From Ulota crispa (taxonomy: Eukaryota > Streptophyta > Bryopsida > Orthotrichales > Orthotrichaceae), in NCBI GenBank assembly GCA_963920765.1, contig OY987250.1, positions 12,640,409-12,704,408 on the forward strand: 64,000 bases of DNA, read 5' to 3'. The translations under genes and the position numbers were made by a program. Positions 1 to 64,000 of this stretch are shown in pieces. The notes below the pieces were generated by a model. It searched no databases. It worked only from the letters and a program-made list of their open reading frames with translations, and was not told where the DNA came from. The number at the start of each line of letters is the position of its first letter. Within the stretch, counting starts at the first letter, position 1.

Positions 1-2380
1 TGAATCTGATGGGACATCAATAGACAACTTGACAGCCCTCTTGATGGGCGTTCTTGGAGTTTGTGGGTTGCTGGATCAGTCTAAAATCACAACCAAAATG
101 GTTTGCTTTGGAGCTGATAGTGTGTCCACCTTCCAGGGATGTCGTACTGGAGTGACTATGCAATTGAAGGCTCGGTTTGCTCCACATGTCATTGGAGTTC
201 ATTGCATGGGTCACCGAGTGAACTTGGCGGTTAAGACGCTAAGTAAACTTGACTTGTTTCATGTTGTGGAAGACTTGTGCAAATACTGCCACTCCTATTT
301 TGCTCATTTCCCGCAAAGGCAGGTGGAGTTCAAGGCTTTGGCGCAGCTTGTGGAAACAAAGGGGCTGAAGCTACTTAGGAACGTCAGCACGTGGTGGATT
401 TCCCTCATCTCTCCGCTCTGCCGCCTCTTAAGCAAGTACCACAGCATCACTTCCAAGCTCCGCTTGGATTCTCTCAACAAAGCAGAAACTGTAAGAAATC
501 CCTCCCTTTGCTTTCTATTTTTTCCATTTGTATTTTTTGTTTTTGCACTTGTTCTTTTCTGGGTTTTTTGTTCATGGTTTACATTGGATGGAACTTGATT
601 GATGCAGCAGAGCCTTTATGGAAAGGCGGCTGATTTGTTGGAGAAGAAGCTGGATCCTTACCACGTAGTGGGGATGATGTGTCTTTTGCCACTTCTTGAA
701 GTTGTTGATGCTCTCATTCAATTTGCGCAGCAACGCAACGTTTATATTTGTGACTTTGTGGGAGCACTGCAAAAGTGCTTGGGGAAGCTCTTCGAGATGT
801 ACAAGGGCCACGGCTCTGCTTTTGCAGATCCGGAATTTGAGCCTTTCAGTAACCTCCTTGACCTTTGCCATGACCAGATCTTACTCTCTTGGAGTAGTAT
901 GGACCTAAATGACGTCTAGCATCTTCAATTTGTTCTGCACGGCAAGCAGGTTCCCGCAAAACATGAAGGAGCTGTTGTCACTAGAAAAGCTTGGAACTCT
1001 CTCATTGAAGGAGTGAAGAACGAATGTACTGGTAAGAATTTTTCCTAACTTTGTTTTTATATACTTTTTGGTTTCTTTTACATAGTCCATTCTTGTACTT
1101 TAAGAGGTGGAAGGTTGTGACACAATTGACAATGTCAAGACCAAGATTCAAGAGAAGGAATGTTGCCTAAAGCTCTATTGTATTTTGTAGGTTGTGGCTT
1201 CTTGAAAGGGATTATTTATTTTTATTTTTTGTAGCTTCCTTTAAGGCTGAAGCATTCCTGGATTTCATTTTGTGGCCTCTTGCAATGCTGAAGTAGCTTT
1301 GTTTTTCAGCTTTTTGTGCCTTCCTTGAAGGCTGAAGCACTTCCAATTTTTATTACTTCCATGGCTGCCCTAAAGATTGATGCATTTTTGGTTTTGTTGA
1401 TTTTAGGGCTTCTTGTAGGCTAAAGTATTTCTGGTTTTAAAGCTGTGTTGTATTTTGTAGGTTGTTGCTTCTTGAAAGGCTGAAGCATTTCTTTCTATTT
1501 GTTTTTTGTGGCTTCCTTTATGGTTAAAGCATTTTTGGATTTCTTCGTTTTGTGGTTTCTTTAAATGTTGAAGTAACTTTGTTTTTCTACTTTTTATGGC
1601 TTCTTTGAATGCTGCAGTACATTTGGTTTTTAGAATCTTGTGGCTTGAAGGAGGTTGAAGCACTTTTGATTTTCAATATTTTGTGCTGCCGTAAAGGCTG
1701 AAGCAATTCTGATTTTTTTAATTTTAGGGTTTCTTTGTAGGTTGAAGCATTTCTTGTTCTTTCTTGCAAGTACTGCCAATCAGTTGATCGAGGAGCTCAC
1801 TAGCCGATTCCCTGCGCATGATGTGCTTGACGCTTTAGGTGTTGTTTATCTTCAATATTGGAGGAAGAGTAATGCCAAGAAAACCTTTTGGAAGCATGTG
1901 GATGTCCTTATGAAATGCTATGTGGAGCCAAAGTGGATTGGAGAGGAGGATAATAGGCACCTTGTTCCAGCCTTGTTGAATTGTTTCCAGCTGGAATTGC
2001 AGTAGCACTTGTTCAAGCTTAGCATGCTGTCTAATAGTGTGGCTGCCCTTGAGGTTTCCAACATGGCCGTGAACCCTTTGACTTGTTTGTGGAGGATCAT
2101 AGATGCCAACTCCTCTTTGGCAAAGGAGATTCCCGAGTATGTGAAGTTGGCTGAAATAGCCATGATCCACGTACTTGGGTTTGTGGAAGACAAACGGTGC
2201 TTCTCTTCATTGGCGTTTCTAAAAGACAAGCTATGAAATCGGTTACAAGGTGACCATCTAAGCTTGGTTGTTGGCATGCATGGCCAAAAGGTGTTCACAC
2301 TTGAAGATTTTCCGTATGAGAAGTGCTTCTTGCAGTGGGCAAATGATGCTAAGAAATACCGGTATGGGACTATGGCGTGA
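1..2380 (+). mobile_element. hAT-like transposase remnant, truncated at window start
   Basis: The reading frame resembles plant hAT-type transposase-derived proteins. An RNase-H-like block (residues GADSVSTFQG, then VIGVHCMGHRVNLAV at about 115-240) leads into a region ending near KAET at 490. A GT-AG intron of about 117 bp (491-607) joins in phase to a helical block at 608-1031. A longer interruption (1032 to about 1770) follows. The C-terminal hAT dimerisation-like block spans 1770-2380 (ALLNCF, then EIAMIHVLGFVEDKRCFSSL). In-frame stops lie at 917-919, 2003-2005 and 2234-2236, so this copy cannot make a full protein. The start lies outside the window. No terminal repeats were found. A domesticated transposase that has since decayed is an alternative to a simple dead transposon. 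Confidence 0.75.
1180..1760. repeat. Degenerate minisatellite inside the transposase remnant
   Basis: About ten to twelve imperfect copies of a 40-55 bp unit carrying the core GGCTTCTTGAAAGGCTGAAG followed by a T-rich tail. The array fills the second interruption of the transposase remnant. Its T-rich, AG-ended copies could act as decoy splice acceptors. Confidence 0.7.
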
Positions 2381-4200
2381 TGGAATAGCTCTTCTACAAT
2401 GTAGTCTTTCAGTTAAGAGGTTTGATTTCTGAATTTCTGTAGCTTTGCATTTTATAGTTGCGATTCTAGTGATTCAGAGCCTTGGCTTTGCATTTTGTAG
2501 TTGCAATTTGGGTGATTCATATTTGCCTTAGGGCTTTTCCTATGTGATTCAAATTTACCTTGGCTTTGTTTATGTTATTTAGATTTGCCTTGGCTTCTCC
2601 TATGAATTAAGGGTTTCTAGGTTCCACTTATATTGTGGAATGTGGCTTGTAGGTGCCACTTATGTTGTGGAATGTGGGCAAGCTATGAAAGTAAAGAATG
2701 AGTGCTCTATTCATAGGTTTGGACTTTTTGATTTCCTTCTTGTGTTGTTTATTTAAGGTTTAGGATTTGCTTGTTTTGTTGATTCTTTAGGCTTGTTGAC
2801 TTCCTTGTTTTCTTGATTATGTAGACTTGTAATGTGATTGTTGTATAACTTGGATGCCAAAGCGGTTTAGGGAGTGTATAAGTTGAATGTGCCTATGCCG
2901 TTTTGAAGTTTCTAATGACATTCTTTTCTTACTAGAGTTTCGGAGTTTTTGCTTCTGTGTGTAGGTGTTCCCCTAATGGTTAGTTCTTTCAAATTTCTAC
3001 ATTCGATTGTATTCTTACTTGAGCATTGGAGTGTGTTTGTTTGTGTGTAGGTCTACTCCTTTACTCCTTACCTTTGTAGGATTCAAGCAAAGATTCAAGC
3101 AAAACTCTATTACATGGAGTGCAATTGGTTAGCATTAGGTTAATTTTAGTGAGTATAGTTTGAAATTTCAGGCTTTAGAGTGCTGAAGCCAAAATTGTAC
3201 TTACCCTAAATTTTTTGTTGCCCATTTTGCACCACTTGTAAAGTTGTTGTAGCCGTATATTGCTACTTATAGAAGTTGAAGAAGCCTAAAATTGCACCAA
3301 CACACAAGTAGAAATCGCCAAGTATGTATTTTATTTTTTACTCTTGAGGCCAAAAATGGCACAATACCTTTGTACTTGGAGCCAAATTTCACACCAATAA
3401 AAAAATGGCTTGAAGCCAAAGTTTGGGCACTGTTTCATCCAGTGAGGCCCTCATCCAGATTCATCGATTTTGAAAAAAAAAACACTACTACAAATTATGA
3501 AAGAGGGGCTCCTGTACTGGGATTTTGGAGTACTGAGGTACAGACTGTAACAGAGCGTAGGTGTTAGAGTTGTTTATTAGGCTCAATGAGATCACATGCC
3601 CAGCTAGTCCACATTTGGGAGAATTTCATACATGATTGGGGGTTGCCTTCAGTTTTCAAGGCTTTCAGTAACCGGGACGACCAAGGCCCTTCATTTTGTG
3701 ACCGGGTAGTTTCCAAACAGAGCGCGGGAGAGGAGTCAAGGCCCTCCCAGCAGCAGGGTACGGGCTGCAGGGTACTCTTTGCCGGTAGCCCCCAGCCATG
3801 AACCGGTTGTCAAGCAGTGAAACCTTCGAGGCAGGTCCAGTGAAAGCCACTTCGTGGGATGGTCTGGTTCCTAAATTCATTTGGAATTTGACAGGCCTAA
3901 GCCTGCTTGACTACCGGATGCCCAGCAAAAAAATCCAGGCTCAATTCTAAACATGCAAAGTAAACATCCACTTGTAAACCCAGGAGCAACCTGAATTTCA
4001 GGAAAAAACAATGAGTCAACAAAAGTTTGACCAACATAATCAAACAAACCGAACGGTAGAATCTGGTTTTGATGAGCTCCGACCCCTCTTCCTGATTCAA
4101 CGGTGAAAGTGCCTGGATTGAAGTATCGCAAAAACACGGAGATTTTTAAACCTACTCACCTGGCTGCCAACCTTCTCCCACGAAAAAACTCCGGGCGCTC
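2381..4200. other. Gene-free spacer upstream of SEX4
   Basis: No gene recognised. The first part (2400-3060) is T-rich with short imperfect repeats around TTGGCTTTGCATTTTGTAGT and around CCACTTATGTTGTGGAATGTG. About 3590-3890 is noticeably GC-richer than its surroundings but has no convincing coding similarity in any frame. Confidence 0.4.
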
Positions 4201-4505
4201 AGGGGTTAAGTTACATACATTCCTTGTCCCCATTCCTCGTCCTTGTTGCGCTTCTCCTTTCCCTCACAAGTGCACATCGTTTCGCCGGACGAGGTACAGT
4301 ACGGGGCTTTTGTCACAATTATCTCAGGATTGTACCCACGCCAACAGCTCCGCCACTGTCCCGCATTCCCCTCACACTCTTCACTTCAGCTGCTTCTCTT
4401 CATCTCTCTCTCTCTCTCTCTGCAGCGACCTTATCATCGCAATCCCCGCATCCGATCGCACTACATTCCATTCCATTGCCAGTGAATCTCAAGAAACACT
4501 TCGCC
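4200..4505 (+). promoter_or_regulatory. Probable SEX4 5' leader with CT-rich tract
   Basis: The 300 bp before the SEX4 start codon are C/T-rich and include a (TC)n run at about 4403-4421, typical of plant 5' leaders (Y patch). No TATA box was assigned. The start context at 4506 (CGCCATGGC) is strong. Confidence 0.4.
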
Positions 4506-7500
4506 ATGGCGACGTCCACAGCCATTCTCACCTTCATCGCGGCGCATCTGCACGGGGATCGTCGCATCTGCCAGTCGTCCAGGTACCACGACGTCATCAA
4601 TCAATTCCGTTTGTTTCTTACTGCTCTCCCTAAAACGGATACTTGATTGCGTAGAAATTGACCTGTCCATGGTCGTCCATGGCTATTTGCAATTGTTCCA
4701 GAATCGGCGCTGTCGGTACCGGAGAGGCGATCCCTCGAGTCTCCGTCGTGACTCAGCTCACCAGCTCCACGCCATTGGCGACGTTCACGAGGCGATCGGT
4801 GTGTCATTGCCAACGCCGTCCTCTGCAGGTAAGTTACCAATTTTCAAAATCTTTGCATACTCTAATTAATTACCTCTGTCAAATTCTAAATTGGGACAAT
4901 GTGCACATTTTGGTGTTGTTATACATAAGGCATTGGTCAAGTGTCAAAGTTGGGACTTGGCAATTTATACTAAGGTGGTCTGCTTGAAAAGCGTCCCTCA
5001 TAAATAATGCGTCTCATACATAGTCCAAGAATGGAGATGAGGTGGTTCTTGAATGGACCCTCCTAGGCAGTGATCCCAAATATGATTTTCACTTTTAGCA
5101 TGAGTGGCTAAAAACACTGCTAAAAAGCTAAAATTTTCAAGTTTAACACAAGAAAGTTTACATTTTTTTTAGCTACATGAAAATTTTGTTAGCAATCCTA
5201 CAAAATTTAGCCAGTTTAAAGAACGTTGCTCCTAGGTTTTAAAAGAAAAAAATGTCTTTTATTGCAAGAGTCAATCACACTCCTTGATTTCACCTAATAG
5301 GGGGCTTCAAACTTAAAATCGGGCTTTTGAACTTCTCACCTCATAGGATCTCCAGTCACTAGTGAATTGTTTTCGTTCCCTCGCACGCGCAAAGTCTGAA
5401 ACACCCGTGAGTTTGCCGAAGTTTTTGCGAAAGAAGTTTCGGGATTTGAGGATGCAAGCAAATGAGCCCCCCGCTAAGCCACAAAAGTGAGTTTCTGAAA
5501 TTCACTCCTCTCGTGAATCACGTTAGGAGTGAAGTCGAGAGGTGAATCACTTTGGGGTTCACTAGTGAATTCACAGAGGTGAATCGTAACATGAGTCACC
5601 TAAAAAAGTTGATGTTTGAAGCCCCGTGATCTCTTTATAAGTTACAAGTGGACGGTTTATGGGAGATCTAGAAGCACAAATAGATACCTACTATAGATTT
5701 TTTTTGAAAACTCATCACTGACAATTCAATAATGCTTCAAAAAATATGAAAAAAATTGAGTTAATTTTAGCATCCATTTCTCTTAAAATTTTCTTGTCTC
5801 GGGAAGATCTTGAAAAAGCAGATCAACCCTTACAGGGTCGCTTTTTGAGCATACTACCTCATGTCCTAAGTCTCAGGTGCTGGTTAATATTAATTGGTCT
5901 AAATGGCAGCACTATTGAAAGTTTTGGTGCCAAGAAGGTGAGACTTCACTCGAAGTTTGGGTCAATCATTTTGCAAGATCCAACCTTCACCCTAACTTCC
6001 TCTAATATTTTTGCACAAAGATTCATGGTTTTCATTAGTACTCCTTTTTGCTCTTAATAACCCAATGAAGTTGGGATCTTGCTTTGAGGTGGGATTTGCA
6101 AAGATGGGATTTGGGACGTAGTGTAGATCCCCTCTAATAAAAAATATAGGTGATGTGCAAGGTGCAGTAATAAAGTTGTAGTTCGAGTTAATTCAATATA
6201 TTGTGGGTGACAATATTTGAACACTATCTCAAGTAGTGTAACTTCAATGGCCAAAATTGCAATGAGATCTTGCTAATATATAGCTCAAGTAAATAGTGTG
6301 TGAAGGATGCCGCATTATGGAGGGTCCGCCACTAAGTTGTTACTTGAGAGGTAACACAAGGTTGTGGTCAAAACCCTACTTTGAGAACAAGGGCAAGATG
6401 CATGCCACATTTTCATACTAATTAGACAAAATTCATCCAAATTAGTGTGAAGAGATCTTGCACTATTCAAAGTCTTGCATTAATTGAAATCACTTGTGTA
6501 GCAATCAAGTTCAAGTTGAACGTGAGTCATTATATTACTTCTCCATGGTAGTGCAAGCAGGCTTGGGATTCAAATTCAAGCTGTTTCAAGGAAGTTTATA
6601 TTGAGAATTGGCAGATGGTCCAACTAGGTGATCAAATAGGCAATTGCGTCTCTTTGTTTACATGGGATGAAGCAATAAAAATTGTTTACAATGTACAAAA
6701 TAGGTGCATCTTGTTAAGGGCTTTCCGTTTGTAGAAAAAGCTCAAATCATACCACACCTTCTTGCACTACCGCAAAGAATTCTAGGGCTGGTGGTGTGCA
6801 TGATTTCTTGTGAGCACGTGAATTTGTAAGCTAATTTCTCCATTATATTATGTTGTGAAAATGCAAACAATGATGACAGTGGAACTTGGCATCATACTGG
6901 AGCTAAACTTCATATTTATGATCTTGCAATTTTCTCAATTTATTGCAGAAAATGATGCTTGGTGATGCAGATTGCAGCTACTGGAGATAAAACAGTGGCA
7001 AAGATGGAGGAGAAGGAAGAGGAAACGGAGCTCAAGACTGAGGAGTACAGTGCTTCTATGCAGCAAGCCATGGGTACAAGTAAGTCTCCCTTTTCCCATT
7101 TCTTTCTCGTCTCCCTCCTTTTCAATACTCATGTGCAAAACCTCCTCTTCTACTTAATTCATTAGCATCATCAGGTATCAAATTTCTAAAATTTCTAAAC
7201 CTGACTATTTAATAGCATTGCAAACCACCGTGTTTTTTTTGGTAGGGAAAATTTGATAGATACCCCGGAAGTTTGCAATATTTCTATAGATGCCTCTGGT
7301 TTTTCAGAAATTGCACAAATACTTTTGGATCATAATTTTTAAGCATTTGTTCTATCGTGCAAGCCACGTCCTTCTCACTTGAACATGCTGCTTCTTTCCC
7401 ATTTTGTTGCATTACTTGCTTTAACATTGGTCATTAAGGTAGTGGCATGCACAATAAGATACAATGCCTAAAAACTATGGTCCAAGAGTATTTATACAGT

Positions 7501-10500
7501 TTCTAAAAAACCAGAGGCATCTATACAAATATCACAAGCTTCAGATGCATCCATCAAATTTTCCCTTTTGAATATAGGGTAATTCTCAACAAAAGAGGCC
7601 CTGTTTTTTTTGCGTAATGTCCAATGAGTTGAGCAAAACTACAGGGGGGAAACTTTGTAGTTAAGGATTGGATAAATGTCAGATTCATGGATAGAAAATA
7701 CACAATTGATTATGCAATAAGCTTGTGTAATGTTTCTCAAAACCCTAATTCTGCAACAGAATCCGCCCTACAGATGAATACTGAATTTTCCCTCTGGTGG
7801 TTTATATGAAATTAGACTGTACGGAGCTTTTTTGACATCATATAATCACTTTTTTTGGCAAATATTCTTACTGGTATTGTGTAGTTGCCTAAAACAGTTT
7901 ATGAAACTCCTGCTCTTATAGTTGGAGAGCTTTAGCATTGCAAGTTTTTGGTTGTTGAGATGGTTTTGTGGATGCAGCACTGGAGTATAGGCATGAGTTA
8001 GGAATCAATTTCGCTTATGTGTTACCGGACCTCATTGTAGGCTCATGCCTTCAGGTCAGTTTCCTTTCGTTGCACTCGCTTTAAAAAGCCGACCTAAACC
8101 TCTCTGTTCCTTTTATTTGGTCCCAATTGCTTGCTGTTGGTTGATCAGACCCTACATGATGCAGTATATAACTAATTCTGGACTACAACAAAGACCATAA
8201 ATAGTAGTCAAATGTATAACTTAGAGAGATTCATCCAAATCATTGGGAGATCTTCTTATATTTTGCAAACAAAGTCCAAAACTACATGAATAGTCTAGAT
8301 TTAGATTAATATGGCATCATCCAAGATTTATGCTTTTTTAAAGAGATTTTTGTAGATTTGGTGAAGTTTCTGATACTAATGTTGACATCCCCATGAACTT
8401 GGCCTTTACTTAGACTCCTGCAGATGCAGATAAGCTGAAGGATGCCGGTGTTGGAGTTGTGTTCTGTTTACAACAAGATCCTGACCTTGCGTATCCTTTG
8501 AGGATATTATTTATGTCACATATTAACACATTTTAGTGTGGTTTTAGGAAGATTTACAGAGGCTATGAAGAGATCTTTTTACGTTACTAAGAGCAATATT
8601 TGTGAAGTTAGAGATCAAACATGCTTACAACACTAATCAGTCCAGCCAATTTTATGAATAGGTGAGTTTGTTGTTGTTAACATGGGTCACCATAAGGAGA
8701 CATAATCAGCTCCTTAGTGATTTCTAGTATCCTCTATCTTGAGTGCTGCGTAAATGCCATATTTGTCTAATTCTAAACAATCCAGAGTCCAAAACAAAAC
8801 CCCCAGGGACAAATTGAAATTTTTTAACCAATCTCTTGCCTCTATAATTTGCATGGGGAGATCTTGCAATACAGGGGCAAGTCAAACACCTCCTAATTAT
8901 TGTGACCTAATACATTCTAGGTTTTCCTTGGTAGTTTAAAATATATTCAAGTATGACATTTAAGCATTTGATAAACTAGTTATAAGGGTGTCTTCCTTAA
9001 TGAAGTTATCAGATACTTTGGAGTAAATCTTTCGGCCATCCAAGCACGTGTGAATGAATTGGATGGGATCATGCATTACCGATGCCAAATAAGGTACTCT
9101 AAAAGTTTCAAATTACCTTCCATTTCATGATTATGGTGAGTTTAAAGCTAACTAAAACGAATTGATTTGTTGTTAATGTTAAGTTACGGACTTTTTATCT
9201 TTAATGTTGTGCAGAGACTTTGATCCATTTGATTTACGCATGAGGTTGCCAATAGCTGTGGCTCAATTGCATAAGGCAGTGGAAGCCAACAAGGGAACAA
9301 CTGCCTATGTCCATTGCACTGCTGGCCTTGGCCGGGCTCCTGGTGTTGCGGTGAAAACTCCATTCCCTGTTTCAAGTTTTGACAATTTCTTTGCCATGGA
9401 GGATAACTTTATTTTTTAATTTTTTGTTAATGTTTTTGTGTGCCTGAAGTTTCGTTCGATGGATTTGCAGCTTGCTTATATGTATTGGCTTCGAGGATTA
9501 TCGCTGAAAGAAGCAAATGTTCTTCTACAGGTAAAGCTAAGCTCCCACTCACTTCACTTCTTATGTGCTCAAAATTTAATTCAAAGTTTTCTTAATTATA
9601 CAACTCAAATGTCATATTTAACTAATTCTAAACAATCCAATGTCCAAAAAAAAACTTTATCACAAGGCAAAAAGAGATTAGTAGTTTTAACCAATCTGTG
9701 GTCTCTATAAATTGCATGGGAAGATCTTGGGGGCAGGTCTATACTTGGAGACGTTACTTCCAAAGGACCAGCATAACATCAGAATACCTCTTCACTATTG
9801 TGACCTTATAACATACAGATTTGCTTTTGTAATCTAGAGTTTTATTAGTAGCTTCTACAACAACAAAAATTATTGTTAAAAGATACAAGCCATAATTATT
9901 TCATTCTCTTGGTATAGTTTGCTATAGCTTTTTGTTTAAGCATTCTAACTTTCTCATGCTATGTTTTGTTACTTTCTTTATTTATAGTTTCCCAAACACT
10001 ACTCTTTTTAGGTATGAAAGTGACCACTTTTGGCCATTTGGGCACATAGGGGTTAAATCTATGCAACTAGAATTCTGACCAATGGGGAAGTGAGAAGTTT
10101 TGTAGAGGACTTGTAGTTTGTTCCCAAATTCTTTGTGAAGTTAATTTTGTTAATCCAAGGAAAATGCACCTTGTTTGAAATTTTTACAGAAAGTGAGGCG
10201 TTGTCATCCAAAGCTGGAGTCAATCAGAGCTGCTACAGCTGATCTGGTTAGCCTTCTTACACACATTTCTTACTTTATTCTGTACAATTTTGTTTAATTG
10301 TTTGCTTTTGCTGTCGAAATACACAAAAATGAATTCAAAATTCTGTTGTTTGTCTCACAATGTAACGAATAATTGTACGATCTTGAAGATATTTCATTTG
10401 TGCGCCTTTCTACAAAGTTTCATCATGATTCAATGGTGTAATCTTGAGACTACAATGATCAAAGTTGACTGAGATTGTCAAAACAAGTTGCACGAAAGGT

Positions 10501-12173
10501 TTATTTTTTCAAAGAATTGAGAGTGTAGAGAAATTGTCCCATAAGTGAGAGGGTAATTTCCATACTTTGTTTTAAAAATTTCTCTAAGAAAAATTAAACT
10601 TGTGCTTGAAGCAATTCTCAAGATGTAGAGTTTCAAAGTTTTTTAAGAATACTCATGTCATGTCCTACAAACCTTCAAAATTTACTTTTGTTTGGCTTGA
10701 CTTGGTATGAAGACGTACACATGTAAGCACCAAAGGGTTTACTGTCCTGAATTCTGATTGGATTTTTTTCCTTGTGCTAATTAGTTGACGGAGGGATCAA
10801 AGCAACTCATAGAGCTGACGTGGTCCGGTGAAGCTGACACGGTGGAAATTGCAGGACTAGATGTAGGCTGGGGTAGTGAGGTATTTCCCTTCTTTTTCAT
10901 ATTCTAACTTCCTTGCATTTTGCATTTCCTTGGAAATAGCTGCTGTGGGATAACATGATTTTTTGTTGTAAGCAATGATGCTTGGATAAGGTGATTGCCT
11001 CGGGCAAGAAAAAAACGTTGACCATATCCAAACATTGACAGCAAACAAACACTTCATTTAACTCGGCCCAAAAGGCCAAAATAAAAATAAATGAGACCTT
11101 GACACTATCCAGTTGTTTCTCTTACAGAAGTTGACCTTATTCAAGCATCACTTTGTTTACTTCTGAGCTCAAGTGCAATGTGGCTCTTGCAGAAAATTCC
11201 AATGGAATATGATGAAAGTGAAAATCAGTGGATTCTGCGACGCCACGTGCCGGTGAGCTTTTCCGTGCTCATTTAAACATCCTCAATACAACCCTCCACA
11301 CAATTGATATCTCAAGTAAATCAATGTTGAAAGATCTCCATTACAAACTTGCAAAGAATATCTACAATTGATTTGCTTTTGACCTCAATTGTACAAAATT
11401 TGTATTCAGGATGCTTTGATCTTCTCTAGCTAAATTGTTATGACGATTTATAACCTAATAATTCCCTCCTTTTTGTGTTTCTTATTAAAAGAATGGAATA
11501 TCATGTAAGATTCTTGGAGAGGAAATCAAAGTACAATGATCAACGATACATCATTACATACGCCTATACTATTAGTGCTTGTGACACTATCTTAAGAGAA
11601 GACTTACGGTTTGGGGTGTACTAAAATTTATGTGGATTGAATATCTATCTTTTTTATTTTATAGTAATTTCCACAACATAAAATCAATGCTCAGCAAGTT
11701 AGTCATCACACTGGTGATATATGTTCAAAATAACTATTCATCCAACAAATGACACACTTTATTAAGAAAATAATTTACAAAACTACTCAACTATAGTCAT
11801 TGTCTTGTTGGTGATTGTGATCATCGTGCCTTCCATTTTGATTATTGGGCTTAGATAGTAAGGTTGAAAAGTCATGAACAACATGGAGATTTTTAGGGTT
11901 CCTCTTTTCATTCAAGTTGTTGAATGAATCTTTAGACTCTAATGTTGATTCATCAACCATAAGGTGGGAATCTAAAATAAGGTAGCACTCAATACAAACC
12001 AAATCTCCTTCATCAAAATCTTGTTCCACCATTGTCCTTTTTTCACAACAAGGACACCACCAATACTCCATCTTCTTCTCTTCTTCAAGTAGATATTTCT
12101 AAAATGTTGGGACTAGGCAATCAAATGATTAAGAACCATGCAAGTAAGTAAAATGCAAATGGTTGTGCCCTTT

Positions 12174-12211
<38 letters not shown>

Positions 12212-14639
12212 CAACAAAAGAGAGGATTTCAAAATAATGGCTTTTGCTTTCTACTTTTACTTTCTACTTTTGCTTTCAAGTGAATTTAAAAGTATTGATA
12301 GCATGAGGTGGCACAAGATGACCACACGCTATCAATTCCTACTGGTTGCATGGGATGAAAGTGGAGCGGATGACATTCATCCGTTGCTATTGTGCGTAGC
12401 ATAGCATTTAATTGTTCTGGTAGAGCGACACGCACCCTACCACGCCAGCAGATAAGGAAAAGTTGGATAGAGTTGGATTGAATCAATGATGTGTACATTC
12501 ATCCATGAAATCTAATATATTAGTAGCTTTCATCTAAAAGCTGGCGAATCTGGTGCAAACTTGACTTGGGGAGGGATTTGGCAAATTTGTCCATTTCTTC
12601 CGGGAATTTTGCTAGTGTTACAACTGCCACTCAAGTTTTGTGGTAAGATTAAGGCAAATTTTTGCCAAGAAATTAAACGCTGGCGTAGCACGTCAGCATC
12701 TTACAAAAGTATTGTGTGACAAATCATACTACTAAAATCACAGTGACATCCGTAAATATCACATCTTCAGTGTCTGTCTATTTGATATATGAAAATTAGA
12801 TAATAATCTAATGGCGAATGCTTAGCATAGTGAGCGCCAACCGCTACTTTGTGACTAGAGTTTCAATTTCATAAAATTAAACTGGATGCTTGATAAATCT
12901 CTAACCTCCAAAGTAAGGGAACTGTGCACAAAAAACTGATTATTATGGTGTTTTTGCTTGTGCTCAATTAAAGAGTTATGTAATGCTTGGGGATGCAGGT
13001 TGGAAGGTACGAGTACAAGTACGTGGTGGACGGTGCTTGGTTGACAAATTCAGAGTTACCACTCTCTCAACCAAATAGGGAAGGCCAAGTTAACAACGTC
13101 GTTGAGGTGCTAAATTATTCCATTAACCCTCTTTTTTAATGGGTATCTACTGTAATTTTGAATGAACATTTACTCACTTTCTGTCAAAATAAAATTTTAA
13201 AAAAGAAACCATTAAGATATATCAGCATGCATTAACACACAGCTATATATACCAAGTTGTCACAGAATATTGTCCTTTTGAGGCTCCATCATGTGGAAGG
13301 TATCATGGGCATAAAACATCCTTTGTAGAGTTGATCTAGATTTTTCAAAATAATTATACAATTGGAAAACATTTTAATTTTTCACTCAGTTTTCTTTGAA
13401 AGTCAAATAGAACCTACGTTTGATACTTTTTTGTTCATAGTTTTTATACCCTTATTGAATTGGTTATAAACTTTCAAAGCCGCAATTCAAGTTCTTTCGA
13501 ATGGCATCTCCATCTTGCAATATAAATCATCAATACATTAAAATAAAATGTCACGGTATTATTTAATGTGACTCGATTTAAATTTGATCAAATCAGAGTA
13601 ATCCTTGAAAAATGGAGCCTTTTGCAAATACTGTTGTTTGCACGAGCTCAATGAGCTCGCCGCTTGCATGGACTGAACCCTAAACTGCAGCAAATCCCCA
13701 ATAGGGCATAGTGTTCTGCTTTGGCTAAGAAATCCCACAGCACAGAGAAGGTAGGAGGCTCATGAATGGATCATCTAAGGGCTGAAACTGAATTTTGGGG
13801 AGGTGAAACTTCTCGAAATATTATTCAGTAAATTTTCCTTCAAAGACAAGAGGAATTGGCATCTGACCCCCAAGTTGATTCATATTTTTTGGAACTTTGT
13901 GGAATTAGTTATGAAATTTTAAAGTTGAAGTGGCATAGGTCTTTTAAATGAATCACCTCCTCAATTGTACATTGTCTATATATTGTTGAAGCTTATGAAA
14001 AACAACATGTACAACAATAGTACATTTGAGAAGGTGATTCATTTTAGAGCCTAAGCCGAATTAGAGCTTCCTACCTTAATACTACAATAGAATTCTTGTA
14101 AGCTAATATCTTGTAAACTAATATCTTTTATAAACTAATGTATAACACAAATCTCAATGTCAAACCATACGTCAATCGTAAACCAAAGCAATTAACTCAA
14201 TAGTAGTAATGCTCCTTGGTGCTATCCCGGCACTAACTTCAAAGGCACTTCATTCACACTTCCACAAAACTAACTAACAACTTAAACTCTCTAGTTCTTG
14301 GAGTCCCGATCATATCAGTTTAGAGGAGTTCTACTGTAATTCACATTACCGTTTTGTTAGATTAACTCCGACTCCATTTTATTTGCACCCCCCGCGTTAT
14401 TCAGTTATTGTTGAGGTTATGTCTTAAGAAATAATTATTTTACAGGCTTCGTTATGCAGACAGTTTGTGATTCATTCTATTTTATTGTTTTGGAAATGCA
14501 GGTAACGGACAATGCACAGAATGGGGCCACAAAGAAACTGCGAGAGAGACTAATGCAGGAGGACGCAGACCTCACTTCAGAAGAACGCACTCAGATTCGA
14601 GCAAAATTGGAAGAGATTGCCAACAGTGGGCAATGGTGA
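4506..14639 (+). CDS. SEX4: Phosphoglucan phosphatase SEX4 (DSP4), 13 exons, 400 aa
   Basis: Plastid dual-specificity phosphatase that removes phosphate from starch glucans during starch degradation. Exons: 4506-4582, 4702-4828, 6971-7079, 7978-8054, 8414-8490, 9013-9093, 9215-9350, 9471-9530, 10190-10246, 10785-10880, 11193-11252, 12999-13106, 14502-14639; all join in phase. Residues 1 to about 70 are Ser/Thr/Arg-rich and poor in acidic residues, as in a chloroplast transit peptide. The DSP domain is about 100-265, with general acid D184 (RDFDPFDLR) and signature HCTAGLGRA, nucleophile C217 and R223. The carbohydrate-binding CBM48-type module is about 270-358 with likely glucan contacts W296, K326 and W333, followed by the C-terminal helix that packs on the phosphatase in the family. 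The length fits Arabidopsis SEX4 (379 aa). Exon 2, which shows no family similarity, is the least certain. Introns 2, 11 and 12 exceed 1.3 kb and hold repeats; intron 11 holds an antisense ORF. Confidence 0.93.
5301..5625. mobile_element. MITE-like inverted-repeat element in SEX4 intron 2
   Basis: A 325-bp noncoding segment bounded by inverted ends: GGGGCTTCAAAC on the left and GTTTGAAGCCCC on the right. Inside, further inverted blocks centre on TCACTAGTGAATT. No clear target duplication was seen, so the superfamily is unassigned. Confidence 0.55.
7245..7565. mobile_element. Fold-back MITE, family B copy 1 (SEX4 intron 3)
   Basis: Noncoding, about 320 bp, with long inverted arms (about 90 bp). 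The left arm starts GGGAAAATTTGATAGATACC and the right arm ends with its inverse. Flanks TTTTTGGTA and TTTTGAATA look like a decayed 9-bp target duplication. It is related to the copy at 16886-17211. Confidence 0.7.
8756..8961. repeat. Interspersed repeat related to the 35.5-kb MITE
   Basis: Begins TGCCATATTTGTCTAATTC, continues through an AACAATCC block, and ends near GTATGACATT. The same block recurs in the next SEX4 introns from about 9606 (TGTCATATTTAACTAATTC) and in a bounded element at 35476-35709, so these are decayed copies of one short family. Confidence 0.45.
11758..11763 (-). terminator. AATAAA polyadenylation signal of the zinc-ribbon ORF
   Basis: Canonical hexamer on the minus strand, 24 nt downstream of the TGA of the small TFIIB-like ORF. 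Confidence 0.35.
11787..12071 (-). CDS. Small TFIIB-type zinc-ribbon protein, antisense in SEX4 intron 11
   Basis: A 94-aa intronless ORF starting ATGGAGTATTGG at 12071. Residues 6-42 read like the N-terminal zinc ribbon of transcription factor IIB. C6-x2-C9 and C26-x2-C29 are spaced as in TFIIB. They are followed by [15 protein letters not shown] and the acidic-Ser motif DES, matching GD-CxEC-LVLESH-DE in plant TFIIB. About 30 residues later [14 protein letters not shown] matches the linker before the cyclin folds (STVISKPNG-like). The cyclin folds are absent; the protein ends in a polar His/Asp/Asn tail. An AATAAA lies 24 nt past the stop (11758-11763) and a (TA)n tract about 105 bp upstream could supply a TATA element. 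Either a truncated TFIIB-family retrocopy or a free-standing zinc-ribbon protein; expression is unknown. Confidence 0.55.
   Translation of the reverse strand: MEYWWCPCCEKRTMVEQDFDEGDLVCIECYLILDSHLMVDESTLESKDSFNNLNEKRNPKNLHVVHDFSTLLSKPNNQNGRHDDHNHQQDNDYS
12176..12209. repeat. (TA)n microsatellite
   Basis: About 17 uninterrupted TA units in SEX4 intron 11, about 105 bp upstream of the antisense zinc-ribbon ORF, where it could double as a TATA-like element. Confidence 0.9.
12540..12880. repeat. Interspersed repeat related to 47.95-48.22 kb
   Basis: The block CATACTACTAAAATCACAGT and the downstream block AGCGCCAACCGCTACTTTG have counterparts, in the same order and strand, at about 48020-48215. 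Both are parts of one noncoding repeat family. Confidence 0.45.
13946..14046. repeat. Hairpin-forming inverted repeat in SEX4 intron 12
   Basis: Arms of about 45 bp: AAATGAATCACCTCCTCAA on the left and TTGAGAAGGTGATTCATTT on the right, separated by a short AT-rich loop. Size and form fit a very small MITE. Confidence 0.55.
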
Positions 14640-14867
14640 AAAAACATTGCAAGTCCACGCAGAAACCTTTTTTTTAAACTATCGGTATTCGACAATTTTA
14701 AATCTATCTTCCTCTTTTATATTAGTTTCATCAATCTTTAGGGGTAATAATAGTGATACCTTCTTGTGCATGGAGCCACTGCTCTGGAACTCTTCCTGTG
14801 AACACACTTCCTCTACGCCCTGGTGCCTTTTCATGTGCACAAACACTTTGACAATCAATAAGTGGTA

Positions 14868-15351
14868 CTCCCTCTGCACCTCTAAAAACATCCAGAAAGC
14901 TTCCTTGCGAAGGATTAACTAGTCTTTGTGCTAGTGACACATGCATTCTACAATCAATATACCATCTATTAAATGTATGTAAAACCTCTAGTTTTGATGT
15001 GGCACCCAAATTCCGTCCAAAAAGTACCATATTTGTGCAATGCTTGTGAATGCTTGCCAACTCATTATGTCAGTCTTTGTGCTAGTGACACATGCATTCT
15101 AGAATCAATATACCATCTACCAAATATATGCAAAATCTCATGCTTTAATGTTGCCATTTGGACACCCAAATTCCATGCAAAAAGTACCATATTTGTGCAT
15201 GCTATCAGCTCCTCATTATTGATGATGTATAGAGTACTAGCAACAATGGCACCTCATATGAGCAAGGCCAAGCTTGCTAGGAGAGGAATGCTCTCAGCTT
15301 TTGAAATCAGCCGAAGGGAGCATTGTACTGGTACAAGAAATGTGTCCGATT
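14868..15351. mobile_element. Stowaway-like element, 3'-truncated copy
   Basis: Starts TA-CTCCCTCTGCACCTC, the classic Stowaway-type end next to a TA target. It then follows the element at 62717-63519 in order (AAAGCTTCCTTGC, CTAGTGACACATGCATTCTA, AAAAAGTACCATATTTGTG, GGCCAAGCTTGCTAGGAGAG). Internally it has two tandem copies of a roughly 145-bp block (14921-15060, 15066-15205). The far terminal repeat is missing. It begins about 230 bp after the SEX4 stop, so may lie in its 3' UTR. Confidence 0.65.
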
Positions 15352-15805
15352 TGGTCCTACCATGAGGCTGCGTTAAGTATTGTTAGACCTTGCTATTCAT
15401 TGTATGAAAGAGGGTTTCAACACATCTTAACATGTTTACTTGGACCCTGAGGATTTTGACTATTCACTGTGACTCTATAAGGACCTGAACTTTGGGTACA
15501 GAAACTCTGGCATCATGAATCACTAATAATACAAGCTATAAAAACGCTTGTAAGGAACTCCAGGAGATCAACATTGCTAACAAAAAACTCCCTGTATACT
15601 GTGAATTTGCTGTGTATACAGATTACTCCTTCTAAATAACATGAGTTGCTTCAAAATCACAGCTTTATAAAGGTAATTCAAACTCATACCGACAGAATAT
15701 CCTCGAAATTACATAAAACTCAGCTGCCTACAGCAGCAAGTGACTAAAAAAAAATTCGCTTTGAGAAATACGCTAATGAAAAATCCAAAGTTTAACCTTC
15801 TTTTA
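15352..15805. other. Convergent 3' spacer between SEX4 and NOP16
   Basis: No gene or clear element recognised. The two flanking genes converge on this stretch, so it holds the 3' end of NOP16 and possibly that of SEX4. Confidence 0.4.
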
Positions 15806-15807
15806 TT
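15802..15807 (-). terminator. AATAAA overlapping the NOP16 stop codon
   Basis: The NOP16 stop TAA (15806-15808) runs directly into TAATAAA. If this hexamer were used, the 3' UTR would be very short; a further signal may be used instead. Confidence 0.3.
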
Positions 15808-17572
15808 ACTGAGTGTTGCCTTGTGATTCAACGAAGTCAGCCAGTTTCTCGAACTTATGGAATCGCTCGCATAAAAGCGTAAGCACTCCCGGTGGGTGCT
15901 GCATACGATTCAACTTCATGTCCTTCGACATTGCCTGCAAAGATTCTCGGTGTCAATAAACCCCCGTTTTCGTAACAGAAATAAATATAGATCCAGCAGC
16001 CGAGATGATTGCAAATTTTAAGCAAATCGACTACAATGATCCAGAAACAACAGAAATTCACAACAAATATGGATTGGATTAAAAGAAATCATCTGACCAC
16101 GTAATCATCTCCGTGTTTCAATATAAGTCGACCAGTATAAACTCTCTGCATTGTTGTCAGTCTTTGAAGTGGTGCCTTTTTCCCGTCCGACCTCTTTTTA
16201 TGGAGTGCAGATTTCACATCTGCAAAAATGCAGAATAAATCGCAACTTCAATGTTGCTTGGAGCAGGCGGATTCAGCAATTCAAACCGCTGATTCAGGCA
16301 TAGTAGAAAACCTAAACCCTAAACCCTTGCAATTCAGGTACAGTAGAACACCCAAACCCTAAAACACTGCAGTTCAGGTATAATAGAAATCCTAAACCCT
16401 AAAACTCTACAGTTCAGGTATAATAGAAAACCTAAACCCTAAAATATTGCAGTTCAGACATAGTAGAAAACCCAAACCCTAAAACATTGCAGTTCCCGTA
16501 TAGTAGAAACCCTAAACCCTAAAACATCGCGTAGAAAACCTAAACTCTAAAACATTACAGTTCAGGTATAGTAGAAACCCTAAAACCTAAAACATTGCTA
16601 TTTTGTTTGAGAAGGCAGTTGGCTTACCATCAGGCTCGTCATCGCTGCCAAATACTTCACTTCCATCAGCAGACAAAGGTTTTTGTAAGCTCACTAACTG
16701 CACAAGATGCCGAGTACCAGACCGCGCTCCCATCACATTTGGATTCGCCACAATTCCCAACGACTTGTAGTTGCTAATCAAGGATGCCTTTCCATCCCAC
16801 TCCAACCTGTGACAGAGCCAAGAAGGATGCATTTCAGACAAGAAGACGATGTAGATGGACACAAATTTATTAGGTGTAAAATATAGGGATTATTTCATGG
16901 ATACCCCAGAAGTTTGCAATATTTTCATAGATACCCCTCACTGCTTTTTCAGAAATTTCACAAATACCCTTAGAACAAAATTTTCAGATATCTATTTGTT
17001 GTGCTCGAACTTTTTTCATGACCAATGTTGAAGAAGGGAATGTAATGAAACAGAAAAGAAGCAACATGCGCACAAAGAAAGAAGGGGAGTGACATGCACA
17101 ACAAAACAAAAGTCTAAATTTTTTGGTCCAAGGGTATCCATGAAATTTCTGAAAAAGCAGGGGTATCTATGAAATTATTGCAAACTTCAGGAGTATCCAT
17201 GAAATTTACCCTAAAATATAAAGCTGAACCACGGAGCTTTAGGGTTTTACATGACGAAATCTAGAGAACTCTATGATCAAAATTATGACAGTTCCTGAAA
17301 TGCAAATCTACGCTGTCGCCCGAACTGCCTAAGAAAGCGCTATTATGCTAATTCTCAAAGAAATACAATGATTTTTTTTGCAAGGCGAGGTGATATGTAG
17401 ATATTATTACAGGATTGAAAATGAAATGCAAGGGAGGAGAGAATTGTTACTTCGTGTTGGTTCCTGGCAAAATTACGGTGTCCGGAACGATCGGCTTGGA
17501 ACCCTTGCGCTTGGGCAAGCCGACACGCACCGTCGGATTGCTCTTCCTGTATGCTCTTCGAGATCTCCCCAT
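15806..17572 (-). CDS. NOP16: Nucleolar protein 16 (NOP16), 4 exons, 183 aa
   Basis: NOP16 is a nucleolar factor needed for 60S ribosomal subunit assembly. Exons in gene order: 17572-17451, 16806-16628, 16219-16098, 15934-15806; all join in phase (122+179+122+129 nt). The product begins with the basic MGRSRRAYRKS and VGLPKRKG, the usual plant NOP16 start, so the ATG at 17572 is preferred over an in-frame ATG at 17653. The conserved core is LEWDGKASLISNYKSLGIV, NPNVMG at about 41-67, an acidic spacer (GSDDEPDG) near residue 95-101, then the basic LQRLTTMQRVYTGRLI and the C-terminal HPPGVLTLLCERFHKFEKL with ADFVESQGN. The gene converges on SEX4 and runs the same way as AK-HSDH. Introns 1 and 2 each carry a repeat. 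Confidence 0.92.
16291..16598. repeat. Telomere-like minisatellite in NOP16 intron 2
   Basis: Eight tandem copies of a unit of about 40 bp: CAGTTCAGGTATAGTAGAAA followed by CCTAAACCCTAAAACATTG. The seventh is shortened to 28 bp. Each unit carries one or two plant telomere repeats (CCCTAAA). Confidence 0.9.
16886..17211. mobile_element. Fold-back MITE, family B copy 2, intact 9-bp target duplication
   Basis: A 326-bp noncoding element in NOP16 intron 1. Inverted arms begin GGGATTATTTCATGGATACC. The 9-bp TAAAATATA at 16877-16885 is repeated exactly at 17212-17220. A 9-bp duplication with long inverted arms suggests a Mutator-like MITE. Family B copy 1 is at 7245-7565. Confidence 0.8.
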
Positions 17573-17665
17573 TGCAAAGCTCGCGGATGCAAATTCAAAC
17601 GGCTTGAGCTTGCTCTTCACCTGCTCTGCCGAGCTCGGCCTTCCCGCTCGCAATTCAGAACAATC

Positions 17666-17674
17666 TTAGGGTTT
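17666..17674 (-). promoter_or_regulatory. Telo-box upstream of NOP16
   Basis: AAACCCTAA on the minus strand about 95 bp upstream of the NOP16 start. This telo-box motif is common in promoters and leaders of plant ribosomal protein and ribosome-biogenesis genes. Confidence 0.6.
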
Positions 17675-17724
17675 CGGTGAAGAAGGGGTTTCATCAGGGT
17701 TTAAGGCAGATGAACGAAATAAAT

Positions 17725-17945
17725 CTATAATTCATCCATTATTCCTCTTCCATTCACCCGTTATTCATCTATCATTCATCCATAATTCATCCGGCATTCA
17801 TCTATTATTCATTCATCACCTATTCAGTATTCATTCATCACGCACATCTTATTCACCCGCATTTCATCCACAACTCATGTACGATTCATTCATTCTGCAT
17901 GTGCAATTCATCCGCATCTCATCCTGTTTCAACCGTAATTCATCC
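17725..17945. repeat. ATTCATC-rich short repeat
   Basis: More than fifteen close copies of ATTCATC/CATTCATC spaced irregularly at 8-15 bp, lying directly upstream of NOP16. Confidence 0.75.
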
Positions 17946-18333
17946 AAGTGAAGAAGCCCATAGAGGTAGGTCGCTGTAACCCTCCCTGGTGGGACAGTGG
18001 GACTGTTTTTCTTCAGAGATCTCTACAAATTGCGCATTTTTTCATGAGAGATGTGGGAGCATGTAATTGACGTGTTTCTTCTACAAGTTTTCCATTGAAA
18101 ATTTTAAAAAGTATTCTAAAAAGTCCCTTGTGTTCTTGCAGAACATATGGTATGCAATTTCAACCTCTGGCTTTCTCAGTTTGAAAAATAGCAATATGAT
18201 TTGTGTCCATTGCTAGTATCATGCTCTTGGTTTAGAGCAAACTAGATACAAGACTCTCCTCAGGGGAATTTTTGGCAATTGATTTACAATTTTACAACAA
18301 GTTTGGAGTTTGCATTTAAAAGAAAAGATATTA

Positions 18334-18653
18334 AGGTAGGAGCACCCATAAACGTCAAACTCAGGGTTTTGAACATGATGACTATCTATAAACAATTAGC
18401 AAATTATAGGATCCTATTAGGAATAGAAACAAAATGAGTTTGAGTTTGCACTTTTGAATGTATTATTTGGATACTGTGAGAATAAGTTATGAATTTTTAA
18501 AGAGCAAACTGCCATTGCACCCATAACCACTTTTAAGAATTCATGTCCAAATATTGTACATTCTTGTCATTACATCTATGCACTTCCACAGATTTTCCAA
18601 GACTTCAAAAGTGACAATTATGGGGACACTGACGCTTATGGGTGCTCCTACCT
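18334..18653. mobile_element. TA-target MITE, family A copy 1 (short form)
   Basis: A 320-bp noncoding element with ends AGGTAGGAGCACCCATAA and TTATGGGTGCTCCTACCT. It is preceded by TA; the right-hand target has become TG. The long inverted ends next to TA fit a Tc1/mariner-type MITE. Sister copies: 30189, 32302 and 40561. Confidence 0.8.
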
Positions 18654-20369
18654 TGAGTCTCATGATTAGAAATCATTCATATAAAAAATTTGAAAAAAAC
18701 AACTTGTTTGTTTTAAATTATCTGTAGAGGATTTGCTTTTAAAAATTTGCCAAATATACAAGTACAATTTCTAGTATTTGTATTTTTTTTACAGTTGGCT
18801 AAAATTTGATTTTGACCAGTTTGTGAAACAATAAGCCCAATACTTTGATGATATGAAAATCAATACTTTGTCTCAATAATGAACTAATTTAAACCAAACA
18901 ATTACCAAACACTTAGTACAATTCTCCTTGTAGAAATGTTTTTGACAATGAAAATCTTAGTTTGAAACATGCCAATACAAATATATATCCCCATCTTATG
19001 AGCAAAAAACACTTGAAAGCCAAAACTTTGTAAACGACTGTTTTATCTTTGAAAGAAGCTATTTAACAACTAACAAGTAAAGTAAGTATCTAAAGACTAT
19101 AAATAAATTAAGATTAGTATAACGAAATTAGAAAGCACACTATTGACATATTAGAGTTGGAATTCAGGTGTGAGCCACTTTGCACTCATTGCAAGTGGAT
19201 TGCAAAGGCTAAGAGCAAGAGGATTGCGAGAGTACAACTTCACACCATACGTATATCATACGTACAAAGACAAGCTTAGCTTCATTCTTCCGAGGCCTGT
19301 ATTGTCAGGATTAACCCTTAAACATACAAAGACTTCCAAGGCCAGTGCATTTTGTGATTGAGGCGCTGACAAACAGGAAGGATTAACCAAAAGTAGCATA
19401 ATTGAAGAGTCATTTACAGGTTTCAAGTAACCAACTAATGTCTTCTGAGAATTGCAAAAAATAGTACAAGTGGATACACCCTAAGTTCTCAGAAGAGTTG
19501 TTTGCTAAAACTACGATGCTCCACATCAGCTCGTGTAACATAAGATAGTTCTAGAACAAAAGACCGTATACGAAGGCTCACACTCATATGGCATGGATTC
19601 AGAAAGCACCCCAGAACCAAAACTCACCCGCAACCCTAAACCCTACCCTAATTCCAATGCAAAAAGCTTAAACTACATTTCATTCAGCAAATCCGCAAAT
19701 CAACCAATGAAGTCTAAGAAGAAACCAAACCAGACTCGGAAGATTTGTATCCCACCTAGACTCTCTTGGCAGGCACAGAAAGTAAACGTTTTTGTCCTGA
19801 TTTCAAATAGAAACCCACGCGCTCATCCACTGTAAGTGAGAAGAGACAGGTCTAATCTCTCCCACAAATCCAAAGTAGCTGCAAAGCAGCATGTGCTAAT
19901 AAAGGGCAACCCACACCACGTCTCAGTTGCCACTGAAAGTTCAGAATCCTATTGGTTGAGAGCTCAAGGTTTGGGTCGACCATTTGACTCAACTTTCAGC
20001 CCAAGTACTACTAATATTTCTACATACAATATTCATGACTTTCGTTAGTACTCCTTTTTGTCCTGGGGCTTGCAGAGATGGGACATAGGACGTAGTGTTA
20101 AACCGCAACATTCACGGACCTTATTGAATTATAAAGCACTCAAACTGGTCCCTCCCTGATGCGTGATTCATGACATTCAACACTGTCAAAATCATCAATC
20201 TTGCTCTTGTGACCAAAAAACCCCAAAGATCCTTCAATCTGGAACATTTATGAAGGAGCATTTAAGGATCATCCACGATAAACAAGGAGAGAGTGAGGGC
20301 TAATCTCTCTTATATATTCAAAAAGTAACAGCAAAGGAGCAACAGCGTGTTACATCATAATTCGTGCAC
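18654..20369. other. Gene-free spacer between NOP16 and AK-HSDH
   Basis: AT-rich to about 19150, then mixed composition. No gene recognised. About 20033-20103 shares a block (TTAGTACTCCTTTTTG, then GAGATGGGAC and GGACGTAGTGT) with 6033-6125 in SEX4 intron 2. About 19837-19905 resembles 20289-20360 in the AK-HSDH 3' flank. Confidence 0.4.
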
Positions 20370-20375
20370 TTTATT
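20370..20375 (-). terminator. AATAAA polyadenylation signal of AK-HSDH
   Basis: Canonical hexamer on the minus strand about 80 nt past the TAG of AK-HSDH. Confidence 0.45.
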
Positions 20376-20455
20376 GGACTACCTTGTGCATGATTACTGA
20401 CGACAACACTGACCTGAATGATAAACCAACACAAACCTGTGAAGGCTCCTTCAAC

Positions 20456-23400
20456 CTATGATGGAGCGCCCAAGTAGGAAGAGAGCCTCAACAAATCGCT
20501 GAACACCCCGGCGGCAGTGACTTCCGCGCCAGCTCCAGGGCCCCTCACAATCAAACGCTGTTGCTTCGAGTATCTCGAGGACGTGAAGGCGATGATGTTG
20601 TCAGTGCCGGAAAGTTGAGCAAAAGGATCTGATTTTGGAAGTTCGACCAGTTTCACTGCTCCGACGTTGGCTTCCACGTCCACTATCCCTAAAAATCGCA
20701 GCACCTGTGCAACCAATAGCCAACAGCCTCAAGTCAAAGCAGGAACCTAAGCACATGCAAAACTACCCTTGCAATCACATATAGTAGAAGAGGAAAAAAA
20801 AACAGCCAGTTGGGGTATGACATACATGCGTCATTCCAAACAGATTTTGCGGCATTTCCATTCACGTATGTGCTATTCTTGTAGGAAAACTGGAAAATTT
20901 TGATTTTATCCAAAATAAGTTAAAGATGGAAGATTCGTTGAATTCTACTAATGGAGTATTTGAAAAATCCAAAATGCATAATCCTTCACTTTATGATCAA
21001 ACAACGCCAATACATTGATCCGTTTTTGAAGAAATTATATCCACTCTTTCATGAAGATAGGATGTTCAAAACAACCCATGCTCATTGAGTTGCCATTATA
21101 CATAATTTAGATATTACTCCATGTTAAAATGGTGCCTTTATCAAGTAACAACCCAATCACATAATAAGATGGAAGTAGTTTTTGTTACGGTGTGGAGTCA
21201 AGGGCTTTTGATTACAATGCACTGAGCTACTCACCTTTCCTGATGCCTCAGCATCTTTCCTCCGGGCTTCAATCTCGGCGTCAAAACTGGGAAGCTCGTC
21301 CAGAAACTCGTCAACAGAGTCAAGTGCCTGATGAGCAAGTTGAGAGGTGGGATTAGCCGATGCTAGATAATCTTTGGAGGAACTTTGACTAATGACTAGT
21401 ATGGTTGTGTGTCTGCCACAATGTATTGGCCCAACCTGTGGTGAATCCCTTTCTTTTAGTAACACACCACATGCCAGTATTCCTAATAATTTTTGACGGC
21501 TTTTGAATGGGAAAAGCTTTGAATCTTGATCTCTCATGGTCAGTACGTCCAAATCGAGTAAAAACAAGTGTGCACACCTCTCCTCGTCAAGAGCTTTCAA
21601 GCAGTACGTCACAGCACATCTCAACGTGGTAAATAGAATGAACTTAAACAAAAAGAAAAAGAAGCACAGTAAACAAACCACTGGCCTGAATAGATTTCAA
21701 TTATATGATTTAATAGGCTGCGTAAAAACTAGGTACCTGAAGAGACTCTGGAAGCAACTTGTCTATTTCAATGTCATTAAGCTCCAACTGTAATCCACAT
21801 TCCCGAGCCAGGATGATGACCTGATCGAGATAATCACACAGCATCATGTGATGATTAAAATTCCTTCAAACAACTCAAATTTTGAACTAGTACTCAATAC
21901 TAAAGACACATTCACAACACTTCTTGCACAAATAAGCCTTGATACAACATTAAAACCTGAATGTTCGAAGTGTGCAACATTATAGGTTCATGACTTTCAT
22001 ACCTTGCGGGCAACGTCCATACCAGAGAGATCATCTCTAGGATCAGGTTCAGTGTAACCAGCAGCCTTTGCCTCCGTGACAATTTGACTGAACGTCTTCT
22101 CTCCATTGAAGCTATTAAATATGTAGCTCAATGTACCGCTGCACCAAAATGACAACATTTTAAAAAATACTGCACAATCAACTTAATGTCTTAGAATCTA
22201 TCTAAGCCATGTTCAGTGACAAGGCGCTTCTCAATGGAGTTTGACAAGTCTCGTCACACGAATCAGACAAATTAACACCAAAAGGTTTGTTGCAGAAAAT
22301 TGGATAATTTAGTGCCAAGGGAGCTCTTCCTGACCTGAAAATACCCTCCACTTTTACAATCTTGTCACCAGTTTCAAGAAGTCCACGCAAGGTGCTTATA
22401 ATAGGCAGGCCGGCTCCAACAGTGGCCTCGTAGAAATAGTGTATGTACGACTGGCGCTGGAGATCTTTCAACAGAGAATACTGAAAAATCGACCAAGTAC
22501 ACAGATATTAATCTCAGGTTGCTACAACTACAAAACTGATTCACGACCGACAGGAGGACCGGAAAAAGTCAAATAGAATGCCACATTTTCAGACTAACGA
22601 TACCAAGACTGAAGCAATTTCTTGAAGAGAAAACTGTAAACAGTCATCAACTAAATTAAATATGCAAGAGAAGAACAGAAGAAGAAGGAGCTGCACCTGG
22701 TCAAATGGCCCTGAATTGGCCTTTTTGTTTGGGGTGATAATGTGGATGCCCTTATCTACCCACTCGTAGTACTTTTCAGCAACAAGTGCACTAGCGGTGC
22801 AGTCTATAATTACAGAATTCGGTAAAGAGTGACTTAGCATATGTGTTGTGAATTTCGTCATGTCTGCTGAAACTCCTTTCGTTTCAATCAGATCCCTCCA
22901 TTTCGACAAGTCTACACCCCTGCAAAACAGGATAAGTACTAATGTAAAAGGCAATCCAAATTGGTTTAACAAAAGTTTGGCGGAGCATCTGATAGAAGCA
23001 GGCCCACTTATGCTGTTCTGCAGTTTTGGCATCAGCAATGCAGAGCGGCCAACATATCTTAACCAATACAAGTTCAGGCCATAAACAGACAGTACAGTTT
23101 GGAAGTTAGCCGCTTGTAGTAAATTCCAATACATATTACTATTATTCAAAGTGTAGGGTAGGACTTCGTTCTAGGGTTGCATTTTGTTAGCTTCCTAAAA
23201 GATGTATTCAAACCCTACGCATATGAACGATTTGGGCACTTAAAAAGTAAGGTAGTGTGCGGCTTGACAGAACTACGAACGGATTTCTTCACAGTATGCG
23301 AAATTAGATTGAACAAGTGTAGTTTTACTTACGATTCATCTAAGTACATGGTCTTTGAGCCCGTGATACCCATCACGCGCAAGTCGATGTTAAAATTCTC

Positions 23401-26400
23401 CTTCAATGCCGCCGCCTGATTCCATTCAGAGCAACCAAGCAATACATGATAATGAGAGAAAGTTTAAATCATGATAAACAAGAGTCGGCTGCAACAGCGT
23501 GTTATAAACTTATCGAAGAGATAATTATACCGACCTGATCGTTGAATTGGTCAAGAAGAGTCTTTCCGATAAGACCAGGCCCAACGAGCCCAACAGCTAA
23601 AGGGGTTTTCGAAAGATAAAATCGTGAATGCACAGCCTTGAGGGCCCTGATAGAATCATCCTGATCCACCACCACTGTAATATTGTACTCGGAGCATCCC
23701 TGTGCAATTGCCCTCACATTGATGTTCGCCTGAAACATGCACACAAATCACGTCCCTGAGAGAAGTGAATGGAGGAATAAAACCCACCAATTCAAAGACA
23801 TGCCAGAAATCCGACACCAGCAAGGCTTACAGAAGCTAAACAACCAGTCGCATGAAAATTTTCGTACTTACCAATCTAATTGATCATAGGACAGCATATG
23901 AAACTTCATTTAAGTATTGTTACATACCTTAGCAAGCGCAGTAAATAGAGTTGCACTAACTCCAGGTGTGCTGGCCATTCGTTGCCCAACTGCTGCAAGT
24001 ATACAACAATTGCTTACAACTTCCACCTGTGCCACAACCACAACCCCAACGTAATTTTTGTTCAAATTCAGATACAATTAGCTAAAACTCAACATTTGAA
24101 ATACAATCCCATTTATCCACAAATGTGCTAACTATCATACGAAAGGAGATTTATACCTTTGATAAGCGTCCAGCATCTAGATCTCTCCGGAACTTCTTCT
24201 CTAACGCTCGACGAACTGTGCCCGCTTCTTTCTCCGGAACTGCAAAGCAAACTGAGTGTTCGCTGCTGGCCTGTGAAAAAGTAAGGAATATTATAACATA
24301 AAATGCAGGAAAAATCCTCATCCATTACGGCCACTTTCTAGGTTACACAAGTCAAAGCAACAAGCTTAAGACAATAAGACACTTTATACCTTGATTAGTG
24401 CAAAAATCCTTTGCTTTGCTCAATATCCGAATAACAAGGGTGACCATGAAGGTGGCGTTCATATGGCTCCTATGTGGCATGCATATTTTTTTTGAGATAA
24501 CAAGGTTTCAAGCTGTCTCTTTGAAATGAGCTGGACAATTCTTGCCTCAAATGCGTCATGAGGTGTCATAAATAAAATGGATTACTTTAAGCTTCTTATT
24601 TCACCCCTAATTGCACATGATGTTGGATCAAATTTTAGAATTCATGCTTCCATTTGAGCAATCTAGAAGTAGGTCCCATTCTACATAAAACCAGTGACTT
24701 CTCGACATCAAATATTACATGCTGAATTATTCAGCGCTGGCTCACCAACAATATATGTGTTCAAGACAAGAGAAAGGTCGCACCTGTGATATCATCACCA
24801 CATTGGCACCTACGCCTTTGACCGTGTCAAAAATATCACTTGCCGTTCCGGGAACTCCTGCCATGCCTGTTCTGCAGCATCACAGTTTGCATTTTTGTAC
24901 CAGAATAAGAACAGTAGCAAAGGAGAACTGACTTGAGGGCAACCACTTGTTATGAATTTCTACAGAAACTATTCGCAGTCCGCTCATTCAAACACGCATA
25001 ACACTCGGAAGGTTTACGTGGTCATGTGACAAACAGAGTTTTAACAATTCATAGATTCATGCTGTGAAATATAAATGTAGTATCCCTAATAATTCAAAAC
25101 CGAGTGTTAACAATTTGTCATGTACCCCTCCACGTTCACAAGAGCGATGTTGTCTATAGTCGCAAATCCTTTAACAAGGTCAGCTGAAGGGTGAGATCCG
25201 GCCAGTTTCAAGTTCGGAGATCTTCCAATTTCTGTCCCTGGAGCGGCAACATTAAAAACGTTGCGTATGATTATAGGGATATCGTGCCTCATTACAGGTA
25301 TTGTTGTCCGTGGATGAAGTACATTTGCCCCGAAATATGACTGCCAAAACCAATATACTAAGTTACATGCAATACACAGGATCACTACTCCAAAAACCAA
25401 AATCAGATTACGAAACTAACCCTCAGAGACAGTGCAACATTTCCCAAGAGGAAAAGACTTCAATTAACATAAACGATATTGCTAAGATAAAGCGTCTAGA
25501 GTACTAAAATTTATTGTTAAAAATCACACCCACCATCTCCCAGGCTTCCTGATAAGACAAGTTTTGAAGAACCACTGCTTCGCTGACTGCATGCACAAGG
25601 AGAAAGTATTAGACACCCTGAAATGCGACCAAAGTTGTTTAAATGACCAAAACTTTGTAGTAGAAACATACTACGTGAAAATGGAGAACTACACTTGGAG
25701 CACCATACCTTTTCTTGGGTCCGCACTGTACACACCATCCACATCGGTCCAAATGGTGACCTTAGAGGCCTGCAGTAGTGCTCCCATAATGGCTGCGGAC
25801 AAATCACTGCCATCTCGTTTCAAGGTTGTGGGGATGTTGTCCGGGGTGCTTGCAATGAAACCGGTCACAATGACAGTGTCTGATGGAAACCGTGCATACC
25901 ACTTGTCCAGCTTCTCTTCAGAGGCTTCATAATCAGGGTCAACTTGTTGCCTTCCAGTAGGAGTAACCACTAGCACGTCTCTAGCATCCATCCAGACACA
26001 CGGCAAACCCCTCTGCAATCCACACACCATTCCTTGAAAACTTGTACGTACTCACAATTATCCCAACAAATTTCATTCTACAATCTGGATATGATGGCGA
26101 TACTTCTATCAGAAAATCAGCAATACTCCAGTCTGAGCCTATGGTCCCTCGGTATAAAAGAACACATAGCACCCAATTTATTGTCAATCTAGAGCCTCGA
26201 TTAACCCCTCTTGACATCAAACTGAAAATTTCTACGGTTCAAAATCCAACTTCAACTAGCCATAACTTTTTCATATCCAAGATCCAAATGTACTAATTCC
26301 AGTTTCAGATAAAAGCTTATCAAGTCTAATTTCATCTCCATTTCATAAATTCAAAAAGAAAGTAAACACTAAATGATGAATTACATCTGGAAGCCACAAG

Positions 26401-29400
26401 CCGTCAAGGTGAAATTAGGCTTGAAGGAAATAGCTAACGATGGTTTAAATATAAAAAGCGCCTTTTTAATCCCCCTTGCATCTAATAAAAAAACATAAAT
26501 TCATGGAAAACAATCTTTTATTTTTCCCAGATTGTCTTCAGTCTATTATTTAAATTCGTTGACAAAATCAACTGAAGATTTGTTTACTCGTAGAAAGCAT
26601 ATGACTCTATGTAGTAAAAATATAAAATACAAACTTAGAAGGACTTAAAAGGTCAAGTTGCACTTGGAAACGATTTTTTGTCAATGTCAAAACAAGTTGG
26701 AAAGTTTAAGGGTTAAGCCCTTGCTCATACCTTTCGAACAGCCGCGGCAAGCAACTGTGCAGACCACAACTCACCATGCCCCACTACCCAATCTTCAAAG
26801 GTCTCGGTCGCATGACCAGCTGCATTCCGTATTAATGTGATGTCAGGAAGACAAAACCTTACAGTTACTTGCACAACCTCGTTTACAAAGCCATAATGAA
26901 GGAGAAAAAAGGAAGACATAATCATAGTTGGAACTAAAAATCGACAGGACTTATAGTACAACTCTAAGGAATAGTGCGTCCTCCTTTTGACCCTGACTTG
27001 AAACAAATACACACAATAGAATTGACAATAGTTTCCCAGTATTTGACACTGGAGAAGAAGCAACCGATAGTAACCATTAAATAGGTCAAATGTATTTTAT
27101 CAATGCTGAACGTGCTAAAAAAATTGGTCCTAAATTTCATCTCAAAATCGCAAAAATGGAACCAAAATATTAACGTGAGTAGGAAGCAAACTCAATGTTA
27201 AGAGATTAAGTGCAACTATAAGTTGACCTCATCCCAAAAAAGCACAAAATTAGACAAGAATCTAAACGAAATCAAGGAACAGAACTAGCATGCATTAAAG
27301 GTGGGGGGCAAAAAGAAAAGCAACACGTCATTACTTGCAGGATAAGGATAAATGTATTTTTGCACTTAGCATTAGGAGTGATGTTAGCAAAGCAAATATA
27401 ATCCACGGGTGTGCCTAAATTCATTCCTGCAACTCTTGGTAATACCACTCTTAACATCAAATGTGAACTTGTCCTAACTCTAGTAACTAATTTGCTAAAG
27501 AGACAGGGTTCATGATGTACCGATACAAATAGCCCGAAGCATAGCTCGAAGGTTGAGAATGTCAGCTTCCAAAGCACCAAGGAATTCCTTGAGATCATCT
27601 CCGTCCTTAAGGAGATTCACAGCCGTTTCCCTGTGCTTCGCATGAACTATATCCAAGGCAGCAATGTAAGACTCATCACGGGCCTGGGCTTTCCGCAGCA
27701 AATCATACATCATGTCCGTGACCTTGGACATGGCTGACACCACTGCCAACTTGCGTTCTGAAGACTCCTCCACAATGATCTTCGCCACATTTTGAATGCG
27801 CTCGGATGTGCCGACACAAGTCCCTCCGAACTTGTGAACAGCCCATGAGGCTCCTCGAGGAAGAACTTGTTCCTGCTGTTCCTCCACTAAACCAATGCCT
27901 GCAGATCAACTCTCTTACCAACGTAAGCCAAAATTATAATCTCTGAAAATACTTACTTTTATAGAATTGATCAGATATTTCAAGGTTCTTGTGAGCAATC
28001 AAAGAAGACTCGAAAACCAATTCAAGTTCAAATGTCCAGGTGATTCACATTCTCAAAATCAGAATGTACTCATTGTGCAAGATTTTGAAGTATTGCATTT
28101 AGGTAGGTATCACAATCACGCATGGCAACCTTTGAAGTTTATAATCACAACATAATTAGCTCAAGTTTGAATAATTCTAGATCAAATCGTTGTTTAGCAA
28201 TATAATGGATCAAAGTTTAGACAACCATCACGCCGTCAATAGAGCAGATCAACTATAAAGCTCTTGAAAATATAATGCTTAACAGCAACAACAATTGATG
28301 AAAAAACACATGAAATCCGCCATAAAACGTTCAAAACACACCAGAAAACGAAAGTCGTCTCTTAAAATGACCATTGAAGGGAAATTTGACTGAAAACCTC
28401 TTCATTCTAACAAGGATCGACAAATAATCTAGATTTAAATAAATATTGAAGGACATAGTCTAGATTTAATAACGTAGTTTCGAATGAGTAGAATTAAGAT
28501 TAACACGTTAGGTAAGTAGTTTAATTTTGATTAATTAACTTGAATGCAAAGCATCTACTGTACTAGAGAAAAATGGCGGTAGCAAACCTGTAACAGCCGC
28601 TGCTCGAATTCTCGTACTCCTTTCCCTCCGACATTGCAAGCTGCAACACAACACACACTCTTATAATCTAAAACAAATACTCAATACGAGCAATCCACAC
28701 TCTCCAATGAGATCAAAAAAATCACGAAAACTTTAAAGAATCTCAGAAACAGACACCAGATGCTTAGTGCGAGAGGCATTTTTGCTCTCTTTCACGCAGA
28801 ACAAATACAATCTCGTAGAATCACTCAAAAATCAAAAACAAAAGCAAGGATCGGACAAATGAGAATTATTACTAACGAAGCAATTTCAATCACGCACATA
28901 ATAGTTTACTCTCTTAAATTCATAATTATAACTTTAAAAGTCAAATTTGAACGCAGAAGAGCGCCAGATACCGGAAACCTAATGATTTCACACTGAAAGT
29001 GCAGTATCGTTGAATCAATGAAGATAGACAACAAATAATAGGATCGAGTATCTGAAATTAAGCGCTTACTAAGACAAATTTCGTTTTCCAGAAATCTCCG
29101 GACGTTCACGGATGAGAGAAGAGAAGGAATTCTTGAAATGAAACTCTCATGAGGAGAAGATTTGTAATCTGCTTACTTGCAGTGAGCGGGACGGGGCAAG
29201 CGCGTGAAGGAGCCAGAACTGGAGGCAGCTTACTAACGACGCAATTTCAGACACGCACATAAGAGTTTACTCTCTTAAACTCACATTGAAATTCTGATGT
29301 AAAATTTGAACGTAGAAGGACGCCAGGTACCGGAAACCTAATGATTTTCCGTTTCACACGCTGAAAGTGCAGTATCGTTGAATTGACAACAAATAATAGG

Positions 29401-29693
29401 ATCGAGTATCTGAAATAAGGCGCTTACGAATAAATATTTTGTTTTTCTGGAAAGCTCGGGAGGTTCACGGATGAGTGACGAGAAGGAATTCTTAAAATGA
29501 AACTGTTATGAGAAGAGTTGGAATCTGCTTACTTGCAGTGAGCGGGACGGGGTAAGCGCGTGAAGGAGCCAGAACTGGAGGCAGCTAGAGATTGGATGTT
29601 TTGCTTGAGGGAGGGGAGATGCGACGACGATGAGAGTCTCGGTTGTGAAGAGGAGAGCGAGAACGAGAGCGCCATCGCCATCGCCATCGCCAT
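20456..29693 (-). CDS. AKHSDH: Bifunctional aspartokinase-homoserine dehydrogenase, plastid-type, 18 exons, 920 aa
   Basis: Catalyses the first and third steps of the aspartate pathway (aspartate to aspartyl phosphate; aspartate semialdehyde to homoserine) for Thr, Met and Ile. Exons in gene order: 29693-29533, 28640-28588, 27898-27521, 26819-26731, 26012-25709, 25586-25534, 25340-25126, 24871-24784, 24270-24157, 24026-23928, 23729-23535, 23415-23333, 22919-22697, 22480-22335, 22138-22003, 21820-21737, 21327-21235, 20704-20456; all join in phase. Residues 1 to about 75 form a Ser/Arg-rich transit peptide. The kinase domain begins with KFGG at 94-97 and holds LKRDGSD and TDVDGVYSADPRK. A tandem ACT-type regulatory region lies at about 400-555 (GVPGTASDIF; GVSATLF, ANINVRAIAQGCS). 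The dehydrogenase follows with NADP loop GPGLIG at 568-573, TPNKKANSGPFDQ, and [16 protein letters not shown] with catalytic Asp/Lys at about 775/779. No break was seen and length matches plant homologues (about 911-920 aa). Confidence 0.96.
28870..29230. repeat. Tandem duplication, left copy (AK-HSDH intron 1)
   Basis: A 361-bp copy of the segment at 29231-29586. On the minus strand it begins with the last 54 bp or so of exon 1, including a second GTAAGC splice donor, and continues with the first part of intron 1. Anchors shared with the right copy: ACCGGAAACCTAATGATTT, GAAAGTGCAGTATCGTTGAA, ACAAATAATAGGATCGAGTA. Confidence 0.85.
29231..29586. repeat. Tandem duplication, right copy (AK-HSDH exon 1 / intron 1)
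   Basis: A 356-bp partner of 28870-29230, covering the real exon 1 tail (29533-29586), its donor and the start of intron 1. The two copies differ by scattered substitutions and small indels in the intron, but the exon-derived 50 bp are nearly identical. Confidence 0.85.
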
Positions 29694-29710
29694 GGCTGCC
29701 AGTTGCGCCA

Positions 29711-29719
29711 AAACCCTAA
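29711..29719 (+). promoter_or_regulatory. Telo-box-like AAACCCTAA near AK-HSDH start
   Basis: Motif 18 bp upstream of the AK-HSDH start codon, on the strand opposite the gene. The strand and closeness to the ATG make a regulatory role uncertain. Confidence 0.3.
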
Positions 29720-30188
29720 TTGGGACTGTGATCCCCCTAAGGGTTTAAGTTTGTGGACTACTCCTGGGCGGCGACTTATGGACGGCCCTCTGATAGTTAT
29801 CCACCGTTCCCATCAGTATTTAAGTTGGAATTTTGTGTTTGGTGCTAATTTAGCGACTGCCTTTTTTTTTGAGTGCAAATCTAGCTTCTTTCATTTATTT
29901 TTTGGTGAAGTTCATACGTAATCTCCAACTTCTTAGTGCAAAAAGACATCTAAAGCAAATGATTGTGGCATGACATGTGGGAAAAAGGGGGTGAAAACAA
30001 TCCCTTCATTGGTGCATTCTGGCAAATTCTAGCAAATTTTGGCAAATCACACTCAATTTTTTCACTAGCTTTGGTGTTGATTTCAGGCTCCTCAATTTTT
30101 TGTAGCTTTTTAGCAATTTATAGCTTTCTAGCAATTTATAGCTCAAAACAAAAACACTAGTTCCCATCTTCTTGTTCTCTCACCTATA
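29720..30188. other. AK-HSDH upstream region
   Basis: Probable promoter of the minus-strand AK-HSDH gene. No TATA box was assigned. About 30020-30150 holds short repeats of AGCAATTTATAGCT and GGCAAATTCTAGC type. Confidence 0.35.
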
Positions 30189-30587
30189 AGGTAGCTACAC
30201 CCATAAGAGTGTAACTACGGGTTTTGGAGTAGGAAAATCAATTGATGAAGTTTGAAAATTTTATTGTAAGTTAGCAAGAGGAAACTACAAATATTGGCAT
30301 CAATTTCAAAGTTCCAATTGCAAGCATTTGTTCACAAAGATTTTCCAAAGTCCAAAATCACTAAAATTGCATAGTAGTGTGTAGGAGATGCTAAAAACAA
30401 TGCAATAGGGTACTCAAAACCATCATGCAAGTCACCTACAACCATAACTTTGTCACCCACAACCATCAATTTGTCACCCAAAACCATCATTGAAGTACCC
30501 ATAACCAACTTTTTTTTTGCATTTATTGGTCACTGCAGGAATAGGCAATGCCCATGGATACATTGACGCTTATGGGTGTTGCTATCT
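30189..30587. mobile_element. TA-target MITE, family A copy 2 (long form)
   Basis: A 399-bp noncoding element flanked by TA on both sides. Ends AGGTAGCTACACCCATAAG and CTTATGGGTGTTGCTATCT. Compared with the short form it carries an extra block of repeated CACCCAYAACCATCA motifs. Confidence 0.8.
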
Positions 30588-30611
30588 TAATACTCAATAG
30601 GGAATTGATAC

Positions 30612-30925
30612 CAGGGCTCTTTTTTTTGGCTTTCTAGTGCCAGATTGCACCCAAAAAAAAAGTTTGGCTAAAAAATGTAAAAAAATGCCAAAAAACTTGG
30701 ATAAAATTCCCAAAAAGCTTCAAATTAAAAAATATAATATATATAAAATATAAAAAAACCTTGATGAAATTGCCAAATTGTGGGTGAAAACCAAATTATA
30801 GACGTGTAACATGTACTAATGTGATATTTTCTATCCAATATGTGGATGAATGTTGAAATTTAGAGCACCACTATAACTTTTTGAATGGCCACTTTTGCAC
30901 TTCTTAAAAAATGAAAAAAATATTC
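30612..30925. mobile_element. hAT-like MITE, family E copy 1
   Basis: The reverse-orientation partner of the element at 56255-56541. Shared landmarks are GCCAGATTGCACC, the Trp-like TTGGCTAAAAAATGT run, GACGTGTAACATGTACTAATG, TATCCAATATGTGGATGAA and AGCACCACTATAAC. The right end abuts the MITE starting at 30929. Confidence 0.7.
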
Positions 30926-30928
30926 CTC

Positions 30929-31337
30929 ATTGATACATGTACCACCCCCTTCTTGACTATCCTACCACACCCTACTATATATGGGCAATATATACAATAT
31001 TAAAATAGGTGTGGACGACAAGAAAAACACCACTAATTTGAAAATACAACTTGACATAGAAGCTTCAACATTGGTTTTGTTTTTAATCTTTAGATCTTGC
31101 TCATAGTATCAGTTAAAAAATCTAAATTAGGTTTGGTTTAATTAACATTTTTAAATTAATACTACGAGCAAATTAAGAGTTGAAAATTAAAAATAAAATT
31201 GTATCTTTTGTGTCACATTGTACTTTCAAATTAGTGATGTTTTTCCCATGGTCCATACCTATTTTAAAATTATAAATATTGACCATATATAATAGTGGTA
31301 GAATAGTCAAGAAGGGGTGGTACATGCATGTATCAAT
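30929..31337. mobile_element. Fold-back MITE, family D
   Basis: A 409-bp noncoding element with long inverted arms: ATTGATACATGTACCACCCC then CTTGACTATCCTACCAC on the left, mirrored at 31290-31337. Inner inverted blocks (ACACCACTAATTTGAAA) give arms of over 100 bp with mismatches. Confidence 0.7.
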
Positions 31338-32301
31338 TCCCTTCTCAATAATGTCTTTTATAGAGTACAATTCATACTCAAGGAATCTTTATTGTGCAAT
31401 ACCATAGATATCCTAGAGGTAGCAAAATGGAGTCTTACACTTTGGCTCCTTTCTCAAATCTTACTTTAAAATGCAATTGAATATTTATTCAACTAGTGAT
31501 TCGTTAAAACTGGGACAAGGCTTAAATTGTCCAAGGGACTAGATTATGTTGTGACAATTAGATCACATTGTGCTGTGTTCTACCTAAATTTTAATTTTAA
31601 TTGCGCTTTTGAAAATCCAAGTAGCAAAAAGATATAAAAAACTGCATCCCAGATAATGAGGATGAAACATCATATCAAAATTTCATTTTAAACCATTTTT
31701 TTTGGGTAGAACATAAAGTTCTCAACATGCCTTTATTCTTGGACGTTTTGTTTTTTTAGACTAATGAAAACAGAGTTAATGATTTTAAAGTTTGCAATGA
31801 AGGCCAAATTCTAAGTTAACATAGCATTTACATGAAGGACGCAATTCACATAAGTTAACTCTATTTTTTTTATTAATTAAACCTTGTGATATCTATCTAC
31901 AAGCGCAAATTCGAAAGAAAGAAACATCATTGTCTAATCCCAATACATTGTTTACAATTGTGTATTTGTGAAATTGACTGTGAAGAGAACAACATTCGGT
32001 ACTTATCGTAAATGAGCCAATGTAACTATGTAAGATTGTTCTTTGTAACCATATAATGATTTTTACACAATTTGTTCTCTAAAAAATATAAATATAAAAT
32101 AGACACACAAATGCTCAGAAGTCATCTTTTCGTTGGCTCCACTTTGAGTTTTATATGGATTAATTTAGAACCTTATTTATGCTTTTAGGACTAAAAATCT
32201 ATTCATTTTTTGAGTTTGGAATTATAAAGGAAGAACAAGATATTTAAATTTAAATAAACATAATTTTTTTACTAGATTACATGCAATTCAAGATGCAACT
32301 A
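31338..32301. other. Gene-free AT-rich spacer
   Basis: No ORF with recognisable similarity and no bounded element seen. Confidence 0.35.
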
Positions 32302-32615
32302 AGGTAGAAGCACCCATAAGCATTAGTTTAAGGGTTTTGAATATTATGAGTGTTAATAAACAACTAGCAAATTATAGAATCCTATTAGCAATAGAAAAAT
32401 AATGAGTTTGCACTTTTGAATGTATTATTTGGATACTGTGAGAGTAAGTTGTGAGTTTTTAAAGAGCAAATTGCCATTGCACCCATAACCAACATTAAGG
32501 TTTCATGTTCACATGTTGTACATCCTTGTAATTACATCTATTTACTTCCACATATTTTCCAAGATTTCAAAGGTGATTGTTATGGGGACACTAACGCTTA
32601 TGGGTGTTCCTACCT
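32302..32615. mobile_element. TA-target MITE, family A copy 3 (short form)
   Basis: A 314-bp noncoding element flanked by TA on both sides. Ends AGGTAGAAGCACCCATAAGC and GCTTATGGGTGTTCCTACCT. The interior is close to copy 1 (18334), including AGCAAATTATAGAATCCTAT and TTGGATACTGTGAGAGTAAG. Confidence 0.8.
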
Positions 32616-33567
32616 TATAACATGTTGCCCATTCAAAATGTCCTCATGTAGATTAAGAAATCAAATAAGATCCTATAGTTGCATGTTAACCAAAGATATC
32701 AAAATCATTGTGATTGTGGAAAACTTTGCTTAGAAAAGAGGAAGAAATGATGTTATGCAAGTCTAGAATATGCAAAGCACAATTTGTAATAAATGAAAAT
32801 AGTTTTTTATTCTTAGTATAATATAAAGATGCTAAAAATTGTTTATGATTGTAAACATTGAAAATTTTGGATATTGGTAATCAAGTCTACTATCATCATA
32901 ATAATATTGAGGTTTTTCCAACCCTAAAACAAACTTCACTAGTGGGTGAGTTTCTTTTCCCATAATCATGATTTCAACCTAAATTAAACACACAAGGCCC
33001 AAAACGTAGTTACAATGATCCAAGACTACTTATATCAAGAACTGTTTTTATTTTATTTTCACAGGCGTCACTCTCACTAGAGAGTATTTTCATTTCTACA
33101 GAAATATTCTTACACATAGTTCTGTACAAAAACTTGTAGGTTATTGCTAAACTTTAGAGAAATCTCTATCATGTTGAATTGCATTATAAGTGGTTATATT
33201 GAGTCGTACAAAACTGAAATTGCATACTAAGCATTGCTCCAATGGTTTTCTAATAATTCAAATTGGGTTCTTGCATCAAATTTCAAGTATGTTGATTATT
33301 GGTAAGTGTTTATTGATTATTGGTAATTATTTGCTAATTATTGAGAAGTCTTTATTAATTATTGGTAAGTATTTGGACCTTCTCACAAATATCCCAAATT
33401 ACACTAGTAAATGGATGTATCTCATCCCCGTGGGCAATGAGGGCCTGAGGGGTTGATAAAGTTACCGTTGTCCCCACATTGTCCCCCCCATATCCAGAAA
33501 CTTTTCATTTTTGAACATGTGTTTTGAAGAAAGACCTCGATTTGGACCCAAAAAAGGAAAGAAAGTA
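32616..33567. other. Gene-free AT-rich spacer
   Basis: No gene seen. About 33290-33375 is a short array of TTATTGATTATTGGTAAGTA-type units, four or five copies. Confidence 0.4.
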
Positions 33568-33975
33568 AGGGAATTGATATATATGCATACTAGGGGTTTG
33601 CTCTATGTACACGGGGTAAATTTTAGATATTTACCATCAACAAGTTAAATTTGGAAATTTTAAATTCACAACAGAATTTAGAGATCTTAATTTAGCTAAA
33701 ACCACAAAGGAGGATACAATTGAACAATGTCTAGTGAAAAAACTTATTTCTTTTTACATACAAGGGTAAAAGTAATAATTTATCCCCTAGCTAAGCTTTT
33801 ACATTAGGTGTTGTTCAATTGTGTGCTCTCTTTTATGATTCTAGACTAAGTTAGGGTCTCTAAACTCTAATGTGAATTTATATTTTCCAAATTCATTTGT
33901 TGATGATAAATATCTAAATTTTACCCCCTGGTTCACATATAACAAACTCAGGGTGTGCATATTTTCAAGTCCCTA
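33568..33975. mobile_element. Fold-back MITE, family F
   Basis: A noncoding element of about 408 bp with inverted arms of roughly 170 bp. The outer part has TATGCATACTAGGGGTTTG on the left against CAAACTCAGGGTGTGCATA on the right. Inner pairs are GGGGTAAATTTTAGATATTT / AAATATCTAAATTTTACCCC and ACAATTGAACAA / TTGTTCAATTGT. The target site is not clear. Confidence 0.7.
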
Positions 33976-34412
33976 AAATAAATGTGTACTTCCGTTCATC
34001 GGTCAAGCCTCAATTGTTGCTGTTGTGGAGCTGTGGGAGCATTATTGCAAAGTCTGAACAGTACAATGCAGGCCCAGTTGTTGGAAAAGAAAGGAAAAAA
34101 CAAGCATGGCCTTTGGCATCACTCAAAGTCACTGGCAGGGAATTTCAATGTTTTTATATTAGTTGAGCAATATGCACCAAAGCCGGAAACAGGTAAGGAA
34201 AAAATGGATAGAAGAATCATTCACGTGTGCACATTCATCCAGATAATATACTAATCTATACTAATAATAGATCTGGGTTAGGATATAATAAACGTGGTTT
34301 CTGTTTTGTCTGTTGGTCTAACTGGGGTATGTGTCACTCCATCAATATTGGGTTTTTTTTATATTATAAACCTGGTTTAAAAAATCTATCGGTCAACTAA
34401 GCTATGAGTTGA
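33976..34412. other. Gene-free spacer
   Basis: Open frames of 60-90 codons overlap here in several phases but show no family similarity or codon structure. No element boundary seen. Confidence 0.35.
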
Positions 34413-34860
34413 GGGTAAAAAATAAAAACCTGCAATAAATGCGTAAGTAAAAAAAGGCATGTGTAAAAAAATGTCTAGGTAATAAACAGAAAATATAAAG
34501 AATAACGTGAATGATTACTATGTGTGTAAAATACTTGTGTAGGTAAACAATAAATAATATTTTTATGCATGTATGTAATACATCTGGTTGTTTGTTGGTT
34601 TGTATTAGCTGCAACATAATGGAAATTTATGGGTAAAAAACCTTGCTTGGGTAAAAAACAAAAAATACATAAAAATTGCGTGAATGATTACTATGTGGGC
34701 AAAAAATTTGTGTAGGTCCAAAATAATAATATTTTTATGCATGAGAGAATAGTGATGTCCTTTTTATTGTGTGTGTGAGAGTAAAAATCTCTTTGGGTAC
34801 AAAACAAATAATACTATAATGCAAGGGAATGTTTGTTAAACAAAAACAAATATTTTATTA
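34413..34860. repeat. Imperfect tandem repeat, unit about 180-210 bp
   Basis: Two good copies and a partial third. Shared strings are CGTGAATGATTACTATGTG, ACTTGTGTAGGT/ATTTGTGTAGGT and AATATTTTTATGCATG, at about 34506-34573 and 34678-34745, with GGGTAAAAAAC blocks between. Confidence 0.6.
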
Positions 34861-35475
34861 CATGGGTAAAGTTTGAAATTGGAGTGCGCTGATAAAAAGT
34901 AAGAATGGTTTTCTTGCAAGGAAGTGCTTTGCATAGTTGGGCTTGAAATGATTTTGCGTCCCACCGGACCAACGGGTGCCTATGACTTTTGTCAAACAAT
35001 CAAAATATATTATGATGAGACTCATTTACTTATTCATACATCTACTATCAAAAGGCCTTTGAAAGGCCTTTGGAGACAAGTTTAAGCATTTGATGGATTA
35101 ATTTCCAAAGCCTGTCCATAGGACACACATGTCATACTAGTACTTATATATTTCATCTCGAATTTGTCAAACCAAGTGTTTGCTTGGGATATGATAATTT
35201 CATCCTTTTATTCTCCCATTTTTAAAGTGTTACTCCTCAACATCCAAGGAATCTTTGAATACATTGGCAAGGGGTTGAATTTCAACCTCTTGGACGTTGA
35301 GGGGTTAAGGTAGTCAGTGTCAAAATGAGATAAGATTGTGGGAAGATGTTGCTTAGAAACTATTCTTTAGTTACAAGTGCTTGCTTGATTATGCTCTTGG
35401 TTCCTTTGATTTTACTTTTCCCTAGTACATGTTAAAGCACTTGCTATTCCCTAGGAAGCTCCACTATTGCATCAA
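34861..35475. other. Gene-free spacer with small hairpin
   Basis: No gene seen. A hairpin of about 80 bp at 35229-35308 pairs CTCCTCAACATCCAAGG with CCTCTTGGACGTTGAGGGG. Confidence 0.4.
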
Positions 35476-35709
35476 ATGCCATATTTAACTAAATTTGAAC
35501 AATCAAAAGTCCATTATAAAAACCAAATTAAAAAAGATAAAGAATTTTTTTAATTTTTCGTGATTTGTAGTCCCTTTTAAATGCATGAGAAGGTTTAGAA
35601 GAAAGTTTAGTGCTAGAAAATGTGCATGGCATTGAACTACTCTCCAATCACCATGGCCCTACACAATTCAAATTTTATTACATAATCCAAAATTAGTTAA
35701 ATATGGCAT
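35476..35709. mobile_element. Small MITE with ATGCCATATTTAACTAA ends
   Basis: A 234-bp noncoding element whose right end is the inverse (TTAGTTAAATATGGCAT). Related decayed copies lie in SEX4 introns at about 8756 and 9606. Confidence 0.65.
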
Positions 35710-36090
35710 TGAAAAATCCGAGTTCATCCTTTCCATTTACATGGAAATCATTTCTTGGTTTAATATTTATCTAAATTTAGCTTATTCTTGTTTTTAATAT
35801 AAATAAATTTGTTAGTCTAAGGAAGAGAAAGCTTCACATTTGACACTTTGGTGGTACCATTGTTTTGAGAAATGCTATTTCATGAGCGGAGATCAATGAG
35901 TAATGAATAGGTTTTTTTGTCAATATAATAAATTTCACCTATAACCATGTACATAAGGCCTTATAATTATGTCTTTTAAACTATCATTTCTTGAAAAACT
36001 TGCTACATTTTTAATTATTTCATTGATTTGGAGTTGAGAATCCATTCTTGCTCACATAATCTTGAATCCCTACTCATGGGTCACTAATTT

Positions 36091-36347
36091 ACGCTCACCA
36101 AATAGCGTCGTCCAAGAGATGTCCAAATCTAGAAGATGTCCAAGACTAAGGAACCCAAAACATACTATATTGTAACTCCTCTAAACTAATATGCTTGGGA
36201 CCAAAAATTGTTTGTTATACATTGGGGTGGGAAGGGGGCAAGATGTGTTGAAACATGCAAAATATTGGTTTACATGATATTAGTTTAGAGTTCTATTGTA
36301 TTACACTAGGGTTTAGAAGTTTATAACATTATAGTTGAAGGTGAGCG
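36091..36347. mobile_element. Short inverted-repeat element
   Basis: Ends ACGCTCACC and GGTGAGCG, with inner inverted pairs TATTGTAACTCCTCTAAACT and AGTTTAGAGTTCTATTGTAT. MITE-like, superfamily unknown. Confidence 0.45.
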
Positions 36348-37446
36348 GAAATAGGGTTTGCGAAAGAAGGATACCATGGCCATCTTGCCCCCCCCCCCCT
36401 CCTACTAGCTGAACTAAACAATCCATCCCAATAATCCAACTAAATATTCCATCCCAACAGCCCCAAAAAAGAGGTGTTATCATTACTATGACCCCACATT
36501 GTGTCCTTTATTTTGAATGAACTTTTGCAATCCACCTGTCCAAAGTAATTCAAACCAACAACTGAAAGATCATCTCATATTTTCATGTGAGGGCACACAT
36601 CAAGAGAAGGATAAAAAACACAAACTTTTCGGAGTAGTCTAATATTCAAACAATGACCAGTTGACCACCTACCAATATTCCAAAGAGGAAATTTTTGAAA
36701 ACACCAAAGAATTTTTTTAACAACTTCTTCAGAGTATTCCAGGACATACTTCCTGACAAAGATAAATTGACCACACTGATACATCTCACTGCAAAAAGGT
36801 TGAACAGAAAAGAGAAAAATTGAAAGGGCAATGTGCCACTTTTGTTTACAAAATTACGTGATGAAGGGCAAACCACATGAGGACCAGCCTGATAATCTTT
36901 TGCTGTGGTTCACAACTACAACGGTAGCAACCACCCTAACTTTGGTGTGGTTTACTCTTAAACTAAGACGAACTCAAAAAAAAAGAGAAAAACATAAAAA
37001 CTCTTGTAAACCGATTATCATTAACCCACTCTAATGAACTCATCCAAAGTCCAAACCGAAGTTCCAATATAAAAAGTATATAAAAATGTTGCACAGTCGA
37101 GTAAACCCTTGTTTATTGATTGATGTATCCACAGCAAACCTGGTTTTACTTATGCTTTGGCATGCGTGTGTCGGCGAAGCTCTAGTTGAAGTGTTTTGAA
37201 GCTCAGATTTCCTTTATTGCAACAGTGAGTCCGTAGCTCCATTGTAGTTCATTGATTCCTGCTCCAGCTTGCTCTGCCTTGTCGCTGTACTTACACGGCT
37301 GACTGCTCACTTCGTCATTTGAAATTAAGAATAATCTGATCTGCATTAAAAACAGAAGTATTAGTCTATGAAAATCCCAGTTAGAAACTCTAAATCTCAT
37401 CTCTTTTCCAAAATAGCTACAATTCTAGCTCGATTTGCTTCTACGG
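36348..37446. other. Gene-free spacer
   Basis: No gene recognised. Contains a C12 run at 36388-36399. Confidence 0.35.
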
Positions 37447-37745
37447 TGTGCAAGACACCATAAACCAACTTTTGGCCACAAAATGTCAAATAGTGGTCAG
37501 ATTTTGAATGCTATTTGTTTTTGTGACTTTTTTTCTCTAAGATCTCCCTGCTTAATGTTATGGCATAAAAAAACAACAAAGACCTAACAACCATATGAGC
37601 TATTCATAGCACCCCTCAATAGGTTGAAACTCTTTATAACTATAAGCAAGGAGATCTTAGAGGAACAAAGTCACTAAAACATATTGGAATTATCTTTTCT
37701 CAAAAAAAAGTGGCCAAAAGATTGTTGGTTTATGGTGTCTCGCAC
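37447..37745. mobile_element. Inverted-repeat MITE, family K
   Basis: About 300 bp. Left end GTGTGCAAGACACCATAAAC, right end its inverse. Further pairs TTTTGGCCAC / GTGGCCAAAA and CTCTAAGATCTCC / GGAGATCTTAGAG make the whole segment a long hairpin. Confidence 0.65.
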
Positions 37746-37756
37746 TAAGGTAGGAC

Positions 37757-37966
37757 TGTAGGAGCACCCAATACCAATAGTGTACCTAATGTCATCACTC
37801 TCTATGTTCATTTTAGAACTTAAATCTAAATACATCATAGATTGCTTATTGTTGTTGACCAAATTGATAAGTTATCTATGATATACCTAGAATTAAGTTC
37901 TAGAATGACCATCCCACATAGAGAGTGACCCCATAAGATACACTGTTGGCATTAGGTGCTCCTACA
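37757..37966. mobile_element. Small MITE related to family A
   Basis: A 210-bp element with ends TGTAGGAGCACCCAATACC and GGCATTAGGTGCTCCTACA; 28-bp terminal repeats with three mismatches. The outer GTAGGAGCACC core is shared with family A, but the rest is different. Confidence 0.65.
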
Positions 37967-38429
37967 TTATATGTTTCTTTGCCAAGCAGTTGGAAAATGC
38001 TACCTGGTGAACCTCAAGGACTTGTACATTTTGCAATGTATGTGAGAGAATAGGGGCGTTAAATGGTCAGATTTCTAGTATATTTTCAATGAAGGATTCT
38101 TACTGTAGTTTGCTTGAGAGCCTACCTCTAACACGTGGCTAGATTGGAGACTCTTGGCTTATGATAGAAATGGGTGAGAGAATAAACAATATAAGGAAAT
38201 AGGACTCTAATCAACAATATTGTGTTAATTTGGACATCTTGATGAGGACATTTTAAACATAGCAGTGTTGATTAGGACATGTTTGTGTTGATTAGGACCC
38301 ATTGGTAAGGACCCATTTTCTATTAGTGAAAGCAAGGGCTACTTCAAGGATTGTGGAGATGAGTGTGCAGAGTTCAGAAAAACCATGGCCAACTGACCTA
38401 ATTGACAAGCCTGGCCGGGTCGCAAGCAG

Positions 38430-39704
38430 CTACGGCGGAGGAGAGAGCACTCTGCTAATCCCTTGCACAGAGATATGTCCATCCACATAAATGTCGTGAT
38501 CAAAGATATGCGCCGCATCATCCCCATCGCCAAACTTCACGGTACCATCAGACTCCGACGCCACCACCTTATGCGGGTGACGCAGCGTGCTGTACGACTG
38601 TTTCCCGAGCCTTTTTACAGCGCTGTACATGCTTTCCTCAGTCTGATACTCCGACAAGAAATGGTAGTAAAGCAAGGGCTCCATGGGCATGTTGAGCTGC
38701 TTGGTCGTGAGCATCAACATAGCTTGATCATTCGGCGCCAGAATGGTGACCTTGTACCCCATCCGAGCTAGTTTCCCAAGCTCCACACCCAAAGTGGTCA
38801 AGTTCACCAGCAAATCCGCCATGTCGTTGTACCCGCCATAGTTCGACAGCGCCGTCACGAACTGCAGCGTCTCATCGTCGTTGTCCCATGCGTATTCCGC
38901 TGTACCGGGCCCTGGAGCTGGTGCGATGGACGGGCTCGACACGGGAGCAGTACCGGGCGAGGTAACGGGGGGTGTTACTGTTGCAGCAGCTTTGAGTAAC
39001 GCAGTGGGCACGACCGGTGCGGCTCGTTCGAGCATATACCGGCCCTTTGCAGGGGTAGTACTCTTCTTTCGCGGTGACCCATGCGGCGTAACACTCCCTT
39101 TCCCCGTTCGTTTCCATTCTAAGAATGCCGATGCGATACCGGGCGGCACCATGAACCCGTCCAGCCCGTGCACAATGCCGTCCTTGCGCACGATCGAGTT
39201 CGGGGAGAAAACGCGCGCCATGTCCACGTACCGTTTCAATCCATAGCTTTGCAACCCCACCGTCTCCCCCGGTGACAGCGTCTCCACCGTTCTGTTGTTG
39301 AAATCCGCGCCTTCGATGCGTCCTCCTATGACGTGGTACCGCAGCACGCTCCGGAGGGAGTCCTCGTGCCCGGGCTGCATCAGAAACCGGCGCAGATTGG
39401 CGTCGACCTGCTGCTCGAGAAAACTGTTTTTGGGTGCGAAGATGGTGATGGTGCCGCGACGTAGAACCTCGCGCTCCAGCTCCTCCAACATGTCCACCTT
39501 GTCCAGGTAGAGCACGAGTTCCGAGTATTGTGAGTCTAGTAGCGCTTGCAAGATGCTGCCTGTGCCTAGACGCACCTCGCGTAATCCTATCACCCCTTTT
39601 GTGTCTAACACCCCGTTCCTTGTCCCGTCTACCACCATCGCCATCGCCATCACCATCACCATCGCCATCGCCATTGTCACCCTGATCCGCCATCGCCAGT
39701 CCAT
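38430..39704 (-). CDS. Fasciclin-like arabinogalactan protein (FLA15-18 type), 424 aa, intronless
   Basis: Cell-surface adhesion-type glycoprotein with two FAS1 domains. N-terminus: basic MDWRWRIR then a hydrophobic run of Met/Ala/Val (about residues 12-26) and VVDG, a plausible signal peptide; an in-frame TGA just upstream (39708-39710) fixes the ATG at 39704. FAS1-1 is about 45-195 (ALLDSQYSEL, TIFAPKNSFLEQQ, RYHVIGG, KDGIVHGLDGFMVP). A Pro/Ala/Ser linker at about 235-275 (TPPVTSPGTAPVSSPSIAPA) is an arabinogalactan-type glycosylation region. FAS1-2 is about 285-424 (NYGGYNDMADLLVNLTTL, TILAPNDQAM, EYQTEESMYSAVKRLGK, VKFGDGDDAAHIF, GHISVQGISRVLSP). It best matches the FLA15-18 group of Arabidopsis. 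There is no GPI signal, and the basic C-terminal tail seen in Arabidopsis members is absent. The coding region is GC-richer than its surroundings. Confidence 0.9.
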   Translation of the reverse strand: MDWRWRIRVTMAMAMVMVMAMAMVVDGTRNGVLDTKGVIGLREVRLGTGSILQALLDSQYSELVLYLDKVDMLEELEREVLRRGTITIFAPKNSFLEQQVDANLRRFLMQPGHEDSLRSVLRYHVIGGRIEGADFNNRTVETLSPGETVGLQSYGLKRYVDMARVFSPNSIVRKDGIVHGLDGFMVPPGIASAFLEWKRTGKGSVTPHGSPRKKSTTPAKGRYMLERAAPVVPTALLKAAATVTPPVTSPGTAPVSSPSIAPAPGPGTAEYAWDNDDETLQFVTALSNYGGYNDMADLLVNLTTLGVELGKLARMGYKVTILAPNDQAMLMLTTKQLNMPMEPLLYYHFLSEYQTEESMYSAVKRLGKQSYSTLRHPHKVVASESDGTVKFGDGDDAAHIFDHDIYVDGHISVQGISRVLSPPP

Positions 39705-40406
39705 CACTCAGCCCCCCGTTTCTCACTGCAATGCACCAGGTCTACCCCTGCAACACTGGCATTGACAAAGCTCCTACATTGACAAGAGCCCAACATACAG
39801 CTAGAATGCGTACCAGCTGATGCTTGTCAGAGGCAAGAAGAAGAAGAAGAAAGAAGAAGATGGAGGAGGAGACTCGCCGTTGTGGCCCACCAAGTGATTG
39901 ATTGGCGTGGCGATGGCGGAGCATGGACCGAGATTGAGAGAGCTAGCTCTACTGATGATGAGGATGATGATGAGTAGGAGGAGTAGCAAGCGGAGAGAGT
40001 GTCTGAGAGTGATGGAGACGAGCAAAGCTAGCGTAACTTACTAGTGAGGGACTGGGGGGGCCCTGCAAATCATTCACCTACTGTAGCTAGTTTGCTTGCT
40101 ACTGGAGCGGGTTGCCTTGGGAAAGGAAAGCGAGGAGGGGTTGCTTTGTTGGTGTCTTCGCATTATGCAGCTTTCTGTGGCCGTCACTACTCTGGCCAGG
40201 GTGCATTGAGAGAGGGGGGGTCCTGGGGTCCTGGGGTCCTGTACTGTAAGCTTAGTACGTCCGGCTTCAGTTGTACGCTTTGGTCTTCCCCTTGCAAACC
40301 GCAGTGCCTCAGGGCCTGCCTGAGTGAGTGAGAGATGGAGTGGGTCATAGTTTTTGAAGACTGGCTTGTCAATGTTGCAGACGCATTCATTGCCTTGCCC
40401 TCTGTT
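39705..40406. other. FLA upstream region
   Basis: Probable leader and promoter of the minus-strand FLA gene. Contains a GAA/AAG run at about 39831-39872 (CTT-rich on the gene strand, as in plant leaders) and a GGGTCCTG triplet repeat at about 40218-40240. A Leu/Ile-rich open frame on the minus strand (40022-39801) lacks an ATG. Confidence 0.4.
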
Positions 40407-40543
40407 TGAATACCGTGTTCTCCGTATACATATCGTGTGCTCTGTATAAATGCTGTGTCTTCTGTATCAATGCCGTGTTCTCTGTATAAATGTCGTGTGC
40501 TCTGTATAAATGCCGTGTCCTCCGTATGAATGCTGTGAGAGCA
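40407..40543. repeat. Minisatellite, unit about 20-21 bp
   Basis: Six or seven copies of TCTGTATAAATGCCGTGTYC variants. A short related stretch reappears at 41386-41440, on the other side of the element at 40537-41385, as if one array had been split by an insertion. Confidence 0.75.
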
Positions 40544-41385
40544 TCCCCAATCCAGCAGTAAGGTAGGCGCACCCATAAGCGTGGAAATAAGGGTTTTGGA
40601 GTAGGTAAAACAATTGACTAACTTTGAAAAAAATACTGTAAATTAGGAAGTGGAAACCAAAAATATTGGCATCAATTTCAAGGTTCCAACTACAAGCATT
40701 TGTTCACAAAGATTTTTCAAAATCCAAAATCACTGAAATTGTAAGAGTCATGTGTAAGAGATGCTAATCACAAGGCTTGTTGGTTCTTAAATAGTGAGAT
40801 GGGTACTCAAAACCTCATGCTAGTCACCCACAACCATCACTTCATCACCCATAACCATTACTCAATCACCCACAACCATTTGTTTTTTTATTAATTAGCC
40901 CTGCCTTTGTCAGGTGACGGGCATGGGGACGCAACGCTTATGGATGCTGCTACCTTAACAGGAGCACAAAAAGCTTGTACATAGTGTTACATTGGGTTTC
41001 AATGATAACCAGGACTCCAATGCAGCCGTTTCTTGCAACTACATTTTGCAGGCCTCCTCACATAAGAACCCCTCCCCTGCATTTTTGCACACTTTGAAGA
41101 GTCCTGGATAACACTCCAAATAGTCCAAAGTGTGTGATTCCCAAACTATGACATAAGTTTTTGGTTTTTTTGACATGAACCTCCTCGCATAAAGTATCTA
41201 GTACAGTGATCTTCCACTAGAAAATGTATAAAAAAATAAATAGTTATGTTTAATGAGTGTCAAAAGCCTATTTGTATTAGGAGCTAGCAAGATGGAAATT
41301 GCCCTAGCCCTGTAATTGGGCCGCAGTCAAACATTGTCTGACAACATGCCAAGGACCTCTATCACGGCTGGACTAGGAATGCTCT
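40537..41385. mobile_element. hAT-type non-autonomous element, host of a nested MITE
   Basis: Ends GAGAGCATCCCCAATCCAGC and, inverted, GCTGGACTAGGAATGCTCT, resembling the GAGCATCTCCAA-type ends common in plant elements. It is about 850 bp including a 395-bp nested insertion. Flanks AATGCTGT and AATGATGT look like an 8-bp target duplication with one change. No coding capacity. Confidence 0.6.
40561..40955. mobile_element. TA-target MITE, family A copy 4 (long form), nested
   Basis: A 395-bp noncoding element flanked by TA. Ends AGGTAGGCGCACCCATAAGC and GCTTATGGATGCTGCTACCT, with the same CACCCACAACCAT block as copy 2 (30189). It sits inside the left end of the element at 40537-41385. Confidence 0.8.
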
Positions 41386-42380
41386 AAATGATGTGTCTTC
41401 CATATCAATGCTATGTCCTCTATATGAATGCCGCATGCTCTGTATAACAAATACCAATTATAGGGCAGCGTATATACTATGCCGTATGGTCATTTAAGGG
41501 TTAAGCTAATAACTAAATGGATTTGATCAATTTGGCATCAGTTGATGTAGAGAGTAACGTGGTATGCCATATAATCCTTGAGCTTATTTCCAACCAGATT
41601 ATACCAATTCAGCGAGACTCTGGGCAGCCGGGTATGAGACCGGGTTTAAGACCGGGTATGGGTGAGCAGAGGTACCTTCTTATGCTGCAGTTCTGATGTA
41701 GCTGTCCTGCTGTCCTGCAATCATGATAGACGGTGATGAAAACCCTTCGTTAATTGCACCTTCAACCGTGGGTGGCTGGACAGCGGGAATGGGAAGTTAT
41801 GTTCTAAGCTTAATTGAAAAATAGTGTGAGATGAAAATTAGAGTGAAAAGGCTAAGAATGTCAACTGGACGGTTGGTGTGGCAACACCCTGTTCCAGCTT
41901 ATCTAGCCCCCTAAAGCTCATGGCCATAGTATTTAGGCAAACAATGTTTTGGATTGGTATTGGGATCCTATTACTGACAATGGGAGAAAAACAAAATACA
42001 GATCTTACAAGGTAGAGGAGAAGAGTGATTTTGAATATGCTTTTCATAATTCTTTGGGGCAGTGTAAGAAGGCGTGGTGTTTAAAAAGCACCTTGTTTTT
42101 GAGGTTTTTATGTAAACAAGTGGTTGGCGCTTGCTACACTATATCACTATGCATTCAACATTAGAACAATATACAGCTTTTTATATGTTAAATAGAATGG
42201 AAAGTAAAAAAATTAGTAAATTTTCAAATTGTATTTATGATATCACAAAAATTGAAGATAGGATATTAAATAGGTTGATATGTGATATTATAGAGGTCAT
42301 TGTGAATTTAGTAGTATGATGGAAAACCCTCAACAAAGCACAGCTTTCTAAACATTGTGAAATTTTTTAAGCTCTCACTT
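41386..42380. other. Gene-free spacer
   Basis: Starts with the leftover of the 20-bp minisatellite (41386-41440). A triple CCGGGTWTGAGA motif lies at about 41630-41660. No gene recognised. Confidence 0.4.
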
Positions 42381-42510
42381 AGATAGAGTGACCCAATTGC
42401 TTGTAGAGATAGAGTGACCCAATTACCTGTAGAGATAGAGTGACCCAATTACCTGTAGAGATAGAGTGACCCAATTACCTATAGAGATAGAGTGACCTAA
42501 TTGCTTGTAA
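42381..42510. repeat. Tandem repeat, 26-bp unit x 5
   Basis: Five nearly identical copies of AGATAGAGTGACCCAATTAC followed by CTGTAG. Confidence 0.95.
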
Positions 42511-44118
42511 GACCACGTAGTTGGACTATGTGCTAAGTGCTAACCCTTGATTAAGATTTTTTGGGAACAATTTGTATTTCAATCTCAAGCATTCTTGCGT
42601 TATCACAAAGACTTCACTTAAGTGAATGAAAAATGTTGCTAAAAGTGCTTAAAATATCAAATTTAATTGTTTGATGTTCACATTTTCTTTTGTTACCTAT
42701 TGACAAAAGTAGCATAAGTTTTGCTAAATTTAGCCATATATTGTGGACTCTAGAAAATCTCCAGCAAAATCAAAGCATTAGGTTGCTCACTAGATGACGT
42801 TGGAACTGTTGTCTTCCACCAAACATAATACATTCTTGTTGTACTTAACTTTTCCTTTATATATATTCTTACAAATCATTTTCCCAATGTTCAAGTAAAA
42901 TGCATATTTTTTGTTTACAAAAATCATCTTTTATATTATAGTTGAATGGTATGCATCCTTGTGCACAATTTGAATACAAAGCTGACCAAGTTTTATTAGG
43001 TGGAAGCAAATATGGATCCTTGTGCATATCTAAAGTTGATTTTGCATAATCACCTCTTTAAAATATGATCAATAATTCACATGAATGTTATACTAAGGGG
43101 TTTGACAAAGGCTCCATAAACAACCTTGATTCCTAGTGTAGAGTTGTCCTAACACCAAGCCTCCTCTATATGATAGTGGTTTCTTATCATACAAATTGAG
43201 ATTTTCTTAGTAACTAGATCCCTGCTTATGCTCATGTGCCAATTCAGATTTTGAGTTCATATCTACTTGTAGTTTAACTTTATTTTGAATTGTGTCTAGG
43301 TATTAAATTTTAAAAAAAACTGCCCAATTTTTAATTACTCTTCTACAGTATTCTTCTCACAAGAACTTGAAAAAAAAGTTGCTAAAAATAATAATATGGA
43401 ATGATCCAATAACCATGTTACGTTAATAAACACCATCTTCAAGTTACGAAATATGACTGGTTCACAAGAAAAAGATCGATGCAAAACAAAAACTTGGCTT
43501 GTTGTTCTCCTTTTCTTTTACCATATTCTTAGATATTTCCAGTCTCATTCGTAATGATTTTCTCCAGCAAGCAATTTCCGTGCAAGCGCCTCTGCAAAAT
43601 GATTGGTTGGGTTTGTGCAAGAAAATACCTCCTGTCTTGACATGACCAAGGTAGGGTAGCATCCCTTCAAGGACCAATTTGCCACTTTTTTCCTTTTGAT
43701 AGGTGTTACTAATATGAAGGATCTTAGCCACATGCACAATTTGAAACTATACAGAAGACATTACACAAATCAAAAAAGGTGCGGACACGGTAAAAGGTAG
43801 TGAACTCTTGTGCGCCCCAGTAGCTGGATCCTGTTGCTCATGATTTCAAAGGCTTGTTTGAGGCACCAGATCTAATTTTTTGATTTCGCTATAAACTATA
43901 ATTATGAAAGCATTCAAGTTGTCCATGCCAGTGGAGTAATGGCAAGGAAAGCCAAATGTTGTACAAGTGTTGCAGGAGATTGATTAGGTGAAACACCATA
44001 CGAGGCATGGTGGTAAGCAACATTTTATGAGCAGCAACTAGTCAATATCCCTTACAAGCTTTCTTATGTGTGCTTTGTGGTAGTGGGAAATTAGTTAGCA
44101 ATGGTTCAAGCATGTTCT
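42511..44118. other. Gene-free AT-rich spacer
   Basis: No gene recognised. A short minus-strand open frame (43739-43545, 64 codons, ending EALARKLLAGENHYE) overlaps a second open phase and shows no family I can name; it may be a coding fragment or chance. Confidence 0.35.
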
Positions 44119-44540
44119 AAACCCTTATTTTGACAACTGTCACCAACTATTGCATATCATTGTTTTCTGTGCAATAGCAATTTGAAGCCCTAAAACTTGA
44201 CATAAGAAGAAGTGCAATCTTCAATAATTTACAAGTGTGTGCATTCACATCTAATCTTGCCTATGACAAAATTGAGACAAATCAAGGACTTACATAATTT
44301 TGTAAAAATCATCAAATAGCAACTATGTACCAAAAAATGAGAATTTCGCATCACATGTTGTCTGATCAAATGTTATAATTTCCCATCTCCCAAGCAAGCC
44401 ATTTTCTAAGTAGATATTCTACTATATTTAATGGTCCCTTTTTGTGAATCATCCAGTTGATTGAGATACAATACATCAAAGTTGTAGGTCTCCTAAAACC
44501 CTAATTTTGGTAAAAATGGCATGGGCACTTAGGGGTTAAG
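44119..44540. repeat. Possible short copy of repeat family N
   Basis: The right end, TGGGCACTTAGGGGTTAAG, matches the right end of the elements at 49164-50123 and 50317-51312. The left boundary (near AAACCCTTATTTTG) is a guess. Confidence 0.3.
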
Positions 44541-47500
44541 ATGTTTTTTGACTCAATTTTTTTTATATCGTGACTCTTATTCATCAAAGAAAAATATCTA
44601 CTTCAATGTAGATGCAAATGCCAAAATAAATGCACATACATATGGTTCAATAAAACAACTTTGTCTCTCATGCACGGGGAGTGCACTATACATGATGTTT
44701 GTGGGTAACGTGCGTTCAAGCCCCTATAAGATGGGGGCTATGTAGGTAAAAAAATTGATTTCTATAGGGCTATATTTACCTAAATTTCTAATTTTTGACA
44801 ATTTAATGTACCCTAGGCTTCATTTGAATTAAGCTCTTTTGATATTTTTGTATACCATATGTTCTTTATAAATACACAATGACACAAACAAAATTACACA
44901 CCCGTAATCAAAAACCAATCACTTCAAAACATAAATTTTAACCAATCACATAATACTTCAAACAAGAACTTGAGAGAAAATAGAAAACATGGAAAAGCAT
45001 ATAGTACACCTAAAAGTAGATTTGTAAATTCAATACAAGATGAAGGAAAAAGTAGTGAAACCAATTCCACTTCAACCACAAATCCCTTTTAAGTTGAGTA
45101 CACAAAGAAATCAAAGAAAACATGGGAAATGAACTTGTGCGTAAAGATAGCGTTGCACTTGAACCCTTACAAAATCCAAAAACCACCCATGAACATAAAG
45201 AGTTGTTGAAAAATCTAAGACAAACCTTGCAATCAAAACCACAAAACATGCAAGCGTGCAAGCGGGAGTTGCTAAAGCACAATCCAACCCTCAAACCCCA
45301 CGCTAACCCTAAGCCTAGGCCACAAGCCTATAAATGAACAGCAAAGGAAGCTTCATCCACGTGTCCAAACATGTATTATTACATGTACATCATTTATTAA
45401 CCCTGTGACCCTAAGCTACTGCTGAATACAACTGACATTGGATACTTGGACGTGGATCAAACATGGGATACTTTGTCATACTAAAAACATGAGATGCTTT
45501 AGCTAAGCATTATATAGTTAAAATATATCCAATAAAAGTGTAGGTTTTGTTTTTTGAATATTAGCAAGGCTATTGTACAATTAAAAAATTATAATTCTCA
45601 TTATTATGCCCTACCCTTCATTATTTATAAAGAGCCTACACCCATTTCAATGATGCTTACTTTTTATAAATCCATATCAAAAATTTAGGACCAAGGCAAT
45701 TATAATAACCCTTCATTTGATTGCACGTGTTCAATACAAAAAAAGGGAGTGCACTCCCCGTTCTCTCATGTAGGTACCTAGTATACTCAAAAAGCAACCT
45801 CCCTAACCATATAGACCTTGGATTTGGTTTTTTGTGTGCGATAAAATCTGGTCTTTCTATCGAAGAGTAGTATCAACGAGTTTTTTGCATCATAATACAC
45901 TTTACAATTGTCACAAATTATAACTAGCCTTTTTCTGAAGTGCAAAGTTTTATAAGTGACATTTTCAAAAGCCATGAGATGTTTTTTTTTTTTAAACCAT
46001 TAAACAAGATTTGTTACTTGAGAGTTTGAAAGCTCAGAAACTTAATATTTTGATCAAAGCTAGGTAACGCTTATAAAATAGAGTTTACTTCATCCAATGA
46101 GGTTGTAGAAGAGCTCTTTTATTGCTTTTTACAAATTGTATCTGAAAGAAAGAACTTAATAATAAACTAACATGTACAATTATTTACATGATTATTTTAT
46201 GTTAATTAATTTTTAAGTTTTATCATAAATACATTGGCGCTTTCTTACCGATGTTTGTAGAACCATAATTTACTGATGTAGTTTTCAAGTTTATTGGACA
46301 AGTGAACGTGTTAGTGAATTACACTTGAGGGATGAGAAGTTGGTCAAAAGCTTTGATTCCATTAGCAGAGTAAGAATTTAAACTTTCTGGTGGGCAATTG
46401 TTTCTTTTACTAAACAAAATACTTAAATGTGATTCTTTTACACCTGCAAACATCCATTCTTTGGATGAAATTCTTTGTAGATCTTATTCAACATTATTTT
46501 GCCCTGTTATCGGTTCTTCAGAACTGCAGTCACCTCTATTCTACCAAAAACGTTACATAGTGTTAATTTTATCATCGAACTAATATATTTCTCAATTATA
46601 TTTGGAAATTAGTTCAAATTTATTTTTTTATAGTGACTCGCTTAAACAATAGAGACAGTACATGAAATCATCATTAGAATCAACAAATTACCTACATAGT
46701 AACTCTTTCAGGACCCTGAAGGCTTACGAAAGTGGTAATTGATTATTTTAGTTTTTATGCTTTTTGAATGGACTATTGCAAAGCCAAATTTCAATGATGT
46801 TTTAAATATTTTGGTCAACAATGCCCAATCAAAGCTAAAAATCATGAAGCATTCAACAATAAATTAGTCACATTGTTGAAAAGTTGACAAAAGTTGCTTT
46901 TTAAGCGTACCCAAAATGTAATTCATATATTTTGTGCAACTCCTTTGATGACATTTGAAATCATTCATTGTCCAAATAGTGGATGCTTGCACTCTCAAGG
47001 ACTAAACTATGAACATTTTTAGGATATTGATGCTTTTATAGAACTGTCCTACTAGAAAGAGTGCAATTGAGGATTTTGGAAGTGATTACGATACCGTACT
47101 TTGATAGCAGCTTCGGCAAAAATTAATTCTTGAAATATTTGCCTGAATTGCCTAGAATTTGGAAAATTATTTCTAAATAGTGCTGAAAAAAAAAGAAATT
47201 ATACAAAAATGTGCTAAAATAAGAATAAAAACACTACCAAATAAGTTTTGTAATTACATTGAATTACACATAGATCACAATATAAAATTTGAGCTCAAAG
47301 TTGCAAAATCAAGCAACACACATATTTTCAACTCATTTTTGTCAACTTCTCTAAATGTTCATTGTAGAATTATTTGTTGGATAATTTTCATTTTATTAAA
47401 ACACAACCTCACATTAAAAAAAGAATTTTCATACAAAATACAAGCAAAAGTTAGTTCATAAATACAATACATTAAGGCAACATGAGAAATTATCAACTAC

Positions 47501-47956
47501 CATTTTTTTCATGAATGTCATCTTTTCAATGAATACTAAAATGAAGATCATCTCAAATTGTTGATCATATCAATTTGATACAATAGCCAACTACCTCATT
47601 TATAATATTTGACTTGAATGAATGCCTATGTATATATTTTGAAAGTGATTAATTTTTTTAAAACTTTTTTTTGAGTTACCTAATCAAGTTTTTGCACTTC
47701 AATTAATTATTTGACATGCAAGTGCCAAACCTACTAGTAAGGTATGGTAAGCAGCAAAATTTTCCCAAGTTCCCTACTTCATAATTTTAGATTTTGATGA
47801 AGAGACTGTCACTTTGTTGGTATTTTGTCATTTTTTCAACAAAAACAAGGACAAGCAACAAAAAAAAAAAACCTTCCAAAGCACTAGCAAATCACTTACA
47901 ATAGTAATTTCTTTGGACAAAGTACACTAAATATTGCATTTAAATTGCCTAAACAA
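44541..47956. other. Gene-free AT-rich spacer
   Basis: No gene recognised in either strand. A GGGGAGTGCACT motif occurs at about 44678 and inverted at about 45748, which could mark the ends of a decayed element of roughly 1.1 kb, but no other support was found. Confidence 0.35.
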
Positions 47957-48250
47957 ATAGGTTGCCTTACCTTGAAAAGTTATCTCATGACTCATTGCTT
48001 GGCCACTTGAAAAGGTATGCAACTATCATACTACTAAAATCATAGTAATTTTTGTAATATCTTATTGCCAATTTATCACGTAGATACAATTCGAAGACTT
48101 ACTAGTATTTTTACCTTGCATTCTATATAACATATAAAAATCCTAATAAAACTACAATGGTGAATACATAATGTAGCAAGCACCAACCCCTACTCTAGAA
48201 ACTAAGATTCCACATGGTTTACAACTTGGACATTGCTAGTTTGTTTTTTT
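47957..48250. repeat. Partial copy of the fold-back family C arm
   Basis: GGTTGCCTTACCTTG, TTATCTCATGACTCATTGCTTGG and CCACTTGAAAAGGTATGCAAC match the right arm of 48430-49135. The following part matches 12720-12880. Confidence 0.55.
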
Positions 48251-48340
48251 GCAACCATGATGTTGTTTCTAGGCCCTTTACAAATTGTTCATTGCAATGA
48301 TAATTGATGAAAAAACTTGAACATGAAAGTATTTATATAT

Positions 48341-48455
48341 AGTGTAAGATGTCAAGAAACTAGTGGGGGGCAACCTAACCGTAATATTCAATGTACACAA
48401 AATAGTGAATTTAGGTTGCCCCATACTAATTTCTTGACATTTCACACTATTTTAA
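48341..48455. repeat. Hairpin element at the edge of the fold-back
   Basis: AGTGTAAGATGTCAAGAAAC on the left pairs with TTTCTTGACATTTCACACT on the right, and GGGGCAACCTAA with TTAGGTTGCCCC inside, giving a 115-bp hairpin that shares its right half with the larger fold-back. Confidence 0.65.
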
Positions 48456-49135
48456 CATTTACCAAGAGTAAAATAAATTTTGTCAATAATTACTATGATA
48501 AAAATGCTAGGAAACAAGTAGAGGCTAGGCAAAGCAATAAGCACCAAAGCAAGGGAGCAAGGAAGCTGAAACTTCAGAAAAAATTAGAAGTTATTGTAGC
48601 ATAAAGATTGTTGCATGCCCCTCTAAGTGGCTAAGGGTGAGTCATGAAATAACTTTGCCAAGGTAAGACAACCGAATTGTTAAGGCAACCTAAATGCCCT
48701 ATTTGTGTACACCAAATAGTGCATTCACTAGTAAAAAGCAGGTCCTAAATGACTAAGTGACAATGACTAAACCACAATTGCAATGACTATACAACAATTA
48801 CAAAATGAGCCTACAGTTATGGTTTAGTCATTGTAACTTAGTCATTTAGGACCTGTTTTTTTATTAGTGATTTAGTCTGCCTTAACAATTAGGTTGTCTT
48901 AACTTGGCAAAGTTACCTCATTACTCACCTTTGGCCACTTGAAGGGGCATGCAACTATCTTTATGCTGTAATAATTCCTAGTTATGTAATAAACTTCAAC
49001 TTCCTTGCTCCCTTACTTTGGCATTTATTGCTGCGCCTAGCCTCTACTTGTTTCCTTCATTTTTTATCATAGTAATTATTAACAAAAGTTATTTTACTCT
49101 TGGTAAAAATTTAAATAGTGTGAAATGTCAAGAAA
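48430..49135. mobile_element. Fold-back element, family C, about 265-bp arms
   Basis: The left arm (48430 to about 48695) and right arm (about 48873-49135) are inverse copies at roughly 85% identity by eye. Landmarks: CAAGAGTAAAATAA, ACAAGTAGAGGCTAGGC, GGGAGCAAGGAAG, GCATGCCCCT and CTTTGCCAAG. A second element occupies the centre. No coding capacity. Confidence 0.8.
48726..48869. mobile_element. CACTA-like mini-element nested in the fold-back
   Basis: A 144-bp element with ends CACTAGTAAAAAGCAGGTCC and GGACCTGTTTTTTTATTAGTG. These begin with the CACTA signature of CACTA (CMC/EnSpm) transposons. The 3-bp target duplication ATT is present on both sides (48723-48725 and 48870-48872). Inner arms pair AAATGACTAAGT with ACTTAGTCATTT. 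Confidence 0.8.
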
Positions 49136-49163
49136 CCTAAATGTACTATATAGCGTAGTAATC

Positions 49164-50123
49164 AACCCCTAAAGGTCCAAGCCCTTTTTTTTTGTGAAAG
49201 TCACTGAAAACTACCACTTTTGGGGGAATGAGTAGAATGATAGGAAAAAAGTTTTTTTTGGAAATCCAACTATAGGATCTTGCCCTAGACTATGGGAGGT
49301 ACTTGTGGGAAAAAAATCAGCTCATTCTAGATGTAAAAGTGAGATATTGACATCTAAAGTGAAAAAAAAAGTTCGTTTTCCTGCTACCCAATAATTTCAG
49401 AAGCCTTTGACCACTCCTATATCAATTAAACTCTATGCAAAACTAAAGTTTTTTCTTTTCCCATGTAGAAGACCAAGTTGGGTATATGTGGAAGTATTTT
49501 CAAATGAATTGGAGGTGTGAATCATACTTTGTAAAATCTTGCAATGGCTTAAGCCCATGAAATTTGCATATACACTAGGCAAAATTGGAGGATTTATGTA
49601 AATTGAGAAATTTGGATTACTTTGATCCAAATAGTGAAAACCAAGGAATCTTAGTCTACTACAACTTGGGAAAAAAAAGTAAAAAAAAAAATACAAAATG
49701 AGTTTAAAAAAGTAAAGCACCAAATTTTATAAGGAGCAAAAGAAATGGAGGTTTGGGAGTCCCATACCTACCTGCAAACTAAAACTTCTCATAGCTTTCA
49801 TCTCATCAATTGGAATTGGATGATTCAAAGCTTCCCACATACATAAAAATCTAAAGAACTAATTTCAAATTATTATTTAAAAAAAATTATTTAAAAAAAA
49901 TACAAATTTTTTTAGACTGCCTATTTCTCCAACGTTTTTCAATTATTCATGCATAACTTCTTCAATAAATGTTAGAATGAAGAAAAAATTAGATGCCCAC
50001 ATAGATCTTTGAATTCCCCATCTTCAATGAAAGTCTTAGAAAATCACATAAAGTAGTTTAGCTGTTGGTACATGCCCAAAACCCTACTTGGCCCCCAAGG
50101 GACCACTTGGGCCTTTAGGGGTT
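49164..50123. mobile_element. Non-autonomous element, family N copy 1
   Basis: About 960 bp, noncoding. Ends AACCCCTAAAGGTCCAAG and CTTGGGCCTTTAGGGGTT are inverse of each other. The interior shares CCTACCTGCAAACTAAAA, CTTTCATCTCATCAATTGG and GATTCAAAGCTTCCCA with copy 2. Confidence 0.6.
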
Positions 50124-50316
50124 AAGATAGACACATCCATACTTGACCGTTTAAGGGTTTGGGGTACCTCAAGGTTTTGGAGAATTCAAGAAAATAATTT
50201 GTAGGGTTAGCCTTTCAACAAGCTATCATGGAAAATAATTCTTGTGGAAAAATGCATTGTAGATTATTTTAAATTAAAGGGCAAAGTTGCAGCTCATAAG
50301 GTGCCTATTAGTAACT

Positions 50317-50968
50317 CTAGCCCCTAAAGGCTTTTGACTATGTTTTCATCAAAATTGCCCCAAAATTGTCATTTGTAGTGCAAGTATAAAATTTTAGAAA
50401 CAAATTATTTTTGGACACATCTAATTGTGAGATCTTGTAGTACACTAGTATCCAAAAATGTCAAAAAAAATTCAAAAATTTTTGCCATGTGGATTTTTAG
50501 GCAATTGAATTTGAATTGACAAAAAGTCATTTTTTGTCCCTGCAAAAATCCGGGCAGCTGCACTTCACAAGGTCATATTTGTATGAAAAAAGTTTCAAAA
50601 TGGTTGTAATTTTTTGTATTCATTCTTCAAGGCAAGTTAGGTACACACTTGGAAAATTTCAAATCATTTGGAAATGTATAACACATAAGAAAAAAATAGT
50701 AAATAAAAAGAAGTAGAGAATGATACAAAACAATAAGTTGTTAAGAATTTAATTATGAAAAATGAAAATTCCAATCCCAATGGTCAAAATGTTGTAATGA
50801 ACAATCTACATATTTTGGATTTATTTTTTTTCCAAAATGTTAAAAATTGAATAAAACATAGGATTTAAAAGTTTTTTTTAGAGTAGGGAATCCATATCTG
50901 CCTGCAAACAAAATATCCTCATAACTTTCATCTCATTGATGAAAATTGAATGATTCAAAGCTTCCCAA

Positions 50969-51034
<66 letters not shown>

Positions 51035-51312
51035 CTATCTATCTAAAGAACCAATTTCAAAAAACAGAATTCACAAAATGTAATTTTTAAAGAAGTTTTT
51101 TAAGTTGCCCCCCAAACAAAAAAAATACATATCATGCAATAACTTTTGAACCATGAAGTCAAAAGTTATGAAACTTGTTGGGCCTTAAAGCTACTCCTTG
51201 GACACATCATGTGTGAAAATTTCAAAGAAAAAAAATGAGAAATTCATTTTTTAATGCGCTGCCCAAAATTGCCATGTTGCCAAAAAACATTGTTTGGGCC
51301 TTCAGGGGTTAG
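50317..51312. mobile_element. Non-autonomous element, family N copy 2
   Basis: About 1 kb, noncoding. Ends CTAGCCCCTAAAGGC and GGGCCTTCAGGGGTTAG. The interior follows copy 1 in order and includes a (TA)n expansion at 50971-51030 that copy 1 lacks. Confidence 0.6.
50971..51030. repeat. (AT)n microsatellite, 30 units
   Basis: Sixty uninterrupted bases of AT repeat inside family N copy 2. Confidence 0.98.
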
Positions 51313-51639
51313 ACTAACGTTAAAACTGCTTGGATATGTTCTTGTAATGGCACTGGATGGTCCCAATCCCAACCATCTCATAGCAACCTAGCAATTGACA
51401 TGTGACAAAATTTGCTTGTATAAATGATATTCACTACTCTATTATGAGTCCAACAATGTGTGGTGACAGCCTCAAATCTAGGGTGCGGGATTGGGTAGGG
51501 GTTAAGGAATGGGTGTGTCCACTTTAGAACAATATGAACAGCCATTTATTGGCCTCATTCTTCCCATAACACCCGTAAATGAAGCACAATGCAAGTTATC
51601 TTGTAGAAATCCTAGATTTGAGAAAAATCTGATATATAT

Positions 51640-51772
51640 CCAAATACTCCACAGCATCTTCTTCTCTATCCAGAGCCGCCATAGATCGTACTCCTGCTCG
51701 ATACTCCCGTTGGATGCTCGAATTGCTGCACAGCTCCGCCTCCGAAGCTTTTGATCTCACAATCTAATTCAG
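51640..51772 (+). promoter_or_regulatory. Probable noncoding first exon of the stand-alone HSDH gene
   Basis: C/T-rich stretch ending CTAATTCAG|GTGAGC, a good donor at 51773. The partner acceptor is TTGTCGCAG at 52929, 49 bp before the coding start. The upstream limit is not defined by the sequence. Confidence 0.5.
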
Positions 51773-51990
51773 GTGAGCCATAGCCCAGAGTTCCATTAGA
51801 AAGGGAATTCGTCATTGCTGTGCTGGTAAGTTGAATCACTCTGTGCGAGTGGAGAGATTTCTAGGGCTTGAGTTTACATTTTGTGAAGAGTGATCACATT
51901 TAAGATATAAATGTCCGTGTCAATTTAGTTTATGAACTGCTTGATCACACTTTCTAACCTAGATTATCGCGTTACATTGAGTTTCTTTAC

Positions 51991-52780
51991 ATTGAGCATG
52001 AAGCATTTCGTATTGGTTTAAGTGAGGAGAATAGCAGCTGAATCTGTATGCTATTTTAGGAAGAAGTAGCGTTTGATCAATTGCCGATTCTGCTGTTGAC
52101 TTCTTGATCATTTTTCTAAGCTTGTGTTGTCGTGATGTATTGAATTACTTTCCATTGAGCATGAAGCATTTCGTATTGGTTTAAGTGAGGAGAATATACT
52201 ATTTTAGGAAGAATTAGCGTTTGATTAATTACCAATTCTACTGTGAGGAATCTGGACTTCTTGATCATTTTTCTAAAGTGTTATTGCGATGTACTATTTT
52301 TTTAAATATTGAGCATGAAGCATTTTGTTATGGTTAAAGTGAGGAGAATAGCAGGGGAATCTGTATATCATTTTAGGAAGAATTAGCCGATTCTGCTGTG
52401 AGGAAACTTGACTTCGTGATCGTTTTTTTTAAGCTTGTGTTATCGCGATGTATTGGTGCTTTTTTATTTATTGAGCATGAAGCATTTTGTATTGGTTTAA
52501 GTGGAGTAGAATAGCATGTGAATCTGCGTCTGCTATTTTAGGAAGAATTAATGTTTGAGTAATTACCGATTCTGCTGTGAGGAAACTTGAACTTCTTGAT
52601 CATTTTTCTTAGCTTGTGTTATCGCAATGTATTGAGCTTTTTTACATTGAGCATGAAGCACTTCGTAATGGTTCAAGTGAGGTTGAATAACAGGGGAGGT
52701 GATGTCCATATACGTTTGTAGGAAGAACAAGCGTTTGATGAATCGGCGATTCTGCTTTCAGGAATCTTATTGTTGATAGA
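51991..52780. repeat. Tandem repeat, about 160-bp unit x 5, in HSDH leader intron
   Basis: The anchor ATTGAGCATGAAGCATTT starts at 51991, 52153, 52308, 52470 and 52646 (periods 162, 155, 162, 176). Each unit also carries GTTTAAGTGAGGAGAATA, AGGAAGAATTAGCG and CCGATTCTGCTGTGAGGAA variants. The array lies wholly inside the leader intron (51773-52929). Confidence 0.9.
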
Positions 52781-52978
52781 GCACTCGCGGCTGTTGAAGT
52801 TTTTTTTCACGTTTTTGGTGAGAGGATTGAATTTTAAACTCTGGTACTTTTTAGCTGGAATTAGATGCTAACTTGACTGTAACTTATCAGTTTGTTATTA
52901 ATTTGGGTTTAGGTGCTAATTTGTCGCAGGTGAAGGCTTTGAGGTGATTGTGGCGTACTTGCGTTTGTTCGTGAAAGG

Positions 52979-55900
52979 ATGGCTGCTTCTCAAGTAGTCG
53001 GTTTGGTTTCCCCGGATGAGCCTGAAAAGGTGAGTTTGTAGATTTTTCTCAAAGTCTGGAATCGAGACGTTTGTAGTTCATCTTAGAGCTTAGAATTTGA
53101 ATGTGAAAAATTGAGATTTATCTGGTTGCTGCTGGCGTCTAGTATGCGTTAGAGCAGTTTTACTTCTATATATGTTACTTTCAAATTTTATAGAATGGAC
53201 CTTTGCAAAGTCTGTTATTTTCTGTAGGGCTGGTGTTTTTGTATGTACTGGAGAGCTAGTCTTGAAGTTTTCTAATCTTGAAGTTTTATTTGATTGCATG
53301 GTTTTAGGCCAACATTGTCGGCACTCCGCTATCAGTTGGACTTATTGGACCCGGTCTGATAGGAAAAGCTCTCCTTCACCAATTCAAAGATCAGGTATTG
53401 GTACTCTCCTATCAATGCTTACTGTTGTTCTAATTCAGCAGTTCGTAGTCTTGCTTGGAAACGGATCCCACAAGCACAAGTGATTCACATTACTCTGACA
53501 ATGCCATTCGTAGTTGGTTTGAGTAATAACGATTTTGTTCCCTTATTTCTCCAGATCGCAACGCTGAAAGAGGAATTCCAAATCGACTTGCGCGTCATGG
53601 GAATCATGGACTCGAAGAAAATGTACCGTGATCACTTGTAAGAATACTCTAACACTTATGACAGTTCTTCTGTATTTATTCTTACATCGTTTTACAATTG
53701 ATTAACTAATTTGAGCGTGTCCCTTCATAAAGGATGCTCTCGGTGTCATTGTGGAGAAATTAATTACGCTGGATTGTCCAAACGCACAATAATGCAAAAC
53801 TGCGGTACATTAGTTTGAAGCCCCAAGTGCAAGGGGTCGGAACAACCTTTTTCTGGTTGTTTGAGCATCCTAATTTCTCCTAAAGACAGGATATGGATTT
53901 TATTTTTGGATATGGACTGCCACAAGTCTTTTGCCTGAGTTACATGGTCTCCGCAGAGGTCTAGACATATCGAAATGGAAGGAGTTGCTTGACACGCATG
54001 GAGTCTCGGCAGACGTGTCAAAGTTCACAGCACATTTGGAGAGTCAGGATTTTCCTAATGCTGTGATAATAGACTGCACAGCAAGCGCCCAAGTTTCTCA
54101 GATGTATTATGAGTGGATCAGCAAGGGCATACATGTTGTGACTCCTAACAAGAAGACCAATTCAGGTCCCTTCGACCAGGTGCACCCTCGCCTGTAGTCA
54201 GCATGGTAATATGTATTAGTTTCATTGTACTGTACTGTGGCCTACCAAAAAAATTGTCGCAGTTTTTATTTCACCTTCCTCTCGTGGATTTGAGGAGCTT
54301 TCAGTTCAAAAACACATACATCAAACAACTCAGTAAGCAGCTTGTCAAAATCAAAAAATAATGTGCTGACTATTTTTTGTTGCCAAAAATGACTTCAAAA
54401 AAGGTGAAAATTTGGAGAGGCGACAATCTTTTTGGTAGGGCATTGTACAGTACATTACTTCATGCCACAGTCCTGGATGTCGAATTAATGATAAATCCTG
54501 TAAAGATTCAAATCTCACTATGTGTTAGATTTGAATGTTTTTGTCCAGGTCTTTCTGTTCTTCGCTAGTTCTTGATCAGACTTCTAGCATTGAGAGCTTC
54601 AGTTGGGCATTTTTGAGGTGTGTTTTGAGTGACCAGAGAGACGGTGTATCTTAAACCTGTTTCTTGCAGTATAAGCGAATAAGAGAGCTCCAGCGGAAAT
54701 CACACATGCATTATTTTTATGAGGCCACTGTTGGGGCTGGGCTGCCTGTAATCAGCACCCTGCGTAGTCTTGTCGAAACTGGTGACAAGATTCTGAAGGT
54801 GGAGGGTGTTTTTAGGTAATCCGAGAACATATATGATGCTTCTTCACAAGCTTTATTAATATAATGACAACTCTAGGCCATCTTTATTTTTAGTTGACCT
54901 GACCCTTACAAGGAATCGTGTTGATGCAGCGGCACTCTCAGTTACATTTTCAACAGCTTCAACGGTGAAAAGTCTTTCAGTCAGATTGTGACCGAAGCAA
55001 AGGCTGCTGGATATACGGAGCCTGATCCCAGAGATGACCTTTCTGGCATGGATGTTGCACGAAAGGTATGCCCTTCTTAGGATATTGCTCACGTGAAATT
55101 GTAGGTTGTGCAGAATATATGCCTACTCCAGTGCTTCGTTTGATATACAGTATGTTATGGTTATATAAGAGAGGGATTTTCCTGGTTTGGCGTTTAAGTG
55201 ACTAACTCTTTAGTTGAACGTTTCAGGTTGTCATTCTTGCTCGGGAGTGTGGATTGCAGTTGGAAATTGATGACATCAAAGTTCAGAGTCTGGTTCCAAA
55301 ACCACTTCAGGTAATGTCCTCCTCAGGCAACCTTTCATGTTAAAGAAAAAAGTGATTTCTTTTTCACACCGCCAAAAATACCCAAGCCAAGCGAGATCAA
55401 AACGAGGGCAGCAGCACCTTGTGAAAAGACCTCCGGCTAATGCTGGAGGTCCTATTTTCTGCCTATTTTATTTGATTGCTTGCACAAATTTCGGCCTCAC
55501 AACTGAAGCCAAGGATATGTTCCAAAAAACACGCGGGTCCGTTGTTCTTTATCATCCTCAGATTTACAATCTATGTCTTGTATATTGCAGGAGTTGAGCT
55601 CCATTGACGAGTTTTTGAAAGAGCTTCCCAACTTCGACCAGGACATAGAATCACGAAGAAAAGATGCCGAAGCATCAGGGGAGGTGAGTTGAAGCATCCC
55701 ATTTCTTTTCACCGAAAATCGTTCAAAATCTTGAATCAGAATTTTCTTGTATTTAAAAATCTTGCACTGATTTTGAAATTCAAATTTCCTTGCAGGTGTT
55801 GCGGTATGTAGGTGTAGTCGACGTTAAGGCTAATGAAGGAAGAGTAGAGCTGCAAAGTTTCTCGAAATCAAATGCTTTTGCTCAGCTCTCAGGTTCCGAC

Positions 55901-56041
55901 AATTTGATCTCTTTTACAACATCGAGGTACTTGAGGCAGCCTCTTATTGTGAGGGGCCCTGGGGCTGGTCCAGAAGTCACGGCAGCAGGAGTGTTCAGTG
56001 ACCTTTTACGGGTCGCTTTCTACTTGGGTGCCCCTTCATAA
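52979..56041 (+). CDS. Stand-alone homoserine dehydrogenase, 9 coding exons, 382 aa
   Basis: NAD(P)-dependent reduction of aspartate semialdehyde to homoserine. Exons: 52979-53029, 53308-53394, 53555-53637, 53957-54179, 54670-54815, 54930-55065, 55227-55310, 55591-55683, 55796-56041; all in phase. NADP loop GPGLIG is at 31-36, [13 protein letters not shown] at 136-148 and [16 protein letters not shown] ends at 242, with catalytic D238 and K242 by analogy with yeast HSD. C-terminal [18 protein letters not shown] and FYLGAPS are complete. No kinase or ACT region. Only about 27 residues precede the dehydrogenase fold, so a normal plastid transit peptide is missing. Exons of 83, 223, 146, 136, 84 and 93 nt are the same lengths as exons 12-17 of the bifunctional gene at 20456-29693; one 46-residue exon differs by a single residue. 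Arabidopsis has a comparable single-domain protein (At5g21060). The sequence shows no defect. Confidence 0.94.
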
Positions 56042-56254
56042 ATCTTTGTCTGACAGGTTTTGAGAGTGTACGAATACATTTCATTTATGCAAGTGCCTTT
56101 TTTATTGCACTGTTTCCTCATGGTTTCGTTGCGATGTGGACATGTAGTCCACTGAGTCAGGTGGAATGCATTTTAATTATGATTGTAGTATTTTAAGGTA
56201 CCTTTTGACTTACTTTGTGGACACAGTTCGCGGCCTTGAAAGTTACCTGTGAGC

Positions 56255-56541
56255 AGGGCTATTTTTTTTCATTTTTTAAGAAGTAAGGAAGTGGCGATTT
56301 AAAATGTTATAGTGGTGCTTCAAATTTCAACATTCATCCACATATTGGATAGAAAATATCACATTAGTACATATTACATGTCTATAATTTGGTTTTCATC
56401 CACAATTTGGCAATTTCATTTCTTGTTTGTTTAAAATTTGAAGCCTTTTTGGCGATTTCATCCAAGCTTTTTGACATTTTTTAGCCAGACTGGTTTTTTT
56501 GGTGCAATCTGGCACCAGAAAGCCAAAAAAAATAGCACAGG
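56255..56541. mobile_element. hAT-like MITE, family E copy 2, 8-bp target duplication
   Basis: A 287-bp noncoding element. CTGTGAGC at 56247-56254 is repeated exactly at 56542-56549, the 8-bp duplication typical of hAT. Ends contain GCTATTTTTTTT in inverted form. It is the inverse-orientation partner of 30612-30925 and lies about 210 bp after the HSDH stop, possibly in its 3' UTR. Confidence 0.75.
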
Positions 56542-56549
56542 CTGTGAGC

Positions 56550-57151
56550 TAGCTGTTTCTCATTGGAGAAGTGAGACTTGGGGTGGCAGTGTTTCGTTCA
56601 ACATATCTTTTGTGCAGATTTGCCACTTAATCGGCACTTTCAACCCTGGAATCTTGAGCTGGGTGGTATCTCAAAGCACGTGCTTGTGACGATGTTTTCG
56701 ATAGCATTTCTTTGAAAATTAGCTTAACAATCTGATGAAGAGTACTAGGGTATGTGAATATCTGTTTGCTTCATCCTGGAGTACTGAGTAGAAAGTGATG
56801 TTTTTCTTCCTCGTCGATTGAGTATAAAGCAAGCATTCTACCAGCAGACATTCTCTTAATAACTCTCAACAGTGATCCCTTCGGATTCTATTGTTTCTTT
56901 GAAGGCTGCAGGATGAGTGATTTGCTGATAGCTCTCTCGACATGGCAAGGTGGGGGCATCCGTAAGGCACCCTTCCAAGTGCTGATCCGGATCTTCAAAA
57001 GCATTTTTCAGTCATTTCAGTCAATTTTCCTTGCAAGACAAATAGAAGCTACATCTGATTCATTTTGATCCCTTTTACCAAACTCTTATTGAATCAAAGA
57101 ATGAATTTTGAAGTTGTCGTTGGGGGTCCACCAAAGAATTCCCGTCCTAAG
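56550..57151. other. Gene-free spacer downstream of HSDH
   Basis: No gene or clear element recognised. Confidence 0.35.
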
Positions 57152-57513
57152 GGCCGCTTCACACCATGACCGGCCAAGTCGAGAGGCCATCAAACTGAGT
57201 GGCTAAACTTTGCTAAGAGGCCAAGAAAATCTGCTGAAAATAGACAATAAATGCTGTAACTAACAGCAATAAAAGTTGAAATTAATGACCTCTCGCTCAT
57301 CGTTTGGGTCTCCATTTTTGCTAAACCCAAACTTCCCTTTAAGAAACCGTCAAACTTGAATGATAAAGTGCTACCATGTAGGCAAATGGGGATGACAGTT
57401 TTTGGAGTTTGGCCTCTAGTGTGAAGGGTTGAGCGGCCGGATTTTCAGTTTTGTGCAATCTGATTGGTGCAAACCAACAACCTCTCGACCTTTGGCCATA
57501 GTGTGAAGCTGCC
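57152..57513. mobile_element. Inverted-repeat MITE, family G
   Basis: About 362 bp. Ends GGCCGCTTCACACCATGACC and, inverted, GGCAGCTTCACACTATGGCC; the pairing continues through GTCGAGAGG on both sides. Noncoding; target duplication unclear. Confidence 0.65.
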
Positions 57514-57599
57514 ATAAATTGTACACCTTTGGTAGATCAGAAGTTCTAAAATACGTCTCAAATGCTCATAATATCACATAACAACACTTCTGTGTTCTA

Positions 57600-58235
57600 A
57601 GGAAAAAAAGGGTATCTTTATTTGGGTACGAGTCCTGATCCCATTTTGCTACCGCGAAACAGTCTCAAAACTCGTCTATTGTGGTGGTGTGGGATTCAAA
57701 TTGGGGATTTTGAAAAACAAAAAGGAGGAAAGTTTATTAAAGAATGAGGTTGCCCCATTTAGCATAGCAGAGGTAAATGCGATGTTTCCATTTAGCATAG
57801 ATAACCCCATCTAGCATAGGTAACCCCATTTAGCATTTTTTTTTGTAGAAATTCAACTTGCAATTTTTAGTAGAAATTTCACTTTTAAAAAAAGTTTGGT
57901 ATTATATCAATTTAGATAGCTGAATTTAAATAAGTCTAATATAAATTTCCTAATAAATTGAGCAAATTTTGATGATCATTTGAATTTAAGTTAGTAGAAA
58001 GAAATATATGTTGTTCATAAAAAGAACACAAAGAAGTTCAGTTTTTTTTTAAACAAATTAAAAATATCCAATGAGGCATTTTTAAATTTAAATAAATAAA
58101 ATAGAAATAGAAAAATGCTCTCCACCCTTGAAGAACATAGAATTTCAATTTCAAAATCAAAATTAATAAAATCTCCAATGTGGTTCAATCTATTTCTTAA
58201 ATTCAAATCAATTTGCCTCTTCATCTCTCCCTCCC
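57600..58235. repeat. Long direct repeat Y, copy 1
   Basis: Shares order and landmarks with 61886-62390: ATCCCATTTTG, ATTGTGGTGGTGTGGGA, GAAAAACAAAAAGGA, ACCCCATTTAGCAT, CCAATGAGGCAT and TTTGCCTCTTCATCTCTCCC. Noncoding. Copy 1 has an extra TAGCATAGRTAACCCCATY duplication. Confidence 0.75.
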
Positions 58236-59934
58236 ACTAGAAGAAAATGTTCGTAAATCTAACTGATAGCAAATGACTTAGTGTCCTAAAGGACTGCACA
58301 ACAACAACAAAGCGACTCTAGTCATGGCTGAAGTTGTAGCAATTGTAGTGCACTTGTTTATTTGACTTGAGAGGTGAGGTCTGTTGTGTATATTTTAGAA
58401 TGAATGATTTTGGGTCCATGATCAGATGAAATCTTTACTGCCGTTAGAGCAATCTGATATCTTTGACTTAGAGTTGTATATGAGTCGTATGAATAAACGA
58501 CTTCTTTGTCTTTACTACTAAAGTAATTCTAGAAAACAACTATAAAACAACTCTTGATAGAATTAAATTAAAAAATTAATAAAATTCATATTTAGGCTAC
58601 CCGCGTTGCAGCTCCTAATACCATTCTTATTTTGGTTGGAAGATGTGCACATTAATGAGTGGTTTCTTACTTGTTCCATAGTCGTTGATTAGTACTAGAG
58701 TGCTACATCTAATTAGGGACTATCTTGATGCGGTTGTGTTGTATTGTAGATGCAATGCATTTCTTATTTTCAGTTGAACTATTTTGCCACTTGTAATATA
58801 TTTTTGAAGTTTTTATGTTCAAATTTGGTCATGAAAACAACTAGATCTTTGCCATTGTTAAATAACTACTCAATTGTAAATTGATTTGATATCAATTACA
58901 CAACAACTACAAGGCTAAGCTCCGACTTTACATTGACTAAACAACAACTACAAGAATATACATCGACTACTAAGCGACTACAAATTAACTTAGTTACTCC
59001 TTCAATTGTTGTGTATTTGTTATGTAGTTGTTCTAGTCTAGTTGTTTATTGCTTGTTCTTCTTCTTCTTAACCTATTCTCTTCAGTTGTTTAAAATGTCT
59101 GGAGTAGCTCATCTCATCAATGTTAGCATTGAATGCATTACATAGAGTGCCAATAACCAAATGTTTACTAATACTTTGCCCAAGTTAATAAGTCCTCTTT
59201 GGCGGAAAATTCAGTAGCACCTACTAGAGAATGTTTACAAAACAAGAAATGTCATGCTCTTCCTACTTCAATTCCAACTGACTATTTAAAAAGGGTGTAT
59301 TTTGGCTAGCTTACTAAACCTTAAGTTTAGCGGAACTTTAGTCATATTTTAGATTTACATGAGTCGTAGTGAGATCACTATAATATTTTCCAAGCATGTG
59401 CTAGTTGTAGCTTAGTTGTATTTGAGTCATAAATTCAATTATTATTATTACTATTATTAACAACAATTAAAAAGCTACAATTAAAACTCTTTGAAAGCTT
59501 AAAATTGTATGTTTCATAATAATAATAAATTTTTTCATAATATTTTTTAAAGATAGACAGAAATAAAAAAGATATGATTTGTTTTAAAAAAGAAAATTAA
59601 CCCATTCAAATATTAGAAGTTAGAATTTTAAAGTTTGCAAAAAACTTGTTATGAATGCGTTACAATTTGGATTTTAGCATGTAAATAGTCCATTTTGAGA
59701 CAAATATGTGTTTTAGGGACATTTTTGATGTTAAATTTGCCAAAAAAAATTATTTAAGTTTTAATAGTAATCACCCATAAAATCAAGTTGTAGTTTTAGA
59801 GTCAGTTTAGATCCTTCATTTTGAGATTAGGGTTGGTAGTTTGTAGGGTGAAGATGCGACTACTACCTTTGAGTTTAGGGTTTAGCTTTGCAGACTTGGT
59901 TTGCTAGTTCCGTGCTCTTCTAAGGATTTGTTGA
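58236..59934. other. Gene-free AT-rich interior with CAACTACAA-type words
   Basis: No gene recognised. From about 58860 to 59050 the words ACAACTACAA, GACTACTAAGCGACTAC and their complements recur, an early part of the low-complexity pattern that dominates 60480-61260. Confidence 0.4.
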
Positions 59935-60190
59935 CATTATGCACTTGTCAAAGTTTGTTGGTTCTGTATTCTTCTCATGTTTGTTTGCTTTCTTGAGGTT
60001 CGTTTGCATTGCGATCTTCTTAGGTTTGTTTGTTCCACGTTTTTTTCAAGTTTACGCGCTCCGCGTTCTTCTTAGGTTTGCTTGCACCGCGCACTTGTCA
60101 AAGTTTGTTGGCTCTGTACTCTTCTCTAGATTTGTTGGCTATGTATTCTTTGCAAGTTTGCTTGTTCCGCACATTTATCAGGGTATTTTT
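59935..60190. repeat. Imperfect tandem repeat, unit about 30 bp
   Basis: Seven to eight variants of GCACTTGTCAAAGTTTGTTGG / GTTCTTCTTAGGTTTGCTTG. The overlapping open frames reading Phe/Leu/Val-rich peptides come from this repeat and are not a gene. Confidence 0.7.
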
Positions 60191-60479
60191 ACTCCAAGCA
60201 ATACCACATTGTAACTAAGTTTGATGTTATGCTTTCATTGTCTATATGGAATTGCAAGCGTGTGCACATAATGTTGAGTGGATACAAAAAACAATGTGTT
60301 ATAATTTGTGATTGCTAAGTAAGTAGTAGATCCACTATAAGTTTCTAATATACATGAAGCTTTTTGATTTGGTGTATACAATTGATATATAGTTTGAAGT
60401 AATTGTGTGTATTAATTATGAAATAAGTGTCGACTAAGTGACAACTAGGTGGCAACTCTTGGATTTCATGTGAAGTGTG

Positions 60480-61260
60480 ATTGAACTCAGATGCTAAAAA
60501 TGTACGACTCTAGTAAGATTCAATGACAAGTAAAATATGTTTGTAACAAATAGGATTTTATTATTGTGTAACTCATTAATTAGTACAATTGCACGACTCT
60601 CATATTACTCAGTGTTCACTGTGTTACTACTATGTCATGAATGTGTGACTATAAAATCAATTCTGCAATAACTATTTGTCTAATGAATTATGACTTTGTT
60701 GTTACTTAGTGGCCAATAAAATGTGACTCTAGTACAACTCAGTGGCCACTGAGGTAGTAATATAGCATGACCCATTGATCATCACTATATGACTTTGCAG
60801 TATTTAATTAACGACTAAACTATGATAGCACTATGACTATGCCATGACTTTGTAAACACTAGATTATCACTATGCCATGATTGAACAAGAACTGTTATAC
60901 AATTGTAAGATGATTAGGTAACCACTAAGCTACAACTTAACCACAACTCAACTATGACTCAACTACAACTTAACTACAACTCAACTACGATTCAACCACG
61001 TCTCAACTATGATTCAATTACAACTCAACCACAACTCAAGTATGACTCAATTACAACTAAATTACAACTCAACTACGACTCAACCACAATTCAAGTATGA
61101 TTCAATTACGACTAAATTACAACTCAACCACGACTCAATGGCCTCTCAACTACCACTCAACTACAATTCAATAATAACTACAAAATTACACTAATACAAC
61201 TCAAAGTACTCCCATAAATGACTTAGACAATTGAATTTTGACTAATCCGCAACTCAACTA
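60480..61260. repeat. GACT/ACAACTC low-complexity array
   Basis: Dense, irregular repetition of short words (CAACTCAACTAC, GACTCAACCAC, ATTACAACTC, TATGACTC). Most regular at 60925-61200, where words of 10-12 bp follow each other almost without interruption; upstream the same words are spaced by 10-25 bp. One strand is almost free of G in the core. Confidence 0.8.
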
Positions 61261-61663
61261 TAACTATCATTAGCACAATCATCTGAACATTATGTAATTT
61301 AGAGACAAAATAATTGTTAATAAATGTCCATAAAATTGCTCTCAACAAATAGGAACAGAACAACTGGAAGAAAGTGGGCCCTACCACAAGTTGTATTGCA
61401 GTTGTAACCGTACCCATGAATAGTCATATGTGAGTAGAGAATCTAGTATTTATCTGGGCAAAAATCTGACAGAGAGAAGTTAATACTATGTCAGTTGTGT
61501 CAGACGGATGAGAATTATCATATTGCTGGAATGTCCTAAACAACAAGTTTTCTAGAATTGGGACATGATTGCATAGTTGTATAGTTGTAAAAGAGTCGTT
61601 TGTATCCTAAACAACTAAAAAATGAGTCGTTTATTGAATTTTAATTTGCATGTTTTCTTCTAG

Positions 61664-61885
61664 TGTCCCCACCCCTTTGTAGTTGCATTTCAAATCCAAG
61701 TTGATCCAATGTTTAAGATGCCCTTCCACACCCAATACGCATGCCATTGTCCTTTCACCTTGCTCCTTGGGCCTCGTCCAATCACTAATTACCAAACTAG
61801 ACACACGAACACACACACAAATACACAAACACACAAACACAAAATACACTACAAAAAGCGGGCATATTTTATAAAAATAGACAAG
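61664..61885. repeat. Repeat X, copy 1
   Basis: Shares TTTGTAGTTGCATTTCAAATC, CCAATCACTAATTA, ACACAAACACAAAATACACTA and GGGCATATTTTATA-type blocks with 62391-62595. Contains a short (CACAAA)n run. Confidence 0.75.
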
Positions 61886-62390
61886 TCCTAATCCCATTTT
61901 GCGGTAAGACTTGTCTATCATGGTGGTGTGGGACTCAAGTTGGAGAATATTGAAAAACAAAAAGGAAGAAAACTAATTAAAGCGGGTAGCCCCATTTAGC
62001 ATAGTAGAGGTAAATGTGATGTTTCTATTTAGCATAGGCAACCCCATTTAGTAATCTTTTGTAGGAATTCATCTTGAAGCTTTTAGTAGAGATTTCATTT
62101 AAAAACAAATATTGGTACTAAATCAATTTAAATAACTGAATTAAAATAATTCTAAGATAAATTTTCTAATTAATTGAGCAAATTATGATGATCAATTGAA
62201 TTTAAGTTATTAAAAGGATATCTATGTCATTCATAAAAAGAGCACAAAGGAGTTCAATTTTTTTAAACAAAATAAAAAAATCCAATGAGACATAGAAAAA
62301 TGCTCCCCAATTTCAAAATTAATAAAATACCCAATGTGGTTCAATCCATTTCTTAAACTGAAATCAATTTGCCTCTTCATCTCTCCCTCT
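61886..62390. repeat. Long direct repeat Y, copy 2
   Basis: A slightly shorter relative of 57600-58235 in the same orientation, roughly 80-85% alike by eye, placed between the two X copies. Confidence 0.75.
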
Positions 62391-62595
62391 CCACCCCATT
62401 GTAGTTGAATTTGAAATCCAAGTTAGAAAAAGATCCAACGGGGTTCACCAAAAGATGCCCTCCCACACCAAACACCCATGTTATTATCCTTTCACTTTGC
62501 CCCTTGGCCCTCAGCCAATCACTAATTATCAAATCAGACACACACAAACACAAAATACACTATGGAAAGTGGGCATTTTTTTATAAGGATAGATT
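62391..62595. repeat. Repeat X, copy 2
   Basis: Direct partner of 61664-61885, so the local order is X-Y-X. Confidence 0.75.
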
Positions 62596-62716
62596 TAGGG
62601 GGCTTTGAAATGCTTTGAAGGCCTGACAATTTCTACTCTTGACTCTCTAACTTCTGTATTTCTTGTGCCCTTCTTATATTCTTACCTGAAAAGCACTTTT
62701 TTAGCACTAGTTAATA

Positions 62717-63519
62717 CTCCCTTTGTTCCTCTAAAAATGTCCAAAAAGCTTCCTTGCAAAGGACTAATTGTGTTTTTAGCCTTTGTGCTAGCTGCACATG
62801 CATTCTAGAATCAATACACCATCTATATATCAAATGTATGCAAAATTTCTAGTTTTGATGTTGTTGATCAAGCACCCAAATTCCATGCAAAAAGTACCTT
62901 CTCTATGCATAGTTTGTGAATGCTGCTAGTTCCTCATTATTTTAGTTTTTGTGCTAGTGACACATGCATTCTAGAATTAATATGTACCATCTACCAAATG
63001 TATGTAAATCTCTAGCTTTGATGTTGTCCTTTAAGCAACAAAATTCTATATAAAAAATACCATATTTGTGAATGTTGCCAGCTCCTCATTATTGATGATT
63101 TAAAAATAAGTAGCAACAATGGTACCTCATATGGGCAAGGCCAAGCTTGCTAGGAGAGGAATGCTCCTTAAGGATACCTTTCCATGGCGGGCTGGAGGGG
63201 TCTAGGCATGGACCTCAAGCCTCAAATTTTGCAAAAGTTAATTTACACGCCTAGACCTTCTGGACCCAAAATTGGAGCTTGCTTTCTAAACTATATGTTT
63301 GAATTTCAGATTTTTTATTCCATTTTGCCTGTGGATGTCAACCTGGATGGGCCTCCGGTTCCAATTACCCATGGCAAGGTACCCTAATTGCCTAACTTGT
63401 CCCCATGAGATCATTGAACATGACCAACGCTTTCTCAGCTTTTGGAATCAGCAAAAGGGAGCTTTTTAGTGGTACAAGAAATGTGTCTGAATTGGACGGT
63501 TTTAGAGGGACAGAGGGAG
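62717..63519. mobile_element. Stowaway-like element, both ends present, with nested insert
   Basis: An 803-bp element flanked by TA. Ends CTCCCTTTGTTCCTCTAAAA and, inverted, CTCCCTCTGTCCCTCTAAAA. The TA target and CTCCCTCYGT end are the marks of Stowaway (Tc1/mariner). The interior matches 14868-15351 except for about 260 extra bp, part of which is a nested element. Confidence 0.75.
63171..63385. mobile_element. Small MITE nested in the Stowaway-like element
   Basis: A 215-bp insert absent from the 14868 copy. Ends AGGATACCTTTCCATGG and CCATGGCAAGGTACCCT are inverse of each other with few mismatches. Confidence 0.6.
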
Positions 63520-64000
63520 TATGTCCTAATGATGACAGTACTTCAAATATGATATGGCCCTCTAGACACCATGACCAATAAGGGCAATGTGCCAGAAGTT
63601 AAGTTCTAAATTGAGACACATCCTATTGGCTTTGGACTAGAGGAGAGTAGGCTTTGCAGCGTGAGAAGCTGTTTGAGTTTGTACCTTACTTGAAAAGCAA
63701 GCCACTGCTACACAAACAGAGCCTCGTGTAACCTTGCAGCTTGGTTTTCAACAACAAGAGCTTTAACCTTACTCCGTTTATGTTTTACGTGTGCTCATTC
63801 GGACATAAACACCATGAGAGTTCAAAGTTACGTATTCCTCCAAAAAGTGCAGAAGTCAGAAGCTGTCAATCCAAGAATCTACATTAATACAAATCTTCAA
63901 TTTAAAACACCACAGTCCAGCGAATTTATAAACAGAATCTTCAGAGTTTGCTCGTATGGCTAGAAATGCTGCCTATGATGCAGGAACTTCAAATTAGACA
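63520..64000. other. Gene-free end of window
   Basis: No gene or element recognised; any gene here would continue beyond the window. Confidence 0.3.

What the first reader, a model, noticed from the sequence alone, without database searches (positions are those of the whole stretch)
11787..12071. TFIIB-type zinc-ribbon mini-gene antisense inside a SEX4 intron
A 94-codon intronless ORF keeps the four zinc cysteines (6, 9, 26, 29), the GDLVCIEC and DSH/DES motifs and even the downstream ST-LSKPN linker of TFIIB, but has no cyclin folds. It starts with an ATG, has an AATAAA 24 nt past the stop and a TA-rich tract upstream, and shows no break. A free zinc ribbon could compete with TFIIB for RNA polymerase II; equally it may be a truncated retrocopy. 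Its position inside another gene, on the opposite strand, is unusual.
Basis: partly seen in the sequence, partly recalled or inferred. Interest (0 to 1): 0.78.

Follow-up and report, generated by a model that had tools for sequence, protein, structure and literature searches.

The report
Dead TFIIB zinc-ribbon fragment in intron
The short reading frame inside this plant gene's intron is most likely a stray, truncated copy of a fragment derived from the general transcription factor TFIIB; more than half of its sister copies are broken and it shows no clear sign of being kept as a protein gene, so it is an ordinary genomic relic.

Summary
A 94-codon ATG-to-stop frame lies at 11787-12071 (-), has C6/C9/C26/C29, and sits antisense inside a SEX4 intron (11253-12998). 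Its resemblance to the TFIIB zinc ribbon is real but below Pfam's cut-off (22.3 bits against 29, E 9.3e-5). It matches this genome's own TFIIB at 41% over residues 5-80.

The functional mini-gene reading is not supported. The frame is one of 9 copies of a repeated segment found in this genome. Five of 9 carry in-frame stops. The window copy is a truncated block, 11701-12382. Across 8 of the 9 copies (one identical ORF dropped) codon positions 1+2 vary as much as position 3; outside the ribbon both vary as much as the non-coding flanks. Omega is 0.87, not different from 1, and 1.16 for three distinct open copies. No cyclin fold was found near any copy.

Best reading: a dispersed, neutrally drifting pseudogene fragment, open by chance. 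A weak contrary hint: the ribbon has few window-lineage changes (1/126 against 23/429, p=0.024 uncorrected). No expression data were available.

The parts
11787..12071 (-). 94-codon ORF, TFIIB-type zinc ribbon (residues about 6-41) plus a remnant of the STxxSKPN linker; read here as a pseudogene fragment
11949..12071 (-). zinc-ribbon codons 1-41 with C6, C9, C26, C29
11701..12382 (-). duplicated block holding the ORF; homology of the window to the other copies stops here on both sides, while several other copies stay collinear with each other past each end
11758..11763 (-). AATAAA, 24 nt past the stop
   Evidence: read; alignment
12176..12210 (.). (TA)n microsatellite (approximate ends), not present at this length in the other 8 copies
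12403..12681 (.). high-copy MITE-like repeat with 11-nt terminal inverted repeats and a GCGTAGCA direct duplication at its edges, inserted just beside the block
11253..12998 (+). SEX4 intron that contains everything above
11193..11252 (+). SEX4 exon upstream ([20 protein letters not shown])

Best explanation
A pseudogene fragment. An old TFIIB-like sequence that kept only the zinc ribbon and part of the following linker became part of a DNA segment that was copied around the genome (copies found on C6, C8, C10). A truncated piece of about 682 bp, closest to the C6 2.69-2.72 Mb cluster, came to lie antisense in a SEX4 intron, and a MITE landed beside it. It drifts neutrally, and its frame is open because too few stop-making mutations have hit it yet. 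It most likely makes no protein and is spliced out with the SEX4 intron. Shown: copies, truncation, interruptions in sister copies, no excess of silent over amino-acid change. Inferred: absence of expression, route of insertion, order of events.
For: Nine DNA copies, 5 of 9 with in-frame stops (C10 2.380, C6 0.210, C6 2.692, C8, C6 5.414). Sharp ends of the window block at 11701 and 12382 in the best matches, with flank 11255-11700 found once in the genome. Variable columns among 8 of 9 copies: ribbon pos1+2 23/84, pos3 10/42; rest pos1+2 47/104, pos3 23/52; upstream 90/206; downstream 37/86. M0 omega 0.87, lnL -1015.32 against -1015.53 at omega 1 (8 of 9 copies). Three distinct open copies: omega 1.16, p 0.67; not lower than two trios of interrupted copies, 0.71 and 0.56. 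Window against C6_2709: 13/10/9 differences at codon positions 1/2/3. Simulated chance of no stop after 20 substitutions 0.46, after 30 0.34 (indels not modelled). No cyclin fold near any copy (in one search the cyclin part matched the copies' loci or the window only at E 4.3 or worse).
Against: All four cysteines are kept in all 9 aligned copies. The ribbon codons vary less than the rest at every codon position. In the window lineage the ribbon has 1/126 derived changes against 23/429 elsewhere in the block (p=0.024, uncorrected and chosen after the fact; against non-coding only 1/126 versus 13/277, p=0.074; 5 of the 8 ribbon differences could not be polarised). A separate omega for the window branch in codons 1-42 went to about 0, with an lnL gain of only 1.1. 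Simple NG86 ratios were 0.36-0.65 for the 8 window pairs, but these ignore the transition bias (kappa about 5). 42 codons give little power. Synonymous sites are saturated between TFIIB and the family (pS 0.81-0.87 for 3 copies), so I infer that the ribbon was under constraint for a long time before the present copies arose.
Confidence: 0.86

Rival explanations
1. A functional zinc-ribbon-only TFIIB microprotein: the free ribbon binds RNA polymerase II at TFIIB's dock site and damps initiation.
For: Intact ribbon with 4 cysteines, ATG, nearby AATAAA; 4 of 9 copies open, two of them identical in the ORF; ribbon slow in the window lineage.
Against: No significant excess of silent change in any model fit or by codon position; 5 of 9 copies broken; sub-threshold Pfam score; single-sequence fold of low confidence, mean pLDDT 47.3, which is weak evidence either way.
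Confidence: 0.06
2. How it got there (not exclusive of the best explanation): a retrocopy, that is a TFIIB-like transcript with an early 3' end, reverse-transcribed and inserted by a LINE-type element.
For: Intronless frame; the block runs from about 310 nt upstream of the ATG to 86 nt past the stop, with AATAAA inside.
Against: No poly(A) tract at the 3' edge, no target-site duplication (longest shared word 6 nt, shuffles 5.45 on average). Several other copies carry the same non-coding flanks and extend collinearly past the block's ends, so the block is a subset of a genomic segment. TFIIB's own exon 1 is uninterrupted across this stretch, so lack of introns says nothing.
Confidence: 0.2
3. 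Overlapping with the best explanation for the window: a family of zinc-ribbon genes that was functional until recently, with a few copies (C6 2.71/2.72 Mb, C10 0.895 Mb) still active while the window copy is dead.
For: Synonymous saturation against TFIIB yet ligands kept; lower variability of the ribbon; an identical 493-nt tract across the ORF in the two C6 copies.
Against: The identical tract covers non-coding DNA on both sides and silent sites alike, so gene conversion explains it; omega of open copies not below 1.
Confidence: 0.12

Closest known systems
TFIIB N-terminal zinc ribbon (PF08271, Zn_Ribbon_TF)
   Same: CxxC-x16-CxxC spacing, GDLVC.EC core, D/ES and ST..SKPN remnants
   Different: below the curated cut-off; no cyclin folds; similarity to TFIIB lost after SKPN..G
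Plant TFIIB-related proteins (TFIIB, BRP1, BRP5, Brf, Rrn7/TAF1B/MEE12 subfamilies; PMC10671200, passages seen)
   Same: ancestry of the ribbon in the wider TFIIB family; which subfamily was not tested
   Different: a described member, OsBRP5, has a ribbon plus two cyclin-fold domains (PMC10671200 passages); this has the ribbon alone
Dispersed gene-fragment pseudogenes (segmental or patch duplications) in plant genomes (recalled kind)
   Same: several copies, more than half interrupted, neutral codon evolution, truncated ends
   Different: the window copy happens to be open and lies antisense in an intron

Membership tests
TFIIB family protein | zinc ribbon with four Cys ligands | tested here: met
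   C6, C9, C26, C29; kept in all 9 aligned copies; zinc binding itself not tested
TFIIB family protein | PF08271 score above curated cut-off | tested here: not met
   22.3 against 29 bits; 12.7-19.6 for the 5 of 8 other copies scanned, two of them only from after their stop
TFIIB family protein | two cyclin-fold domains | tested here: not met
   none found at or near any of the 9 copies
microProtein (single-domain competitor) | coding sequence under purifying selection | tested here: not met
   omega not different from 1; codon positions alike; low power in 42 codons, and one uncorrected hint the other way
microProtein (single-domain competitor) | expressed and binds the partner of the full-length protein | not testable with these tools
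   no RNA or protein data
Processed (LINE-mediated) retrocopy | poly(A) tract and target-site duplication | tested here: not met
   neither found; could have decayed
Processed (LINE-mediated) retrocopy | loss of introns against the parent | tested here: inconclusive
   TFIIB exon 1 has no intron in this stretch
Gene-fragment pseudogene | truncation, interrupted sister copies, neutral evolution | tested here: met
   the window copy itself is not interrupted

The most novel reading that the evidence does not exclude
A moss lineage carried a zinc-ribbon-only offshoot of TFIIB under long constraint, and a few open copies, the window's among them, still make a small protein that occupies TFIIB's dock on RNA polymerase II.
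Probability: 0.05. Interest if true: 0.55.

Novelty: new member of a known kind. Interest (0 to 1): 0.1.

Why it matters
It matters little in itself. As a worked case, it shows that an intact, motif-rich short ORF can be a neutral relic, and that its paralogues in the same genome can be enough to tell. If the novel reading were true, a general transcription factor would have a natural one-domain competitor in a moss.

Tried and rejected
Functional mini-gene: rejected on codon-position neutrality and interrupted sister copies. Hidden cyclin exons near the copies: PF00382 over the genome (7 matches at E<=0.01, none at the copies), tblastn of the genome's own TFIIB on the window and nine 9.9-kb loci (cyclin part E 4.3 or worse outside TFIIB itself), and a whole-genome search with its cyclin part (12 matches, none at the copies). 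Larger element carrying the block: the left flank was found once in the genome, and the only repeat seen in the right flank is an independent MITE. Leaving it out in a script did not extend the homology. TSD or inverted repeats at the block's ends: two 6-nt inverted words and one 6-nt direct word, close to shuffled expectation. The TA tract as a promoter: it is a private microsatellite. Structure from a single sequence was of low confidence (mean pLDDT 47.3), so no fold search was run. Literature, listings only unless said: 'TFIIB + zinc ribbon + pseudogene + plant' gave 0 papers. 'microProtein + TFIIB' gave 2, unrelated by title. 'TFIIB + zinc ribbon + truncated + dominant negative + RNA polymerase II' gave 0. 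'TFIIB + pseudogenes + moss' gave 4 papers, 2 listed, unrelated by title. A nested-gene search (3 papers) and a moss-genome search (1 paper) gave nothing that I read. One search listed 8 papers; of one (PMC10671200) passages were read. Genomes of other plants were not at hand, so orthologues were not tested.

Full report
What is there. The minus-strand ORF 11787-12071 encodes 94 aa from an ATG, with CPCC and CIEC knuckles (C6, C9, C26, C29). Pfam's TFIIB zinc-binding profile matches residues 6-41 at E 9.3e-5 and 22.3 bits, below the curated 29. PDB TFIIB ribbons match only at E 0.066-0.5. The genome's own TFIIB gene (C5 18.954 Mb, locus L043; six exon pieces, cyclin folds included, read) matches at 41% identity over ORF residues 5-80, E 1.5e-6. 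The alignment runs through ST-SKPN and then is lost. The TFIIB ancestry of the ribbon is therefore well supported.

Where it is. Exon peptides read from the window match SEX4 glucan phosphatase structures 4pyh and 3nme over 224 residues. The ORF lies antisense in the intron 11253-12998, whose splicing joins HVP to VGRYEYK. The source is probably a moss. The genome's PsaD, pieced from two exons, matches best, after one 698-aa chain that matches in three pieces, the PsaD chains 8htu, 7ksq and 6l35. I recall these as Physcomitrium patens; the listing names no organism.

A repeated segment. Protein and DNA searches of the genome give 9 copies: the window; C6 2.692, 2.7097, 2.7220, 0.210 and 5.414 Mb; C10 0.895 and 2.380 Mb; and C8 at 6.7 kb from the contig start. 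Of the 17 rows, 9 are these copies, 2 (L016, L020) are further parts of them, and 6 are TFIIB and its other relatives on C5 and C2. Of the 11 rows, 9 are the copies, L032 is a part of one, and L033 is a palindromic TA match inside the window. Five of 9 carry in-frame stops. The open ones are the window, C10 0.895, and two C6 copies identical in the ORF. The window's homology to its best matches spans 11701-12382 and stops sharply; against the C10, C8 and C6 0.210 copies it is broken at about 12302-12319, where those four differ. All eight others stay collinear with at least some of each other past the downstream end, and several (C6 2.692, 2.7097, 2.7220, 0.210 and C8) past the upstream end. 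The window copy is thus a cut-out of a longer segment, nearest to the C6 2.69-2.72 Mb cluster (tree, support 0.955 for the clade of the window with these). The left flank was found once. On the right, a high-copy MITE (12403-12681) with terminal inverted repeats and a GCGTAGCA duplication inserted beside it. The block itself shows no poly(A) tract and no target-site duplication, so the route of insertion is open.

Selection. On the 9-row alignment (8 rows after dropping C6_2722, whose ORF is identical to C6_2709), variable columns were: ribbon positions 1+2 23/84, position 3 10/42; rest of ORF 47/104 and 23/52; upstream 90/206; downstream 37/86. Third positions are no freer than first and second. 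A codon model on the tree (the same 8 rows, stops and gaps as missing) gave omega 0.87 (lnL -1015.32 against -1015.53 with omega 1). For codons 1-42 it gave 0.69 (-371.44 against -371.93), and for 43-94 it gave 1.01. For three distinct open copies omega was 1.16 (p 0.67), while two trios of interrupted copies gave 0.71 and 0.56 (p 0.26, 0.10). Uncorrected NG86 ratios for the 8 window pairs were 0.36-0.65; the fitted transition bias of about 5 can account for that lean.

Results against the reading. The ribbon codons are less variable than their surroundings at all codon positions. On the window lineage the ribbon has 1 derived change in 126 sites against 23 in 429 elsewhere (p 0.024, post hoc); against non-coding alone it is 1/126 versus 13/277 (p 0.074); the whole ORF against non-coding is 11/278 versus 13/277 (p 0.68). 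Nineteen of the 61 window-C6_2709 differences were unpolarised. All four cysteines are kept in every copy. Synonymous sites are saturated against TFIIB (pS 0.81-0.87 for three copies), so I infer that the ribbon was under constraint for long before the present copies arose. These facts leave room for past function, and a small room for present function.

Why it is open. About 22 substitutions are expected on the window branch (0.078 per site, over 282 nt). Simulated substitution without selection leaves no stop in 0.46 of cases after 20 changes and 0.38 after 25 (indels not modelled). An open frame here is unremarkable.

Comparison. Plant TFIIB families are large (14 members in Arabidopsis, 9 in rice; start of the abstract of PMC10671200 as listed). 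A described member, OsBRP5, has a ribbon plus two cyclin domains (passages of PMC10671200). The present sequence has the ribbon only and fails the membership tests for a TFIIB-family protein and for a microProtein as far as they could be run. It passes those for a gene-fragment pseudogene.

Verdict. Correct observation, ordinary object: a dispersed, neutrally evolving TFIIB zinc-ribbon fragment, truncated and trapped antisense in a SEX4 intron. Expression and orthologues could not be tested.

Noticed in passing
L035:4666-5158 and the matching stretch of L036 (C6 2.709 and 2.722 Mb): A 493-nt tract identical in two copies 12 kb apart, covering the ORF and non-coding DNA on both sides, with identity mostly 78-98% per 60 columns around it; looks like gene conversion.
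   Followed up: partly
C2 15.27, 28.81, 30.51, 30.54 and 30.62 Mb (L002, L003, L004, L005, L021): A group of other TFIIB-like sequences; the 30.54 Mb one reads from ribbon to cyclin part without the intron that TFIIB has after MADR, and has lost a zinc cysteine; several carry stops. Possibly old retrocopies or intronless TFIIB-related genes.
   Followed up: no
window 12403-12681: MITE-like high-copy repeat with 11-nt terminal inverted repeats (AGCATTTAATT/AATTAAACGCT) and an apparent 8-nt duplication GCGTAGCA.
   Followed up: partly
window 13748-14078: Another very common 331-bp repeat: 3558 first-look candidates, of which 40 were scored, at 88-92% identity apart from the window's own.
   Followed up: no
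C11:112918-116472: Carries the segment found downstream of the ORF in the C10, C8 and C6 0.210 copies at 92% identity, but no ORF copy was listed there.
   Followed up: no
L038/L040 and L037/L039, at the place matching window 12303-12318: The C8, C6 0.210 and both C10 copies differ from the window here; in C8 and C6 0.210 about 0.8 kb lies between the two halves of the upstream homology. Not determined whether insertion or intron.
   Followed up: no
window 44-598 (+) and 38430-39704 (-): By eye, a hAT-transposase-like frame and a fasciclin-like gene; frames, labels recalled, from no call.
   Followed up: no
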